From Chloroflexota bacterium (GTDB taxonomy: Bacteria > Chloroflexota > Dehalococcoidia > Dehalococcoidales > JACQON01): a stretch of 64,000 nt of DNA. The position numbers were made by a program, and so were the translations under genes. This document shows, piece by piece, positions 1 through 64,000 of the stretch. How positions within the stretch are numbered: the stretch's first letter is position 1; each line of letters opens with the position of its first letter. Below the pieces are notes generated by a model, which saw only the letters and a program-made list of their open reading frames with translations, searched no databases and was not told the origin of the DNA. The stretch covers positions 32,639-96,638 of the forward strand of contig JACQON010000021.1 of NCBI GenBank assembly GCA_016202545.1, given 5' to 3'.

Positions 1-810
1 ATGCCGGACTATGCCCCGGAAGGCGACCTGGCCCCCAGGGATGTGGTCGCCCGGAGCATGGTCTATGAGATGAAGAAAACGGGCTCAGACAGGGTCTTCC
101 TTGATGCCACCCATCTGCCTGCCCATGTCATAACCACCCGCTTTCCCCAGATATACCGCTTCTGCCTTGACCACGGGCTGGATATCACCAGGGCGCAGAT
201 ACCGGTGGCCCCGGCAGCGCACTACATGATGGGCGGAGTCAAGACTGACGTCTGGGGTGAAACCAGCATCGCTGGGCTGTTTGCTGCCGGCGAGACCGCC
301 TGTACCGGGGTCCACGGGGCAAATCGACTGGCTTCAAACTCTATGCTTGAGGTGGTGGTGTTCAGCAAGCGGATACTGGAGAAGACCACGGCGAAGACGG
401 AGACAAAGGGGGCCGCCACCGGCCGGGGCGCCGAGCTCCGCCGCGCGATAAGCCGGCGGCGGGCCCGCAGGACGGTGCCTGCTCCCAGCCTTTCTGCCCT
501 GCAGCGGCTGCTGTGGGATAAAGTGGGCATCATCCGTGATAAAGATGGCCTGGCTGAAGCGGCTGATATCCTGTTTGCTTGGCAGCAACGCCTGCCCCCG
601 CCCGCTGACCGCCCCTCCTACGAGCTGAGCAACCTGGTGCTCACGGCTCGTCTGGTGACTGAGGCGGCGCTGCTGAGGGAAGAGAGCCGCGGCGCCCATT
701 TCCGCTCCGATTTTCCCGACCGTTCGCCGAAGTGGCTGCGCCACATCGTGTTTACATCGAAAGCCCCCCTTTCTTTCAAAGAAGAGGGAGATACGAAGGG
801 GGTGAGGTAG
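1..810 (+). CDS. nadB: L-aspartate oxidase, C-terminal part (gene starts before window)
   Basis: GGVKTDVWGETSIAGLFAAGETACTGVHGANRLASNS and ESRGAHFRSDFP motifs; followed directly by nadC. Confidence 0.9.
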   Translation: MPDYAPEGDLAPRDVVARSMVYEMKKTGSDRVFLDATHLPAHVITTRFPQIYRFCLDHGLDITRAQIPVAPAAHYMMGGVKTDVWGETSIAGLFAAGETACTGVHGANRLASNSMLEVVVFSKRILEKTTAKTETKGAATGRGAELRRAISRRRARRTVPAPSLSALQRLLWDKVGIIRDKDGLAEAADILFAWQQRLPPPADRPSYELSNLVLTARLVTEAALLREESRGAHFRSDFPDRSPKWLRHIVFTSKAPLSFKEEGDTKGVR

Positions 811-1671
811 ATAGATAATCTCCAGCTATCCGAGGAGCAAATCGGCGATATCATAGACCTCGCCCTGGCCGAGGATGTCGGCCACGGTGACCCGACCAGC
901 CAGGCGCTGCTCCCGCCTGAACTCCAGGGTGAAGCCTCGGTGATGGTCAAGGCGGACGGGGTAGTGGCCGGCATTACAGTCGCCGGGCAGGTCTTTCATA
1001 AGGTAGACCCATCGCTGCGCTTTGAAGTGCTTATTGAAGACGGTACCAGGGTGAAGCCGGGGGATATAGTCGCCACCGTTTCCGGCAGCGTAACCAGCAT
1101 TCTCAAAGCCGAGCGGGTAGCCCTCAATTTTCTGTGCCGGCTCAGCGGCATCGCCACGCAGACGGCCAGGTTTGTGGAGCGGGCGCATGGGCTTAAGGCA
1201 GCCATCACCGACACGCGTAAGACCACCCCCGGCCTCAGGTTGCTGGAAAAGTATGCGGTGCGGGCCGGCGGCGGGCATAACCACCGCCTTCACCTGGGCG
1301 ACGGCATCCTGATAAAGGACAACCACCTGGCGGCGCTGCGCGCCCTGGGCATGAGCTTTAAGGAGATTGTGGCCAAAGCCAGGCAGAATGCCCCCCGGGG
1401 GCTAAGGCTGGAGGTGGAGGTGAACACCCTTCAGGACGCCCTCGATGCGGCGGATGCCGGCGCGGATATCATCATGCTGGACAATATGAGCATTGAGGAG
1501 ATGCGCCGGGCGGTGGGCGCGCTCCACGGCCGGGTGAAGACCGAAGCCTCAGGCGGTGTTACCCTGGACAACGTCCGGCAAGTAGCCGAAACCGGGGTTG
1601 ACATCATCTCCATCGGCGCCCTCACCCACTCCCCCAAAGCGCTGGACATCAGCCTTGAGCTTGGGTTATAG
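811..1671 (+). CDS. nadC: nicotinate-nucleotide pyrophosphorylase (carboxylating); conserved N-terminus extends upstream of first ATG at 940
   Basis: EDVGHGDPTS, TRKTTPGLRLLEKYAVRAGGGHNHR, KIEVEV-like and ASGGV motifs; start codon uncertain. Confidence 0.88.
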   Translation: MDNLQLSEEQIGDIIDLALAEDVGHGDPTSQALLPPELQGEASVMVKADGVVAGITVAGQVFHKVDPSLRFEVLIEDGTRVKPGDIVATVSGSVTSILKAERVALNFLCRLSGIATQTARFVERAHGLKAAITDTRKTTPGLRLLEKYAVRAGGGHNHRLHLGDGILIKDNHLAALRALGMSFKEIVAKARQNAPRGLRLEVEVNTLQDALDAADAGADIIMLDNMSIEEMRRAVGALHGRVKTEASGGVTLDNVRQVAETGVDIISIGALTHSPKALDISLELGL

Positions 1672-1715
1672 ACACGTAAAGCTCAAGCAGCCTGAAAATA
1701 ATTGGCCTCCAAGAT

Positions 1716-2492
1716 TCACCTGCCCCTGGCGGACGTCTTTTGCAGCACCATGATGGGGATGGCGATTGCCATGACTACCAGCGAAATCCACTGTGCCTGG
1801 TTTAGATTCAGAAAGACGGTATTGCTATCCAGCCGCAGAAAGGAAAGGAAGAACCGGCCGGTGGAGTAAAGGGCGAGGTAAAGCAGAAACAGCATGCCGT
1901 CGGGTCGGGCACGGCCCAAAATCTTCCACAGCAGGCCGAAGATGAACAGGTCCATGAGCAGCTCATAGGCTACCGCCGGGTGCGTCGGCGGCAGGCCATA
2001 GCTGGGGCTGCCAGGGTGGGTGTAGACTACTCCCCAGGGCAGGCTGATGGTTGTGCTGATGTGTTCCCCGTTGATGATGTCCCCGATTCGTCCTATCGCC
2101 TGGGCCAGGATAAGCCCGGGAGCGACCCGGTCAGCATAGCGGCTGAAAGGAATCCCCTTGATTTTGGCGAATAACAGCCCGGCGAGTGTTCCGCCCAGGA
2201 CGCCACCCCATATAGCCAGCCCCCCTTCCCAGATGGCAAGGATAGCCCCGGGATTAGCTGAATAATAGCCCCAGTAGTCGATTACATGCACCAGCCGGGC
2301 GCCGATAATGCCGCCGGGGATTACCCATACCGCCAGGGAGTACATCGTGTCCGCCGGCAGTCCGGCCCTGGCGGCGAGGTGAGCCGAAAGCCACACCGCT
2401 GCCGCCATGCCTACTACTATAAACAGGCTGTGCCACGCCAGCGAAAACGGCCCTATGGTGAGCAGAATTGGGTCAATGCCTATTTCTATCAT
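1716..2492 (-). CDS. lgt: prolipoprotein diacylglyceryl transferase
   Basis: Multi-TM; RIGDIINGEH and AWHSLF motifs. Confidence 0.93.
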   Translation of the reverse strand: MIEIGIDPILLTIGPFSLAWHSLFIVVGMAAAVWLSAHLAARAGLPADTMYSLAVWVIPGGIIGARLVHVIDYWGYYSANPGAILAIWEGGLAIWGGVLGGTLAGLLFAKIKGIPFSRYADRVAPGLILAQAIGRIGDIINGEHISTTISLPWGVVYTHPGSPSYGLPPTHPAVAYELLMDLFIFGLLWKILGRARPDGMLFLLYLALYSTGRFFLSFLRLDSNTVFLNLNQAQWISLVVMAIAIPIMVLQKTSARGR

Positions 2493-2559
2493 CTGCCCTC
2501 CTCCTCCTTGGTAATTGGCAGCCGGTGGTCATGCCAATCCAGCCTGCGCCTGAATACCG

Positions 2560-3276
2560 TCAGCTTGCCGGGAAGAAAAGCCCGGCGGTGAACCCTATCT
2601 GCCAGATAATAACAAAGCCGAGGGTTATGCTGACGATGCCAGCAGCCCCCTGGAACCACTGGTGCAGTCGCAGCGAAACCCCGGCGGTGAGCCTGAAAGG
2701 GATGGCGATAAGTCCACTGAAGAGCAACATGCCAATAATGGAGCCCATCCCGAAGAGAAGCAGGAAGAGGAGTCCCTGGGCCACCGAGGACATAGCTCCC
2801 AGGACGAGCATGGTGAGCGCCCCGCTCCCGGCCAGGCCATGGACCATCCCAATCAGCAAAGGACGTCTGACGTGTTTATGGTCATGGTCCGGCATTTCCT
2901 GATGAGAATGGGGATGCAGATGAAGCCTGCCATCGTGCCGGTGCGCGTGGGCATGAATCCTGCCCCGCACGAGCTTGATTACAAGAGGCACGCCCAGCAG
3001 GATGAGGATTATCCCGACGACTAATTCCATCGACAGGGCCAGCTTGTCGGGGATGGTCAGCTTAAATACCAGGACTCCGAATCCCGCCGCCAGGAGGGTC
3101 AGGGTATGGCCTATGCCCCAGCTCAGGCCCGTCAGCAGCGAGCGTGGCAGGCTGCGGCTGCGGCTGACAATGGTAGTTACCGCCACTATGTGGTCGGCGT
3201 CCAGGGCATGTTTGACCCCCAGCAGAAATCCCAGGAACAGGGCGGTCAACACTGTAGCTTCTGTTATGCTTTCCAT
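2560..3276 (-). CDS. nickel/cobalt transporter-like membrane protein (NiCoT/UreH type) with His-rich loop
   Basis: GVKHALDADHIVAV motif; HAHAHRHDGRLHLHPHSHQEMPDHDHKH loop. Confidence 0.8.
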   Translation of the reverse strand: MESITEATVLTALFLGFLLGVKHALDADHIVAVTTIVSRSRSLPRSLLTGLSWGIGHTLTLLAAGFGVLVFKLTIPDKLALSMELVVGIILILLGVPLVIKLVRGRIHAHAHRHDGRLHLHPHSHQEMPDHDHKHVRRPLLIGMVHGLAGSGALTMLVLGAMSSVAQGLLFLLLFGMGSIIGMLLFSGLIAIPFRLTAGVSLRLHQWFQGAAGIVSITLGFVIIWQIGFTAGLFFPAS

Positions 3277-3279
3277 ATC

Positions 3280-3729
3280 TCAAGCCTGCTCCTTACTATC
3301 CAGCATTATGGTCACCGGGCCATCGTTGTGGATTTCTACCTGCATGTACTGCTGAAAGCGTCCGGTCTGCACCTTCAGTCCACTGGCGATGACCTCCCGG
3401 ACGAAGCAGTTGAATAGCTGCTCGGCTTCGGGCGGCGCTGCCGCTGCGGTGAAGCTGGGGCGGCGGCCCTTCCTGGTATCGGCCAGGAGGGTGAACTGGC
3501 TTATAACCAGTAGCTCACCGCCGATGTCCAGGGCGGACAGGTCGAATTTCCCTCCTTCATCGGCGAAGATGCGCAGGTTGACTGTCTTCTGTGCTAGATA
3601 CCGGGCGTCTCTTTCAGCGTCCCCGGCGGCCACACCTACAAAGGCTACCAGTCCCCGCCCTATCTTGCCCACCACCTCTCCGCCGACGCTAACTGAGGCT
3701 CGGGCAACCCGCTGAAGCAGCGCCTTCAC
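3280..3729 (-). CDS. dtd: D-aminoacyl-tRNA deacylase
   Basis: MKALLQRVARASVSVGGEVVGKI, ISQFTLLADTRKGRRPSF. Confidence 0.93.
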   Translation of the reverse strand: MKALLQRVARASVSVGGEVVGKIGRGLVAFVGVAAGDAERDARYLAQKTVNLRIFADEGGKFDLSALDIGGELLVISQFTLLADTRKGRRPSFTAAAAPPEAEQLFNCFVREVIASGLKVQTGRFQQYMQVEIHNDGPVTIMLDSKEQA

Positions 3730-3924
3730 GACTGTCTCCTGCTCTTTTTCCTCTGGCCCGGCTGCCTTGCGTCCTTGTCCTACACAGAGTTTACCGCACC
3801 GGCCTGGCTCAAGGCAAGTCCAGGCAGCCCTTTTGCCTGCCGCTACATTTGAGGCTCGGCCCAGGCTGTGCTATGATGATATTGGCAATATGGATATCAG
3901 CGTCCTCATGGACATGGAGCTAAG

Positions 3925-4506
3925 GTGAAGGTACTGGGTATATCTGGCAGCCCGCGGCGCGGCGGCAACACCGACCTGCTGCTGGCGGAGGTCATGACAG
4001 GCGCCGCCAGCAAAGGGGCTGAGGTCAAGACCATCGCTGTATGTGCCCTCGATATCGCTCCCTGCGAGCACTGTGATGTCTGCCTGAAGACCGGCGAGTG
4101 CAAGATACAGGATGACATGCAGATGGTGTACCGGGAAATGGAAGAGGCCGACCGAATTGTGCTGGCCTCGCCGGTGCATTTCATGGGCGTGACTGCCCAG
4201 ATGAAGGCGATGATAGACCGCTGCCAGTCGCGGTGGGCGCGAAAGTACGTGCTCAAGCGGCCGCCTCTGGGCAGCCAGACGGGGAAAAAGGCCGGGCTGT
4301 TTGTCTCCGTCGGTGGCAGAGAGAAAGGCAACCTCTTCGAGCCAGCGCTGGCCACGGTAAAGTCCCTGTTTGCCAGCCTCGACATCCGCTTTGCCGGCGC
4401 TCTGCTATTCTCCAGCGTGGACGAGAAAGGCGCCATAGCCAAACGCCCGGAGGCGCTAAAGCAGGCCTTTATCGCCGGTCAGAAGCTGGTGGAGGGAATA
4501 TCCTGA
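3925..4506 (+). CDS. flavodoxin-like NAD(P)H-dependent FMN reductase / iron-sulfur flavoprotein
   Basis: MKVLGISGSPRRGGNT; CEHCDVC...C; SPVHFMGVTAQMKAMIDR. Confidence 0.85.
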   Translation: MKVLGISGSPRRGGNTDLLLAEVMTGAASKGAEVKTIAVCALDIAPCEHCDVCLKTGECKIQDDMQMVYREMEEADRIVLASPVHFMGVTAQMKAMIDRCQSRWARKYVLKRPPLGSQTGKKAGLFVSVGGREKGNLFEPALATVKSLFASLDIRFAGALLFSSVDEKGAIAKRPEALKQAFIAGQKLVEGIS

Positions 4507-5579
4507 GCCGCTAGCCCGGTAATCCGCTCCCGGTCAGGGGTGACCACGCAGTTGGCCAGCCGCTCATTGCTTTCCACTGCGGTGCCGCTGACGATGATGC
4601 ACTGCCTGACGCTGACGCCGGCGCCGATGTCAACCCCGCTCCATATTATGGACGTCTCCACGGCGGCGCCCTCGCCTATAGAGCATCCCGGCCCGATAGC
4701 CACTGGCCCCTTGATACAGGCTTCCCGGCCTATCCGGCACCCCTCGCCGACCACCACCGGGCCGACCAATCTGGCTGAGGGGTGTACCGAGATGTCGCTC
4801 TCGCAACGCACCTCATCGCTGTTCAGGCTGCCGGTAAGGGCGCTGCCGACCCTCGATTGCAGCAGGTCATAGTTCAGGCAGAGGTACTTTGCCGGCGTCC
4901 CCATATCAATCCAGTACCCCCTGGAAGCGTAGCCGTAAATGGGCTCACCGCGCTCCAGGAGAAGTGGAAACAGCTCCTTTTCAAACATGTGCGGCGTATT
5001 GGCCGGGACATGCTCCAATATCTCCGGCTCAAGGATGTAGATGCCGGCGTTTATCCACTGGCTGGTCACCTGCTCAGGGGACGGTTTCTCGGTAAAGCAT
5101 CCGACCCTGCCCTCGCTATCGGCATCAATCATGCCGAAGGCGCAGGGATTGTCCACCCAGGCCAGGGCCATGGTCACCTTGGCCCGCCTGCGGCGGTGAA
5201 AAGCGAGCATGTCGGCTATATCAATATCGGTGAAGATATCCCCGTTGAGCACGACGAAAGTGCCGTCCAGGTGCTGCTCGGCGTTCTTTATGGCGCCAGC
5301 AGTGCCCAGCGGAGTATCCTCCACGCTATAGGTCAGCCTCACCCCCCGGTCACCGCCATCCCCGAAGTATCCCTGGATGGCCTCAGGGATATAGCTCACG
5401 GCAAGGATGATGTCCCCGATGCCGTGCTTTCCGAGGTAGGCCATAGTATGCTCCAGAAAGGGATGATTGAGCACCGGCACCATGGCTTTGGGCGTGTAAT
5501 AGGTGAGCGGCCGCAGGCGCGTGCCCTCGCCGCCAACCAGGATGACCGCTTTCAACGGGGCTGTTTGCCTCTGTCCCAT
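4479..5579 (-). CDS. NDP-sugar (mannose-1-phosphate guanylyltransferase-like) nucleotidyltransferase with hexapeptide C-terminus
   Basis: AVILVGGEGTRLRPLTYYTPKAMVPVLNHPF; LNGDIFTDID. Confidence 0.88.
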   Translation of the reverse strand: MGQRQTAPLKAVILVGGEGTRLRPLTYYTPKAMVPVLNHPFLEHTMAYLGKHGIGDIILAVSYIPEAIQGYFGDGGDRGVRLTYSVEDTPLGTAGAIKNAEQHLDGTFVVLNGDIFTDIDIADMLAFHRRRRAKVTMALAWVDNPCAFGMIDADSEGRVGCFTEKPSPEQVTSQWINAGIYILEPEILEHVPANTPHMFEKELFPLLLERGEPIYGYASRGYWIDMGTPAKYLCLNYDLLQSRVGSALTGSLNSDEVRCESDISVHPSARLVGPVVVGEGCRIGREACIKGPVAIGPGCSIGEGAAVETSIIWSGVDIGAGVSVRQCIIVSGTAVESNERLANCVVTPDRERITGLAAQDIPSTSF

Positions 5580-5599
5580 TTTGAGATTTCTCCCGTCCT

Positions 5600-6277
5600 T
5601 TAATCCGCTGGGTTCCTGTTCCGGCGTCTCTGCCCGAATATCCCGGTCCCTATCCTCATTATGTTGGCCCCCTCTTCAATGGCAATTCTATACGAGTTGG
5701 TCATTCCCATGGAAAGATACCTCATCTCCACGGCGGGTAAGCCGAGCTCCTTGAGCCTGTGGTATAGCCTCCTCGTCTCCGCGAAGCAAGGTCTTGAGTC
5801 CTCAGGGTCGCCGAACCGGGGGCCCATGGTCATCAACCCCATCACCTTTATATTTGGAAGGGCTGAAATCTCCCTGAGCAGTCGCTCAGCATCTTCCGGC
5901 AGCACGCCTGTCTTTTCCCGCTCCCGGCCGCTGTTTATCTCGACCAGCACCGGCATCACCTTGCTGCTCTGAGCGCATCTTTTGTCAATCTCCCTGGCGA
6001 TTTCAACCGAGTCAATGGTCTCAATCATGTCAAACAGGGCCGCCGCTTTTTTAGCCTTGTTTTTCTGGAGATGCCCGATAAAGTGCCACTTCGCCCTCCG
6101 GCCCACCACGGCGAAGGCCTGCTCCGCTTCCTGGACATAATTTTCGCCGATGCTCTTTACCCCCGCCTCCACCGCTTCCAGGACTTCTTCCGGCGTTCTC
6201 CCTTTGGCCGCTGCCACCAGCTCCACGCCCTCTGGCAGCTCTCTCAAAAGTCTGCGGATGTTTTCCGTGATACTCAA
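5600..6277 (-). CDS. YggS-family pyridoxal phosphate-dependent homeostasis protein
   Basis: VAAAKGRTPEEV, GENYVQEA, WHFIGHLQKNK, LSMGMTNSYRIAIEEGANIMRIGTGIFG. Confidence 0.93.
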   Translation of the reverse strand: MSITENIRRLLRELPEGVELVAAAKGRTPEEVLEAVEAGVKSIGENYVQEAEQAFAVVGRRAKWHFIGHLQKNKAKKAAALFDMIETIDSVEIAREIDKRCAQSSKVMPVLVEINSGREREKTGVLPEDAERLLREISALPNIKVMGLMTMGPRFGDPEDSRPCFAETRRLYHRLKELGLPAVEMRYLSMGMTNSYRIAIEEGANIMRIGTGIFGQRRRNRNPAD

Positions 6278-6302
6278 TATGTGACGTCCCGTCTTTTATG
6301 GG

Positions 6303-7034
6303 CTATTTCAGCATGGTCAGCAATGCGACGCCCTTCATCTGGCGGAAGGTGGCCCCCTGGCTGGCGGAGCGCAGCGCTGCCTCGGTATCAACGACCTTTA
6401 TGCCGGAGATGGCATCCACCCCGTAGTCGAACAGGACCGGAGACAGCGGGGAGGTAGGTCCCATGACCACCACATAGGCCTCGGGGCGGCACAGGCTGAG
6501 GAGGTGCTCAATGGTGTGGTTGGTGAAAGCGCTGGCGGTGATGCCCACCACGTCAGCCCGAGGGATGAGGTCCTCCGCCTGGTCTTCGGGTAAGTCCCCC
6601 TCGCCGGGATGCTTCTCGATGACCCATAGCTCCTCTACCGCCTTGCGAAGCCCCGCAACAAAGGGGAAATGCCCCACCACGGCTACTTTTTTGTCTTTCC
6701 CTCTCTGAGCCAGAAGGTCGCTGGCATTGAGGTCGGCGCAGCGCCCCTGGTCAATCTCAAGGAGGGAGTTGATAGTCGCCATGCCTATGGCCGCCTCCAT
6801 CGGGCTATCGGAGTAGATTAACTGGGCTAGCTCCAGGGCATACCGACCAATGAGGAACCCGGCCTTCTTTATCGGCGGCCCGGCCTCCCCGTGGACGGCT
6901 TCCCGGCGCGGCGTTGATGCCAGGCCACAGCCGTGGGTCAGTACCGCCGTCTGAAATGGACCCACGCGTATGTCCGTTACCCTCGCCTCATGGCTCAGCG
7001 TGGAAATTATGTCGTCAATGACCTTCATCACCAT
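6303..7034 (-). CDS. DUF4213/DUF364 domain protein (putative heavy-metal chelation)
   Basis: Overall family pattern incl. VAVVGHFPF and VVMGPTSPLSPVLFDYGVD. Confidence 0.7.
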   Translation of the reverse strand: MVMKVIDDIISTLSHEARVTDIRVGPFQTAVLTHGCGLASTPRREAVHGEAGPPIKKAGFLIGRYALELAQLIYSDSPMEAAIGMATINSLLEIDQGRCADLNASDLLAQRGKDKKVAVVGHFPFVAGLRKAVEELWVIEKHPGEGDLPEDQAEDLIPRADVVGITASAFTNHTIEHLLSLCRPEAYVVVMGPTSPLSPVLFDYGVDAISGIKVVDTEAALRSASQGATFRQMKGVALLTMLK

Positions 7035-7114
7035 GCCCCGGGCTGTAACGACGCTTTATAATAATGATAGCATAATGGTACTATAATAGGCACGTTAGAA
7101 TATGTGAGGGTTCT

Positions 7115-8056
7115 TTGACGTTGAGCGGAGAAGTATTGAAGTCCAGGTTCGCGGGCGCTCTGGTCGGGACCGGCATCGGCGATGCCCTGGGGGCGCCCTT
7201 TGAAGGGCGGCGCATGGTCAGCCCGGAAGAGATTGAAGCTGTGGCCGGGAGGCGAGAGGCGCTGACCTATACCGATGATACCCATATGACCATCGGCCTG
7301 GCTGAGTCGCTGCTCCGCAGCCGTGGCTTCGATGCCGATGACCTCGTCCAGACCTTCATGGCGAACTACGACCTGGAGCCTTACCGCGGCTACGGGCCGG
7401 GGCCGCCCCGCCTGTTCCGCCTGGTAAGGGCGGGCACACCCTGGCGCAAGGCTGCCCTGGAGCTGTACCGGGGCGGCTCCTACGGCAACGGCTCAGCGAT
7501 GAGGGCGGCTCCCATAGGCGTATTTTACTACGATGACCTGGAGACGCTGAGGGATGTCGCCTGGAGGTCGAGCGAGACCACCCATGCCCATCGCCTGGGC
7601 CGGGAAGGGGCCGCCTTGCAGGCGTGCGCCGTCGCCCTGGCCACCGGCCTTGAGCCAGGGGCGGCTTTTGACCGTGACGCCTTCCTGTCCGGGCTGTCCG
7701 GTTTCGCGCCGGAAGGGATTTATCGGGAGAAGCTGGACGGGATAAGAGGCCTTCCGACTGAACCGGACACGGCCGGTGTCGCCGGTGAGCTGGGGAACGG
7801 GATAGAGGCCTTCAACTCGGTGCCGGCGGCCATATTCTCCTTTCTTGCCCACCCCGATTCCTTCGCCCAGGCCGTTCTCTACGCCATCAGCCTGGGCGGA
7901 GATACCGATACCATCGGCGCCATGACCGGGGCTATCTCCGGCGCTTACCTGGGCATAGGGGCAATCCCTGACAGGTGGAAGAATAAGCTTGAGAACAGGC
8001 ATTACATGGAGCAGCTTGGAGAGAGATTATGGGAGATGAAAGGGCAAGACCGATAG
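7115..8056 (+). CDS. ADP-ribosylglycohydrolase family protein
   Basis: [52 protein letters not shown] start likely. Confidence 0.92.
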
Positions 8057-9066
8057 AGTGGCTAGGCGACCATGTCAGGCTCCTCGACCAGACCAGGCTT
8101 CCCGGCGAGGAAGTCTACCTTGAGCTTGATAGCTATCAGGGCCTGGCTGAAGCTATCAGGGAGCTCAGAATCAGGGGCGCGCCGGCCATCGGGGTGGCTG
8201 CCGCCTACGGGATGGCCCTGGCTGCCCTGAAAATAGAGGCCGGGAGCAGGGACGATTTCCTGACCAGGCTCCGCCGGGCAAGCCGCGCCCTCGCCGCCAC
8301 CCGGCCCACCGCCGTCAATCTCCGCTGGGCCATCGAGCGCATGAAGAAGGTCGCCGCAGCGGGCCGGGATATTGGCCGGATTAAGCAGGCCCTGGTTGAG
8401 GAGGCGGTCAGAATTCACCGAGAGCAGTTTGAGGCCGACCGCAGGCTCAGCCAACTCGGCGCCGGGCTGATAAAGGACGGCTCTGTCATCCTGACCCATT
8501 GCAACACCGGCGCGCTGGCCACTACCGGCTGCGGCACGGCGCTGGGGGTAATCGGGGCGGCGGCGGAAGGGGGCAAGGCGGTAAAGGTGCTGGCCACCGA
8601 GACCCGCCCGCTGCTCCAGGGGGCGCGGCTGACCTGCTGGGAGCTCCAGCGGGCCGGTATTCCGGCCACCCTTATCACCGACTCCATGGCCGGCTACTTC
8701 ATGAGCCGCGGCGGGGTTGACTGCGTCATCGTCGGCGCCGACCGTATCGCCGCCAACGGCGATACCGCCAACAAGATAGGCACCTATACCCTGGCGGTGC
8801 TGGCCAGAGAAAACGGCATCCCCTTCTATGTGGCCGCCCCCACCTCCACCATAGACCCAACTCTCGCCGCCGGCGACGACATCCCCATCGAGCAGCGCCG
8901 CCCGGAAGAGGTGACTCATATCCGGGGAGTGCCCATCGCCCCCGAAGGTTGTCAGGCCGCCAACCCCGCCTTTGACATCACCCCCCATAAATATATCACC
9001 GCCATCATCACCGAGCGTGGTATAATTAGAGAACCGTTTGGGGAGGGGATAAGGAGAATCTTGTGA
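8029..9066 (+). CDS. mtnA: S-methyl-5-thioribose-1-phosphate isomerase
   Basis: [45 protein letters not shown]. Confidence 0.95.
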
Positions 9067-9089
9067 AGCAAAAAGGAAAGACTCTTTCT

Positions 9090-9377
9090 TTACCCACCAA
9101 ATACGTGAACTGTCCACACAACAAGGGCAATCATCAAGACTGCAATCGCTAAAGTAATCCAATCCCTTCTATTCATGGTTGCATACTCATGCTCGGTAAC
9201 TGTTTGGCTTGTTTGTGGTTGCCCTTCTTGTACACCTGTCTTTCTAAGTTCTTCTTTCATAGTTTCAGCTTTTGCAGACTCTTTCTGTTCCGATTCTTTC
9301 ATCAGCTGAGCGCCACAGCGAAAGCAAAACTTGTCCTCTCGGTTCACCTCATTCCCACAATTTGCGCAATAAGGCAT
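9090..9377 (-). CDS. zinc-ribbon domain protein with C-terminal TM helix
   Basis: CANCGNEV...CFRCGAQL; hydrophobic C-terminus. Confidence 0.7.
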   Translation of the reverse strand: MPYCANCGNEVNREDKFCFRCGAQLMKESEQKESAKAETMKEELRKTGVQEGQPQTSQTVTEHEYATMNRRDWITLAIAVLMIALVVWTVHVFGG

Positions 9378-9433
9378 AGTACAACTCCTATCCTATCGCA
9401 TGTGCAATTATTTGGCTTTCCTTTGGGATAGTA

Positions 9434-9856
9434 TTAGCTCTGGTTTAAAACTATTACGGCGATTGCCCAAATTGCCAAAAGGATAATGAGGGGGATTAAA
9501 CCCCCTAATGCCCACTGTTTTTGCACTTCTTTGAAATGTTTGATACTATCCCATCGCTTGTTACGCCAAGCCCATTCATTTCCCTTAGCACCTAAGACAA
9601 ATGGCATGATAATCTGCACAACAGGAATAAAGGTTAGAAAAGAAATGTAGGTTTTATTCCCTATCCCCCAAATCCACCATAGTAGGAATGCTCCCCAGTT
9701 CCAGCCTTTGATCTCAGCAGGGACTACCGCCTCAGTTCTTCGACCAGACGTGTTTTCTACCGAGCTGGCGATTGGAATGGGTAGTTCTTGCCCACAACTA
9801 GGGCAATATACCATTCCACTAGATACTCCCTTGCCGCAATTGGGACAGAAAGGCAT
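9434..9856 (-). CDS. zinc-ribbon membrane protein
   Basis: CPNCGKGV...CPSCGQEL; TM segments. Confidence 0.7.
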   Translation of the reverse strand: MPFCPNCGKGVSSGMVYCPSCGQELPIPIASSVENTSGRRTEAVVPAEIKGWNWGAFLLWWIWGIGNKTYISFLTFIPVVQIIMPFVLGAKGNEWAWRNKRWDSIKHFKEVQKQWALGGLIPLIILLAIWAIAVIVLNQS

Positions 9857-9880
9857 GACTCACTCCGACCAGCAGCATAG

Positions 9881-10024
9881 CTAGCCTGTTAGTCTTTTAC
9901 CACATTGCTGGCAAAATCCCATTTCCTCGCTTACCTTGCACCCTGTGGTCTTACAGGAGGGGCATTCCCAAATAATGTAACCTAGCCGGTCATGATAACC
10001 TCTGTTGCCCCAGATGAATACCAT
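9881..10024 (-). CDS. small zinc-ribbon protein (47 aa), absent from the ORF track
   Basis: Manual translation MVFIWGNRGYHDRLGYIIWECPSCKTTGCKVSEEMGFCQQCGKRLTG*; four paired cysteines. Confidence 0.55.
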   Translation of the reverse strand: MVFIWGNRGYHDRLGYIIWECPSCKTTGCKVSEEMGFCQQCGKRLTG

Positions 10025-10257
10025 CCGTACTCTCCAAGCGCTTAACTGCCTTTCATTTTGTACTTCTCTTATACTCCGAATAACGCCCTTTTGTCAATAC
10101 ATCCGTTAAGGTTATGGTAATTATTGGACAGTGCTCAAAGTTTCATAGTTGCCACTTGGCAACCATGGCGATAGCGGGTTCAGTAGTCTTCGGTCGATAC
10201 AAACACGCCGAAAAATCAGCTATAATAAGGTAAGATATTTTATGGCAGAGGCTGACG

Positions 10258-10467
10258 GTGAAGGTAAATGAACTCAGTGTGGAACAGCTGAAAGCGTTGA
10301 TTCAGGATACGATAGAGGCGACGCTGCGGGAGTACCTGGGCGACTCTGATGAGGGGTTGGAACTGAAAGAAGAGGTCATCCAGAGACTGAAAGCTCGCAA
10401 AGCATTTAAGAGGCCGAAAATCCCAATGGAGCAAGTAGCCGGGAGGTTACCTAATGCCGCAGGCTAA
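10258..10467 (+). CDS. small hypothetical protein, overlaps mtnP start
   Basis: GTG start; charged helical ORF in tandem with mtnP. Confidence 0.5.
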   Translation: MKVNELSVEQLKALIQDTIEATLREYLGDSDEGLELKEEVIQRLKARKAFKRPKIPMEQVAGRLPNAAG

Positions 10468-11317
10468 AATCGGCGTTATCGGCGGGAGCGGGCTGTATGA
10501 TATTGACGGGCTGACCGGGGTGGAAGAGGTTGATGTAAGCACCCCCTTCGGCAGGCCGAGTGACGCCATCGCCATCGGCAGGCTGGAGGGGATGGGGATA
10601 GCCTTTTTGCCCCGCCACGGCAAGGGGCACCGCATCTCGCCCGGCGAGATTCCGGCCAGGGCTAACATCTACGCCCTCAAATCGCTGGGGGTGGAGTGGC
10701 TTATCTCGGTCAACGCCGTGGGCAGCTTCAAAGCGGAAATCAAGCCCGGCGACCTGGTCATCCCCGACCAGATGATTGACCGCACCCGCGGCCGCATCAG
10801 CACCTTCTTCGGCGGGGGCATCGTCGTCCATATCCCCTTCGCCAACCCCATCTGCCCGGTGCTCAGCCAGATTGTCTACCAGGCAGCGGTCGAGGTCGGC
10901 GCAGCCGTGCACCGCGGAGGCACCTATCTCGTTATGGAAGGCCCGGCCTTCTCCACGCGGGCCGAGTCCAGGCTGTACCGCTCCTGGGGTGCCGACATCA
11001 TCGGCATGACCGCTCTGCCTGAGGCCAGGCTGGCGCGGGAAGCCGAGATGTGCTACGCCATCATCGCCGGCGTCACTGACTATGATAGCTGGCGTGAGGA
11101 AAGCGAGCCTCTGGCCATAGATGCCATCATCGCCGTCCTGCGCCGGAACATCGACAATATCAAGCAGATTATCAAGCTGGCCGTAGGCCGGATACCAGAG
11201 GCACGCCAGTGTGAATGCGCCACGGCATTGAAGACGGCCATCGTCACCGACCCCGGAATGGTGCCGGCCCGGCAAAAGACAAAGCTCAAACTGCTGCTGG
11301 GCAAGTACGTCGAGTAA
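10454..11317 (+). CDS. mtnP: S-methyl-5'-thioadenosine phosphorylase
   Basis: IGVIGGSGLYDIDGL, FLPRHGKGHRISP, EGPAFSTRAES, GMTALPEARLAREAEMCYA. Confidence 0.94.
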   Translation: MPQAKIGVIGGSGLYDIDGLTGVEEVDVSTPFGRPSDAIAIGRLEGMGIAFLPRHGKGHRISPGEIPARANIYALKSLGVEWLISVNAVGSFKAEIKPGDLVIPDQMIDRTRGRISTFFGGGIVVHIPFANPICPVLSQIVYQAAVEVGAAVHRGGTYLVMEGPAFSTRAESRLYRSWGADIIGMTALPEARLAREAEMCYAIIAGVTDYDSWREESEPLAIDAIIAVLRRNIDNIKQIIKLAVGRIPEARQCECATALKTAIVTDPGMVPARQKTKLKLLLGKYVE

Positions 11318-11413
11318 TAAGACGTGCCCGGCCGCGGGAGGGCCTTCCCCGGCCGGCGGATTTATGCTTTAATATAGGCGTGGGATTGACGGACTTAGAA
11401 AGGCCCGGCCTTT

Positions 11414-12445
11414 ATGCCTGACACCGATTTCGGCTGCCTGCCGACAGTCATCGGCAGCATGCCCCACACCGACCCGGAAAGCGCCTGCGCCCAGGTCATC
11501 ACCTATCTCAAGGACATCCCGGCCTGGCCCCAGTTGCCCAGGCGCTCCTTCCTGGAAAATATGTGCGTCCAGTATAGCCAGGGCTTCCCCGGGCTGGTGA
11601 CGGAAAGCGAGCGCATCTATGTCGACCGCTCTCAGGACCTGAGCCGACCCCTTGAGCGGCTATATGCCGCCTACCTGAAGAACGACATTGACGAGTACCC
11701 CGTCACCCCTGAGTATGCCGCCGGACTCCACAGCTTCCTGGCCCTGGCTGGCCTGTCTCCGCTGGCGGTAAAAGGGCAGGTAACCGGCCCGGTCACCTGG
11801 GGTCTGACCGTCACCGATGAGACCCGCCGCGCCGTTCTCTATGATGACACCCTGGCCGACGCCGCGGCCAAGCTGCTCAGGCTGAAGGCGGGCTGGCAGG
11901 AAAAGAAGCTCAGGCAGATTTCCAGGAACACCATTATCTTCGTTGATGAGCCGTATATGGAGGCCTACGGCTCCAGCAGCTTCATCGCCGTGTCCAGGGA
12001 GAGGGTAATCAGCCTGCTGGAAGAGGTCTTTGGCGGCATCAGCGGGCTCAAAGGAGTCCATTGCTGCGGCAACACCGACTGGTCGGTCCTGCTCGATACC
12101 AGCGCCGATATAGTGAGCTTTGACGCCTACAATTACGCCCGGTCGCTGAGCCTCTATCCCGCCGAAGTAAAAAGGTTCCTGGACAGGGGAGGCGCTATAG
12201 CCTGGGGAATAGTGCCCAATAACGAGGAGGCCCTGGCCAAAGAATCGGCGGCCAGCCTGAAAGACCGCCTGGAGGAAGCCATGGCGCCTTTAACCAGGAA
12301 GGGGATTCCCTTCAAGCAACTCATCGAGCGGGGATTGCTCACCCCGAGCTGCGGGCTGGCGTCTGTGTCCACTGAAGAAGCTTCTGCCCGGGCGCTGGAG
12401 CTGCTGGTTGCGCTCTCAGCCAAGATGAGGAAGCGGTATATCTAG
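11414..12445 (+). CDS. MetE C-terminal-like / UROD-fold protein (possible core-MetE methionine synthase)
   Basis: GSMPHTDPESA, DEPYMEAYGS, HCCGNTDWS, TPSCGLAS; ~343 aa, no MetE N-terminal half. Confidence 0.7.
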   Translation: MPDTDFGCLPTVIGSMPHTDPESACAQVITYLKDIPAWPQLPRRSFLENMCVQYSQGFPGLVTESERIYVDRSQDLSRPLERLYAAYLKNDIDEYPVTPEYAAGLHSFLALAGLSPLAVKGQVTGPVTWGLTVTDETRRAVLYDDTLADAAAKLLRLKAGWQEKKLRQISRNTIIFVDEPYMEAYGSSSFIAVSRERVISLLEEVFGGISGLKGVHCCGNTDWSVLLDTSADIVSFDAYNYARSLSLYPAEVKRFLDRGGAIAWGIVPNNEEALAKESAASLKDRLEEAMAPLTRKGIPFKQLIERGLLTPSCGLASVSTEEASARALELLVALSAKMRKRYI

Positions 12446-12561
12446 CAGGAAGACGCCGCGGCCGCTCTTTCGCCTGTTTTATCGGCACCTGTGGCCACCG
12501 GGCCGTATGGTAAAAACGCCGGCTTTGGTGTATACTACTAACTTAAAAAGCCCGGAGTTCC

Positions 12562-13065
12562 ATGGGGCAAGTTTGTCTGCTTACCGGCAAACCAGGGACG
12601 GGGAAGACCAGCATCATCAAACAGGTGGTGGCCGGGCTCAAAGGCAAGGCCGGTGGCTTTTACACCGAGGAAATACGGAGGCAGGGAATCAGGGAGGGCT
12701 TCAGGCTGTTCACCCTGGACGGGCAGAGCGCCATACTGGCCCATGTCGATATCGAAAGCCCCTATCGAGTAGGCAAGTACGGGGTTGATGTCGACAGCCT
12801 GGAGCGGGTGGGTGTGCCCGCCCTGCGCCGCGCAGCCGGGGACTGCGACCTAGTGGTGATTGATGAAATCGGGAAGATGGAGCTATTCTCCGCCAGCTTC
12901 AGGGAAACCGTGTGGCAGATAATAACCAGCGGGAAGCGGGTGCTGGGAACTATCATGCTCCAGCCCCACCCGTGGGCGGACGCCATCAAGCGCCTGCCTG
13001 GTTTAGAGCTGATAACGGTTACCAGGACCAACCACCGGGAAGTGCTGGAGAAGTTATCCGCATAG
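12562..13065 (+). CDS. THEP1-type nucleoside-triphosphatase
   Basis: LTGKPGTGKTSIIKQV, GGFYTEEIR, VIDEIGKMELFS. Confidence 0.92.
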   Translation: MGQVCLLTGKPGTGKTSIIKQVVAGLKGKAGGFYTEEIRRQGIREGFRLFTLDGQSAILAHVDIESPYRVGKYGVDVDSLERVGVPALRRAAGDCDLVVIDEIGKMELFSASFRETVWQIITSGKRVLGTIMLQPHPWADAIKRLPGLELITVTRTNHREVLEKLSA

Positions 13066-13083
13066 GGGAAGGAGGCAATAGAA

Positions 13084-14427
13084 ATGAACCTGAAAAATAG
13101 TGACGAGGCCAAAGAGTATGTCCGCAAGATGGTCAAGGAGCGCGATGTAAAGTTCATCCGGCTGTGGTTCACCGATATCCTGGGCTTCTTGAAGGGCTTT
13201 GCCATTACCGTGGAAGAGTTGGATGGCGCCCTGGAGGAAGGGATGGGGTTTGACGGTTCCTCGATAGAGGGGTTCGCTCGCATAGATGAGAGCGATATGG
13301 TAGCTATGCCCGACCCTAACACCTTTGTCGTACTCCCCGAAAAGCTGCGAGAAAAACACGGCATAGCCAGGATGTTTTGTGACATTCTGCGGCCAGGAGG
13401 CAAGCCTTTCGAGGGTGACCCCAGGTATGTTCTCAAGCGGAACTTGCAGCGGGCGGCGGACATGGGCTTCACTTACTACGTGGGGCCGGAACTGGAGTAC
13501 TTCTACTTCAAGGACTCCAAGGGGACCGAGATACTGGATGAAGGGGGCTATTTTGACATGGTCCCCCTGGATGCCGCCATCGGCCTGAGAAAGGAAACCG
13601 TGCTCACGCTGGAAGAGCTGGGCATCGGCGTGGAATACTCTCACCATGAGGTAGCTACCAGCCAGCACGAGATAGATATGAGGTATACTGACGCCCTGAC
13701 CATGGCGGATAGCGTGATGACCTACCGCCTGGTGGTCAAAGAGGTAGCTCTCAAGCACGGCGTCTATGCTACCTTTATGCCCAAGCCGGTTTTCGGCATC
13801 AACGGCAGCGGTATGCATACCCACCAGTCGCTGTTCCGGGGCGAGCGGAACGCCTTCTTCGACTCGAAAGACCCCTATTGCCTTTCCGGGATGGCCAGGC
13901 ACTATATAGCCGGTCTGCTGAAGCATGCTCCTGAAATTACCTCTATCACCAACCAGTGGATAAACTCTTACAAGCGGCTGGTTCCCGGCTACGAGGCGCC
14001 GGTATACCTGTCCTGGGCACGACGCAACCGCTCTGACCTGATTAGAGTCCCTGAGTACCGGCCGGGCAGGGAAAAGGCGACTAGGATTGAATTCCGCTCT
14101 CCCGACCCGGCCTGCAACCCTTACCTTGCCTTCAGCGTGATGCTGGCCGCCGGGCTGGAAGGGGTGGAGAAGGAATATCCGAGCCCCGACCCGGTCGAAG
14201 AAAATGTGTATGAGATGACCGAGGAGGAGAGACAGAGCAGGGGGATACGTTCCCTGCCTGCCAGCCTTCTGGAGGCCATCCAGCTCACTGAAAAAAGCAA
14301 GTTGGTGCGAAAAGCTCTCGGCGACCATGTTTTTGATGCTTTCATCAAGAACAAGAAGATAGAGTGGGACCAGTACCGGACACAGGTAACTGAATATGAG
14401 CTTAAGAGATACCTGCCAGTGCTGTAG
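13084..14427 (+). CDS. glnA: type I glutamine synthetase
   Basis: FTDILGFLKGFAI, GFDGSSIEGFARIDESDM, NGSGMHTHQSLF, RIEFRSPDPACNPYLAF. Confidence 0.95.
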   Translation: MNLKNSDEAKEYVRKMVKERDVKFIRLWFTDILGFLKGFAITVEELDGALEEGMGFDGSSIEGFARIDESDMVAMPDPNTFVVLPEKLREKHGIARMFCDILRPGGKPFEGDPRYVLKRNLQRAADMGFTYYVGPELEYFYFKDSKGTEILDEGGYFDMVPLDAAIGLRKETVLTLEELGIGVEYSHHEVATSQHEIDMRYTDALTMADSVMTYRLVVKEVALKHGVYATFMPKPVFGINGSGMHTHQSLFRGERNAFFDSKDPYCLSGMARHYIAGLLKHAPEITSITNQWINSYKRLVPGYEAPVYLSWARRNRSDLIRVPEYRPGREKATRIEFRSPDPACNPYLAFSVMLAAGLEGVEKEYPSPDPVEENVYEMTEEERQSRGIRSLPASLLEAIQLTEKSKLVRKALGDHVFDAFIKNKKIEWDQYRTQVTEYELKRYLPVL

Positions 14428-14463
14428 GTCAGACTCACACGGCCAGCGTGACGGAGGCAGCCT

Positions 14464-16218
14464 GTGAAGCGGGCGGTCGATATGCACCGGCTGCGAATCG
14501 GCATGGCCCAGATTAATGCCACCGTTGGCGACTTCAAGGGCAACGTCGGCAAGATTCTGGAGGCTATTGACCGGGCGCGCTCTCTTGAGGTTGACCTGCT
14601 CACCTTTCCTGAGCTGGCCATCTGCGGTTACCCGCCGGAAGACCTCCTGCTCAAGCCCCAGTTCATCAGGGAGAACCTGAACTCCCTCAACCAGGTCATC
14701 GAGCATTCCTCAGGTCTGACCGTGGTGGTGGGATTTGTTGACGTCAGCGGCGATATCTTCAACGCCGCCGCCGTCATCCACGACGGGAAGCTGGCCGGCG
14801 TCTATCACAAGATATACCTGCCCAACTATGGCGTCTTTGATGAGAACCGCTATTTCCAGTCTGGTAAAGAATGCCCCATCTATGTCATAAATGGCGTCGG
14901 CGTGGGGGTCAATATCTGCGAGGACATCTGGTACGAGGCCGGCCCGGCCACGACACAGGCCTACTTCGGGGCTGAGGTTATCGTAAACATAAGCGCCTCG
15001 CCCTATCATCTGGGCAAAGGAGATTTCAGGGAGAGAATGCTGGCGACACGCGCCACTGATAATGTGGCCATCTTTGCCTACAACAACCTGGTGGGCGGAC
15101 AGGACGAACTGGTGTTTGATGGCAACAGCATGATAGTGGATGAAAAAGGGCAGGTGGTGGCCAGGGGCAAGCAGTTCGAAGAAGAACTGATAGTAGCTGA
15201 CCTGGGTGTGGAGGCAGTGTTCCGGGTACGCCTTCACGACCCGAGGTGGAGAAAGGGGATGCCGCTGCTGGAGACGCCACGCTGGCAGGCGACCACGGCC
15301 GCGATATCAGAGGCGCCCTCGGCGGTGCCCAAGCCGCCGCTCCCCAAACGCCAGGTTGAGGCGCGCAGCTTCCCTGAGGAGGTCTACGATGCGCTGGTGC
15401 TGGGCACGCGGGACTACGTGCTCAAAAATGGCTTCACCAAGGTGTTGATTGGGCTGTCAGGCGGTATAGATTCCAGCCTGGTAGCTACCATCGCTGCGGA
15501 CGCTCTGGGAGCGTCAAACGTGGTCGGGGTATCTATGCCTTCCCAATATTCCTCGCCCGGCAGCATGGCGGATGCCAGGTTGCTGGCCGATAACCTGGGC
15601 ATCACACTGCTTAGTATCCCCATTACCCCGATTTATCAGGCGTATCTGGAAACGCTGAAGACACCCTTTAAGGGAACTGAGCCCGGCGTGGCTGAGGAGA
15701 ACATCCAGGCCCGCATCAGGGGCAACCTTCTCATGGCCCTGTCTAACAAGTTCGGCTGGCTTGTCCTCACCACGGGCAATAAAAGCGAGATGGCCACCGG
15801 CTATTCCACCCTGTATGGAGATATGGCTGGCGGCTTCGCCGTGATAAAGGACGTGCCCAAGACCATGGTCTATGAGGTAGCCCGCTACCGGAACTCGAAG
15901 GCAGGGCAGGAGCTAATACCTGCCACGGTGCTGGAGAAAGTGCCCTCGGCTGAGCTGCGGCCGAATCAGAAGGATACCGATAGCCTGCCTCCTTACGAGC
16001 TGCTTGACCCGGTGCTGAAAGCCTATGTTGAGGAAGACAAGAGCGTGGAGCAAATCATCGAGCTGGGGATGGAGGAACAGGTGGTCAAGCAGGCCGCCCG
16101 GCTGGTGGACAACAGCGAGTATAAGCGCCGCCAGGCATCACCGGGGATAAAGATAACCCCCAGGGCGTTCGGCCGGGATAGGCGTTTGCCCATTACCAAC
16201 CGCTTCAAAGGGTGGTAG
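14464..16218 (+). CDS. nadE: glutamine-dependent NAD+ synthetase
   Basis: N-terminal nitrilase domain; IGLSGGIDSSLVATIA; TTGNKSEMATGYSTLYGDMAGGFAVIKDVPKT. Confidence 0.95.
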   Translation: MKRAVDMHRLRIGMAQINATVGDFKGNVGKILEAIDRARSLEVDLLTFPELAICGYPPEDLLLKPQFIRENLNSLNQVIEHSSGLTVVVGFVDVSGDIFNAAAVIHDGKLAGVYHKIYLPNYGVFDENRYFQSGKECPIYVINGVGVGVNICEDIWYEAGPATTQAYFGAEVIVNISASPYHLGKGDFRERMLATRATDNVAIFAYNNLVGGQDELVFDGNSMIVDEKGQVVARGKQFEEELIVADLGVEAVFRVRLHDPRWRKGMPLLETPRWQATTAAISEAPSAVPKPPLPKRQVEARSFPEEVYDALVLGTRDYVLKNGFTKVLIGLSGGIDSSLVATIAADALGASNVVGVSMPSQYSSPGSMADARLLADNLGITLLSIPITPIYQAYLETLKTPFKGTEPGVAEENIQARIRGNLLMALSNKFGWLVLTTGNKSEMATGYSTLYGDMAGGFAVIKDVPKTMVYEVARYRNSKAGQELIPATVLEKVPSAELRPNQKDTDSLPPYELLDPVLKAYVEEDKSVEQIIELGMEEQVVKQAARLVDNSEYKRRQASPGIKITPRAFGRDRRLPITNRFKGW

Positions 16219-16258
16219 TCGGCTATATCCATACCACAACGCCGAAAGGAAGCAGCCC

Positions 16259-17257
16259 GTGTCACAGTTGCCAGCGCTGGTGGAAGCGCTACTGGACCCG
16301 AAGGCCTACCCCGAGCGACCACGCCGGATAGACCTGATTCAGACCCAGATGTCCTTCGTTTTCCTGGCCGATGACTATGTGTACAAGGTTAAAAAGCCGG
16401 TAGACCTGGGCTATCTGGACTATACCACTCTGGAGAAGCGCCGTCTTTACTGCCGCCGGGAAGTTGAGCTTAACCGTAGGCTGTGCCCTGATGCCTACCT
16501 GGGCGTAGTGGCAATAACCGGCGAAAAGGGCGCTACCGTAGGCGGTCAGGGTGAGGTGGTGGAGTATGCGGTGAAGATGCGCCGCCTTCCCCAGGAAAAG
16601 ATGATGAACGCGCTGCTGGCTCAGGGCCAGGTGTCAGCAGAGATGGTGGTCAGGGTGGCCGATAAACTGGCGGAGTTTCACCGCAGCGCCGAGACCAGTG
16701 CCGCTGTCAGCGTCTTCGGCGACCTTGCCGCCATCATCCAGAACACTGCCGAGAACTTCGCCCAGACGGAAAAGTATATCGGCAATACTATTCCCCTGGA
16801 GAGATATCAAAGCATCAAGGCCTACACTGACGGCTTCATCCGGGGAAATGCGTCCTTGTTCCGTAAGCGGATGGCTGACGGCAGGATAAGGGACTGTCAC
16901 GGAGACCTTCACGCGGCGCACATCTGCTTCACTGACGGCATCTGCATTTACGATTGTATAGAGTTTAACGACCGCTTCAGGTACTGCGATATTGCCTCGG
17001 AGGTCGCCTTTCTGGCCATGGACCTGGACCATTACGGATGGCCTGACCTGTCACGCGGCTTCGTTGACGCTTACATGGTCTACAGCCAGGACAGGGAGCT
17101 GCCGGAGCTGCTCGATTTCTATAAATGCTACCGGGCCTATGTCAGGGGCAAGGTGGAGAGCTTCAAGCTGGATGACCCCCACATACCTCCACAGGATAAG
17201 ATGAAGGTTAAGGATATTGCCAGGAGATACTTTGAGCTTGCCGAGTCATATATATGA
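16259..17257 (+). CDS. aminoglycoside phosphotransferase-like protein (N-terminal half of COG2187-type protein)
   Basis: YKVKKPVDLGYLDYTTLEKR, CHGDLHAAHIC, DCIEFNDRFRYCDIASEVAFLAMDLD. Confidence 0.85.
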   Translation: MSQLPALVEALLDPKAYPERPRRIDLIQTQMSFVFLADDYVYKVKKPVDLGYLDYTTLEKRRLYCRREVELNRRLCPDAYLGVVAITGEKGATVGGQGEVVEYAVKMRRLPQEKMMNALLAQGQVSAEMVVRVADKLAEFHRSAETSAAVSVFGDLAAIIQNTAENFAQTEKYIGNTIPLERYQSIKAYTDGFIRGNASLFRKRMADGRIRDCHGDLHAAHICFTDGICIYDCIEFNDRFRYCDIASEVAFLAMDLDHYGWPDLSRGFVDAYMVYSQDRELPELLDFYKCYRAYVRGKVESFKLDDPHIPPQDKMKVKDIARRYFELAESYI

Positions 17258-17333
17258 CTCGGGGTCATCGAGATTACGGGTAAGCCAGGCAGTATAAAAG
17301 GTCACACATGATGACTAATAGGAGCTTGGCCAG

Positions 17334-17622
17334 ATGGAAATAATTGATTTAACGGACGAATACAAGCAGCTATATTTTGTCTGCCTTGAAGACTGGTCAG
17401 AAGCTTGGCGACAGGGTAGTGTTTCAAGGGGTCAACACATTTGACAGTGAGGCCCTCCTGGAATGGGGAATTGCCGACGCCCTGCTTGTAGATGGCAGGC
17501 CGGTGAGAACGGGAACGCCTCCTCCATACGAGAGAATAAAGCGGCTCATCGCCAAAAGGGTTAAAAAATTAAAGCCCTGGGCTATAAGTGATTGCTTCGC
17601 TCGCAATAGCGGGAAAGCGTAA
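17334..17622 (+). pseudogene. remnant of GNAT acetyltransferase with YoaP-like C-terminus: N-terminal ~24 codons joined out of frame to C-terminal ~60 codons
   Basis: Frame 3: MEIIDLTDEYKQLYFVCLEDWSEA; frame 1: KLGDRVVFQGVNTFDSEALLEWGIADALLVDGRPVRTGTPPPYERIKRL. Confidence 0.65.
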
Positions 17623-17669
17623 TTAGTTGCTGCCCGGCGGGGCAGCAGGACACATAAGGGGGCGATAAA

Positions 17670-18272
17670 TTGGGAGGACCGCTCATGGAATTCATTGAGG
17701 CCGAGCTAAGAGACGGCTTCTTGCTTATCACCTGCGGCCTCCCCGGTACGCTGAAAACCGCCATAGCCGGGGAGATATCCAGGGCCAGGGGTTATCCCGC
17801 CCTGCGGACTGACCTGCTCAGGCAAGAGGTACTCAAAGGCGAAGACATCTTCGACGAGGGCGTGGCTTCTGATATGGAGCGGCGGGTCAGGGTCTACGAA
17901 GAGATGTTCAAGCGGGCGGATGAGGCCTTAGACAAGACTGATGGGGTGATACTGGATGCCACCTTCATCACCCAGTCGCTGCGCCGGCGGGCGGCTGAAA
18001 TCGCCGCCAGGCACAATAAGGCTTTCGTCATCGTCCAGACTGATTGTGCGTGGGAAGTGGCGGTTGCCCGCATACTGAGGCGGGGTGGGGAAGGCTACCG
18101 GTCAAACGCCGTCACCGAGCGGGCTTACCTCAATAATAAAAAGGAGTTCGAAAAGGTTGACCTGGAGGACTTCAAGACCCTGTACCCCGACCTCGATGTC
18201 GTTCATCTGGTAGTGGATGCCAGCCAGGAGCAGCCGCCAAGCTGGCATGTCATCAGAGCGCAGATGAGATAA
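17670..18272 (+). CDS. AAA/gluconate-kinase-like P-loop protein (C-terminal half of COG2187-type protein)
   Basis: ITCGLPGTLKTAIAGEIS degenerate P-loop; VILDATFITQSLRRRAAEIAA. Confidence 0.8.
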   Translation: MGGPLMEFIEAELRDGFLLITCGLPGTLKTAIAGEISRARGYPALRTDLLRQEVLKGEDIFDEGVASDMERRVRVYEEMFKRADEALDKTDGVILDATFITQSLRRRAAEIAARHNKAFVIVQTDCAWEVAVARILRRGGEGYRSNAVTERAYLNNKKEFEKVDLEDFKTLYPDLDVVHLVVDASQEQPPSWHVIRAQMR

Positions 18273-18372
18273 GCCGCCGCTGCAATTATCCAGATAGATA
18301 TGCTAAACTATTACTTAAGCGTTTTAGGCATCAGGTGCCAGCAGTCAACAGAAGATAGCATAGTGAGGCCAA

Positions 18373-19635
18373 ATGATTACTAAACACTATGACATTAAAG
18401 ACCCATCATTAGCCCTCGAAGGCAGGCAGCGGATAGAATGGGCTTCCCGCGAGATGCCGGTAATCAGGCTGCTCAGGGAGAAGTTTGCCCATGACAGGCC
18501 ATTTGAGGGCATCAGGATTTCAGCCTGTCTTCATATCACCACCGAAACGGCAAACCTGGCGCTGGCTTTGAAAGAGGGCGGGGCCAGCCTGATGCTGTGC
18601 GCCTCCAACCCGTTGAGCACCCAGGATGATGTTGCCGCTGCCCTGGTGGAGTACGGTATACCCACCAATGCCATCAGGGGAGAGGACGAAAAGACTTATT
18701 ATGCGCACATCGAGGCTGCCTTGAACTTCGGGCCGCAGCTTACCGTTGATGACGGGGCCGACCTGGTTACCACCCTTCATACCAAGCGAAGTGAGCTAAT
18801 TAAAGGTGTCATTGGCGGCACCGAGGAGACGACCACCGGCGTCATCAGGCTGCGCAGCCTGAGTCAGGCAGGGAAGCTAAAGTATCCCATAATCGCTATC
18901 AACGATGCCCAGACCAAGTACCTTTTCGATAACCGCTACGGCACCGGTCAGAGCACTATTGACGGTATTACCCGCGCCACCAATGTCCTCTGGGCGGGAA
19001 AAAAGGTGGTGGTCTGCGGCTATGGCTGGTGCGGGCGGGGCATAGCCATGAGAGCCAGGGGGTTGGGCGCCCATGTTATTATAGCTGAGGTGGAGCCGGT
19101 GCGGGCCCTAGAAGCGGTCATGGATGGCCTCCAGGTCATGCCCTTAATCGATGCTGCCAGGCTGGGAGACATCTTCATCACCGCCACCGGCGATAAGAGC
19201 GTCATTGACCGTGCTCATCTCCAGGTGATGAAGGATGGTGCCATTCTGGCCAACAGCGGGCATTTCAATGTTGAAATCAACATACCGGCCCTGGAGAGGT
19301 TAGCCGGTCACAAGCGGCGCATACGGCCTTTCGTTGATGAGTACGTCCTGGAAGATAAACGTCACGTTTACCTTCTGGGGGAGGGGAGGCTGATAAACCT
19401 GGCAGCCGCCGAGGGACATCCGGCCAGCGTCATGGATATGAGCTTTGCCAATCAGGCGTTATGCCTGGAATACCTGGTCAAAAACCGTGGCGGACTGAAG
19501 CCCGGGGTATACCAGGTGCCTGAAGATATTGACCACCAGGTAGCCAGGCTAAAGCTCCACTCCATGGGGGTTAAGATTGACGCTTTGACGACAGAACAGC
19601 AAAACTACCTGACCAGTTGGGAAGAAGGCACATGA
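18373..19635 (+). CDS. ahcY: adenosylhomocysteinase
   Basis: [73 protein letters not shown]. Confidence 0.95.
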
Positions 19636-20862
19636 ATGAAAGGGGCACAGATGACTAACAGCTTCAGCAATTCGGCCAAGTATTTGCTAACCTCAGAGTC
19701 GGTTACCGAAGGGCATCCTGACAAGCTCTGCGACCAGATATCGGATGCCGTCGTAGATTCTATCCTCGGCCGTGACCCCCATGCCAGGATAGCCTGTGAA
19801 ACAGGGGTGACCAATGGCCTGGTAGTAGTTATGGGTGAGATTACTACCGACTGCTACACTGAGATTCCCCGGGTAGTACGTGAAGTGGTCCGTGATGCGG
19901 GTTATGTCCGTCCGGAATATGGCTTTGAATATCAGTCCTGCGGGGTGCTGGTCTCCATCAAGGAGCAGTCCCCAGACATCGCCCTGGGGGTGGACCGCTC
20001 CCAGGAGGCAAAACAGGCCGTGGCCGGTGACCCCTTTGACCTGGTTGGCGCTGGCGACCAGGGGATGATGATTGGCTTTGCCTGCAACGAGACGCCTGAG
20101 CTTATGCCTCTGTCCATTTCCCTGGCGCACAGGCTATGTAAACGCCTCGCCGAGGCGAGGAAGAAAAAGATAATCCCCTACCTGCGCCCGGACGGCAAGT
20201 CGCAGGTGACCGTTGAGTACAGCAACGGCCTGCCCAGGCGGATAGACACTGTGGTCATCGGCGCCCAGCATGACCCTGATGCCAGCTATGACAGGATTAA
20301 GCAAGACATCATGGAGCAGGTGATAAAAGACGTCATTCCGCCTCATCTGCTGGACAAGAACACCAAGTTCTATGTCAATTCTACCGGCCGCTTCGTTATC
20401 GGCGGTCCGGTGTCCGATACCGGATTCACCGGCCGCAAAATCCTGGTTGATACCTACGGAGGCATTGCCCGCCACGGCGGCGGCGCTTTCTCCGGCAAAG
20501 ACCCGACCAAAGTTGACCGCTCGGCAGCGTACATGGCCCGCTATATTGCCAAGAACATGGTAGCCGCCGGGCTGGCCGACCGCCTGGAGCTTCAGGTGTC
20601 TTACGCTATCGGCGTCGCTCACCCGCTCTCAATATCAGTAGAGACCTTCGGCACCGGCAAAGTTGACCAGGAGACCATTCTCAATCTTATTCAAAAGCAC
20701 TTCGACCTCAGGCCGGCAGCCATCATCCACAACCTTGACCTGTGTCACCCTATCTACCGGCAGACCGCCACCTACGGGCACTTCGGCCGGGATGACCTCA
20801 ATCTCCCCTGGGAGAAGACAGATAAAGCCGAAATCCTCAGAAGTGAAGCGCGGGGCGAGTGA
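19636..20862 (+). CDS. metK: S-adenosylmethionine synthetase
   Basis: [67 protein letters not shown]. Confidence 0.97.
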
Positions 20863-20899
20863 TAGGCTGGCCTGTTCGGCAAGAGCTGTCCGGGGCTGC

Positions 20900-21502
20900 C
20901 TAAGGGGTAACAGGGATAAGGCCGCTGAGGCCGAGACCCTGGATAATCATGTTCACCGCTATGGCCGCCAGGAGCAGGCTGAATACCTTGGATACCGCCT
21001 TGAGCCCGCCTTGCCCCATGAACCTGACGATGTGGTCGCTCAGCAGGAAAATGACCCAGGCAATGAGCAGGTTCAAGCTAAAAGTGACCAGCACCATGTA
21101 CAGCGAAAACTGGGCGCTCAGCAGCAGCAAGGTGGTTATTGTCGCCGGCCCCACCACCAGCGGGGTGCCGATGGGCACCACCGCCACCATCTCCTCCTTT
21201 ATCAGCTCTACCATCTGGCCGGTCATGGTGTACCTGATGGAAAGCACCAGCAGGACTATCCCCCCGGCAATGGCGAAGGAGCCTACCGATATGCCCATTA
21301 TGTCCAGGACAAACCGGCCGAAGAACAGGAAGCCGAGGCCGACAACGGCGGCGGTCACCATGGCAACGTGAATCATCCTCCGCCGCTCATGCCCGGACAT
21401 TCCCTCGCTCAGCGAGATGATAAAGGGCAAATTGCCCAGAGCGTCAATAGCTATAAACAGGGGGACGAAGGTCAATACGAAAGATTGCAGCCAGTCGGGC
21501 AT
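20900..21502 (-). CDS. MarC family membrane protein
   Basis: FVPLFIAIDALGNLPFIISLSEG, GTPLVVGPATITTLL. Confidence 0.9.
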   Translation of the reverse strand: MPDWLQSFVLTFVPLFIAIDALGNLPFIISLSEGMSGHERRRMIHVAMVTAAVVGLGFLFFGRFVLDIMGISVGSFAIAGGIVLLVLSIRYTMTGQMVELIKEEMVAVVPIGTPLVVGPATITTLLLLSAQFSLYMVLVTFSLNLLIAWVIFLLSDHIVRFMGQGGLKAVSKVFSLLLAAIAVNMIIQGLGLSGLIPVTP

Positions 21503-21598
21503 CGCTGTTTTGCCTCCTTCCTGCTTCTCCTAAATGGTAGAGTGGCCATGACCGATTGTCAATGGCCCATGGCCTGAGGTTGTTTAGGAACTCACCCT

Positions 21599-21766
21599 GT
21601 CATTGCGAGGGCAACCTGCTCGCCGAACAGGTTCTCTGGCAGGCTTCAGCCTTCAGGCCGAGCTTCAGTCCGAGGCCCGAGTTCAGCCCGAGGGCGAGAG
21701 GCCGAAGCAATCTCGCCCGTTGCTCTGTGTGTTGATAGAGATTGCTTCGCTAGACTCGCAATGACA
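21599..21766. repeat. composite intergenic repeat: cattgcgagg...gaagcaatctcg...gcttcgctagactcgcaatgac ends with nested cttcaggccgag-type units
   Basis: Inverted ends; internal words shared with copies at 61728 and 62747. Confidence 0.7.
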
Positions 21767-21890
21767 CAATAAAGCTTCCGTTTAATGAAAGCCTCCCGCC
21801 GTCGCCTTGCCCGGAGCACGCTTAAGAAGGTAAGATGATACCAGTGGATAGTCTCATAAATAGGGTTCATTAAACGACCGTCAGGTTTGA

Positions 21891-21950
21891 ATGTCACCCT
21901 GAGCGATAGCGAAGGGTCTCTAGATTCTTCACTGCGCTCAGAATGACAGC
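21891..21950. repeat. inverted repeat atgtcaccctgagcgatagcgaagggtctctagattcttcactgcgctcagaatgaca
   Basis: Imperfect palindrome of a widespread intergenic repeat style. Confidence 0.65.
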
Positions 21951-22005
21951 TTTAGTGAAAGGTATTTTCGGGACTGCACTCTAGAGACAAGGAGGAAGGC
22001 TTGAA

Positions 22006-22650
22006 ATGGCAGAGCAACTGGGTAAGTTGGAAAAGCCTGAGGCCGGGAGTTTCAGGGGGAAGAGAAAGCTCTACGTGGTCCCTCTTCTATTCTCCGGGGA
22101 AAAGGCGCCGCCTGAATATGAGGAGAAATTCGCCCTCTACTGGCAGCAGGTCAGCGAGCATATAGCCCATCTGGAATCAAAAATAGGCAAGGTCAGCCAT
22201 ATCTTTCACGAAGCAATCTTCCTGGCGGGGGAGGAGGGACTCGAGGTGGTGGAGAAGCTGAACTCCTCCAGTCACCGCATCGCCGAGGAAAAGTGCCAGG
22301 GGGGCGCCGAGGTGGAGGCAACCGAGGACAAAGAGCTGGCTGAAGAGAGCATGGACTGGGAGAGGTGCCTGCTTATGGGATTTATCAGCCAGAAGGTGGC
22401 CAGGATGGTCACCGGGTTCTACGTTGAGGCGATAAGGAAACGGTATGAGCACATCGCCCGCCGGATAGATGAGACGCTTAAAGAGGATGAGGCGGGGATG
22501 CTGTTTATCAGGGAAGGTCACATGGTCCAGTTCCCCGGCAGTGTGGAAGTATTCAGCGTAGCGCCGCCGGCTTTGGATGAGATTCATCGCTGGCTGCGCG
22601 ACCGCTCGGCGGAGAAGGGGGCTGAGACAGAGGACGAGCACCCTGAATGA
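22006..22650 (+). CDS. conserved hypothetical protein
   Basis: Long single ORF with upstream aaggagg-like RBS; no family recognised. Confidence 0.6.
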   Translation: MAEQLGKLEKPEAGSFRGKRKLYVVPLLFSGEKAPPEYEEKFALYWQQVSEHIAHLESKIGKVSHIFHEAIFLAGEEGLEVVEKLNSSSHRIAEEKCQGGAEVEATEDKELAEESMDWERCLLMGFISQKVARMVTGFYVEAIRKRYEHIARRIDETLKEDEAGMLFIREGHMVQFPGSVEVFSVAPPALDEIHRWLRDRSAEKGAETEDEHPE

Positions 22651-22700
22651 TTTTGCTGCCTTGCCCGGGGTTACTAAGGGACATACGCAGCGGCCTCTGG

Positions 22701-23624
22701 TCACCGGCGGGCGGCGCCGACCAGGTCGGCGATGTCCGTTATTCCCTCGCGCTGCATGAACTGCTCTATCCCCTCCAGGACGTCGAGCGGGGCGCGGGGG
22801 TCGGTGAAGGCGGCCGTGCCCACCTCGACGGCGCTGGCTCCGGCCATGATGAACTCCAGGGCATCAGCGGCGGTGGCGATGCCGCCGCAGCCGACCACCG
22901 GCAGGTCTACCGCGCCAGCCACCTGGTATACCATATATAGCGCTACCGGTTTTATGGCTGGCCCGGACAGTCCGCCGGTGATATTGCCCAGCAGCGGCCT
23001 CCGCCTGGCCACGTCTATAGCCATCCCCTTGAGGGTATTTATAAGGGATAGGGCATCGGCGCCAGCTTCAGCCACGGCCACAGCCACTCTGGCAATATCG
23101 CTGGTATTGGGTGTCAGCTTCACCAGCACCGGCAGAGAGGTGGCTGCCCTGACCGCGGCGGTCACCTCGGCAGCCAGCCCGGGGTCGGCGCCAAACTCGG
23201 CGCCGCCGGCCTTGATATTAGGGCAGCCGATGTTCACCTCAACGGCGCTGACTCCGACCACTCCGTCCAGCTCGCCAGCCAGTCGGGCGTAATCGTCAAC
23301 GCTTTCACCGGCGATATTGACGATGACCGGCACCCGCCAGGTTGCCCAGACCGGCGCCTTCTCCCCGATGACCGCCTTGACCCCGATGTTCTGTAGCCCT
23401 ATCGAGTTGAGCACGCCGCAGGCGGTCTCGGCCAGCCTGGGCTGGGGGTTGCCTTCCCTGGGTTCAACGGTGGTCCCCTTGCATACTATGGCGCCCAGCC
23501 GCTGAATATCAAAGAGGTGGCCGTGCTCTGTCCCGTAGCCGAAAGTGCCCGAGGCGGTCATCACCGGGTTGGCCAGCAATAATCCTGGCTTTCGCCCCGG
23601 GGCCAGTTGGGCCGATAGGTTCAT
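22701..23624 (-). CDS. pyrD: dihydroorotate dehydrogenase, catalytic subunit
   Basis: [64 protein letters not shown]. Confidence 0.95.
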
Positions 23625-23678
23625 GATGTCACCGCCATGCCGCTAACAATTATAGGCCGCTGTTCCAGCCAGGGCAAG

Positions 23679-24461
23679 CTAAAACAGGATTTTACTGTCC
23701 AGGTTGAAGGTCTGCCCTGATATGTTGGCCTTCTGGCTCAGGTAAACGATGAAGTCGGCGAACTCCGCCGGGTCTGACAGCCGACCCAGCATGGTATCAC
23801 GGAGGGAGTTCTCGATTTTAGCCTGGTACATGCCGGTGCGCTCGTGGACTATCAATCCGGGGCAGACGGCGTTGACCTTGATGTCATATTCGCCCAGTTC
23901 CCGGGCGGCCGCCTTCATCAGGCCAAAGACGCCTGCCTTGGCAGCGGTATAGCTGGACATCAGCCAGCCTGGTTTAATTCCGCTCCCGGAGGAGACCAGT
24001 ATTATGTGTCCACCTTTCTGCTTTATCATCTGCGGGGCCACCGCCTTGAGGCAGTTAAAGGTCCCCTTCAGGTTGACGTCCACTACCAGGTCCCACTCCT
24101 CCTCAGTGTGCTCCAGGAGCAGCTTGTCCGCCTTGCCGGTCAGCATGGCCAGGGTGCCCCCGGCGGCATTTACCAGCACGTCCACCCGGCCCCACCTCTC
24201 CACCGTCGCCTCTACCATGGCCTTCACCTGTTGGTAGCTGCTCACATCGGCGGCGTAGCCGAAGACCTTCCCCGGCCCTTTATTCAGCTCGCCTGCCAGT
24301 CGCTCAACGGTAGCCTGCGTCCGGCCGTTCACCACCACCCTGGCGCCAGCCGAGCCGAATCTTCTGGCGATTTCAGCCCCCAGGCCTCCGGTGGCGCCGG
24401 TAACAATGACCACCTTTTCCATGTGAGCCTCCTTGGCCACTCTTAAGATAGGCAGCCGCAA
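23679..24461 (-). CDS. short-chain dehydrogenase/reductase
   Basis: VTGATGGLGAEIARRF, NAAGG, SSYTAAKAG. Confidence 0.93.
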   Translation of the reverse strand: MRLPILRVAKEAHMEKVVIVTGATGGLGAEIARRFGSAGARVVVNGRTQATVERLAGELNKGPGKVFGYAADVSSYQQVKAMVEATVERWGRVDVLVNAAGGTLAMLTGKADKLLLEHTEEEWDLVVDVNLKGTFNCLKAVAPQMIKQKGGHIILVSSGSGIKPGWLMSSYTAAKAGVFGLMKAAARELGEYDIKVNAVCPGLIVHERTGMYQAKIENSLRDTMLGRLSDPAEFADFIVYLSQKANISGQTFNLDSKILF

Positions 24462-24469
24462 CGCTGCTC

Positions 24470-25237
24470 TTACTTCTTGACCGCCGAATTATGCCGCACT
24501 TTGAGAAAGTGAAAGACCACCTGGGCGAAGCCCTCCCCGGAGGGAAGGGCGCTCTCATACCTGGCAGCCTTCCGCAGTATGTCATCCTCCGCCGAAAGCA
24601 CCGGATTGGGGATAAGCACGCTGTGCGGGAACAACTGGAACAGGGAGACATCGGTAGGAGAATCGCCAAATACCATCACCTGCTCCGGGGATAGCCCGCC
24701 GGCTATCCTGTCTAACAGCCTCATCAAGGTCCTCCCTTTGCTCACTCCCTGTGGTAGCAGATGCAGCATGTAGCCGGAATCGAGGAGCTGAGCGCCTTCC
24801 AGGTGCCGGCTTAGCTCGGTTACGGATACGCCATTAACTCGAATCACGTAGTCAACCAGGCGCGCCGGGTTATATTCAGTGTCCTCCACGGCATCGGGGA
24901 ACAGCCGTTTCAGTTTCTGGAAGGCGTCAACGGCAGGCTGGCGGGAATAGCCCAGGTCTACCGGCTCTCCTCCTGCCTTTAGCTTGGCCACGCCGCCGTT
25001 TTCGCCAATCAAAGGCCCGTTGACTGCCAGCTCAGAGGCCAGGGATTCCAGCCTCTGCATGTTCCGACCTGAAATCAGGCCGACCAGGATACTCTCTCTT
25101 TTAAGCTGGCGGATAGCCTGTGAGACCTCAGCGTTGAAGGAACGGCCGTCCGAGGTAAGCGTGCCGTCAACGTCGGTCATCACCAGCCTTATCGAGCTGG
25201 CTACCTCAGGGCTTATCTGAAGATAAGATACCGCCAT
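24470..25237 (-). CDS. HAD hydrolase (phosphoglycolate phosphatase-like, Cof type)
   Basis: VMTDVDGTLTSDGRSF, LISGRN, GENGGV, VMVFGDSPTDVSLFQLFPHSV. Confidence 0.88.
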   Translation of the reverse strand: MAVSYLQISPEVASSIRLVMTDVDGTLTSDGRSFNAEVSQAIRQLKRESILVGLISGRNMQRLESLASELAVNGPLIGENGGVAKLKAGGEPVDLGYSRQPAVDAFQKLKRLFPDAVEDTEYNPARLVDYVIRVNGVSVTELSRHLEGAQLLDSGYMLHLLPQGVSKGRTLMRLLDRIAGGLSPEQVMVFGDSPTDVSLFQLFPHSVLIPNPVLSAEDDILRKAARYESALPSGEGFAQVVFHFLKVRHNSAVKK

Positions 25238-25367
25238 CCATACGCATCTTATCCCAGCCAGCAGATGTTGTCAAAAGGGTGATCCTCTTTATTGATTGAC
25301 ATCATTACCCTCTAGTTTGTTGTGATTGACAAGGATAGCTTATCCGCCTTCGCTCTCAAGGCTTAAT

Positions 25368-25433
25368 TGCTAACTGTAGTATGTCGAATTATAGTTAGCA
25401 TCTGTATATACTATAGTTATCATTTATCTAAAA
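25368..25433. promoter_or_regulatory. candidate C-protein operator upstream of C gene
   Basis: tgctaactgtagtatg, inverted attatagttagca, and ctatagttatca repeats. Confidence 0.5.
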
Positions 25434-25440
25434 ACAAAAA

Positions 25441-25665
25441 ATGCCAGATGAAATTTTAGTCCAATTTGGTAAGAAGGTCAGAGAGGAAAGACGCAAACAA
25501 CGCCTTTCCCAAGAGCAACTTGCTGAAAAGGCCGGTTTGCATCGCACCTATATTGGAATGATAGAAAGAGCCGAGAAGAATATTACGTTGGAGAACATCA
25601 ATAAAATTTGTAAGGCTCTTGCCCTAGACCTTAGTGCTATATTTAAGGATTTACATGACTGCTAG
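25441..25665 (+). CDS. XRE-family HTH regulator, candidate R-M controller (C) protein
   Basis: VREERRKQRLSQEQLAEKAGLHRTYIGMIERAEKNITLENINKICKAL; overlaps nuclease gene by 11 nt. Confidence 0.88.
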   Translation: MPDEILVQFGKKVREERRKQRLSQEQLAEKAGLHRTYIGMIERAEKNITLENINKICKALALDLSAIFKDLHDC

Positions 25666-26464
25666 CTGGATAGATAGAATTATCGAGTATTGCCAGGAAT
25701 ATAGCATACCTATCGAATATTTGGCTGACACTCTTTACGAACCCAAAGTTGTGCCCATGATTCGGGGCAAAGCTTTCGAGTATTCTGTAATGAAGAAATT
25801 ACAGACAATTCTTCTGTCTAATGAATGGATTGTCAGTAAAGCAACCGCCGGTGAAGAGGCTTTTTATCACGATACAGATGTTAGGGTTTTCCACAAGAGA
25901 ACTGGCAGAACTCTTCGTCTCGAATGCAAGCTTTCAAAAAAAGAGGGATACCGCATTTTTGATGATGGTCATGCTGAGATAAAGGTTAAATGTATGCGCA
26001 GCCGTACACTCGGTGATGCTAAGGTCAAGGCATTAGCTCCCAAACTTGGTGTAGATGAGAAGGCTTTAGGCGCACACCGCGACCAATATGTAGCAGCTGA
26101 TTTTGACATTGTCGTTACTTCTATTGGAAATGCCTTTTATAGAACAGACAGCAAGAGTCATTTATATGTCTGGAAACCAAAGAAAGCAGAACAGGAATTC
26201 TTGGTCAAGCTAGGTACTACCGACCCCGATTCTCAAAAGGACTTTGCTTTCAATACTATGTTTATTGCCAAAACCAAAGACCTTATTGCTAGTTCTTCTA
26301 CCGGAGTAATTTGTACCAGAAAACAATGCACTAACAAAACTAACTGCGGCTTTATTCCGAACTATCCCACGATTAGATTTGAACCAACTTCTATTCAGCC
26401 GTCATATCCCTGGGTATCTATCGACCAATCTCAGACCTTCTTCAAATCGATAGTGCTTGCATAA
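25655..26464 (+). CDS. candidate type II restriction endonuclease (PD-(D/E)XK-like)
   Basis: DTDVRVFHKRTGRTLRLECKLSK motif; between C-protein gene and convergent adenine methyltransferase. Confidence 0.65.
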   Translation: MTASWIDRIIEYCQEYSIPIEYLADTLYEPKVVPMIRGKAFEYSVMKKLQTILLSNEWIVSKATAGEEAFYHDTDVRVFHKRTGRTLRLECKLSKKEGYRIFDDGHAEIKVKCMRSRTLGDAKVKALAPKLGVDEKALGAHRDQYVAADFDIVVTSIGNAFYRTDSKSHLYVWKPKKAEQEFLVKLGTTDPDSQKDFAFNTMFIAKTKDLIASSSTGVICTRKQCTNKTNCGFIPNYPTIRFEPTSIQPSYPWVSIDQSQTFFKSIVLA

Positions 26465-27306
26465 TCAAGAAGGTCTAACTGCACACCGTTCTTTTTCGAG
26501 CATTCATAATTCATTATGAAGACCTCTTTCCCTTTATATCTTGTACCCTTCTCTTTTGTCCCGTTCTTCTGGTCATCAGTTCTATTTATTGTGTAATTCC
26601 ATTCTTTAGCAAGTATAGTTTTGCACCATGAATATAATTCTCTTATTTCTGGACCATCGTCATATGTGAGTAGGAAATTGAATCGACTATTATCTTCCCT
26701 CAGTACTTCGCATAAACGAAAATGGTCTTCTTTATTGAAAGCGTGAGTATAGAATTTGTCTTGGTCGGCGTTGAAATAGGGCGGGTCAATAAATAGAAAA
26801 GAATTATCCGATACCTCTCTTATTACCTGCTCGAAATCGACTGACGTAATTTTAACGCCTTGCAGTTTTCGTGATGATTGGGTTATGTTTCTTGGCCAGT
26901 TCTCCGGTCTCATGCTATATTTGTCTCCATAACCCCAATAACAATTCTGCATATTCATAATTCCTGAATAAGAAGTTCTATTCAGGTAGAACCATCTTAT
27001 TGCCTTTTCTAATTCATTTCTAGGATTAAATTCATTTTTATAGTATCCGTGCCGCTCTTTTGTCGCGGCTTCTCCGGATAACCCTTTTATAAGCTCATCT
27101 GGTCTATCTCTGATAATAATTAGGCAATTAGCCAAATCCGAGTCAATGTCATTTAGCCAATTGTTTTCTACTTTTGGCTTAGCGAAAAATATTGATGCTC
27201 CGCCTGCAAAGGGTTCGATGTAATATAAGTGATTTGGCGGGATATGCTCCATAATCAGCTTTCGAGCATAGAACTTGCCGCCTGCATATCTAAACGGAGA
27301 ATTCAT
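26431..27306 (-). CDS. D12-class N6-adenine DNA methyltransferase
   Basis: FRYAGGKFYARKLIMEHIP, EPFAGGASIFF, NRTSYSGIMN, FIDPPYF. Confidence 0.93.
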   Translation of the reverse strand: MNSPFRYAGGKFYARKLIMEHIPPNHLYYIEPFAGGASIFFAKPKVENNWLNDIDSDLANCLIIIRDRPDELIKGLSGEAATKERHGYYKNEFNPRNELEKAIRWFYLNRTSYSGIMNMQNCYWGYGDKYSMRPENWPRNITQSSRKLQGVKITSVDFEQVIREVSDNSFLFIDPPYFNADQDKFYTHAFNKEDHFRLCEVLREDNSRFNFLLTYDDGPEIRELYSWCKTILAKEWNYTINRTDDQKNGTKEKGTRYKGKEVFIMNYECSKKNGVQLDLLDYASTIDLKKV

Positions 27307-27326
27307 TCCTTCCCCTTTTCAATAAA

Positions 27327-27342
27327 TGCTAACTCTAGTATA
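27327..27342. promoter_or_regulatory. candidate C-protein operator upstream of methyltransferase gene
   Basis: tgctaactctagtata closely matches tgctaactgtagtatg at 25368. Confidence 0.5.
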
Positions 27343-27508
27343 CGTGAATACAGTGGTATAAGCAAGTGCTTTCGCCAATTAAACCTATATATTGCCATCA
27401 CTGTTAATGCCTAAAAAATTCAACTTGACCCACTACCTCAAAAAGCGCAACCTTGACTTGTCGCTCGATATAAGGTAAACTAATACTTGGGCATTGGTTG
27501 GCGAGATG

Positions 27509-27549
27509 AATTAAAGCTGAGACTTCAGGGGAAGCTCTCAGCTTTAATT
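27509..27549. promoter_or_regulatory. long hairpin in leader of Wood-Ljungdahl operon
   Basis: Perfect 14-bp inverted repeat aattaaagctgaga ... tctcagctttaatt, 13-nt spacer. Confidence 0.6.
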
Positions 27550-27575
27550 GTGCAGATTATGACAAAGAAAAGGGC

Positions 27576-28379
27576 GTGATGAAGATTGCTATCAGCGGAA
27601 AGGGCGGCGTAGGCAAGACAACGCTGGCCGCACTCCTTTCCAGGGCTTTTGCTGAATCTGGTTACTCCGTACTAGCTATAGATGCTGACCCCAACGCTGG
27701 CCTGGCTGCCACCCTCGGCTTCCCCCACCCCGAGAAAATAACCCCCATATCTGAAATGAGCGCTCTCATTGAAGAGAGGACAGGAGCGCGACCCGGCCAG
27801 GTGGGGGCTTTTTTCAAGCTGAACCCCCGTGTGGATGATTTGCCCGATAGATACAGCGTGCAGTATAATGGTATTAGACTGATGGTGATGGGGGGGGTCA
27901 AAAGGGGAGGCAGCGGCTGTTACTGCCCGGAGAACACGTTACTGGCATCCCTTATCACCCACCTTCTGCTGGCAAGAGACGAGGTAGTCGTCATTGACAT
28001 GGAGGCGGGGATAGAACACCTGGGTCGGGGGACCGCCAGGGCAGTAGACAAGCTTCTTATAGTGGTGGAGCCAGGACGGCGAAGCATCGAGACCGCTTTC
28101 AGAATCGACCGGCTGGCGCGGGACATCGGCCTACGGAATATTGCCGTCATCGGCAACAAGATTCGCAGCCAGTCAGATAAGGAATTCCTTATCTCCAGCC
28201 TGACCGACTTTGAGCTCATCGGTTTCATTCCTTATGACCGGGCGCTGGTTGATGCTGACCTGGCCAACCGGCCGCTGGCCGATTCCAGCCAGCAGGTCAT
28301 CGCCGAAGTGAAAAACGTCTATCATGCCCTGCTGTCAACCGCCGGGAAGCTGGCAGAGCGGGGAAAGCAGGTCTCATAA
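27576..28379 (+). CDS. cooC: CooC-type nickel-insertion ATPase
   Basis: ISGKGGVGKTTLAALLSRAF, CYCPEN, VVIDMEAGIEHLGRGTA. Confidence 0.88.
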   Translation: MMKIAISGKGGVGKTTLAALLSRAFAESGYSVLAIDADPNAGLAATLGFPHPEKITPISEMSALIEERTGARPGQVGAFFKLNPRVDDLPDRYSVQYNGIRLMVMGGVKRGGSGCYCPENTLLASLITHLLLARDEVVVIDMEAGIEHLGRGTARAVDKLLIVVEPGRRSIETAFRIDRLARDIGLRNIAVIGNKIRSQSDKEFLISSLTDFELIGFIPYDRALVDADLANRPLADSSQQVIAEVKNVYHALLSTAGKLAERGKQVS

Positions 28380-28472
28380 CCAAGAAACAGAGGCCAATCA
28401 CCTGGTATAGCGGGTGTAAAAGTAATAATCAAGGTCGAGCCCTGGAAAATATTTTAGGATAAGGAGGACTGT

Positions 28473-30236
28473 GTGCCCTACGATGCAACCAAGCTGAAGG
28501 ACTGGCAGATTGCGGAACTTGCCGAGCAGAATATGCCAATTCCAGATGACTGGCGGGAGAGGCTGGGTCTGCAAAAGGACGAAGTCGTTCCCTATGGCAG
28601 GCTGTGCAAGCTGGACTTCATGAAAATCATGAAGCGCTTGAAGAACAGGACGGATGGCAGGTATATCGAGGTCACCGCCATAACCCCGACGCCACTGGGT
28701 GAAGGTAAGAGCACCACCACCATGGGTATTATAGAAGGCCTGGGCAAGCGGGGCGTAAATGTTGGCGGCTGCATCCGCCAGCCCTCTGGCGGCCCCACCA
28801 TGAACATCAAAGGGACCGCCGCCGGCGGCGGCAATGCCCTGCTTATCCCGATGACGGAATTCTCCATGGGTCTCACCGGCGACATCAACGATATCATGAA
28901 CGCCCATAACCTGGCCATGGTCGCCCTGACCTCCAGGATGCAGCACGAGCGTAACTACGATGATGAGCAACTGCAGAGGCTCACCGGCATGCGCCGCTTG
29001 AATATAGACCCGACCAGGGTGGAGATGGGCTGGATTATGGACTTCTGCGCCCAGAGCCTGCGCAATATCGTCATCGGCCTCGGTGGCCGCCAGGATGGCT
29101 ATACCATGCAGTCCAAATTCGGTATCGCCGTCAGCTCCGAGCTAATGGCGATGCTGGCCATCGTCAGAGACCTGGCTGACCTGCGGAAAAGAATGGACAA
29201 AATCACCGTAGCCTTTGATAAAAAAGGCAATCCGGTTACCACCGGCGACTTGGAGGTGGGTGGGGCCATGACCGCCTGGATGCGCAACGCCATCAATCCC
29301 ACGCTGGGCTGTACCGTGGAGTATCAGCCATGCATGGTGCACGCCGGCCCGTTCGCTAATATCGCCGTGGGGCAGTCATCCATTATCGCTGACCGTCTCG
29401 GCCTGAAGATGTTCGATTATCACGTCACCGAGAGCGGTTTTGCCGCTGACATCGGTTTCGAAAAGTTCTGGAACGTCAAAAGCCGCCTCAGCGGTCTCAA
29501 GCCTGATGTATCGGTCCTGGTTACTACCATTCGGGCGCTGAAAATGCACGGCGGCGGCCCCAAGGTGGTAGCCGGCTTACCTCTGCCTGATGCCTACGCC
29601 AAAGAGGACTTGAAGCTCCTTGAGAAAGGCCTGCCCAATATGCTGCATCACATCAACACCATCCGCACCGCCGGCATCAGCCCGGTGGTATGCATCAACT
29701 GCTTCCACACCGATACCAAGGACGAGATTGCCATGGTGCGGAAGGCGGCTGAAGCCGCCGGCGCGCGCTGCGCTGTGTCCACGCACTGGGCCGATGGCGG
29801 CGACGGCGCCCTGGAGCTGGCCGATGCCGTGATGGATGCGGCAAAGGAGGAGTCCGAGTTCAAATTCCTCTATCCTCTGGACATGAAGCTCCGCCAGCGC
29901 GTAGAAAAAATCGCCAAAGTGGTCTACGGCGCTGATGGTGTAGCCTGGAGCCCCGATGCTGAGGCCAAGGCGAAGGCGCTGGAGTCTGACCCCAAGTACG
30001 ATGACTATGCCACCATGATGGTCAAGACCCATCTTTCCCTGACTCACGACCCCTCCCTCAAGGGTGTCCCCAAGGGGTGGACTCTGCCCATACGCGACGT
30101 GCTGATTTACTCCGGAGCCAAATTCCTTTGCCCGTGCGCTGGGGCTATCAGCCTGATGCCGGGGACTTCATCCGACCCGGCTTTCAGACGGGTTGACGTT
30201 GATGTCAAGACCGGGAAGGTGACCGGGCTATTCTAA
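28473..30236 (+). CDS. fhs: formate--tetrahydrofolate ligase
   Basis: [44 protein letters not shown] start. Confidence 0.97.
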
Positions 30237-30259
30237 CCGTTAATTCGAGGGGGTAACAG

Positions 30260-31042
30260 GTGAGCTTTAGCATCGCTGTGGCTGGAAAGGGAGGCACTGG
30301 CAAGACCTCCATCACCAGCCTGGTTATTCGCTACCTCGCCAGGAATGGCAAGGGGCCGATTCTGGCGGTTGACGCTGACGCCAATGCTAACCTGGGGGAT
30401 AGCCTGGGGTTGAAGGTGAGCCAGACCATCGGCGCGATAATCGCCTCATTTAACCAGGAAAAGATAAACATCCCTCCCGGGATGACCAAGGAGGCCTACC
30501 TGGAGTTCAAACTGAACGAGGCTATCATGGAGAACCCGGGGCTTGACCTGATAACCATGGGGCGGGGAGAAGGCCCGGATTGCTACTGCTACCCCAACCT
30601 GCTGTTGAGAAAGTTCATTGATAGCCTGTCCAGGAACTACGCCTATATCGTTATGGACAACGAGGCCGGGATGGAGCACCTGTCCCGGAGGACCACCCAG
30701 AATATTGACGCCCTGCTCCTCATCTCCGACCACTCGGTGAAGGGAGTGCGCACCCTCGCTCGCATCAGAGAGTTGGTCTCCGAGCTCAACCTGGCGGTCA
30801 AGAGACAGGTGGTCATAATCAACCTTGTGCCCGGCGGCATAGACCCCCTGATTGCCGGGGAGATGGACAGGCTGGGAATCAAGCCCACGGCCACCGTGCC
30901 CCTGGACAAGGAGATATATGAGTACGACCTCAAGCAAAAGAGCCTGCTTGACTTGCACGATGGCTCGGCCGCGGTGAAGGCAATAGATGATTTGATGGCC
31001 CAAATCCTTCAAGGACAGGTTACCGCTACAAGAACGGGTTAG
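30260..31042 (+). CDS. CooC/AcsF-like ATPase (second copy)
   Basis: AVAGKGGTGKTSITSLVIRYL, CYCYPNLLLR, VMDNEAGMEHLSRRT. Confidence 0.87.
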   Translation: MSFSIAVAGKGGTGKTSITSLVIRYLARNGKGPILAVDADANANLGDSLGLKVSQTIGAIIASFNQEKINIPPGMTKEAYLEFKLNEAIMENPGLDLITMGRGEGPDCYCYPNLLLRKFIDSLSRNYAYIVMDNEAGMEHLSRRTTQNIDALLLISDHSVKGVRTLARIRELVSELNLAVKRQVVIINLVPGGIDPLIAGEMDRLGIKPTATVPLDKEIYEYDLKQKSLLDLHDGSAAVKAIDDLMAQILQGQVTATRTG

Positions 31043-31053
31043 GAGCGTTAAAG

Positions 31054-31941
31054 ATGACGGCACAGATTATCAGCGGCACTGAGATTGCCAAACAGATTCG
31101 AGAAGAGTTGAAACAGGAAATCGCCGGGCTCAAGCAGAAACATAACCTGGTGCCGGGGCTGGCCACTGTCCTGGTGGGTGAAGACCCGGCATCCCAGGTC
31201 TACGTTGGGCAGAAGGAGAAGACCTGCCAGGCCCTGGGCATGTACTCGGAGAGGCATGACCTGCCGGCGGATACCGCCGAGGCAGCGCTGCTCTCTCTGG
31301 TGGACAGGCTGAATAAAGACCCTAAAGTTCATGGCATCCTGGTGCAGTTACCCCTGCCCAAACACATCAATGAGACCAGGGTGCTGTATGCCATCGACCC
31401 GAAAAAGGACGTTGACGGCTTCCATCCGGTGAACGTGGGTAAGCTGATGATAGGCGAGCCGGACTATATACCGTGCACCCCTCACGGAATCTGGCAGCTC
31501 CTGGTGCGCTCCGGGGCGCAGGTTGAAGGGGCGGAGGTTGTAGTCGTTGGCAGAAGCAATATCGTGGGCAAGCCCATAGCCAATATCCTGCTTCAAAAGA
31601 AGAAGGGAGCTAATGCCACGGTCACCGTATGCCATACCGGCACCAGGGACATCGCTTTCCATACCAGACGGGCGGATATACTTATCGTGGCCGCGGGTAG
31701 GCCCAAGGCGGTCACCGCCGATATGGTCAAGGAAGGCGTGGTGGTGATTGACGTGGGCGTCAACCGGATAGGGAAGGCTGAATCGGGCAAGGATATACTG
31801 GTGGGAGACGTTGACTTTGATGCCGTCAAGGAAAAGGCCAGTGCCATTACTCCGGTGCCCGGAGGCGTAGGGCCGATGACCATAACCATGCTAATGCTGA
31901 ATACGGTCAAGGCAGCCAAGCTGGCTGCCGGACTATCCTGA
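31054..31941 (+). CDS. folD: bifunctional methylenetetrahydrofolate dehydrogenase/cyclohydrolase
   Basis: VGEDPASQVYVGQKEK, GILVQLPLPKHI, VVGRSNIVGKPIANILL, GGVGPMTITMLM. Confidence 0.96.
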   Translation: MTAQIISGTEIAKQIREELKQEIAGLKQKHNLVPGLATVLVGEDPASQVYVGQKEKTCQALGMYSERHDLPADTAEAALLSLVDRLNKDPKVHGILVQLPLPKHINETRVLYAIDPKKDVDGFHPVNVGKLMIGEPDYIPCTPHGIWQLLVRSGAQVEGAEVVVVGRSNIVGKPIANILLQKKKGANATVTVCHTGTRDIAFHTRRADILIVAAGRPKAVTADMVKEGVVVIDVGVNRIGKAESGKDILVGDVDFDAVKEKASAITPVPGGVGPMTITMLMLNTVKAAKLAAGLS

Positions 31942-31956
31942 GGGGGTGACAGAGCT

Positions 31957-32175
31957 ATGAAGTACAAGGTTAAAACACGGAAGTCGCCCGGTCGTGAGAC
32001 GGTAGAGGTGCTGGGAGAGACCTTTGAGCAAGGTAAGCCCGAGGACAAGGACATGGGCAGATGGAGACAGAAGCTGGGCAGCAGAGGGGACCGGCTCAAG
32101 TACCTGGAGACCGGTGAGAGGTACTGGTTCGGGAAAGAGTGGTATGGCAGCGAGAAGCGGAAAATCCCAGCATAG
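31957..32175 (+). CDS. small basic hypothetical protein inside the Wood-Ljungdahl operon
   Basis: 72-aa ORF with RBS-like gagggggtgacag, tightly spaced between folD and acsD. Confidence 0.65.
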   Translation: MKYKVKTRKSPGRETVEVLGETFEQGKPEDKDMGRWRQKLGSRGDRLKYLETGERYWFGKEWYGSEKRKIPA

Positions 32176-32187
32176 GCAAGGAGGCAG

Positions 32188-33144
32188 ATGATGGCGCTTG
32201 ATATTCCTAAAGTAGCGTATTCCGGCAAGATTAGGGAGGTAAAGCTGGGCAGCGGCGCCAGGGCGGTCACCGTTGGCGGAGAAACAGCCTATCCCTTTCA
32301 CCTGTTTGAAGGGGCAATGCCCAACTTGCCCGTGATTGCCATGGAGGTCTACGATGCCCCGCCGGCAGAGTGGCCGGAGGCAGCGCTGGAGCCTTTTGCC
32401 GGGGTGACCGATGACCCGGTCGCCTGGGCGAAGAAATGCATAGATGACTACGGGGCGGAGATGATTTGCCTTCAGCTAATCAGCACCGACCCCAACGGCC
32501 TCAATCGCAGCGCTGAGGAAGCCGCCGCCGTGGCAAAGAAGGTGGCTGATGCTATTGATGTGCCGTTAATCGTCTGGGGCACCGCCAACCATGACAAGGA
32601 TACCGAGGTTCTCAGAAGAGTATGCGAGGTATGCCAGGGAAAGAGCCTCATCATCGGACCGGTCGAGGAAGGAGACCACAAGAAGATTGGCGCTGCGGCC
32701 ATCGGCTACCGCCATACCGTGACGGCGTCAACGCCGATAGACATAAACCTGGCCAAGCAACTCAACATCCTGCTCGGCAACCTGGGCGTACCTGACGAGC
32801 TGCTGGTGATGGACCCCACCGTCAGCGGCATAGGCTACGGCATTGAATATGCCTATTCGGTGATGGAAAGGATAAGGATGGCCGCCCTGACCCAGCAGGA
32901 CGAGAAGCTCCAGTTGCCGCTCATCTGCAACCTGGGCAAAGAGGTGTGGAAATGCAAGGAGGTCAAGATTCCAGAGGCAGATGCCCCCGCGCTGGGGGAT
33001 GCCAGGAAGCGGGGCATTTTGCTCGAAGCCATGTCAGCCACCTGTCTGCTTATGACCGGGGCTGATGTGCTCATCATGAGGCACCCGGAGGCGATAAGGC
33101 TGGTACGGGAGACCATCGCTGAGCTTGCCGGGAAGACCAAGTAG
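32188..33144 (+). CDS. acsD: corrinoid iron-sulfur protein small subunit / ACDS delta
   Basis: Position before cooS; NLPVIAMEVYDAPPAEWPEA, VMDPTVSGIGYGIEYAYSVMERIR. Confidence 0.92.
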   Translation: MMALDIPKVAYSGKIREVKLGSGARAVTVGGETAYPFHLFEGAMPNLPVIAMEVYDAPPAEWPEAALEPFAGVTDDPVAWAKKCIDDYGAEMICLQLISTDPNGLNRSAEEAAAVAKKVADAIDVPLIVWGTANHDKDTEVLRRVCEVCQGKSLIIGPVEEGDHKKIGAAAIGYRHTVTASTPIDINLAKQLNILLGNLGVPDELLVMDPTVSGIGYGIEYAYSVMERIRMAALTQQDEKLQLPLICNLGKEVWKCKEVKIPEADAPALGDARKRGILLEAMSATCLLMTGADVLIMRHPEAIRLVRETIAELAGKTK

Positions 33145-33157
33145 AGATTGGAGGGGT

Positions 33158-35122
33158 ATGATGGCAGAGAAAGAAGCTAAAAGCATTGACCAGGCTACGC
33201 TTGAGATGCTGGAAAAGGCGGCCCAGGATGGGGCCCGGGTTGTCTTTGAGCGGGCGGAAACCACCAGGCCCTGTCCCATCGGCGCTGACGGCATGTGCTG
33301 CAGCCTATGCGCCATGGGGCCGTGCCGGGTCCAACCGCCTAAAGGTAAGGAAGAGACGCTAGAGGAGAGGCGAAAGCGGGTCGGCGTCTGCGGCGCTACT
33401 CCTGAGACCATCTCCGCGCGTAACTTCGTCCGTAAGGCAGCCGCCGGGACGGCGTCCCACGGCGACCACGGACGTGTCATGGCCAAGTTCTTCCTGGCGG
33501 TGGCCAAAGGCGAGGCTCCAGGATACGAAATAAAGGATGAGCAGAAGCTGCTGCAACTGGCGCTTGACCTGGGCGTCACCATCGGCGACCGCAGCAACGA
33601 GGAGGTAGCCATTGACATCGCCAATCTCCTGGTAAAGGAGTTCGGCAAGCAGGAGGGAGAGCTGCTGTTCCTGAAGCGGGCGCCCCTAAAGCGGCAGGAG
33701 CTGTGGCGGAAGCAGGGCGTCGCCCCCCGCGGCATAGACATAGAGGTGGCCGAGTCCATGCACCGCACCCATATGGGTACTGACCAGGACTACCAGGACC
33801 TCCTTAAGAACGCCGTCAAGGTATCCCTGGCTGACGGCTGGGGAGGCAGCATGATTGCCACCGAAGTGCAGGACATTATCTTCGGTACGCCAGCGCCGCT
33901 GCTGAGCCAGATAAACCTCGGTGTGCTCAAGGATGACGAGGTAAATATCATCATCCACGGCCACGAGCCGCAGTTGGCGGAGATGATGGCCGTCGCCGCT
34001 CAAAGCCCTGATATGATAGCCTACGCCAAGTCCAAGGGGGCCAAAGGGATAAACCTGGCCGGCATGTGCTGCACCGCCAACGAGATGCTGATGCGCCACG
34101 GGGTGCCCATCGCCGGGAACTTCCTCCAGCAGGAGCTGGCGATAGTCACCGGGGCACTAGAAGCCATGGTGGTTGACGTCCAGTGTATCATGCAGGGGCT
34201 GGTGGACACGGCCAGGTGCTACCATACCAAGGTCATCACCACTGACCCCAGGGCCAAGATTCAGGGCGCCACCCACATGGAATTTCACGAGCATGAAGCC
34301 CTCGAGTCGGCCAAGGCCATAATCAAGATGGCGGTGGACAACTTCGTCAACCGGGGCAAGAACGTCCGCATTCCCAAGCAGAAAACTGACATGATTGCTG
34401 GCTTCAGCCACGAGACCATTAACTACCTTCTGGGCGGCCTGTTCCGCGCCTCTTACCGGCCATTGAACGATAACATCATCAACGGACGCATCCGTGGCGT
34501 GGCCGCCGTGGTTGGCTGCAATAACCCGCGGGTGACCCATGACAGCGGCAACCTGGCTATGGTCAAGGAGCTTATTAAGAACGATGTCCTGGTGCTGCAG
34601 ACCGGGTGTATGGCCATGGCCAGCGCTAAAGCGGGGCTGATGCTGCCGGAGGCAGCCGTCCAGTTTGCCGGCGACGGGTTAGCCTCGGTGTGTGAGGCCG
34701 TCGGCATACCGCCGGTATTGCACATGGGCGCCTGTATTGATAACAGCCGCATCCTGATGTCGGCCACGGCTATGGTCAAGGACGGCGGCCTGGGCGATGA
34801 CATCAGCGATTTGCCCGTAGCCGCGGCAGCCCCTGAGTGGATGAGCGAGAAGGCAATCACTATCGGCCAGTACGCCGTTGCTTCAGGCATATTCACCGTG
34901 TTCGGAGTCAACTGGCCCACCATCGGCAGCAAAGAGGTGACCGATTTCATGTTCAAGGACTTCGAGGAGATATATGGCGGCATGTGGGCCTTCGAGCCTG
35001 ACCCCGTCAAGGCGGCCCATCTCATGATTGCCCACATTGATAAGAAACGGAAGGCGCTCGGAATTGACAAGGCCAGGGAGAGGGTTCTCTACGATATGGC
35101 GATGAGGCGCGAGCTTGTCTAG
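33158..35122 (+). CDS. cooS: carbon monoxide dehydrogenase catalytic subunit
   Basis: RPCPIGADGMCCSLCAMGPCRV, HGHEPQLAEMM, GCNNPRVTHD, TGCMAMASAKAGL, HMGACIDNSRIL. Confidence 0.96.
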   Translation: MMAEKEAKSIDQATLEMLEKAAQDGARVVFERAETTRPCPIGADGMCCSLCAMGPCRVQPPKGKEETLEERRKRVGVCGATPETISARNFVRKAAAGTASHGDHGRVMAKFFLAVAKGEAPGYEIKDEQKLLQLALDLGVTIGDRSNEEVAIDIANLLVKEFGKQEGELLFLKRAPLKRQELWRKQGVAPRGIDIEVAESMHRTHMGTDQDYQDLLKNAVKVSLADGWGGSMIATEVQDIIFGTPAPLLSQINLGVLKDDEVNIIIHGHEPQLAEMMAVAAQSPDMIAYAKSKGAKGINLAGMCCTANEMLMRHGVPIAGNFLQQELAIVTGALEAMVVDVQCIMQGLVDTARCYHTKVITTDPRAKIQGATHMEFHEHEALESAKAIIKMAVDNFVNRGKNVRIPKQKTDMIAGFSHETINYLLGGLFRASYRPLNDNIINGRIRGVAAVVGCNNPRVTHDSGNLAMVKELIKNDVLVLQTGCMAMASAKAGLMLPEAAVQFAGDGLASVCEAVGIPPVLHMGACIDNSRILMSATAMVKDGGLGDDISDLPVAAAAPEWMSEKAITIGQYAVASGIFTVFGVNWPTIGSKEVTDFMFKDFEEIYGGMWAFEPDPVKAAHLMIAHIDKKRKALGIDKARERVLYDMAMRRELV

Positions 35123-35162
35123 GCGCCGGGCTGAGCATGATACAGGAGGGAGGTTGACATAG

Positions 35163-37370
35163 ATGTCCAAGATTATTGCCTCAGCAGCAATCAGGGGGGC
35201 TCACAAGATTGTGGCTCAGGCCGAGAAGAAATGGCAGCAGGCCATGGACAAATGGGGAGCCAATGAACCGGTAGGCTTCCCTAACACCGCCTATTACCTG
35301 CCCGTCATCTACGGAATGCTGGGCGAAAAGGTGGAAAAGCTGGGCGATATGGAGCGCATCCTTAAAAGGTGCCAGGCCCTGCTGCCACCGCCGGTAAGGG
35401 AAGAGCATCCATTGCCCTATCTGGCGCCAGCCCTTGACGCCGGGATGGCAACTTTCTTTGCCGAGGAAATTATCGAGGCCATAAGATACCTGGAAGAGCC
35501 CAACTTCTATACCAAGCAGGAGGATATAGCAGAGGGCAACATCTGGCTGGGTGCCGCCGATGATGTCATCTTTAGAAAGAGAGGCATTGAGTTCGTTGAC
35601 GGCACCGCCCCCGGCTTCGCCGCTATCCTCGGCGCCGCACCAAGCAAGGAGATAGCCGCCAAAATTGCCCAGGAGCTACAGCAGAAAAACATCTACGTCT
35701 TCATGTCCGCCGAATATAACGGACAGAGGTTCGCCGAGCAGCTCGTGGAGGCGGGAGTGCAGATTGGCTGGCCGACCCGCCTGGTCTCCTTCGGCCCGGA
35801 TGTTACCGCCACCGTATTCGCCATGGGCTTTGCCACCAGGGTAGCCATGTCCTTCGGCGGCGTCCAGGCCGGCGACTATAGAAGGATACTTATCTATAAT
35901 AAGGACCGCACCTTTGCCTTCGCCCTGCCCATGGGCTACGTCACCGACGAGTGGTATGCCAATGCCGCCGGGGCGGTCAACTGGGGATTCCCCACTATTG
36001 CCGATACTCCGATACCTGAAATCCTGCCCAGCGGAATCTGCACCTATGAGCACGTTGTCTCCAACATCCCCCATGACAAGCTGGTGGCCAAGGCGATAGA
36101 GGTCAGAGGGCTCAAGGTTGCCGTGGCCGCGGTTCCCATACCGGTGGCCTTCGGCCCCGCCTTCGAGGGGGAAAGGGTCCGCGGAGATGACATCTATCTG
36201 GAATGCGGCGGCGGCAGGACCGCCATGGTGGAGTGGGTATCCAGCAAGCAGATGGACGAGGTGGAAGACGGCAAGATTGAGGTCATTGGCCCTGAGCTAA
36301 CCGATGTTCCGCCCGGCTCTAAACTGCCCATGGCCATAGCCGTTGAGGTCGCCGGCAGGAACATGCAGGACGACTACGAGCCGATTCTGGAGCGGCAGAT
36401 TCACCACCTGATAAACTATGCCCAGGGAGTAATGCATATCGGGCAGAGGGACATCGCCTGGCTGCGGGTCAGCAAGCAGGCAGTGGACAAGGGCTTCAGG
36501 ATAAAGCACATCGGCACCATCCTCCACGCCAAGCTGCACCAGGATTTCGGACGGATATTCGATAAGCTCCAGGTGAAGATTTATACCCAGGAGGACAAGG
36601 TAAAGGAAACACTGCAAAAGGCCAGAGCAGTATATGGAGTCAGGGATGCCCGCATCGAAGGCATGACTGATGAGACTACCGACATATTCTACTCATGCAC
36701 CCTGTGCCAGTCCTTCGCTCCCAGCCATGTCTGCGTCATCAGCCCGGAGAGGACCGGACTTTGCGGCTCTTACAACTGGATGGACTGCAAGGCCGCTTCT
36801 GAGATTAATCCCACCGGGCCCAACCAGGCCGTGCCCAAGGGAGAGAGCATTGACGCCAGGCTGGGGCAGTGGGTGGGCGTAAACCAGTTTGTGCAGAAGG
36901 CATCCCGGGGCAAGGTTGACCACTATAATTTCTACAGCATAGTCAACGACCCGATGACCACCTGCGGCTGTTGCGAGTGTATCGCCGCCGTGCTTCCCCT
37001 GTGCAACGGGGTCATGACGGTGAACCGGGAATACACCGGGGAGACCCCTTCCGGGATGAAGTTCACCACCCTGGCCGGCACTATCGGCGGTGGCGTAAGC
37101 ACCCCCGGCTTTGTCGGCCACGGCAAATATAACGTCACCCAGAGGAAATTCCTCGCTGGCGATGGTAGCCTGCTGAGAATGGTATGGATGCCCAAGATGC
37201 TGAAGGAAGTCATCATGGAGCGGCTTAAGAAGAGGGCTGAGGAACTGGGTGTCCCCAACTTGCCGGATATGATTGCCGATGAGACCATCGGCGTTACCGA
37301 GGAAGAAATCCTCCCCTTCTTGCAGGAGAAAGGGCACCCTGCGCTCAGTATGGAGCCTATCTTAGGTTAG
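35163..37370 (+). CDS. acsB: CO-methylating acetyl-CoA synthase
   Basis: A-cluster-type CTLCQSFAPSHVCVISPERTGLCGSYNWMDC and CGCCEC motif. Confidence 0.96.
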   Translation: MSKIIASAAIRGAHKIVAQAEKKWQQAMDKWGANEPVGFPNTAYYLPVIYGMLGEKVEKLGDMERILKRCQALLPPPVREEHPLPYLAPALDAGMATFFAEEIIEAIRYLEEPNFYTKQEDIAEGNIWLGAADDVIFRKRGIEFVDGTAPGFAAILGAAPSKEIAAKIAQELQQKNIYVFMSAEYNGQRFAEQLVEAGVQIGWPTRLVSFGPDVTATVFAMGFATRVAMSFGGVQAGDYRRILIYNKDRTFAFALPMGYVTDEWYANAAGAVNWGFPTIADTPIPEILPSGICTYEHVVSNIPHDKLVAKAIEVRGLKVAVAAVPIPVAFGPAFEGERVRGDDIYLECGGGRTAMVEWVSSKQMDEVEDGKIEVIGPELTDVPPGSKLPMAIAVEVAGRNMQDDYEPILERQIHHLINYAQGVMHIGQRDIAWLRVSKQAVDKGFRIKHIGTILHAKLHQDFGRIFDKLQVKIYTQEDKVKETLQKARAVYGVRDARIEGMTDETTDIFYSCTLCQSFAPSHVCVISPERTGLCGSYNWMDCKAASEINPTGPNQAVPKGESIDARLGQWVGVNQFVQKASRGKVDHYNFYSIVNDPMTTCGCCECIAAVLPLCNGVMTVNREYTGETPSGMKFTTLAGTIGGGVSTPGFVGHGKYNVTQRKFLAGDGSLLRMVWMPKMLKEVIMERLKKRAEELGVPNLPDMIADETIGVTEEEILPFLQEKGHPALSMEPILG

Positions 37371-37385
37371 GAAAGGAGCTCTTCG

Positions 37386-38732
37386 ATGCCACTTACCGGA
37401 ATAGAGATATTCAAGCTGCTGCCCAAGACGAACTGCAAAGAGTGCGGCGTGCCTACCTGCCTTGCCTTCGCCATGGCCCTGGCGGCGGGAAAGGCGTCGC
37501 TCTCCCAGTGTCCGCACGTATCCCAGGAGGCCCAGGCCAAGCTGGCCGAGGCATCAGCGCCACCTATTTTGCCCCTCACCATCGGCATCGGCAAGCGGGC
37601 GCTGAAAATCGGCGGCGAGACGGTCATGTTTCGCCACGAGAAGAGATTTGAGAACCCGCCTGGCCTGGCCATGCTTATCAGCGACACCCTGGAAGACTCC
37701 CAGGTCAACGCCCGGCTGGAGCGGTTCAAGCAGCTCGAATATGAGCGGGTGGGACTCACCCTCCGCCCGGAGCTGATAGCGTTGAAGGGGGAATCGGGGG
37801 ATGCCGCCAGGTTTGCCGCCGCGGTCGGGAAGGTAGTGCAGGGCAGCGATGCCAACATCATCCTGATGAGCGAAAACGCTGAGGTGCTGGCCGCCGGCGT
37901 GAAGGCATGCGCTGACCGCAAGCCGCTGCTGTGTGCCGCCACCGCAGAGAACATGGGCCAGGTGGCCGAGCTGGCCAAGCAGAACTCATGCCCGGTAGTG
38001 GCCAGAGCCCCCGGCCTGGAGAAGCTATCCGAGCTGACCACCAGGCTGGGCCAGGCCGGCGTTAAGGACATCGTCCTTGACTCCGGGGCCAGGACGGTTC
38101 GCCAGGCCTTCGAAGACCAGGTAATCATCAGGCGTTCGGCGCTGGTCAAGAAGTTCCGTCCGCTTGGTTTCCCCACTATCGTCTTCCCCTGCGAGATGAC
38201 CAGTGACGAACTGAAGGAGGCGGTGATAGCCTCCGCCTTTGTGGCCAAATACGCCGGCATCATCGTCCTCTCCGATTTCCAGGGACACAGCGTGTTCCCG
38301 CTGCTGGTGGAGCGGATGAACATCTATACCGACCCGCAGCGGCCACTGGCTACCAGCGAGGGAATTTACCAGATTGGCATCCCGGATGAGAACTCCCCGG
38401 TGCTTCTCACCACCAACTTCGCCCTCACCTACTTCCTCATCTCCGGCTATATCGAGGCCGGCAAAGTGTCCAGCTATCTCCTGGTCAAAGATACCGAGGG
38501 ACTGTCAGTGATGACCGCCTGGGCGGCAGGGAAATTCGTGGCTGACGCCATCGCCCCCTTTGTCAAGAAGTGCGGCATCGCCGACAAGGTCAAGCACCGC
38601 AAGCTGATAATCCCCGGCTACGCCGCCGCTGAAAGCGGTGGCCTGGAAGAGGAGCTACCCGGCTGGCAAATCCTGGTTGGCCCCAGGGAGGGCGCCCATA
38701 TCCCGGCCTATCTTAAGACGTGGAAACCGTAG
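37386..38732 (+). CDS. acsC: corrinoid iron-sulfur protein large subunit
   Basis: LPKTNCKECGVPTCLAFAMALAAGKASLSQCP 4Fe-4S motif; between acsB and acsE. Confidence 0.95.
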   Translation: MPLTGIEIFKLLPKTNCKECGVPTCLAFAMALAAGKASLSQCPHVSQEAQAKLAEASAPPILPLTIGIGKRALKIGGETVMFRHEKRFENPPGLAMLISDTLEDSQVNARLERFKQLEYERVGLTLRPELIALKGESGDAARFAAAVGKVVQGSDANIILMSENAEVLAAGVKACADRKPLLCAATAENMGQVAELAKQNSCPVVARAPGLEKLSELTTRLGQAGVKDIVLDSGARTVRQAFEDQVIIRRSALVKKFRPLGFPTIVFPCEMTSDELKEAVIASAFVAKYAGIIVLSDFQGHSVFPLLVERMNIYTDPQRPLATSEGIYQIGIPDENSPVLLTTNFALTYFLISGYIEAGKVSSYLLVKDTEGLSVMTAWAAGKFVADAIAPFVKKCGIADKVKHRKLIIPGYAAAESGGLEEELPGWQILVGPREGAHIPAYLKTWKP

Positions 38733-38738
38733 GAGGAA

Positions 38739-39620
38739 ATGATGTTCCTTATTGCGGAAAGCATCAACATCATGTCCAAGACCATCGGGCCGGCGCTGCG
38801 GGAGCGAAATAGCAGGCCCGTCCAGGAACTGGCCGTGGAGCAAATCAAGGCCGGGGCCGACTACCTGGACATCAACATCGGGCCGGCCCGCAAAGCCGGA
38901 GACGAGCTGATGCAATGGGCGGTCAAGGTGGTGCAGGAGGTCACCGATAAGCCGCTGTCCCTGGACACCACTAACCCGGTGGCCATGGAGGCCGGTCTGA
39001 AGGTGCACAAGGGCAGGGCGCTGATTAACTCCATCTCGCTCCAGCCGGACCGGCTGGCGGCGGAATTGCCCCTGGTCAAAAAGTACAATGCCGAGATGGT
39101 GGGGCTGCTGTGGGGCGCTGAAGGAATGCCCCGTGATGCTGCCGAAAGGGGAGTGCTCATCGCCGAGCTCATGTACCGGGCCGGTGACGCGGGCATCGGC
39201 AATGAGGAAATATGGGTGGACCCTATTGTCAGCCCGGTGTCCGTGGAGATAAACCAGGTCAAAGCCTGCCTGGAGTTTATGAGCATGTTGCCGGACATCG
39301 CCCCCGGCTGCAAGTCCACGGTGGGCCTGTCCAATATCTCCAACGGCACCCCGGCCCACCTCAGACCCTACCTCAATCGCACTTACCTGATAATGCTGAT
39401 GAGATACGGCCTCTACTCGGCGATAGTTGATATCTTTGACGCCGAGCTGGTCAAGATAGCCAGGGGAGACAGGCCGGAAATAGTCGACCTGGTGAACCGG
39501 ATGATGGACGGCGAGAGACCCGCCCTGGCTTCCCTGACCGAGGAAGAGGCCAAGTACGCCAGGACGGTCAGGGTGCTCGCCGGCGAATCGCTCTATTCCC
39601 ACTCCTGGCTGGAGATATAG
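38739..39620 (+). CDS. acsE: methyltetrahydrofolate:corrinoid/iron-sulfur protein methyltransferase
   Basis: GADYLDINIGPARKAGDELMQWAVKVVQEVTDKPLSLDTTNP; STVGLSNISNG. Confidence 0.93.
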   Translation: MMFLIAESINIMSKTIGPALRERNSRPVQELAVEQIKAGADYLDINIGPARKAGDELMQWAVKVVQEVTDKPLSLDTTNPVAMEAGLKVHKGRALINSISLQPDRLAAELPLVKKYNAEMVGLLWGAEGMPRDAAERGVLIAELMYRAGDAGIGNEEIWVDPIVSPVSVEINQVKACLEFMSMLPDIAPGCKSTVGLSNISNGTPAHLRPYLNRTYLIMLMRYGLYSAIVDIFDAELVKIARGDRPEIVDLVNRMMDGERPALASLTEEEAKYARTVRVLAGESLYSHSWLEI

Positions 39621-39639
39621 CTTAGATAATTCCAGCCCA

Positions 39640-39715
39640 TTCAGGGATAACCATTCAGAGCGCGCCCTTCAGGGTGGACCCCTAGCCCCTTTCTTTTATC
39701 AAGGAAGGGGGTAAA
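39640..39715. repeat. intergenic repeat with cccttcagggtg / cccctttctttta...aaggaaggggg modules
   Basis: Words shared with 60545-60690. Confidence 0.55.
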
Positions 39716-39794
39716 TTTTTTGAGATGACGCTGAGGTATAATCAACTAGCTCCTATACTATATATTTAATTGCTCAAAGAGGTATAATTATCCT

Positions 39795-40031
39795 GTGCCG
39801 ACGGTATTGAGGCTCAAAGGATTTCGTTTTTTCTTTTTCAGTAACGAGCTTAATGAACCTGCACATATTCATGTTGAGTCTGACGATAAATACGCCAAAT
39901 TCTGGCTTGAGCCGGTGCAACTGGCTAAATCGGTTGGATATAGCGCCAGAGAGATGAGCGAGATAAGGGATCTGGTCACGGCTCGTATCGGCATCCTCAG
40001 GAGGAAATGGGATGAATATTTCGGTCACTAA
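39795..40031 (+). CDS. DUF4160 protein
   Basis: PTVLRLKGFRFFFFSNELNEPAHIHVESDDKYAKFWLEPVQLAKSVGYSAREM. Confidence 0.85.
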   Translation: MPTVLRLKGFRFFFFSNELNEPAHIHVESDDKYAKFWLEPVQLAKSVGYSAREMSEIRDLVTARIGILRRKWDEYFGH

Positions 40032-40686
40032 GACTGAAGCAATGGCTTCCGAAGTATGGTTCGATTCTCATATGATGCATGTCCGGCTTCTGGAGGGCAG
40101 GGAAATCAATGTGCCAATCGAGCGGTTCCCTAAACTTCGCAGCGCTACTGAGGAGCAGAGAAAAAAGTGGCGGCTTATCGGCAGGGGCATTGGAATACAC
40201 TGGGAAGACATTGATGAGGATATCTCCATCGCTTCGTTATCGAGAGCCGTTGAGAAAATTCAAGAGCAGGCCGAGGGGCAAGCTGGGCACCCGCTGGAGA
40301 ATTTCCTGATGCAGGCTGAGAAGGCCTATACAGCCTACATGGAAGCACAGAGGCAAGTTGCCAGTGCTTATAAGGAGAACGAACGGCAGATAACCCACGC
40401 TTATAGGAGATCTGAAGAGCAGGCTAAGGTTGCTTGCAGCGGGAGCATAGCGCAAGCCTTGAAGGCCCGTGAAGAAGCTACAGCTCAGGCGTTAAAAGCT
40501 CGCGAGGAGGCTGAGCGTCAGGTAAGAGAGGCCTACGCACAGGCTGTTGAGGAAGCTGAAAAAACCTGTGATGAGGCCATAGCTCAGGCTCTTAGGCTTC
40601 GTGATGAGGACTTGGAGCGGGCATGGAAGATACGCCAAGAAACTATGGAGCAGGCCTGGACGATTTACGCTCGGCTTATAAAATAA
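40012..40686 (+). CDS. DUF2442 domain protein with long coiled-coil C-terminal extension
   Basis: VWFDSHMMHVRLLEGREINVPIERFPKL...GIHWEDIDEDISI; then AQALKAREEATAQALKAREEA helix. Confidence 0.78.
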   Translation: MNISVTKTEAMASEVWFDSHMMHVRLLEGREINVPIERFPKLRSATEEQRKKWRLIGRGIGIHWEDIDEDISIASLSRAVEKIQEQAEGQAGHPLENFLMQAEKAYTAYMEAQRQVASAYKENERQITHAYRRSEEQAKVACSGSIAQALKAREEATAQALKAREEAERQVREAYAQAVEEAEKTCDEAIAQALRLRDEDLERAWKIRQETMEQAWTIYARLIK

Positions 40687-40714
40687 AAAGAGAAGCAATC
40701 ACTGCAAATAACGC

Positions 40715-40905
40715 TAGTTGTCCTTTGAATAGACCAAGCGCGACTGGCCTACAGAAGCGATGGTATGTCCCGTAAGGTAGCTTCAACTGTTTCATAGGTG
40801 CTCTCTGTGGTTTGCCGCCTCTTTTGGTTAGCAGAGATGAGTAGGCCATACCACTGTCCCGACGGGGAGTGCCAGCTTAAGAGGGGCATTAGCCCCTCTT
40901 TCTTT
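40715..40905 (+). ncRNA. possible structured RNA or structured 3' UTR ending in an intrinsic terminator
   Basis: Long-range tggcctac/gtaggcca pairing, inner tctctg/cagaga, cccg/cggg hairpin, then terminator; no convincing ORF. Confidence 0.3.
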
Positions 40906-40910
40906 TTCTT
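40879..40910 (+). terminator. intrinsic terminator
   Basis: aagaggggc atta gcccctctt followed by tctttttctt. Confidence 0.75.
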
Positions 40911-41070
40911 CCCCCCCTCAAATCCCTCTCTCAATCTCTCTTTACAAAAGGGAGAAGTTTATTTTCCCCCTTTGAAAAAGGGGGACTAAGGGGGATTTAA
41001 TAATAAAGAGATTGCTTCGTCGCTGAGTTTATACTGAGCGAAGCGAATGTGCTCCTCGCAATGACAGTGT
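40907..41070. repeat. repeat cluster: ccccctttgaaaaagggggactaagggggattt plus gattgcttcgtcgctga...cgaagcgaatgtgctcctcgcaatgac
   Basis: Inverted repeats similar to those at 764 and 21599. Confidence 0.65.
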
Positions 41071-41182
41071 GGGAAGAGAGAAAAAGGGGCCGATAAAAAG
41101 CTTCGGCTCAGGCTAATCTGGAAATCCCGGGCGGGCTGGGTTATAATACTTATATTATTGAAGATGGGAATATCGCCCTGGA

Positions 41183-42217
41183 ATGGTCAAAATAGGCATC
41201 CCCAGAGCTCTGCTTTACTACCAGTACTATCCCATGTGGAAGAGCTTCTTTGAAAACCTGGGAGCGGAGGTGGTGGTCTCTCCGCCTACCACCCAGGCTG
41301 CGCTGGCTTCAGGTTCGTCACGGGTAGTGGCTGATACCTGCCTGCCGGTGAAGGCGTTTCTGGGCCATGTCCTGGCACTGGCGGATGAGTGCGATTACAT
41401 CTTTATCCCCGCCATCCGCAGCATGAAGCCTAAAATCTACACCTGCTCCAAGTTTCTCGGCCTGCCTGATATGACCAGAGCGGTCATCCCTGGATGTCCT
41501 CCTATCCTGGACATAGACATCGATATGAGCAAGAGCAAGCGCAAGCTGTACCAGGCCATCTACCGGCTGGGCCGTCACTTTACCTGGGGCCCGTTCAAGG
41601 TGAGGCGGGCCGCCGTGGCCGCCTGGCAGGCTTACCTGGACTACCGCCGGATGATGTCCAGCCAGCGGTTGACCTCCGTTGAGGCGATAGACCGGCTGTC
41701 AGGCCCGCCTGCCATAGTACCTGTACGGCGAGCAGGCTCACACGCCGTGGAGCGCCAGCCTGAGCAACCGCCGCCCCGGATGACCATCGCCGTCATTGGC
41801 CACCCCTACATCTTTTACGACGAGCTCATAAGTCACCGCATCAAGCAGCGCCTGGAGCAGGCGGGCTGCCGGGTATTGACCCCGCAGATGCTCACCGGCG
41901 ATGAGCTGGAGGCGGCCACCGCCAGGCTGGTGGGCAGGGCCTACTGGACATACGAAGAGGAGGTGGTCGGCGCTGGCGAGCATTACCTCACCGGCGGGGT
42001 GGACGGCGTTATCGGCCTGATGACCTTCGGCTGCGGGCCGGACTCGCTGATGATGGACGTGCTCAAACGGCGGGCAGCCGCAGCGGCCGCTCCCTTTATG
42101 AGCCTCACCGTTGAGGAGCACACCTCTGACGCCGGCATCATCACCCGCCTGGAAGCCTTTATCGATATGATTATGATACGGAGACGGGCAAGGAGAGCGC
42201 CGCAGACATGCGCATAG
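41183..42217 (+). CDS. DUF2229-type CoA-substrate-specific enzyme activase-associated protein (COG3580-like)
   Basis: IGIPRALLYYQYYPMWKSFFENLGAEVVVSPPTT; CLPVKAFLGHV. Confidence 0.82.
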   Translation: MVKIGIPRALLYYQYYPMWKSFFENLGAEVVVSPPTTQAALASGSSRVVADTCLPVKAFLGHVLALADECDYIFIPAIRSMKPKIYTCSKFLGLPDMTRAVIPGCPPILDIDIDMSKSKRKLYQAIYRLGRHFTWGPFKVRRAAVAAWQAYLDYRRMMSSQRLTSVEAIDRLSGPPAIVPVRRAGSHAVERQPEQPPPRMTIAVIGHPYIFYDELISHRIKQRLEQAGCRVLTPQMLTGDELEAATARLVGRAYWTYEEEVVGAGEHYLTGGVDGVIGLMTFGCGPDSLMMDVLKRRAAAAAAPFMSLTVEEHTSDAGIITRLEAFIDMIMIRRRARRAPQTCA

Positions 42218-43305
42218 CTATGCCCCATATGGGCAACCTGTATATACCCTTTAAGGCGCTGTTTCAGCGGCTCGACATTGATTTTGTCGTGCCGCCGCTC
42301 AATAACCAGCGTACCCTGTCTCTGGGTGTCAGGTACTCCCCGGAGGGCATGTGTATTCCGTTCAAGCTGACGCTGGGCAACCTGATTGAGGCCGCTGAGC
42401 TGGGCGCTGATACCCTGATAATGCCCGGCGGCTCTGGCATCTGCCGCCTGGGCTACTACGCCCGGATACAGGAGCAAATCCTTCACGACCTGGGATACAA
42501 CGTGGAGATGGTCCAGGTGGGAGTCTCGCAGCGTAAGCTGGTCGGCATACTGGCACTGGTCAAGCGCTTGTCAAATAACGCCCCGTGGCTTAAGATAATA
42601 TCGGCCTTCCGCTTCGGCCTGAGCAAGCTGAATGCCCTGGACAGGGTGGAGCAAGCGGTGCAGAAGATGCGTCCGGTAGAGCAGACCGGAGGCGCTGCCA
42701 ACCAGCTATACGGCCAGGCCGTGGCCGCCATTGACCAGGCAGATGATGACGCCGCCCTCAGGAAAGCGGAGGCGGAATACATCGGCCGGCTTCACCGGCT
42801 GGATAAGAAGGCCAGCGTCCGGCCGCTGGTGGTCGGCGTCATCGGCGAGTTTTACGTGGTGCTGGAGCCATTTTCCAATCTTGATGTGGAGGTCGAGCTG
42901 GGCAAGCTCGGCGTGGAAGTGCGGCGGACGACCTTCATTTCAGGGTGGACCAGGTTCAGCCTGTTCCTCAACCCTCTGGGCGTGAATGAGAAGGACAGGC
43001 TGCATAAGGCTGCCCGGCCTTACCTCAAGCGCGACGTCGGCGGCGAAGGCTGGGAGTCAGTGGGGGAAAAGGTCCTCCATGCCGGACACTATGACGGGCT
43101 GATACACCTGGCGCCCTTCACCTGTATGCCCGAGATAGTGGCCCAGAACATCATGTCCCGGACCAGGGAGGATATCCCGGTGCTGACCATACTGTGCGAT
43201 GAGCAGATAACCAAGACGGGCATGCTGACCCGGCTGGAGGCATTCGTTGACCTGCTGGGACGCCGGCGCCGGGCGAAGCAGCTTGTCGGAGCAGGGTGCG
43301 AATAA
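42208..43305 (+). CDS. 2-hydroxyacyl-CoA dehydratase-like / activase-associated protein (COG3581-like)
   Basis: PEGMCIPFKLTLGNLIEAAELGADTLIMPGGSGICRLGYYARIQEQILHDLGY. Confidence 0.82.
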   Translation: MRIAMPHMGNLYIPFKALFQRLDIDFVVPPLNNQRTLSLGVRYSPEGMCIPFKLTLGNLIEAAELGADTLIMPGGSGICRLGYYARIQEQILHDLGYNVEMVQVGVSQRKLVGILALVKRLSNNAPWLKIISAFRFGLSKLNALDRVEQAVQKMRPVEQTGGAANQLYGQAVAAIDQADDDAALRKAEAEYIGRLHRLDKKASVRPLVVGVIGEFYVVLEPFSNLDVEVELGKLGVEVRRTTFISGWTRFSLFLNPLGVNEKDRLHKAARPYLKRDVGGEGWESVGEKVLHAGHYDGLIHLAPFTCMPEIVAQNIMSRTREDIPVLTILCDEQITKTGMLTRLEAFVDLLGRRRRAKQLVGAGCE

Positions 43306-43308
43306 CCT

Positions 43309-44274
43309 ATGGAAGCCTACCTGGGCATTGACGTTGGCTCGGTGACCACCAAGCTTGCCGTGTTGGACAAGGGCAGCGAGGTTATCGCTCATCTCTACAT
43401 GCGGACGCAGGGCAACCCGGTGGCCACGGTGCAGCGGGGACTGGAGCAGGTCAGGGCGGAGCTGCCCGCAGGCGTCGAGATTTGCGGCGTGGCTACCACC
43501 GGCAGCGCCCGTTACCTGGCCGGGGTTATCGTCGGCGCTGACCTGGTCAAGAACGAGATTACCTGTCACGCCGTGGGGGCCCTCTCTTATGTGCCCGAAG
43601 TGCAGACCATCATCGAGATTGGCGGGCAGGACAGCAAGATAATCATCATCAAGGATGGAGTGGTAACCGATTTCGGCATGAACACGGTATGCGCCGCCGG
43701 CACAGGCAGCTTCCTCGACCACCAGGCGGAGCGCCTTAATATGGGCATCGAGGACTTCAGCCGCCGGGCGCTGGAGAGCCGGACGCCAGTGCGCATCGCC
43801 GGGCGGTGCACCGTCTTCGCCGAATCGGACATGATACATAAACAGCAGATGGGGCACCGGATTGAAGACATCCTTTACGGGCTGTGCCAGGCGCTGGTGC
43901 GCAACTACCTTAACAACGTGGGCCTGGGCAAAGAGGTCAGGCCGCCGGTGGCGTTTCAGGGCGGGGTTGCCTTTAACCGGGCCATAGTCAAGGCGTTCCA
44001 GGAAGAGCTGCACACCGAGATTGTCATCCCGCCCCGCCACGAGGTCATGGGCGCCATAGGCGCCGCCCTGCTGGTGCGTGACGAGGTATCAATCTCCGGC
44101 CGCGCCAGCGGGTTCAAGGGGTTTGGCATAAGCGGTATAAAATACCATACCTCATCCTTTGAATGTAAAGCCTGCCCCAACGTGTGTGAGATAGCCCAGC
44201 TATCCCATGAGAAGAAAGTCCTTGCCCGCTGGGGAGGTCGCTGTGACCTGTGGGAGAGAAATCAGGGCAACTGA
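43309..44274 (+). CDS. BadF/BadG/BcrA/BcrD-type ATPase activase
   Basis: YLGIDVGSVTTKLAVLD, IGGQDSKIIIIKDGVVTDFGMNTVCAAGTGSFLDHQAERL. Confidence 0.92.
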   Translation: MEAYLGIDVGSVTTKLAVLDKGSEVIAHLYMRTQGNPVATVQRGLEQVRAELPAGVEICGVATTGSARYLAGVIVGADLVKNEITCHAVGALSYVPEVQTIIEIGGQDSKIIIIKDGVVTDFGMNTVCAAGTGSFLDHQAERLNMGIEDFSRRALESRTPVRIAGRCTVFAESDMIHKQQMGHRIEDILYGLCQALVRNYLNNVGLGKEVRPPVAFQGGVAFNRAIVKAFQEELHTEIVIPPRHEVMGAIGAALLVRDEVSISGRASGFKGFGISGIKYHTSSFECKACPNVCEIAQLSHEKKVLARWGGRCDLWERNQGN

Positions 44275-44295
44275 AATCTTGAGCCGAGGAGTCCG

Positions 44296-45309
44296 ATGCT
44301 GATTGCCGTTGATGCCGGTGGCGTTGAACCCGCCCCTCACCAGATAGTGGGAGGGGTCATAAAGGCGGCCCACGAGTACGGGGTGGACATCGCCCTGGTG
44401 GGGAGCAAAAGCTTGCTCCACGTGCTCGCCGGGCGCTCGTTAAAGAAACTGGGAATCAGCATAATCGAGGCCAGCCAGGTGATTGCACCGCACGAGTCGC
44501 CGATGAAGGCCGTCCGCAGCAAGCCGGACTCCTCGATAGTGGTCGGCGTTAACCTGGTGAGGGATGGCGTGGCCTCGGCCTTTATCTCGGCGGGCAACAC
44601 CGGGGCCGTGGTCTGTGCCGCCCTGCTCAACCTGGGCAAGATTCCCGGCGTTGAGCGTCCTGCCCTGGCCAGCATCATCAATCTAATCCCGTCCGCCCCC
44701 GTCCTGCTTATGGACGCCGGCGCCAATATTGACTGCCGTCCGTCCCACCTGGTGCAGTTTTCCCGGCTGGGCTCCATTTACGTCAGGGAAGTCCTCGGCA
44801 TCAGCTCCCCGCGCGTTGGCCTGCTCAGCAACGGTGCGGAGGAGACCAAGGGCACCCAGCTGGTCCAGAAAACCTATAAGCTGCTCAAGAAGACCGACCT
44901 TAACTTCATCGGCAGCATCGAAGGCCACGATATATTGAAAAAGGCCGCCGATGTCATCATAACCGATGGCTTTACCGGCAACATCGTGCTTAAGACCATT
45001 GAAGGAATCAGCGATTCCTGGCTCTTTTCACTGAGGCAGGCCGGGGCTGTTTTCGCCAAAGCCTACCGCCTTCCGTCACGGGCTTTACACCGTGATATGG
45101 GCATAGAGTCATGGGCCAAAAGGCTGGACTACAGGGAATATGGCGGCGTCTGCCTGCTGGGAGTAAACGGGAACATCATCAAGGCCCACGGTCGCAGCCA
45201 GGCCCACGCTATCAAGAACGCCATCGGCACGGCGAAGCGGATGGTGGAACAGGACGTGTTACAAAAAATGAAGGAGGGAGTAAGTGAGCAAGCCAATGGA
45301 AGTGCATGA
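44296..45309 (+). CDS. plsX: phosphate acyltransferase PlsX
   Basis: LIAVDAGG, SAGNTGAVVCAAL, LLMDAGANIDCRPSHLVQF, LLSNGAEETKGTQL, DGFTGNIVLKTIEG. Confidence 0.92.
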   Translation: MLIAVDAGGVEPAPHQIVGGVIKAAHEYGVDIALVGSKSLLHVLAGRSLKKLGISIIEASQVIAPHESPMKAVRSKPDSSIVVGVNLVRDGVASAFISAGNTGAVVCAALLNLGKIPGVERPALASIINLIPSAPVLLMDAGANIDCRPSHLVQFSRLGSIYVREVLGISSPRVGLLSNGAEETKGTQLVQKTYKLLKKTDLNFIGSIEGHDILKKAADVIITDGFTGNIVLKTIEGISDSWLFSLRQAGAVFAKAYRLPSRALHRDMGIESWAKRLDYREYGGVCLLGVNGNIIKAHGRSQAHAIKNAIGTAKRMVEQDVLQKMKEGVSEQANGSA

Positions 45310-45610
45310 CGCCGACTTTGAGCAGACGGTATTGAAGTCAAAATCGCCGGTGCTGGTTGATTTCTGGGCGCCCTGGTGCCATCCCTGCCGCATGATTGCG
45401 CCAATACTGGATGAGCTGGCCGAGGAGTACAGCGGCAAAGTGAGCGTCGCCAGAATGGATGTTGACCAGAACCCGAATACGGCCAGCAAGTACGGGATAA
45501 TGAGCATCCCCACTCTGCTGCTGTTCAAGAACGGGGAGCCGGCCTCACACATTGTCGGCTTCAGACCCAAGGACGAGTTGAAGCGGACCATAGACACCGC
45601 TATCAAGTAG
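45284..45610 (+). CDS. trxA: thioredoxin
   Basis: VLVDFWAPWCHPCRMIAPILDELAEEY (WCHPC active site). Confidence 0.94.
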   Translation: MSKPMEVHDADFEQTVLKSKSPVLVDFWAPWCHPCRMIAPILDELAEEYSGKVSVARMDVDQNPNTASKYGIMSIPTLLLFKNGEPASHIVGFRPKDELKRTIDTAIK

Positions 45611-45616
45611 CCTGCC

Positions 45617-45934
45617 ATGCGGGTCGTAATCGTGGATAACAGCAGGGGTGAGGTATGTGATGCCGGCTGCGGCGCCGACTGGTCATCGGCGGAGGTCATC
45701 GCCCTGGCCAGGCAGCGGGTCAGGGATAGCTTCGGTGAGGGAGTACAACTGGAATACCTTGACCTGGCTGGTCAGCCCCACAACGCCGCCGAGCTGAAAC
45801 GGATAGTCGGAGACAGGGCGCTGCCGCTGCTGGTCATTGATGGTCAGGCCAGGATAGCGGGGCAATTTGACCTTCGCCAGCTACTGGACGCCATCAGCAC
45901 CGAGGCCGAAATCAAATCGCAGAATTCTGTCTAG
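45617..45934 (+). CDS. hypothetical protein between trxA and trxB
   Basis: 105-aa ORF, tightly spaced; possible thioredoxin-like fold. Confidence 0.6.
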   Translation: MRVVIVDNSRGEVCDAGCGADWSSAEVIALARQRVRDSFGEGVQLEYLDLAGQPHNAAELKRIVGDRALPLLVIDGQARIAGQFDLRQLLDAISTEAEIKSQNSV

Positions 45935-45946
45935 CAAGAGGGAGAT

Positions 45947-46879
45947 TTGAGCGATACAGCATACCAGGTGATAATAATAGGCGGCGGTCCGGCCGGGCTT
46001 ACTGCCGGACTCTATACCTGCCGGGCCAGGCTTGGCAGCCTGCTCCTGGAAAGAGGAGCGGTGGGCGGTCAGATTACGGTTGCCGAACAGGTGGATAACT
46101 ACCCCGGTTTTCCTGAAGGCATCAGCGGCTACGACCTGGGCCAGCTCCTGTATGAACAGGCAACCAAATACGGGCTGAAGGCCATCTTCGCCCAGGCCAC
46201 CGGCATCGAGCTCCGCGGGGGGCAAAAGGTGGTCAAGACCACCCAGGGCGACTTTGCTGCCAGTGCGGTGATTGTGGCCAGTGGCTCGGAGCGTACTAAG
46301 CTGGGGGTGCCGGGAGAGGACAAATACACCGGCAGGGGGGTGTCCTATTGTGCCACCTGTGATGCCGCCTTCTTCCGGGACAGGCCGGTAGCCGTGGTCG
46401 GCGGCGGCAATGCCGCCGTCTCCGAAGCCCTTCACCTGGCCAAGTGCGCCTCCAGGGTTACCGTCATCCACCGCCGCAACCAGCTTCGCGCCACCGGCGT
46501 CGTGCGGGAGAAAGCGTTCGCCCAGCCAAACATAGACTTCCTGTGGGATACCGTGGTTGAGGAAATCGCGGGCAAGGACTTCGTTGAGAGCATCAGCCTT
46601 CGCAACGTCAAGACCGGGCAAAAGTCAGCCGTGGATATAGCCGGGGTCTTCGTCTCCGTCGGCTTCAGGCCGAATACGGACTACTTGAAGGGGCTGCTGC
46701 CTCTTGATGCCACCGGGGCCATCATCACCGATGTCAGGCTGGAAACCGGCGTGCCGGGCATCTTTGCCGCCGGCGATGTTCGCCAGCACTCTGCCCGGCA
46801 GGCCATAGCTGCCGCCGGAGACGGCGCCACCGCCGCCATCTACGCCGAAAGGTTCATCGAAGAGCACGGAGACGGATAG
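45947..46879 (+). CDS. trxB: thioredoxin-disulfide reductase
   Basis: IIGGGPAGLTAGLYTCRA, CATCDAAFFRDRPVAVVGGGNAAVSEA, GIFAAGDVR. Confidence 0.95.
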   Translation: MSDTAYQVIIIGGGPAGLTAGLYTCRARLGSLLLERGAVGGQITVAEQVDNYPGFPEGISGYDLGQLLYEQATKYGLKAIFAQATGIELRGGQKVVKTTQGDFAASAVIVASGSERTKLGVPGEDKYTGRGVSYCATCDAAFFRDRPVAVVGGGNAAVSEALHLAKCASRVTVIHRRNQLRATGVVREKAFAQPNIDFLWDTVVEEIAGKDFVESISLRNVKTGQKSAVDIAGVFVSVGFRPNTDYLKGLLPLDATGAIITDVRLETGVPGIFAAGDVRQHSARQAIAAAGDGATAAIYAERFIEEHGDG

Positions 46880-46972
46880 AAGTCTCCCCGGCCCTTCACT
46901 TACCCCGCTTGGTGGGGTATAATCATTGGAAAAGGGACTACTGTCGGTAAATAACTTGGAAAAGGGGAAACG

Positions 46973-47428
46973 GTGAAGGTTGTCTTTCTTCAGGACGTGC
47001 CTCATGTGGCCAGAGCTGGCCAGACAAGAGAGGTGGCTGACGGCTATGGCCGGAATTACCTTCTGCCGCGGAAGCTGGCGGCAGTGGCCACCCCGGCGGC
47101 TGTAGCCGCCATAGAAGCCCGGCTCAAGACGGAGGCCCGCAGCCGGGTGCTGTCTGAGGCTGAGGCGGCCGACCTCGCCCAGCAATTGGACGGCGCTGAA
47201 ATCAGTCTCAAAGCCAAGGCCGGGGCCAAAGGCCGGCTGTATGGTTCAGTTACCACCGCCGATATTGCTTCCGGAATAAGCAGCGCCATGGGCGTGGTTG
47301 TTGACAAGAGAAAGATAGAGCTGGCCGAGGCCATCCGTGAGCTGGGCACCTACGAGGTGCCGGTAAGGCTGGGCCGCGAGCTGGTGCCCAAAGTAAAGGT
47401 CACGGTAACGGCAATGGAGACGGATTAG
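46973..47428 (+). CDS. rplI: ribosomal protein bL9
   Basis: MKVVFLQDVPHVARAGQTREVADGYGRNYLLPRKLA; GTG start. Confidence 0.95.
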   Translation: MKVVFLQDVPHVARAGQTREVADGYGRNYLLPRKLAAVATPAAVAAIEARLKTEARSRVLSEAEAADLAQQLDGAEISLKAKAGAKGRLYGSVTTADIASGISSAMGVVVDKRKIELAEAIRELGTYEVPVRLGRELVPKVKVTVTAMETD

Positions 47429-48805
47429 GTGAACGGCGAGAAATTGCCGCCGCATGACATTGATGCTGAAGAGGCGGTCATCGGCTCTCTGCTCATAGAT
47501 GGCGGCGCCATTTATAAGATTATCACCGTGGTCCAGCCGCGGGACTTCTACGGCGAGCAGAACCAGTGGCTCTATGGCTCATGCCTGTCGCTTTACCAGC
47601 GCAACGAGGCGATAAATCAGATTACCCTGGCCCAGGAGCTGGCGCGGCAGGGGAAGCTGGATGGATGTGGCGGCACCGCCCATCTAAGCCACCTGATAGC
47701 CACCTGCCCCACCTCGCTGGATATTGAGCACTACGCCCAGATTGTTTATCGCCTGTCCGTTATGCGCCAGTTGGTGGATGCCGGAAGGCAGGTTGCCGCC
47801 ATCGGCTATGCCGCCGACCCTGATGTGAACGCCAGCCTGGACCGGGCTGAGGATACCCTGTTCCGGCTGCGTCATGGCCAAAACGCTCAGGGCCTGATTC
47901 ATATCCGCCAGGTGCTGGACCAGTTTTTTGAAGCGACCGTGCCCGAAGATGGCAAAGACCATGCCCAGGCGCTGGCCAGACACGTTCCCTCCGGATTCAT
48001 AGGCCTGGACGAATTTCTGGGTGGATTTCAACGCTCGGACCTGCTCATCATAGCTGGCAGGCCCAGCCTGGGCAAGACCAGCTTTGTCCTCAATCTGGCC
48101 AGAAACGCCGCCGTAGAGAACAAGGCGTGCGTAGCCATATTCAGCCTGGAGATGTCGCGGGACTCAGTAGTGCAGCGCCTGCTGGCCAGCGAGTCCGGGG
48201 TTAATTCAAGGCGCATCCGCTTCGGTTTCCACAGCGAGGACGAGGAGAAACGGCTCATGGATGCTACCGGCATCCTGTCTGAGGCGCCGGTTTACGTTGA
48301 CGACTCTCCCCAGTTGCGGGTGGTCGAGATGCGGAGCAAGGCGCGGCGGCTCTATTTCGAGCGAGGCCTGGACCTGATTATCGTCGACTACCTGCAGCTG
48401 ATGCAGTCAGATGGCAGGGCGGAAAATCGGGTACAGGAGGTGAGCTTTATATCACGCTCCCTGAAAGCACTGGCGCGCGAGCTTAACGTGCCAGTGGTAG
48501 CGGTATCGCAGCTCAGCCGGGCCGTGGAGTGGCGGGCGTCACACCGGCCCCAGCTCTCTGACCTCCGCGAAAGCGGCAGCATCGAGCAGGACGCCGACGT
48601 GGTCATGTTCATCTATCGGGATGAGGTCTACTATAACGAAGAGGAGTGGGAGAGAGAGCATCCCGGCGAGGACTATCCGCAGGGCATCGCCGACATCATA
48701 ATCGCCAAGCACCGCAACGGGCCTACCGGCCAGATAAAACTACGCTTCCAGCACAGCCTGGCCAGGTTCGAAAACATAACCTCCGGAGAGCCAAGCGTGC
48801 CATGA
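47429..48805 (+). CDS. dnaB: replicative DNA helicase
   Basis: PHDIDAEEAVIGSLLID, GRPSLGKTSFVLNLA, LIIVDYLQLM, VSQLSRAVEWR. Confidence 0.96.
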   Translation: MNGEKLPPHDIDAEEAVIGSLLIDGGAIYKIITVVQPRDFYGEQNQWLYGSCLSLYQRNEAINQITLAQELARQGKLDGCGGTAHLSHLIATCPTSLDIEHYAQIVYRLSVMRQLVDAGRQVAAIGYAADPDVNASLDRAEDTLFRLRHGQNAQGLIHIRQVLDQFFEATVPEDGKDHAQALARHVPSGFIGLDEFLGGFQRSDLLIIAGRPSLGKTSFVLNLARNAAVENKACVAIFSLEMSRDSVVQRLLASESGVNSRRIRFGFHSEDEEKRLMDATGILSEAPVYVDDSPQLRVVEMRSKARRLYFERGLDLIIVDYLQLMQSDGRAENRVQEVSFISRSLKALARELNVPVVAVSQLSRAVEWRASHRPQLSDLRESGSIEQDADVVMFIYRDEVYYNEEEWEREHPGEDYPQGIADIIIAKHRNGPTGQIKLRFQHSLARFENITSGEPSVP

Positions 48806-49518
48806 ACCAGTTCAACGGCTTTCCCCAGAGGATGCAGTTTACCCCTATCCCCAATTTGTTCCTCAGCGCTCTCCTGCCGCAAATTGACGACGTCGCCGAG
48901 CTAAAGACGGTACTGCACCTGTTTGCGGCGCTCTATCACAAGCGGGGCTATCCCCGCCTTGTCACCCGCGGGGAGCTTCTGGAGAATGCCGGACTGATGA
49001 GCTGCCTTAAAGGGGGGGCAGAGCCGCCCGGGGAGACGCTGCGCCGCACCCTGGAGATGGCCGCCAGGCGGGGCATCATCCTCCACCTGGCGCTGGACAA
49101 AGACGGAGAGGCTGAGGATGTGTACCTCCTCAACACCGCCCGCGATAGGGATGTCATCGCCAGAATTCAACGGGGCGAGCTCCGCCTGAGCGGGCTCAAG
49201 CCCCGGGGGCAGGTCCCCGTTGACGCCGGTGAGCGGCCTGACATCTTCACCCTCTACGAGCAGAACGTTGGCATGTTGACCCCCATGCTCGCCAACGAGC
49301 TAATCGAAGCCGAAAAGCACTATCCCGCAGCCTGGATTGAGGATGCCATCAAGGAGGCGGTTGCCGCTAACAAGCGGAGCTGGCGGTATATCGCCAGCAT
49401 CCTGGAGCGATGGTCAGCAGAAGGCAAAAGCGATGGAACACATAGGCGAGGTCCTGCGCCGGGGACAGACCCGGACAAATATATCAAAGGCAAATACGGA
49501 CACATGGTCGGACGCTAG
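48802..49518 (+). CDS. DnaD-domain replication protein
   Basis: YEQNVGMLTPMLANELIEAEKHYPAAWIEDAIKEAVAANKRSWRYIASILERW. Confidence 0.85.
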   Translation: MNQFNGFPQRMQFTPIPNLFLSALLPQIDDVAELKTVLHLFAALYHKRGYPRLVTRGELLENAGLMSCLKGGAEPPGETLRRTLEMAARRGIILHLALDKDGEAEDVYLLNTARDRDVIARIQRGELRLSGLKPRGQVPVDAGERPDIFTLYEQNVGMLTPMLANELIEAEKHYPAAWIEDAIKEAVAANKRSWRYIASILERWSAEGKSDGTHRRGPAPGTDPDKYIKGKYGHMVGR

Positions 49519-50851
49519 GCAACCTGAGCCGCCATCCGGTGCAACCTGTCCCATCTGTAAAGGCGCCGGGTTCGTTCATCCCCTCACCGACTCAGGGAAG
49601 CCCGACTTCGGCCGGGTGGTTGCCTGCCGCTGCGCCAAAGACGAACTGGGCAAAACGCACCGCGACCGCCTGGTCCGGTACAGCAACCTGGGCCTGCTGA
49701 CTCGCTTCACCTTTGACAACCTGATACCACAGGGCAGAAGCGGTGACCCGGCCAACCAGGAGCTATTCAGCCATGCCTGTGAGGCAGCCAGAGCATTTGC
49801 CGCCGAGCCCAAAGGATGCCTGGTGCTGACCGGCCCCAGCGGCAGCGGCAAGACGCATCTGGCGGCGGCTATCGCCAACGCCTGTCTCGCCGGCGCCCGC
49901 CCGGCGCTGTTCGCCACCACCCCCGACCTCCTTGACCACCTTCGGGCCGCTTTCAACCCCAACAGCGAGATGCCTTATGACGAACTCTTCGACCGGGTGA
50001 GCAACGCTCCGCTGCTCATCTTGGACGATTTCGGCGTCCAGGCCAGCACGCCGTGGGCCAGAGAGAAGCTGGACCAATTGCTGAACCATCGCTTCGCCAG
50101 GGAGCTACCCACGGTAATCGTCGCCATTGTGCCCTTTGACCATCTGGAGGAGAGGATACGCACCCGGCTGACCGACCCCAGGCTATGTCACATCTGCGTG
50201 CTTGAGGGAGAACGGGCTTTCCTCCAGGATTACGCCGGCGGGCTGGAGCTAAAGCTGCTGCGGAATATGACCTTTGACAACTTCGACTGGAGGCGGGTCA
50301 ATCTATCGGCAGAGCAGCGAGAGAACCTGGAACAGGCATTCCGCCTGGCCCTTGAGTTCGCCAAATCCCCCGAAGGCTGGCTGGTATTTACGGGCATGAC
50401 CGGCTGTGGCAAGACGCATCTGGCGGCGGCTATCGCTAACTACCGTCTTCAGGCGGGTAAGCCAGCCCTGTTCATCGTGGTGCCCGATTTCCTTGACCAC
50501 CTGCGCTCAACCTTCAGCCCGGAAAGCAAGGTGCCCTATGACCGGTATTTTGAAAGCGTGAAGAACGCTCCGCTGCTCATACTGGACGACTTTGGCGAAG
50601 AGTCAGCCACGCCGTGGGCCCAGGAGAAGCTTTACCAGGTCATCAACTACCGCTATAATGCCCAGCTACCCACGGTGCTCACCACCCGCAGCTCCCTGGA
50701 CGAAATCGAGAGCCGCGTCAGCTCCCGGCTGGTAGACCCTAAAATCAGCCTGGTGTGGAATATCATCGTCCCTGATTACCGCGGTGATTCGCAGCCCAGC
50801 CAGGGACCCAGGGCAACGTACCGCCGCGGCAGGAAAGGACGCCAGAGCTAA
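49433..50851 (+). CDS. DnaC/DnaI-like helicase loader with two tandem AAA+ domains
   Basis: GPSGSGKTHLAAAIA and GMTGCGKTHLAAAIA; two copies of NAPLLILDDFG...STPWA..KL. Confidence 0.88.
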   Translation: MEHIGEVLRRGQTRTNISKANTDTWSDARQPEPPSGATCPICKGAGFVHPLTDSGKPDFGRVVACRCAKDELGKTHRDRLVRYSNLGLLTRFTFDNLIPQGRSGDPANQELFSHACEAARAFAAEPKGCLVLTGPSGSGKTHLAAAIANACLAGARPALFATTPDLLDHLRAAFNPNSEMPYDELFDRVSNAPLLILDDFGVQASTPWAREKLDQLLNHRFARELPTVIVAIVPFDHLEERIRTRLTDPRLCHICVLEGERAFLQDYAGGLELKLLRNMTFDNFDWRRVNLSAEQRENLEQAFRLALEFAKSPEGWLVFTGMTGCGKTHLAAAIANYRLQAGKPALFIVVPDFLDHLRSTFSPESKVPYDRYFESVKNAPLLILDDFGEESATPWAQEKLYQVINYRYNAQLPTVLTTRSSLDEIESRVSSRLVDPKISLVWNIIVPDYRGDSQPSQGPRATYRRGRKGRQS

Positions 50852-50935
50852 TGTTGTGTTAGAAAAATTGGTGGCCTTTTTCTACTTTGTTAGAAATGGC
50901 GGATGTGCCTTGATTCATCGGGGAACTTAATTGAA

Positions 50936-51112
50936 CGCCCATCCCTCTGACCCCCTTCCCGACGGGAAGGGGGAGTTAAGTGAAAGAGAGGAGGCGCAGC
51001 CCCCTCTCCATAATCTCTTCCCCTTCTCCTTAAAGGAGAAGGGGATACTCGTTCCGATTACTCGTTCCGATTATCGTCAGAGTGAATCGTCAGAGTGAAA
51101 AGGGGATGAGGT
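50936..51112. repeat. MITE-like element gaacgcccatccc...aaggggatgaggtcg with duplicated internal words
   Basis: Inverted ends shared with 51846 and 62140; ctcgttccgatta x2 and tcgtcagagtga x2. Confidence 0.7.
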
Positions 51113-51243
51113 CGACAGTAAACGGTAATGTGTGCCGCAGCGGTAATCGGTCCAGTAACTGACCTAACAGTACACTAACAGCTTGCAAGGGCCGGAAGGC
51201 TTTAGTAAAATGAGTAAGCTGCTGTGCAAAGAAAGCGCCGCCG

Positions 51244-51747
51244 ATGATAAACCTTCCCGTGTTGGTGCTGAACCAGAGCTATGAGCCGGTAAACGTCTGC
51301 CGGGTCCGGCGGGCGGTGATGCTGCTTTACCGGGGCAAAGCCGAGATGATGGAGAACGGCAGCGGCGTTATCCACTCCGCCAGCGCGGTCTTCTCCGTGC
51401 CGTCAGTCATCCGCCTGGCCTACAGGGTAAAGCGTCCTCACGCACAAAGAAAGCTGACCCGCTTTGAGGTCTTTAACCGGGACAACTATACCTGCCAGTA
51501 CTGTAGCAAGCAGAGCCGGCAGCTTACCCTGGACCACATTATGCCGCGGCACCGGGGCGGCCAGCATACCTGGGACAACGTGGTCAGCGCCTGTGTCCCC
51601 TGCAACCGCCGCAAGGCGGGCAGAACGCCTGAGCAGGCGGGGATGAAGCTGATGCGTCCGCCATTCCGTCCGCGGGATGGCTCTTTCTCCATCCCCTACC
51701 ATTATCTCCAGGCCCGGCACGAGTGGCGGAAATACCTCCCGCAGTGA
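51244..51747 (+). CDS. HNH endonuclease
   Basis: VFNRDNYTCQYCSKQSRQLTLDHIMPRHRGGQHTWDNVVSACVPCNRRKAGRTPEQ. Confidence 0.93.
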   Translation: MINLPVLVLNQSYEPVNVCRVRRAVMLLYRGKAEMMENGSGVIHSASAVFSVPSVIRLAYRVKRPHAQRKLTRFEVFNRDNYTCQYCSKQSRQLTLDHIMPRHRGGQHTWDNVVSACVPCNRRKAGRTPEQAGMKLMRPPFRPRDGSFSIPYHYLQARHEWRKYLPQ

Positions 51748-51845
51748 GACCCCTTCAGCCTGCCCCGGCTAGTATCGCGTCAGCCAAATAGAGGTACTAT
51801 CAGACTTTATTGTCACTGTGCGAGTATGCCATCTTCGGCCTAGCT

Positions 51846-51906
51846 AGGGCGAACGCCCATCCCCTTCAGGGTTCACCCTGAAGGGGATAAAGGGGATGAG
51901 GTCGTC
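51846..51906. repeat. MITE-like element (short copy)
   Basis: gcgaacgcccatccccttcagggt-tc-accctgaaggggataaaggggatgaggtcgtc. Confidence 0.7.
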
Positions 51907-51968
51907 CGCAGATATGAGTGTGTGCGCAAAGGCTGGGCTTAAAGTACATGGATTAGCCTGGCAGGACA

Positions 51969-52772
51969 CTAGGGCTCGTCCTCGATGGTGACCTCATCCG
52001 GAGGTAGCTCCGCTGTTTCCTGGCTCTCCGGCTCAACCAGCGTTTCCGGCACGGGGCCAGCTTCGACGGTGGCGGCTGTCCCGGCGGGGGTGGATATCCG
52101 TTGGCCCTCCTTGGGCGACTTCTCCTTGGCGGCGGAATAGTGCTCGCTTTCGAAACCCAGGCAGCAGCATAACCGGCCACAGGCTCCCGATATCTTCATC
52201 GGATTAAGGGCCAAGCCCTGTTCCTTGGCCATCTTGACCGAGACTGGAGCAAAGTCGGTCATGAAAGTGGCGCAGCACAGCGTGCGGCCACACCTGCCAA
52301 AGCCGCCTACCAGCTTAGCCCCGTCCCTGGCCCCTACCTGCCGGAGCTCCACCCGCACCTTCAGGTGGCTGCTCAGTTCACGAACCAGTTCCCTAAAATC
52401 AATCCGCTCGGCGGCGCTGAAGAAGAGGAGCAGGTGGCTGCCGTCAAGGCTATATTCAGCCGAGATAAGCTTCATTGGCAGGTTCAGCCTGGCAATCAGC
52501 TTGCCACATTCGATGAGGGACTGTTCCTCCTTCTCCTCCATTTCCTGGGCATGCCTGGCATCCTCAGGCTCCGCCTTGCGCAGTACTGGCTTCAGTGGCT
52601 CGGTCAGCTCGCTATCCGGCACCTGCCGGGGGGCGATGATAACACGCCCCAGCTCCAGCCCTCGAGTTGTCTTCACCACCACCTGGTCGCCCGCTTCCAG
52701 GGCAATGCCGGCGGGGTCGAAATAGTACACTTTTCCGGCGCGTTGTAAACGCACGCTCACAACTTCAGCCAT
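51969..52772 (-). CDS. PSP1/YaaT-like (RicT) protein
   Basis: CGRTLCCATFMTDFAPVSVKMAKEQGLALNPMKISGACGRLCCCLGFE. Confidence 0.92.
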   Translation of the reverse strand: MAEVVSVRLQRAGKVYYFDPAGIALEAGDQVVVKTTRGLELGRVIIAPRQVPDSELTEPLKPVLRKAEPEDARHAQEMEEKEEQSLIECGKLIARLNLPMKLISAEYSLDGSHLLLFFSAAERIDFRELVRELSSHLKVRVELRQVGARDGAKLVGGFGRCGRTLCCATFMTDFAPVSVKMAKEQGLALNPMKISGACGRLCCCLGFESEHYSAAKEKSPKEGQRISTPAGTAATVEAGPVPETLVEPESQETAELPPDEVTIEDEP

Positions 52773-52780
52773 AGCTCGAT

Positions 52781-53848
52781 TCAGGCGGGGAGGCCTTTCC
52801 TCACCCGCTCCTCCTTTCTGGGGATACTTAGCATCAGCACCTCCAGCACCAGCTGGGGATTAGCGTTTTGTTTAAGCTGCTCCCCGGCTGCCAGGATGCT
52901 TGCCACAACGTCTTTTATCTGAGAAATCCGGTAGTGCCCGGCCATGTCAGTCAACCTGGATTCGAGGTCAAGGTTGGTAATCGCTCCGGCGCAGCCCGCC
53001 TTGACCAGCAACAGGTCACGCCAGTAGCCAAGCCACATCTCCAGCACTTCATGGACTGAGCCTCTGTCCTGGCTGAACCGGGTCGCCAGCCGGGCGGCGT
53101 GGGTGAAGCGCTTCTCATAGTCGGCATCAATGATGTCGAGCAAGCCGCCCATTATCTCGGCGCGCTGGCCGAGCCAGCCGTTTTCGCCAATGGCTGACAC
53201 CGCCTGCCCCAGACAGCCGCGACAAAGCCTGGCCAGGAGCCGGGCCTTTTGCGGCTCGACGCCCCAGCCGCGAACGAGGGCCGCCTCCGCCTCACCGGGC
53301 GCCAGCGGGAGTAGCTCCAGTCGCTGGCAGCGGGAGACTACCGTGGCCGGTAACAGCCTCTCATCGGACGTCAGCAATATGAAGACCACCCTGTCTGCCG
53401 GCTCCTCCAGCGTCTTGAGCAGGCAGTTGGCTGCCTCGATTGATAGCTGCTCAGCACCGTCGATGATGAACACCTTGCACCTACCCTCGAACGGCGGCAG
53501 GCTGGCGGCGTGCTGGAGCTGCCTTACCTGGTCGATGCTGACCTCCGTCCTGGTCCTGGCCGTGTTGTCGTCCTGGGCCAGGCCGATGACCTGGACATCG
53601 GCATGCCTGGCCGAGGCGATTTTCTGGCACGCGTCGCACTGTCCGCAGGGAGGGTTGGCCTGTTCGCAGTTCAGCGCCTGCGCCAGATTCAGGGCGAGGG
53701 TCATCTTGCCCACGTGCGGCAGACCGGCAAAGAGGTAAGCATGGGCCACTGCTCCCTTCTCCAGGCTGCATTGGAGAAAGGAGACCGCCCTACCCTGCCC
53801 AATCACCTGCCACACTGTGCACCCCCGTTTCGCTAGGCTAAGTCGCAC
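52781..53848 (-). CDS. holB: DNA polymerase III delta' subunit
   Basis: AYLFAGLPHVGKMTLALNLAQALNC; CGQCDACQKI; LLKTLEEPADRVVFILLTSD. Confidence 0.9.
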   Translation of the reverse strand: MRLSLAKRGCTVWQVIGQGRAVSFLQCSLEKGAVAHAYLFAGLPHVGKMTLALNLAQALNCEQANPPCGQCDACQKIASARHADVQVIGLAQDDNTARTRTEVSIDQVRQLQHAASLPPFEGRCKVFIIDGAEQLSIEAANCLLKTLEEPADRVVFILLTSDERLLPATVVSRCQRLELLPLAPGEAEAALVRGWGVEPQKARLLARLCRGCLGQAVSAIGENGWLGQRAEIMGGLLDIIDADYEKRFTHAARLATRFSQDRGSVHEVLEMWLGYWRDLLLVKAGCAGAITNLDLESRLTDMAGHYRISQIKDVVASILAAGEQLKQNANPQLVLEVLMLSIPRKEERVRKGLPA

Positions 53849-55155
53849 CTGACCAGGTCATCGAGGGTTTCCCGGCGCCGGATAAGCTGCGCTCTGCCTT
53901 CCTTGACCAGGACGATGGCCGGCTTAAACGAGGCGTTGTAGTTGCTCGCCATGGGCAGACAATAGGCGCCAGAGCAGGGTATGGCGATGATGTCACCCGG
54001 TGAGACCGGCGGCAGGTCAATGTCCCTGACCAGTATGTCGCCTGACTCGCAGAACTTGCCGGCGATAGTCACCTTGCTGCTTTCCTTTTCGGCGGCCCTG
54101 TTGGCCACCATGGCTTCATACCTGGCGCCGTAAAGGGCAGGGCGGATATTGTCCGCCATGCCTCCATCTACCGAGACATAGCGCCGCACACACGGTATCT
54201 CCTTGACTGCCCCCGCCTCATATAGCGCCACTCCGGCCGGCCCGACTATCGCCCTCCCCGGCTCGATGACCAGCCGTGGCAATTCCAGCTTTAGCTCTCG
54301 GCATCTGGCTGTGACTGCTGACACGATGACCTCGGCGTAGGCGGCCACCGGCGGGGGCGGGGAGTCCACGGCGTACTGGATGGCAAAACCTCCGCCAACG
54401 TTCAGCTCCCGAAGCTCAAAGCGGTGTTTCCGCTTCATCTCGGCGGCAAAGCCGGTTACCAGTTCGATAGCCTTGTGGTACGGCTCGACCTCGAAGATGA
54501 GAGAGCCGAGATGGAAATGCAGGCCGACCAGGCGCAGGTTGGCCGCCGACATTGCCCGGGCCACGGCCTCCTCTCCCAGGGCCAGCGGAAAGCCGAACTT
54601 GCTGTCAACAACGCCGGTGGCGATATACCGGTGGGTATGCGGGTCAATCCCTGGTGTCAGACGCAGCAGCACCTCCGGCTTATAGCCCTTCCCGCCAGCA
54701 ATTTCATCCAGCAGGGCAAGCTCATGGAAGTTATCTACCACCATGCGGCCGATGCGGCACTCCAGGGCCAGCCCGATTTCCGCGGCTGACTTATTATTGC
54801 CGTGGAAATAGACCCTGTCCATGGGGAAGCCCGCCAGCCGGGCGATGCCCAGCTCTCCCGCCGAGACCACGTCCAGCCCCAGCCCCTCCTCCTGGAAGAT
54901 GCGCAGCAGGGCCTTGTTTACGAAGGCCTTGGCCGCATATTGCACTGAAGTTTCGGGATAGCGGCGGCCGAACTCTGTCCTGAACTCGGCGCATCTGCTG
55001 CGCAGGCTGACCTCATCGAAGATATACAGCGGCGTGCCAAACTGGGCCGCCAGCTCCACGGCATCGCAGCCGCCAATCATTATGTGGCCTTGCGTGTTCA
55101 CCTCAGCGGTCTGCGGAAATAGGGATAGCCTGGGAATAGTCTGCCTGGTCGTCAT
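53833..55155 (-). CDS. lysA: diaminopimelate decarboxylase
   Basis: FGTPLYIFDEVSLR, VQYAAKAFVNKALL, YFHGNNKS, GCESGDIL-like KFCESGDIL, GAYCLPMASNYN. Confidence 0.94.
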   Translation of the reverse strand: MTTRQTIPRLSLFPQTAEVNTQGHIMIGGCDAVELAAQFGTPLYIFDEVSLRSRCAEFRTEFGRRYPETSVQYAAKAFVNKALLRIFQEEGLGLDVVSAGELGIARLAGFPMDRVYFHGNNKSAAEIGLALECRIGRMVVDNFHELALLDEIAGGKGYKPEVLLRLTPGIDPHTHRYIATGVVDSKFGFPLALGEEAVARAMSAANLRLVGLHFHLGSLIFEVEPYHKAIELVTGFAAEMKRKHRFELRELNVGGGFAIQYAVDSPPPPVAAYAEVIVSAVTARCRELKLELPRLVIEPGRAIVGPAGVALYEAGAVKEIPCVRRYVSVDGGMADNIRPALYGARYEAMVANRAAEKESSKVTIAGKFCESGDILVRDIDLPPVSPGDIIAIPCSGAYCLPMASNYNASFKPAIVLVKEGRAQLIRRRETLDDLVRCDLA

Positions 55156-55370
55156 CTCCGTCCCTCTTAATGGTAACAGTGCCGCATGGTGAAGTCAATT
55201 TGATACTATTGAAGACTGCTTAGCAGCCTATCCCCTAGCACTCAGAAAACTTAAGATTCTTCTTGAAGCCTCCCGGCTGGCCTCCACCTGCGTCCGTCGA
55301 TTAACGCACCAGGCACTCTGGTGAGTTCAGAAATGTGGTATAATTCAACCAATATACACCACAATCTCTG

Positions 55371-56213
55371 TTGGGGCAAAGAGGTCAAGTGCTCGTCTTT
55401 ATAAGCTACGAAACGACGACTGGGTTAAGCTACGCTAGTAACATTAAAGAGGCGCTTAGGAAGATAAACATATCCGCATTTGTGGCAGATGAGGATATTC
55501 CAAAGGGTGCCGAATGGAAAAAGATCATTGATAAGGCTATAAGCAACTGTAAATACCTTGTCGTCATCATGACTATTCTTGCAATCAAGACATCGGATGA
55601 GGTGAAAAGAGAGATAGAGATAGCAAAAATATTACAAAAGAATATTATCCCCTGCAAGCCTCGCAGAGTTGACAGATTCTTCACCTCCATGTTGCCTTTG
55701 GTAAGTGAATTGCAGCAAGTCGATTTTGATGGTAAAGAAGACCTAGCTGACCAAATAGTGACAGTAATCACAAATCAGGAGCAGGGAAAAACAGTTGTGC
55801 GGTCAGGTACACAAGAAACAAGAATAACGGAGCCCCCAAGTGAGGCATCAGCGAGAATGACGGAATATCATAACCTGTCATCAGCAGTAATTGCCCTGAT
55901 GGTTGATAATAATTTGACGAGGATACCAAACTCGCATAATTTCGCTGGTGGCGTTGCTTACAATGATATGACGGTCTTCCCTGATTCAAATACATCAGTA
56001 GCCAACAAAGCATATACTGGATACACTGGAGTTGGTACTCCAAAAGCTGGATATGTGCTCTATGCTCATGACAAAATAGGCGCAGATACCACCACTTTTG
56101 AGCGTGTCAACTACGTTACTGAGGCGAAGGCAAGGTATTATTACACCTGTGAAGCTGATGGGACAATACGCCAGTTCAGTGATGCAGCCATGACGACTGA
56201 GTACACCGATTAA
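55371..56213 (+). CDS. TIR-domain protein fused to type IV pilin-like globular domain (likely start GTG 55389)
   Basis: VLVFISYETTTGLSYASNIKEALRKINISAFVADEDI...TSDEVKREIEIAKILQKNIIP (TIR); C-terminus SARMTEYHNLSSAVIALMVDNNLTRIPN matches pilin at 63648. Confidence 0.82.
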   Translation: MGQRGQVLVFISYETTTGLSYASNIKEALRKINISAFVADEDIPKGAEWKKIIDKAISNCKYLVVIMTILAIKTSDEVKREIEIAKILQKNIIPCKPRRVDRFFTSMLPLVSELQQVDFDGKEDLADQIVTVITNQEQGKTVVRSGTQETRITEPPSEASARMTEYHNLSSAVIALMVDNNLTRIPNSHNFAGGVAYNDMTVFPDSNTSVANKAYTGYTGVGTPKAGYVLYAHDKIGADTTTFERVNYVTEAKARYYYTCEADGTIRQFSDAAMTTEYTD

Positions 56214-56588
56214 CACAGTGGGGCGAATGAAAGATTTTGCCTAAAGACTTGTTCTACGCCTTCGATTTATCCACAAATCAACTCATTGGGTAAACACCTC
56301 CCAAAAGAAAAACCTCGGGGTCACCGAATAGGACGAGGCGTGACCAAAGTGCCAGTATAGATTCTTATAGCTGCATAAAATGTCATAATTGGCGTAGTGG
56401 CTGGGAGATACCGGATAAGCTTGCCGAATCGTCCCAAAGCATACGGCGATTGCCTGATTGGCTTCGGCTCCCTACAAAGTCTCCTCCCTTTGACAGGTGA
56501 GTCGAAGAGAGGCGAAATTGACACCAGACAGGGATGCCGTTAGAATTGGAATATTGTAGCGCCGAAAACGGCCAGAAGGGGCAGGAGA

Positions 56589-57851
56589 TTGTACCGAAAG
56601 ACGACTCTGGATAACGGGCTGCGCGTGGTCACCTCGACCATGCCCAACACCCGTGCCGTATGTATCTGTGTCTTTATCGGCGCCGGCTCCCGCTATGAGA
56701 GCGAGACAGAGGCCGGCAGCTCCCATTTCCTGGAACACCTGCTCTTCCGGGGCACATCAAGGCGGCCCACCGCTACGGACATTGCCGAAGCGATAGAGGG
56801 GACGGGTGGCATCATTAACGGCGGCACTGACAAGGAACTGACGGTCTACTGGTGCAAGGTGGCCCGGCCCCATTTCCCCCTGGCCCTGGATGTGCTTACC
56901 GACCTGCTGCTTCACCCCAGGCTTGACCCCCTGGACATGGAGAAGGAGCGGCAGGTCATCATTGAAGAAATACATATGAGCGTGGACTCGCCAGCGCAGC
57001 GGGTTGACATGCTGATTGATGAGCTGCTGTGGCCCAATCACCCCCTGGGGCGTGATGTCGCCGGCACCAAGGAGTCGGTGGCGGCCATCACCAGAGACTC
57101 GATACTCGGCTACCAGGCGAGCCACTATCTCCCCGGCAGCACCGTGGTCGCCATTGCTGGAGATGTTCAGCACGAGGAGATGGTGAATGCCGTCAGCCAC
57201 GCTCTCGGCGAGTGGGCCAGCTCAAGTCCTCGCCCGGCATACTCGGCTTACCGGGAGCAGGCCGCCGTGCCTCTGCGCATCGAGACCAGGGATACCGAGC
57301 AGGCCCATCTCTGCCTGGGGCTGCCCGGCCTGTCGCTGTTTCACCCGCGGCGGTTCACCCTGGACCTGACCAATGCTATCCTGAGCGAGGGCATGAGCAG
57401 CCGTCTGTTCACCGAAATCCGTGATAAGCTGGGGCTGGCCTATAGCGTTCACGGCTACATCGACCACTTCCTTGATTCCGGCTCCGTGGTGGTCTATGCC
57501 GGGGTGGAACCACAAAAGCTGAAGATAGCCATCAGAGCCATACTGGAACAGCTCTCCCGGCTTAAGGAGCCAGTCCCTGAAGCCGAGCTATCCAAAGCCA
57601 AGGAGATGACCAAGGGGCGACTGATATTACGAATGGAGGACAGCCACAACGTGTCCGCCTGGCTCGGTGGGCAGGATGTCCTCACCAGCCGCATTCTGAC
57701 CGTGGACCAGGTCATCTCGATTGTTGACGCCATCACCGCGGAGGAGATACAAGAACTGGCCCGGGAGCTGCTGGCGGATAGCCAGTTGCGCCTGGCGGTG
57801 GTCGGCCCGGTCAGAGATGATGAGCCGCTGGGAGAGCTTCTCAAGCTATAA
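56589..57851 (+). CDS. M16 family zinc peptidase
   Basis: HFLEHLLFRGT (HxxEH), NGGTDKELTVYW, EIRDKLGLAYSVHGYIDHF. Confidence 0.94.
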   Translation: MYRKTTLDNGLRVVTSTMPNTRAVCICVFIGAGSRYESETEAGSSHFLEHLLFRGTSRRPTATDIAEAIEGTGGIINGGTDKELTVYWCKVARPHFPLALDVLTDLLLHPRLDPLDMEKERQVIIEEIHMSVDSPAQRVDMLIDELLWPNHPLGRDVAGTKESVAAITRDSILGYQASHYLPGSTVVAIAGDVQHEEMVNAVSHALGEWASSSPRPAYSAYREQAAVPLRIETRDTEQAHLCLGLPGLSLFHPRRFTLDLTNAILSEGMSSRLFTEIRDKLGLAYSVHGYIDHFLDSGSVVVYAGVEPQKLKIAIRAILEQLSRLKEPVPEAELSKAKEMTKGRLILRMEDSHNVSAWLGGQDVLTSRILTVDQVISIVDAITAEEIQELARELLADSQLRLAVVGPVRDDEPLGELLKL

Positions 57852-57852
57852 A

Positions 57853-57882
57853 AAGAGCCGCAGCCGGAAGGCTGCGGCTCTT
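57853..57882. terminator. bidirectional intrinsic terminator between M16 peptidase and groEL
   Basis: Perfect 13-bp stem aagagccgcagcc-ggaa-ggctgcggctctt. Confidence 0.8.
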
Positions 57883-57901
57883 GGCTAGACCACGGGACGG
57901 T

Positions 57902-59542
<1,641 letters not shown>

Positions 59543-59548
59543 TTAATA

Positions 59549-59863
59549 TTATTTGGCTTTCTTAGCCAGTATATCGCTCTCGCGCAGGATAATCAGTTCC
59601 TCGTCTTCAACCTTGATTTCCATGCCGCCATACTTGGCGTAGATGACGATGTCACCCACTTTGACGTCCAGGGGTATCCTTTTGCCATCCTCGGACAGCC
59701 TGCCCGGACCAACTGCCAGGACTTCACCCTCCTGGGGTTTCTCCTTGACGGTATCAGGCAGTACGATTCCGCCCCTGGTCACCTCCTCTTTCTGAATCGG
59801 CTTGACCACCAGACGGTCGGCTAGCGGCTGAAGTTTGACCACCATGGCAACCTCCTTCCTCAA
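59549..59863 (-). CDS. groES: co-chaperonin GroES
   Basis: LQPLADRLVVKPIQKEEVTRGGIVLPDTVKEKPQEGEVLAVGPG. Confidence 0.97.
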   Translation of the reverse strand: MRKEVAMVVKLQPLADRLVVKPIQKEEVTRGGIVLPDTVKEKPQEGEVLAVGPGRLSEDGKRIPLDVKVGDIVIYAKYGGMEIKVEDEELIILRESDILAKKAK

Positions 59864-60077
59864 TTTATTAGCAGTCCCAGGGCGAGACTGCTAATACTCT
59901 ATAATAGCGTATGCGGCGTGCGCCTAGCAACTGGTAGTAGCGGTATCTGAGGTTAATAGTGGCGATATACAGGCAATGCCGTCGCTCTTGTTCGCTTTTT
60001 AACCTGCTAATCTCTTTATTTCTCTGCGGGATATGGGCAGCGCTACCGCATCCGATTTTGACAGTGAGCGCCGAATG

Positions 60078-60338
60078 GTGTACTATGCTAGCGTGGGCAA
60101 GGGAAAGCAAGCTCGCCGGTACCAGTGGGATGGCCGGGGCATCAAGGCGCTGCGGCGACACATGGGGCTGACGCAGGACCAGCTCGCCGGCAGGCTGGGC
60201 ACGCGCCAGCAGACCATAAGCGAATGGGAGACCGGGATGTACAGGCCGCGCGGCACCTCGGCCACCCTCCTCTCCATCGTCGCCGAGCAGGCCGGATTTC
60301 AATATGAAGCCGCGCCTCAGAAACCGGGCAAGCCTTGA
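60078..60338 (+). CDS. small XRE-family HTH protein
   Basis: IKALRRHMGLTQDQLAGRLGTRQQTISEWETGMYRPRG; ATG at 60078 likely start. Confidence 0.78.
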   Translation: MYYASVGKGKQARRYQWDGRGIKALRRHMGLTQDQLAGRLGTRQQTISEWETGMYRPRGTSATLLSIVAEQAGFQYEAAPQKPGKP

Positions 60339-60363
60339 CATCATACACTTTAGCGTGTATAAT
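60335..60363 (+). promoter_or_regulatory. consensus sigma70-type promoter with embedded palindrome
   Basis: TTGACA-17 nt-TATAAT; atacac-tttagc-gtgtat inverted repeat inside. Confidence 0.75.
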
Positions 60364-60369
60364 AAAGGC

Positions 60370-60497
60370 GAAAACGAACCCCGTCAAATGCGAATGGCAG
60401 AGATTGTTGACGAACGCTGGTCAAGCGGGAGCTTGAGACGCCATCGGGATAGGCAGACAGGATAGCGGGGGGCTTCTGCGGGAAAGCCCCTTTAATT
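60370..60497 (+). ncRNA. candidate small transcript between promoter and terminator
   Basis: Promoter at 60335, terminator at 60469; only a 25-codon ORF within. Confidence 0.35.
60469..60497 (+). terminator. intrinsic terminator
   Basis: ggggctt-ctgcggga-aagcccc then tttaatt. Confidence 0.6.
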
Positions 60498-60544
60498 AGG
60501 CACAGTGATACACGTTAGCGGATGATACCGGCGAGAGTCTTAGA

Positions 60545-60690
60545 TGGCAGCCTATCCCCTTCAGGGTGAACCCTTCAGAGCGAGCCTTCTCGTTCCGATT
60601 AGTCGTCTTCAGACCGAGGTCAGAGTGAACAGGACGAGCCCTTCAGGGTGAACCCCTGACCCCCTTCCTTTAATAAGGGAAAGAGGTCAG
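60545..60690. repeat. composite modular repeat
   Basis: cccttcagggtgaaccc modules plus ctcgttccgattagtcgtcttcagaccgaggtcagagtga (60589-60628), which recurs in tsaD. Confidence 0.8.
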
Positions 60691-60711
60691 GTTGACAATC
60701 CAAGCTGGAGG

Positions 60712-62100
60712 TTGATATTGTCTGAGAACCTGACCGAGCGCCATGTCGTCGCCATATGGCGGCGGCTGTCGCTGAGCGGCGCCGAGCTGACCTCGGAAGA
60801 AGGTGAGCCGCTGCGGATAATCTACCCGGGGAAGCCCGGTGACGAGCCGGGGGCGGATTTCCAGAATGCGGTTATCAGCACCAGCCGTGGCCTGGTCAAG
60901 GGGGACATAGAAGTCCATGTCAGGTCCAGCCACTGGCGCGCTCACCGCCATCACCGCGACCCGGCCTACGACCGGGTAATCCTGCATGTGGTAATGGAGC
61001 ATGATGCCGGGGCAGCGGCCACCGCTGCCAGCGGCAGGTCTATCCCCACCATTGCCCTGCACAGGTACATTGGGCCGGGACGGCTCTCACAGCCGGCCAG
61101 CGCCGGCCTCCCCTGCCTGAAGGCTGCCCGGCGCCTGACCGCGGAGGATGTGGGCCGCTGTCTTGATAGCGCCGGGGAGGAGCGGTGGCTGGCCAAGGCC
61201 GTCGCCTTTGGCGATGACCTGGGGCGGACCGGGCCGGGGCAGTGCCTCTACCAGGGGGTAATGAAGGCCCTGGGCTACTCCAGGAACGAGCATGCCTTCC
61301 TGGAGCTGGCCCGCAGGGCGCCGCTCCGTCTTCTGGAGTCCGTGGCCGCGCCCTCAGATGAGGACTGCCTGGCCCGGCAGCAGGCACTGCTCCTGGGAGC
61401 CGCCGGGCTGCTCCCGTCACAGCGCTGCGGCCAGCGCCACCAGCCGGGCGATGAGTGGGCGGACGAACTGGAGGGGCTGTGGGCTGAGTCCCGGCTGCCC
61501 GGAGCGATGCCTCCCGGCTCGTGGCACCTGTTCAGGGTCAGGCCGGCCAACTTTCCCGTCCGCCGCATCGCCGCCGTGAGCCACCTGTTGCTCCGCTACC
61601 GGGAGCGGGGCATATTTGACGGCCTGATGGCGGCGGTAGTGGGGACGGCCGCCGGCGAAGGCCCGCGCCGCCTGGAGGAGAGTTTGCTGGTCGTCACCGG
61701 GGGCTACTGGGCCAGCCACTTCGATTTCGGCCTTCAGGCCGAGACTTCAGGCCGAGGCCCGGGCGGCCATCTGAAGTGCGGCGCCCTCATCGGCCAGGGG
61801 CGGGCCGCCGAGATGGTGGTCAATATCGTCCTGCCCTTCGCCCTCGCCTGGGGAAAGCTGGCCCGGCCGGAGCTGGCGGAAACAGCCCTCGCCCTCTACC
61901 GCCGCTATCCCAGGCTGGCAGCGAACTCGGTGGAAAGGCATATGAACGACCAGCTCGGCACGGGCGATGTGGTCAACTCGGCGCGGCGGCAGCAAGGGCT
62001 GCTCCATATTTATTATACCCGCTGCATCCAGGGCCGGTGCCAGGGCTGTCCGCTGGAGGAACGCCGGTGTCCTGCCAGGCCAATAGGTGAAGCTTTATAA
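60712..62100 (+). CDS. DUF2851 family protein carrying an in-frame repeat insertion
   Basis: LTERHVVAIWRRLSLSGAELTSEEGEPLRIIYPG...GADFQNAVIS; C-terminal CIQGRCQGCPL. Confidence 0.8.
   Translation: MILSENLTERHVVAIWRRLSLSGAELTSEEGEPLRIIYPGKPGDEPGADFQNAVISTSRGLVKGDIEVHVRSSHWRAHRHHRDPAYDRVILHVVMEHDAGAAATAASGRSIPTIALHRYIGPGRLSQPASAGLPCLKAARRLTAEDVGRCLDSAGEERWLAKAVAFGDDLGRTGPGQCLYQGVMKALGYSRNEHAFLELARRAPLRLLESVAAPSDEDCLARQQALLLGAAGLLPSQRCGQRHQPGDEWADELEGLWAESRLPGAMPPGSWHLFRVRPANFPVRRIAAVSHLLLRYRERGIFDGLMAAVVGTAAGEGPRRLEESLLVVTGGYWASHFDFGLQAETSGRGPGGHLKCGALIGQGRAAEMVVNIVLPFALAWGKLARPELAETALALYRRYPRLAANSVERHMNDQLGTGDVVNSARRQQGLLHIYYTRCIQGRCQGCPLEERRCPARPIGEAL
61728..61761 (+). repeat. 34-bp repeat cggccttcaggccgagacttcaggccgaggcccg inside DUF2851 CDS
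   Basis: Identical (34/34) to reverse complement of 62747-62780. Confidence 0.95.
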
Positions 62101-62134
62101 GAAACGGACGTTTCGCCTGGGTGTACCAGCGTGA

Positions 62135-62220
62135 TTTAGGCGAATGCCCATCCCCCTAACCCCCTTATCTAACCCCCTTCTCCTGTCCAGGAGAATGGGA
62201 TACCAGGGGATGAGGTCGTC
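62135..62220. repeat. MITE-like element gcgaatgcccatcccc...ggggatgaggtcgtc
   Basis: Same ends as 50936 and 51846. Confidence 0.7.
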
Positions 62221-62280
62221 AAGCAAGGGGTAGTTTTGTGCTGAAGCGCTCATTGGCACAGTGAGTAGCCGGATAAAGTA

Positions 62281-63411
62281 CTAGGCCAGTTTGAGGCCGG
62301 CGACCACGTCCAGGTTCGGGCCGTCCGTCCTGCCCGCCTGAAAACGGCGGTAGCCGCAGGCGGCCACCATGGCGGCATTATCGGTGCACAGTGACGGCTC
62401 AGGAATCAGCACCGGGATGGGTGACTCGCCCAGCAGCCGCTGGCGGAGCCGGCCGTTGGCGGCGACTCCCCCCGCCAGCAGCACCTGTTCCGCCCCAAGC
62501 TCCCTGGCGGCGGCCACCGTCTTGGTCACCAGGACGTCGACCACCGCCTCCTGGAAGCTGGCGGCGGCATCGGCGGTGGTGGCAAACCTGGCCTCTTCAC
62601 TCTGACCTCGGTCTGACTCGGTCTGAAGACGACTAATCGGAACGAGCTCCACCAGCCGCAGCAGCGCCGTCTTGACTCCGCTGAAGCTGAAGTCATAGCT
62701 GCCGTCCAGCCAGGCGCGGGGCAGCTTAATAGAGGGCGCGCCTCCGCGGGCCTCGGCCTGAAGTCTCGGCCTGAAGGCCGCCCGCTCCATGGCTGGCCCA
62801 CCGGGGTAGCCCAGGCCCAGTATCCTGGCCGCCTTATCGAAGGCTTCCCCGGCAGCGTCATCCCGCGTCCGCCCCAGCATCAGGTAATCGCCGTGCCCCC
62901 TCATCAGCACCAGGTCGCTGTGGCCCCCGGAGACGATGAGGCATACCAGGGGAAAGCGGGGAGTATCGCCGCCCAGCCAGTTGGCGTAGATGTGGGCCTC
63001 CAGGTGGTTGACGCCGGTGATGGGCAGGCGGCGGGCCAGGGCAATGGCCTTGGCCGTGTTCACCCCCACCAGCAGCGAGCCGGCCAGGCCCGGCCCGGCG
63101 GTCACCGCGATGCCGTCCAGGTCACTCCACGCCGTCCCGGCCTCGGCCATGGCCTGCTTGATAACCGGGATAATGGCCAGCATATGCTGCCTGGAGGCCA
63201 CCTCGGGCACAATCCCCCCGTAGCGGGCATGGATTTCCACCTGGGAGGCAATTTGGTTGGACAGGATGGTGACTCCGTCATCCACCACCGCGGCTGCGGT
63301 CTCGTCGCAGGACGTCTCGATGCCCAGGACTTTCATACCCTGGATTATAGCATATGCCGCCGCAGGCTGGCCCGCCTGCCAAAGCCTTGTGCGGCGGGCA
63401 GGCCCTCTCAT
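62281..63411 (-). CDS. tsaD: tRNA N6-adenosine threonylcarbamoyltransferase, with two repeat-derived internal segments
   Basis: [54 protein letters not shown]; likely start ATG at 63336. Confidence 0.95.
62597..62646 (-). repeat. repeat unit in tsaD, same as 60589-60628 plus a 10-bp tandem duplication
   Basis: Reverse complement ctcgttccgattagtcgtcttcagaccgag[tcagaccgag]gtcagagtga. Confidence 0.93.
62747..62780 (-). repeat. 34-bp repeat in tsaD identical to 61728-61761
   Basis: Direct base comparison of both copies. Confidence 0.95.
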
Positions 63412-63647
63412 GCGAAAGGATTAGCCTTTCCGCATCAAAAATCATCCTTTTGCAGGATTGTGGCCAGCTTTGTCCGGCAGTATGATGATAACGCTGACGC
63501 AGAAAGCGCCGTCTGGTTATCGTCCCCATGACTATGGGACTTATGACTAAAGGGCTACTAAAAGGCTATTGTGGCTATTGTAATATCGCAGGGGCGATAT
63601 AAAAATAAGGTTCGGTAACTCGAAATATTTGTGCAAGGAGGTAAAAG

Positions 63648-64000
63648 ATGAGGATACCGAAAAAGGGACAAAAGGGGTTCACCCTGATTGAGCTGCTGAT
63701 TGTGGTCGCCATACTGGGTGTGCTGGCGGCGGTGGTCATCCCCAACGTGGGGCGCTTCCTGGGCCGCGGAGAGGCTGAGGCCAGGAGGACGGAGTTCCAC
63801 AATATATCGTCAGCAGTCATCGCCATGATGACCGACAATGGCATCACCGCAATACCGAACCCAGTAAACGCTGCCGGGCTCGTAGCCAGTAATCAAATGG
63901 GGCTTGTAGGCTCCCCGGCTACAGACGGCTTCCCTGATTACAAGTCGGAGTGGACGGGAACTCCCGGCGGCAAGACCACAGACCCCGCCGGAGCCAGTTA
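63648..64000 (+). CDS. type IV pilin-like prepilin, truncated by window end; not in ORF track
   Basis: caaggaggtaaaag RBS; MRIPKKGQKGFTLIELLIVVAILGVLAAVVIPNVGRFLGRGEAEARRTEFHNISSAVIAMMTDNGITAIPN. Confidence 0.93.
   Translation, partial: MRIPKKGQKGFTLIELLIVVAILGVLAAVVIPNVGRFLGRGEAEARRTEFHNISSAVIAMMTDNGITAIPNPVNAAGLVASNQMGLVGSPATDGFPDYKSEWTGTPGGKTTDPAGAS

Follow-up and report, generated by a model that had tools for sequence, protein, structure and literature searches.

A TIR domain fused to the soluble head of a type IV pilin in a Dehalococcoidales genome: a candidate sensor-gated effector

The fusion gene and its neighbours

The stretch of DNA analysed here (the window) comprises 64,000 nucleotides of a contig, designated C13, from a member of the Dehalococcoidales whose assembly amounts to 1.74 Mb in 34 contigs and is 88% complete. 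An open reading frame on the forward strand of the window encodes a protein that begins as a TIR domain and ends as the head of a type IV pilin (Table 1). The 289-codon open stretch in which this frame lies was equalled by none of 2000 shuffled versions of the region, where the longest open stretch was 189 codons. The first-pass annotation placed the gene at 55371 to 56213, counting 280 amino acids from a TTG codon. The frame is present at that position, but GTG at 55389 is a likelier start than the TTG, since the sequence AGAGGT lies directly 5' of the GTG and the protein then opens (M)LVFISYE like other TIRs. A TATAAT preceded by TGG further upstream may be an extended -10 promoter element, which is graded weak because it lacks a good -35 and the promoter scan made no call there.

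The gene is flanked by housekeeping genes, lysA and a gene for an M16 peptidase, and no convincing defence genes or defence island were found beside it. No mobile element was found at the fusion gene; direct repeats are absent and a single imperfect inverted pair lies inside the gene. Elsewhere in the window (49337 to 50851, forward strand) there is a gene for a 504-residue protein with what seem to be two DnaC/IstB-like ATPase domains in tandem.

Table 1. Coordinates of the fusion gene, its parts, its neighbours and related heads (window positions, or positions within the named locus)
Feature	Position	Strand	Basis or remark
Fusion open reading frame	55371..56213	+	280 aa from TTG; open stretch of 289 codons
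Probable coding sequence	55389..56213	+	GTG start, 274 aa; direct reading
AGAGGT	55380-55385	+	Just 5' of GTG 55389; direct reading
TATAAT, possible extended -10 element	55339..55344	+	Follows TGG; direct reading, weak
TIR domain (Pfam TIR_2, PF13676)	55395..55742	+	E 3.5e-13; covers residues 9-124 (280-aa numbering)
Putative catalytic glutamate (E75 from the GTG start)	55611-55613	+	Glu of KRE, invariant in alignment
Linker, TIR to head	55743..55841	+	From the end of the Pfam match to the first pilin-homologous residue
Pilin-head module, about 123 residues	55842..56210	+	Homology to pilin; profile matches in pilins, PilO-like proteins and lipoproteins
lysA, diaminopimelate decarboxylase-like	53833..55155	-	Flank; Pfam
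M16 peptidase	56589..57851	+	Flank; Pfam, synteny
Native type IV pilin, first 117 aa	63648..64000	+	Runs off contig; N_methyl PF07963, E 3e-10
Head-ending lipoproteins with NTF2-like or TSP3-repeat N-terminal parts	L049:1090-1875	+
	L051:1474-2262	-
	L028:1489-2103	-

The TIR half

TIR domains are usually NAD-cutting immune effectors. The N-terminal TIR domain proposed in the first-pass annotation is borne out by a complete match to Pfam TIR_2, which scores 50.5 bits against a curated cut-off of 28 and is the sole TIR_2 match that Pfam yields in the 34-contig assembly. The glutamate of a KRE motif had been named as the likely counterpart of the catalytic residue of TIR NADases, and it keeps that putative role: E75 is unchanged in all six of the aligned TIRs (the fusion and five others), which is what the catalytic residue of an NAD-cleaving TIR should show, and the region around it aligns, in a weak match, with the WVHKE stretch of SARM1.

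The closest relatives of the TIR half among 399 genomes of the phylum are 28-39% identical (E about 1e-8), and searches with PADLOC and NCBIfam gave weak matches to the TIRs of Thoeris, TIR-TM and retron systems. AlphaFold2 was run on the whole protein and on the head alone, both with low confidence; the best structure matches of the full-length model (pLDDT 48) are the TIR domains of SPARTA, RRS1, SARM1 and AbTir, at non-significant E values of 0.03-0.6.

The pilin-head half and the native pilin

The C-terminal module consists of the amphipathic second half of the pilin helix followed by a head that is probably beta-rich. Its low-confidence AlphaFold2 models (pLDDT 48) have a helix and then strands, with no PDB match at E≤0.001. 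A gene for a native type IV pilin lies 7.4 kb from the fusion gene, within the window, and runs off the end of the contig; a piece encoding the C-terminal part of the pilin occupies positions 1-136 of locus L006, at the start of contig C29. The fused head is homologous across its full length to the soluble part of this pilin, with 55% identity to the C13 part (53 residues) and 58% to the C29 part, which covers the last 43 residues. The 31-residue stretch that the first-pass annotation had compared with the pilin at 63648 is indeed identical at 21 of 31 positions. All of the head motifs are matched in the fusion (the helix, the FPD motif, GYxLYxHD and YxYTxxxDGTxRQ), and the protein ends TTEYTD-stop as the native pilin does.

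We infer that the pieces on C13 and C29 belong to a single native pilin gene with a short unsequenced middle, and not to two pilins in tandem. Relatives carry two tandem pilins at the place where the contig end interrupts this gene, and because of this the break may reflect a tandem pair that collapsed.

Unlike the pilins of Dehalococcoidia, the fusion has neither a prepilin cleavage site nor the hydrophobic N-terminal helix: its 289-codon open stretch exceeds the 280-residue frame by only nine codons and opens as TIR. The fusion point falls just past the hydrophobic N-terminal half of the pilin helix, where it had been placed before. The accompanying proposal that the pilin-like part is cytosolic also appears sound, in that the fusion protein is probably cytosolic because no signal peptide or membrane helix is visible by eye.

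A recurrent module of Dehalococcoidia

In a profile search of 156 genomes of the order, the best matches to the fused head were PilO-like proteins and not pilins. Head-bearing PilO-like proteins number 16 copies in 15 genomes (G074 has it twice), and most are 316-350 residues long with the head inserted near the C terminus. Their identification as PilO rests on a neighbouring PilM-like gene (PilM_2, E 2.7e-4, under the cut-off) and on an N-terminal membrane helix, since Pfam gives no match for the proteins themselves. The carriers (loci L009-L023, for example L009:1405-2355 on the reverse strand and L020:985-2370 on the forward strand) span at least four families of Dehalococcoidales, and G074 has two heads in tandem. 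The PilO-like protein of the window genome itself (C29:2142-2720, reverse strand) is a plain form without the head. The suggestion, made in a review, that PilO of monoderm bacteria may have a second role (PMC6916266) fits a PilO that bears a pilin head.

The same head also ends lipoproteins with a signal peptide, whose N-terminal part looks NTF2-like by eye in two genomes (G215, G193) and has a TSP3 repeat before the head in a third (G143). The boundaries of the head are nearly constant in all carriers: the module starts with the amphipathic half of the pilin helix and extends to where the head stops. It corresponds to no Pfam model, and a wider search extending to the phylum gave just two marginal matches outside the class. 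Based on the near-constant boundaries, the varied carriers and the near absence of matches outside the class, the head is a shuffled module practically confined to Dehalococcoidia, and the TIR is one acceptor among several.

It was asked whether other TIR-pilin fusions exist, and so far the fusion is known from one assembly only. A second TIR-head fusion turned up neither in the searched genomes of the order, class, phylum and two further orders nor in collections of phages, plasmids, viruses and genomes. A scan of genome contigs with the head profile returned eight loci; those read were PilO-like, with one pilin (L077), and none was a TIR fusion. The genomes searched include no second member of the genus or family of the window genome. 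The absence of a second fusion is thus weak counter-evidence, since this genome is the only one of its genus and family among those searched and both halves share a foreign codon usage; the observation of the fusion itself is confirmed.

Origin of the head and probable acquisition of the gene

In a tree of 31 heads, the fused head sits next to PilO-type heads (support 99/95), apart from the native pilin; of the 45 columns conserved at ≥90% among PilO heads, it keeps 38. Identity along the head forms a mosaic, however, in which the helix (residues 1-40) and the C terminus (101-120) are nearest the native pilin (55-70% in 20-residue windows) and residues 51-90 are most like PilO-type heads. Simple derivation from a PilO-type head was not kept as an explanation on account of this mosaic, despite the tree. 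Both the mosaic and the placement in the tree would be accounted for by recombination or by an unsampled pilin whose middle is PilO-type.

The idea that the head was recently copied from the native pilin was likewise rejected. At the DNA level the two are 63% identical in one alignable part and 76% in the other; synonymous sites are saturated or nearly so, and codon usage differs. With dN at only 0.15-0.26 while synonymous sites are saturated, the two sequences appear to have been under purifying selection over most of their shared history.

The fusion gene differs in composition from its surroundings. Codon adaptation is 0.401 in the TIR half and 0.412 in the head half against 0.62-0.72 in the flanking genes, GC3 is 0.45 and 0.41 against 0.68-0.82, and regional GC falls from about 0.6 to 0.42 at the gene. 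In one relative (G152) groEL, M16 and lysA follow one another, with 425 bp separating M16 from lysA and no TIR gene, and in other relatives the spot holds different genes or has a different neighbour. The gene was probably acquired laterally as a single, already-fused unit; arrival as one gene is suggested by the foreign codon usage common to both halves together with the empty site in G152. The head-bearing PilO loci of three relatives have a GC content of 0.48-0.50, which makes a relative with moderately higher AT content a possible donor.

The interval between lysA and M16 (window 55160-56588) varies among relatives: it is empty in L094, TlpA-like and CcdA-like genes lie beside M16 in L096, and L097 has a signal-peptidase-like gene. 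Since its content differs in this way, the interval may be a small integration hotspot.

Possible functions of the fusion protein

The reading we favour, at about even probability, is that of a single-gene, laterally acquired TIR protein, a probable NAD+-consuming effector in which the head serves as a sensing or oligomerising gate. The N-terminal TIR would most likely be the NAD+-consuming effector, held inactive until the C-terminal head binds a ligand or assembles, an event that would bring TIR domains together. Candidate ligands for the head are a pilus-binding phage protein, a component of the pilus-assembly machinery, or another copy of the fusion itself. That the head gates a TIR NADase is most likely by analogy with sensor-gated TIR proteins. 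Known TIR effectors pair the TIR with a variable sensing module, CARF-TIR Cat1 being an example (PMC12162218), and the TIR groups of prokaryotes have diverse architectures (PMC7075850). DSR2 is an NADase switched on by a phage protein (PMC11087589). NADase activity, cytosolic location and a sensing role of the head are all deduced, and a head located in the cytosol would have no obvious natural partner, given that elsewhere it occurs in proteins expected outside the membrane.

Another reading, which is rather unlikely, is that a shuffled head came to lie in frame after a TIR gene, giving a non-functional by-product that is idle or being lost. The promiscuity of the module (in pilins, PilO-like proteins and two kinds of lipoprotein) would favour such an accident, as would the fact that the fusion is a singleton whose TIR half has no close relative. 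On the other hand, the frame is intact across its 289 codons, structural residues are kept in both halves, and the single codon usage of the two halves implies that they have been together for some time. A fusion created by the joining of two unrelated sequences during assembly or binning is highly improbable. The source is admittedly one draft genome, probably metagenome-assembled, but the join is uninterrupted and in frame, and the halves share one composition; a chimeric contig is also less likely because the genes on either side are neighbours in G152, where they are adjacent without the fusion gene.

Two more specific versions of a sensing role differ in what the head would detect. Phage receptor-binding and superinfection-exclusion proteins are made in the cytosol during infection. 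A cytosolic head that imitates the pilin could offer a docking site for such a pilus-binding phage protein, which would turn on the TIR, so that phage proteins targeting pili would trigger cell suicide in the manner of the integrated decoys of plant NLRs. This arrangement is unlikely overall. It is consistent with the gene encoding only the part of the pilin that would be exposed, without the membrane helix, and with the similarity of the two ends of the head to the genome's own pilin; phage structural proteins are also known triggers of NADase defence, for instance of DSR2 (PMC11087589). The middle of the head, which is likely its surface-variable part, is PilO-type and unlike the native pilin, however, no phage of the group with a pilin-binding protein was identified, and the fusion has neither a second example nor a counterpart in the papers found. 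The first-pass description of a sensor that mimics a pilin stands only in part: the homology to the pilin head is clear, but mimicry is just one reading of it, because the head is a shuffled module shared with PilO-like proteins and lipoproteins. Alternatively, the head could bind a type IV pilus assembly protein or prepilin, with the TIR signalling or killing when pilus assembly jams. The presence of the head in PilO-like assembly proteins suggests head-head or head-machinery contacts that such self-monitoring could exploit, and the pilin gene is close by in the window. Self-monitoring is nevertheless very unlikely, since the heads of pilins and PilO-like proteins should lie on the outer face of the membrane whereas no export signal is visible by eye in the TIR protein, and the gene is foreign in composition.

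Relation to known systems and significance

The fusion resembles the single-protein bacterial TIRs of the TIR_2 family in its complete, above-cut-off match and conserved glutamate, and differs from them in that its C-terminal domain is a pilin head and not TPR, STAND or transmembrane. Similarity to ThcB4 of type III Thoeris (NCBIfam NF058526) and to ThsB is confined to the TIR and is weak (E 2.4e-6). Assignment to Thoeris or another PADLOC system was rejected: the score is 26.7 bits against a cut-off of 220 for NF058526, PADLOC ThsB matches at E 0.0076, and the neighbours, with lysA and M16 as the flanks, include no ThsA-type effector gene. CARF-TIR Cat1 (PMC12162218) and TIR-STING (PMC12421889) likewise join a TIR to a second, ligand-sensing domain, but the fusion has no CARF or STING domain and no cyclic-nucleotide synthase was seen among its neighbours.

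Modular pilins such as PilB of Streptococcus sanguinis (PMC8179133) also combine a pilin module with another domain, in the reverse arrangement, since there a domain is added to a complete pilin whereas here the head of a pilin has moved onto another protein. The head-bearing PilO-like proteins of Dehalococcoidales have the same module with the same start point and are most similar in its middle section, but in them the head is inserted near the C terminus of a membrane-anchored assembly protein. Literature searches found no paper on TIR, pilin and Thoeris together or on a fusion of TIR and type IV pilin in anti-phage defence, and pilins are not mentioned in a large survey of TIR proteins (PMC7075850).

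TIR effectors with many kinds of sensor are known, and no paper found describes a piece of a pilus as the partner domain. If the head does sense, abortive infection would be coupled directly to a structure that serves as a phage receptor. Whether or not it senses, Dehalococcoidia have moved an unnamed head module among pilins, PilO-like proteins, lipoproteins and a TIR protein, and this shuffling raises the testable question of how pilin heads contact the assembly machinery.
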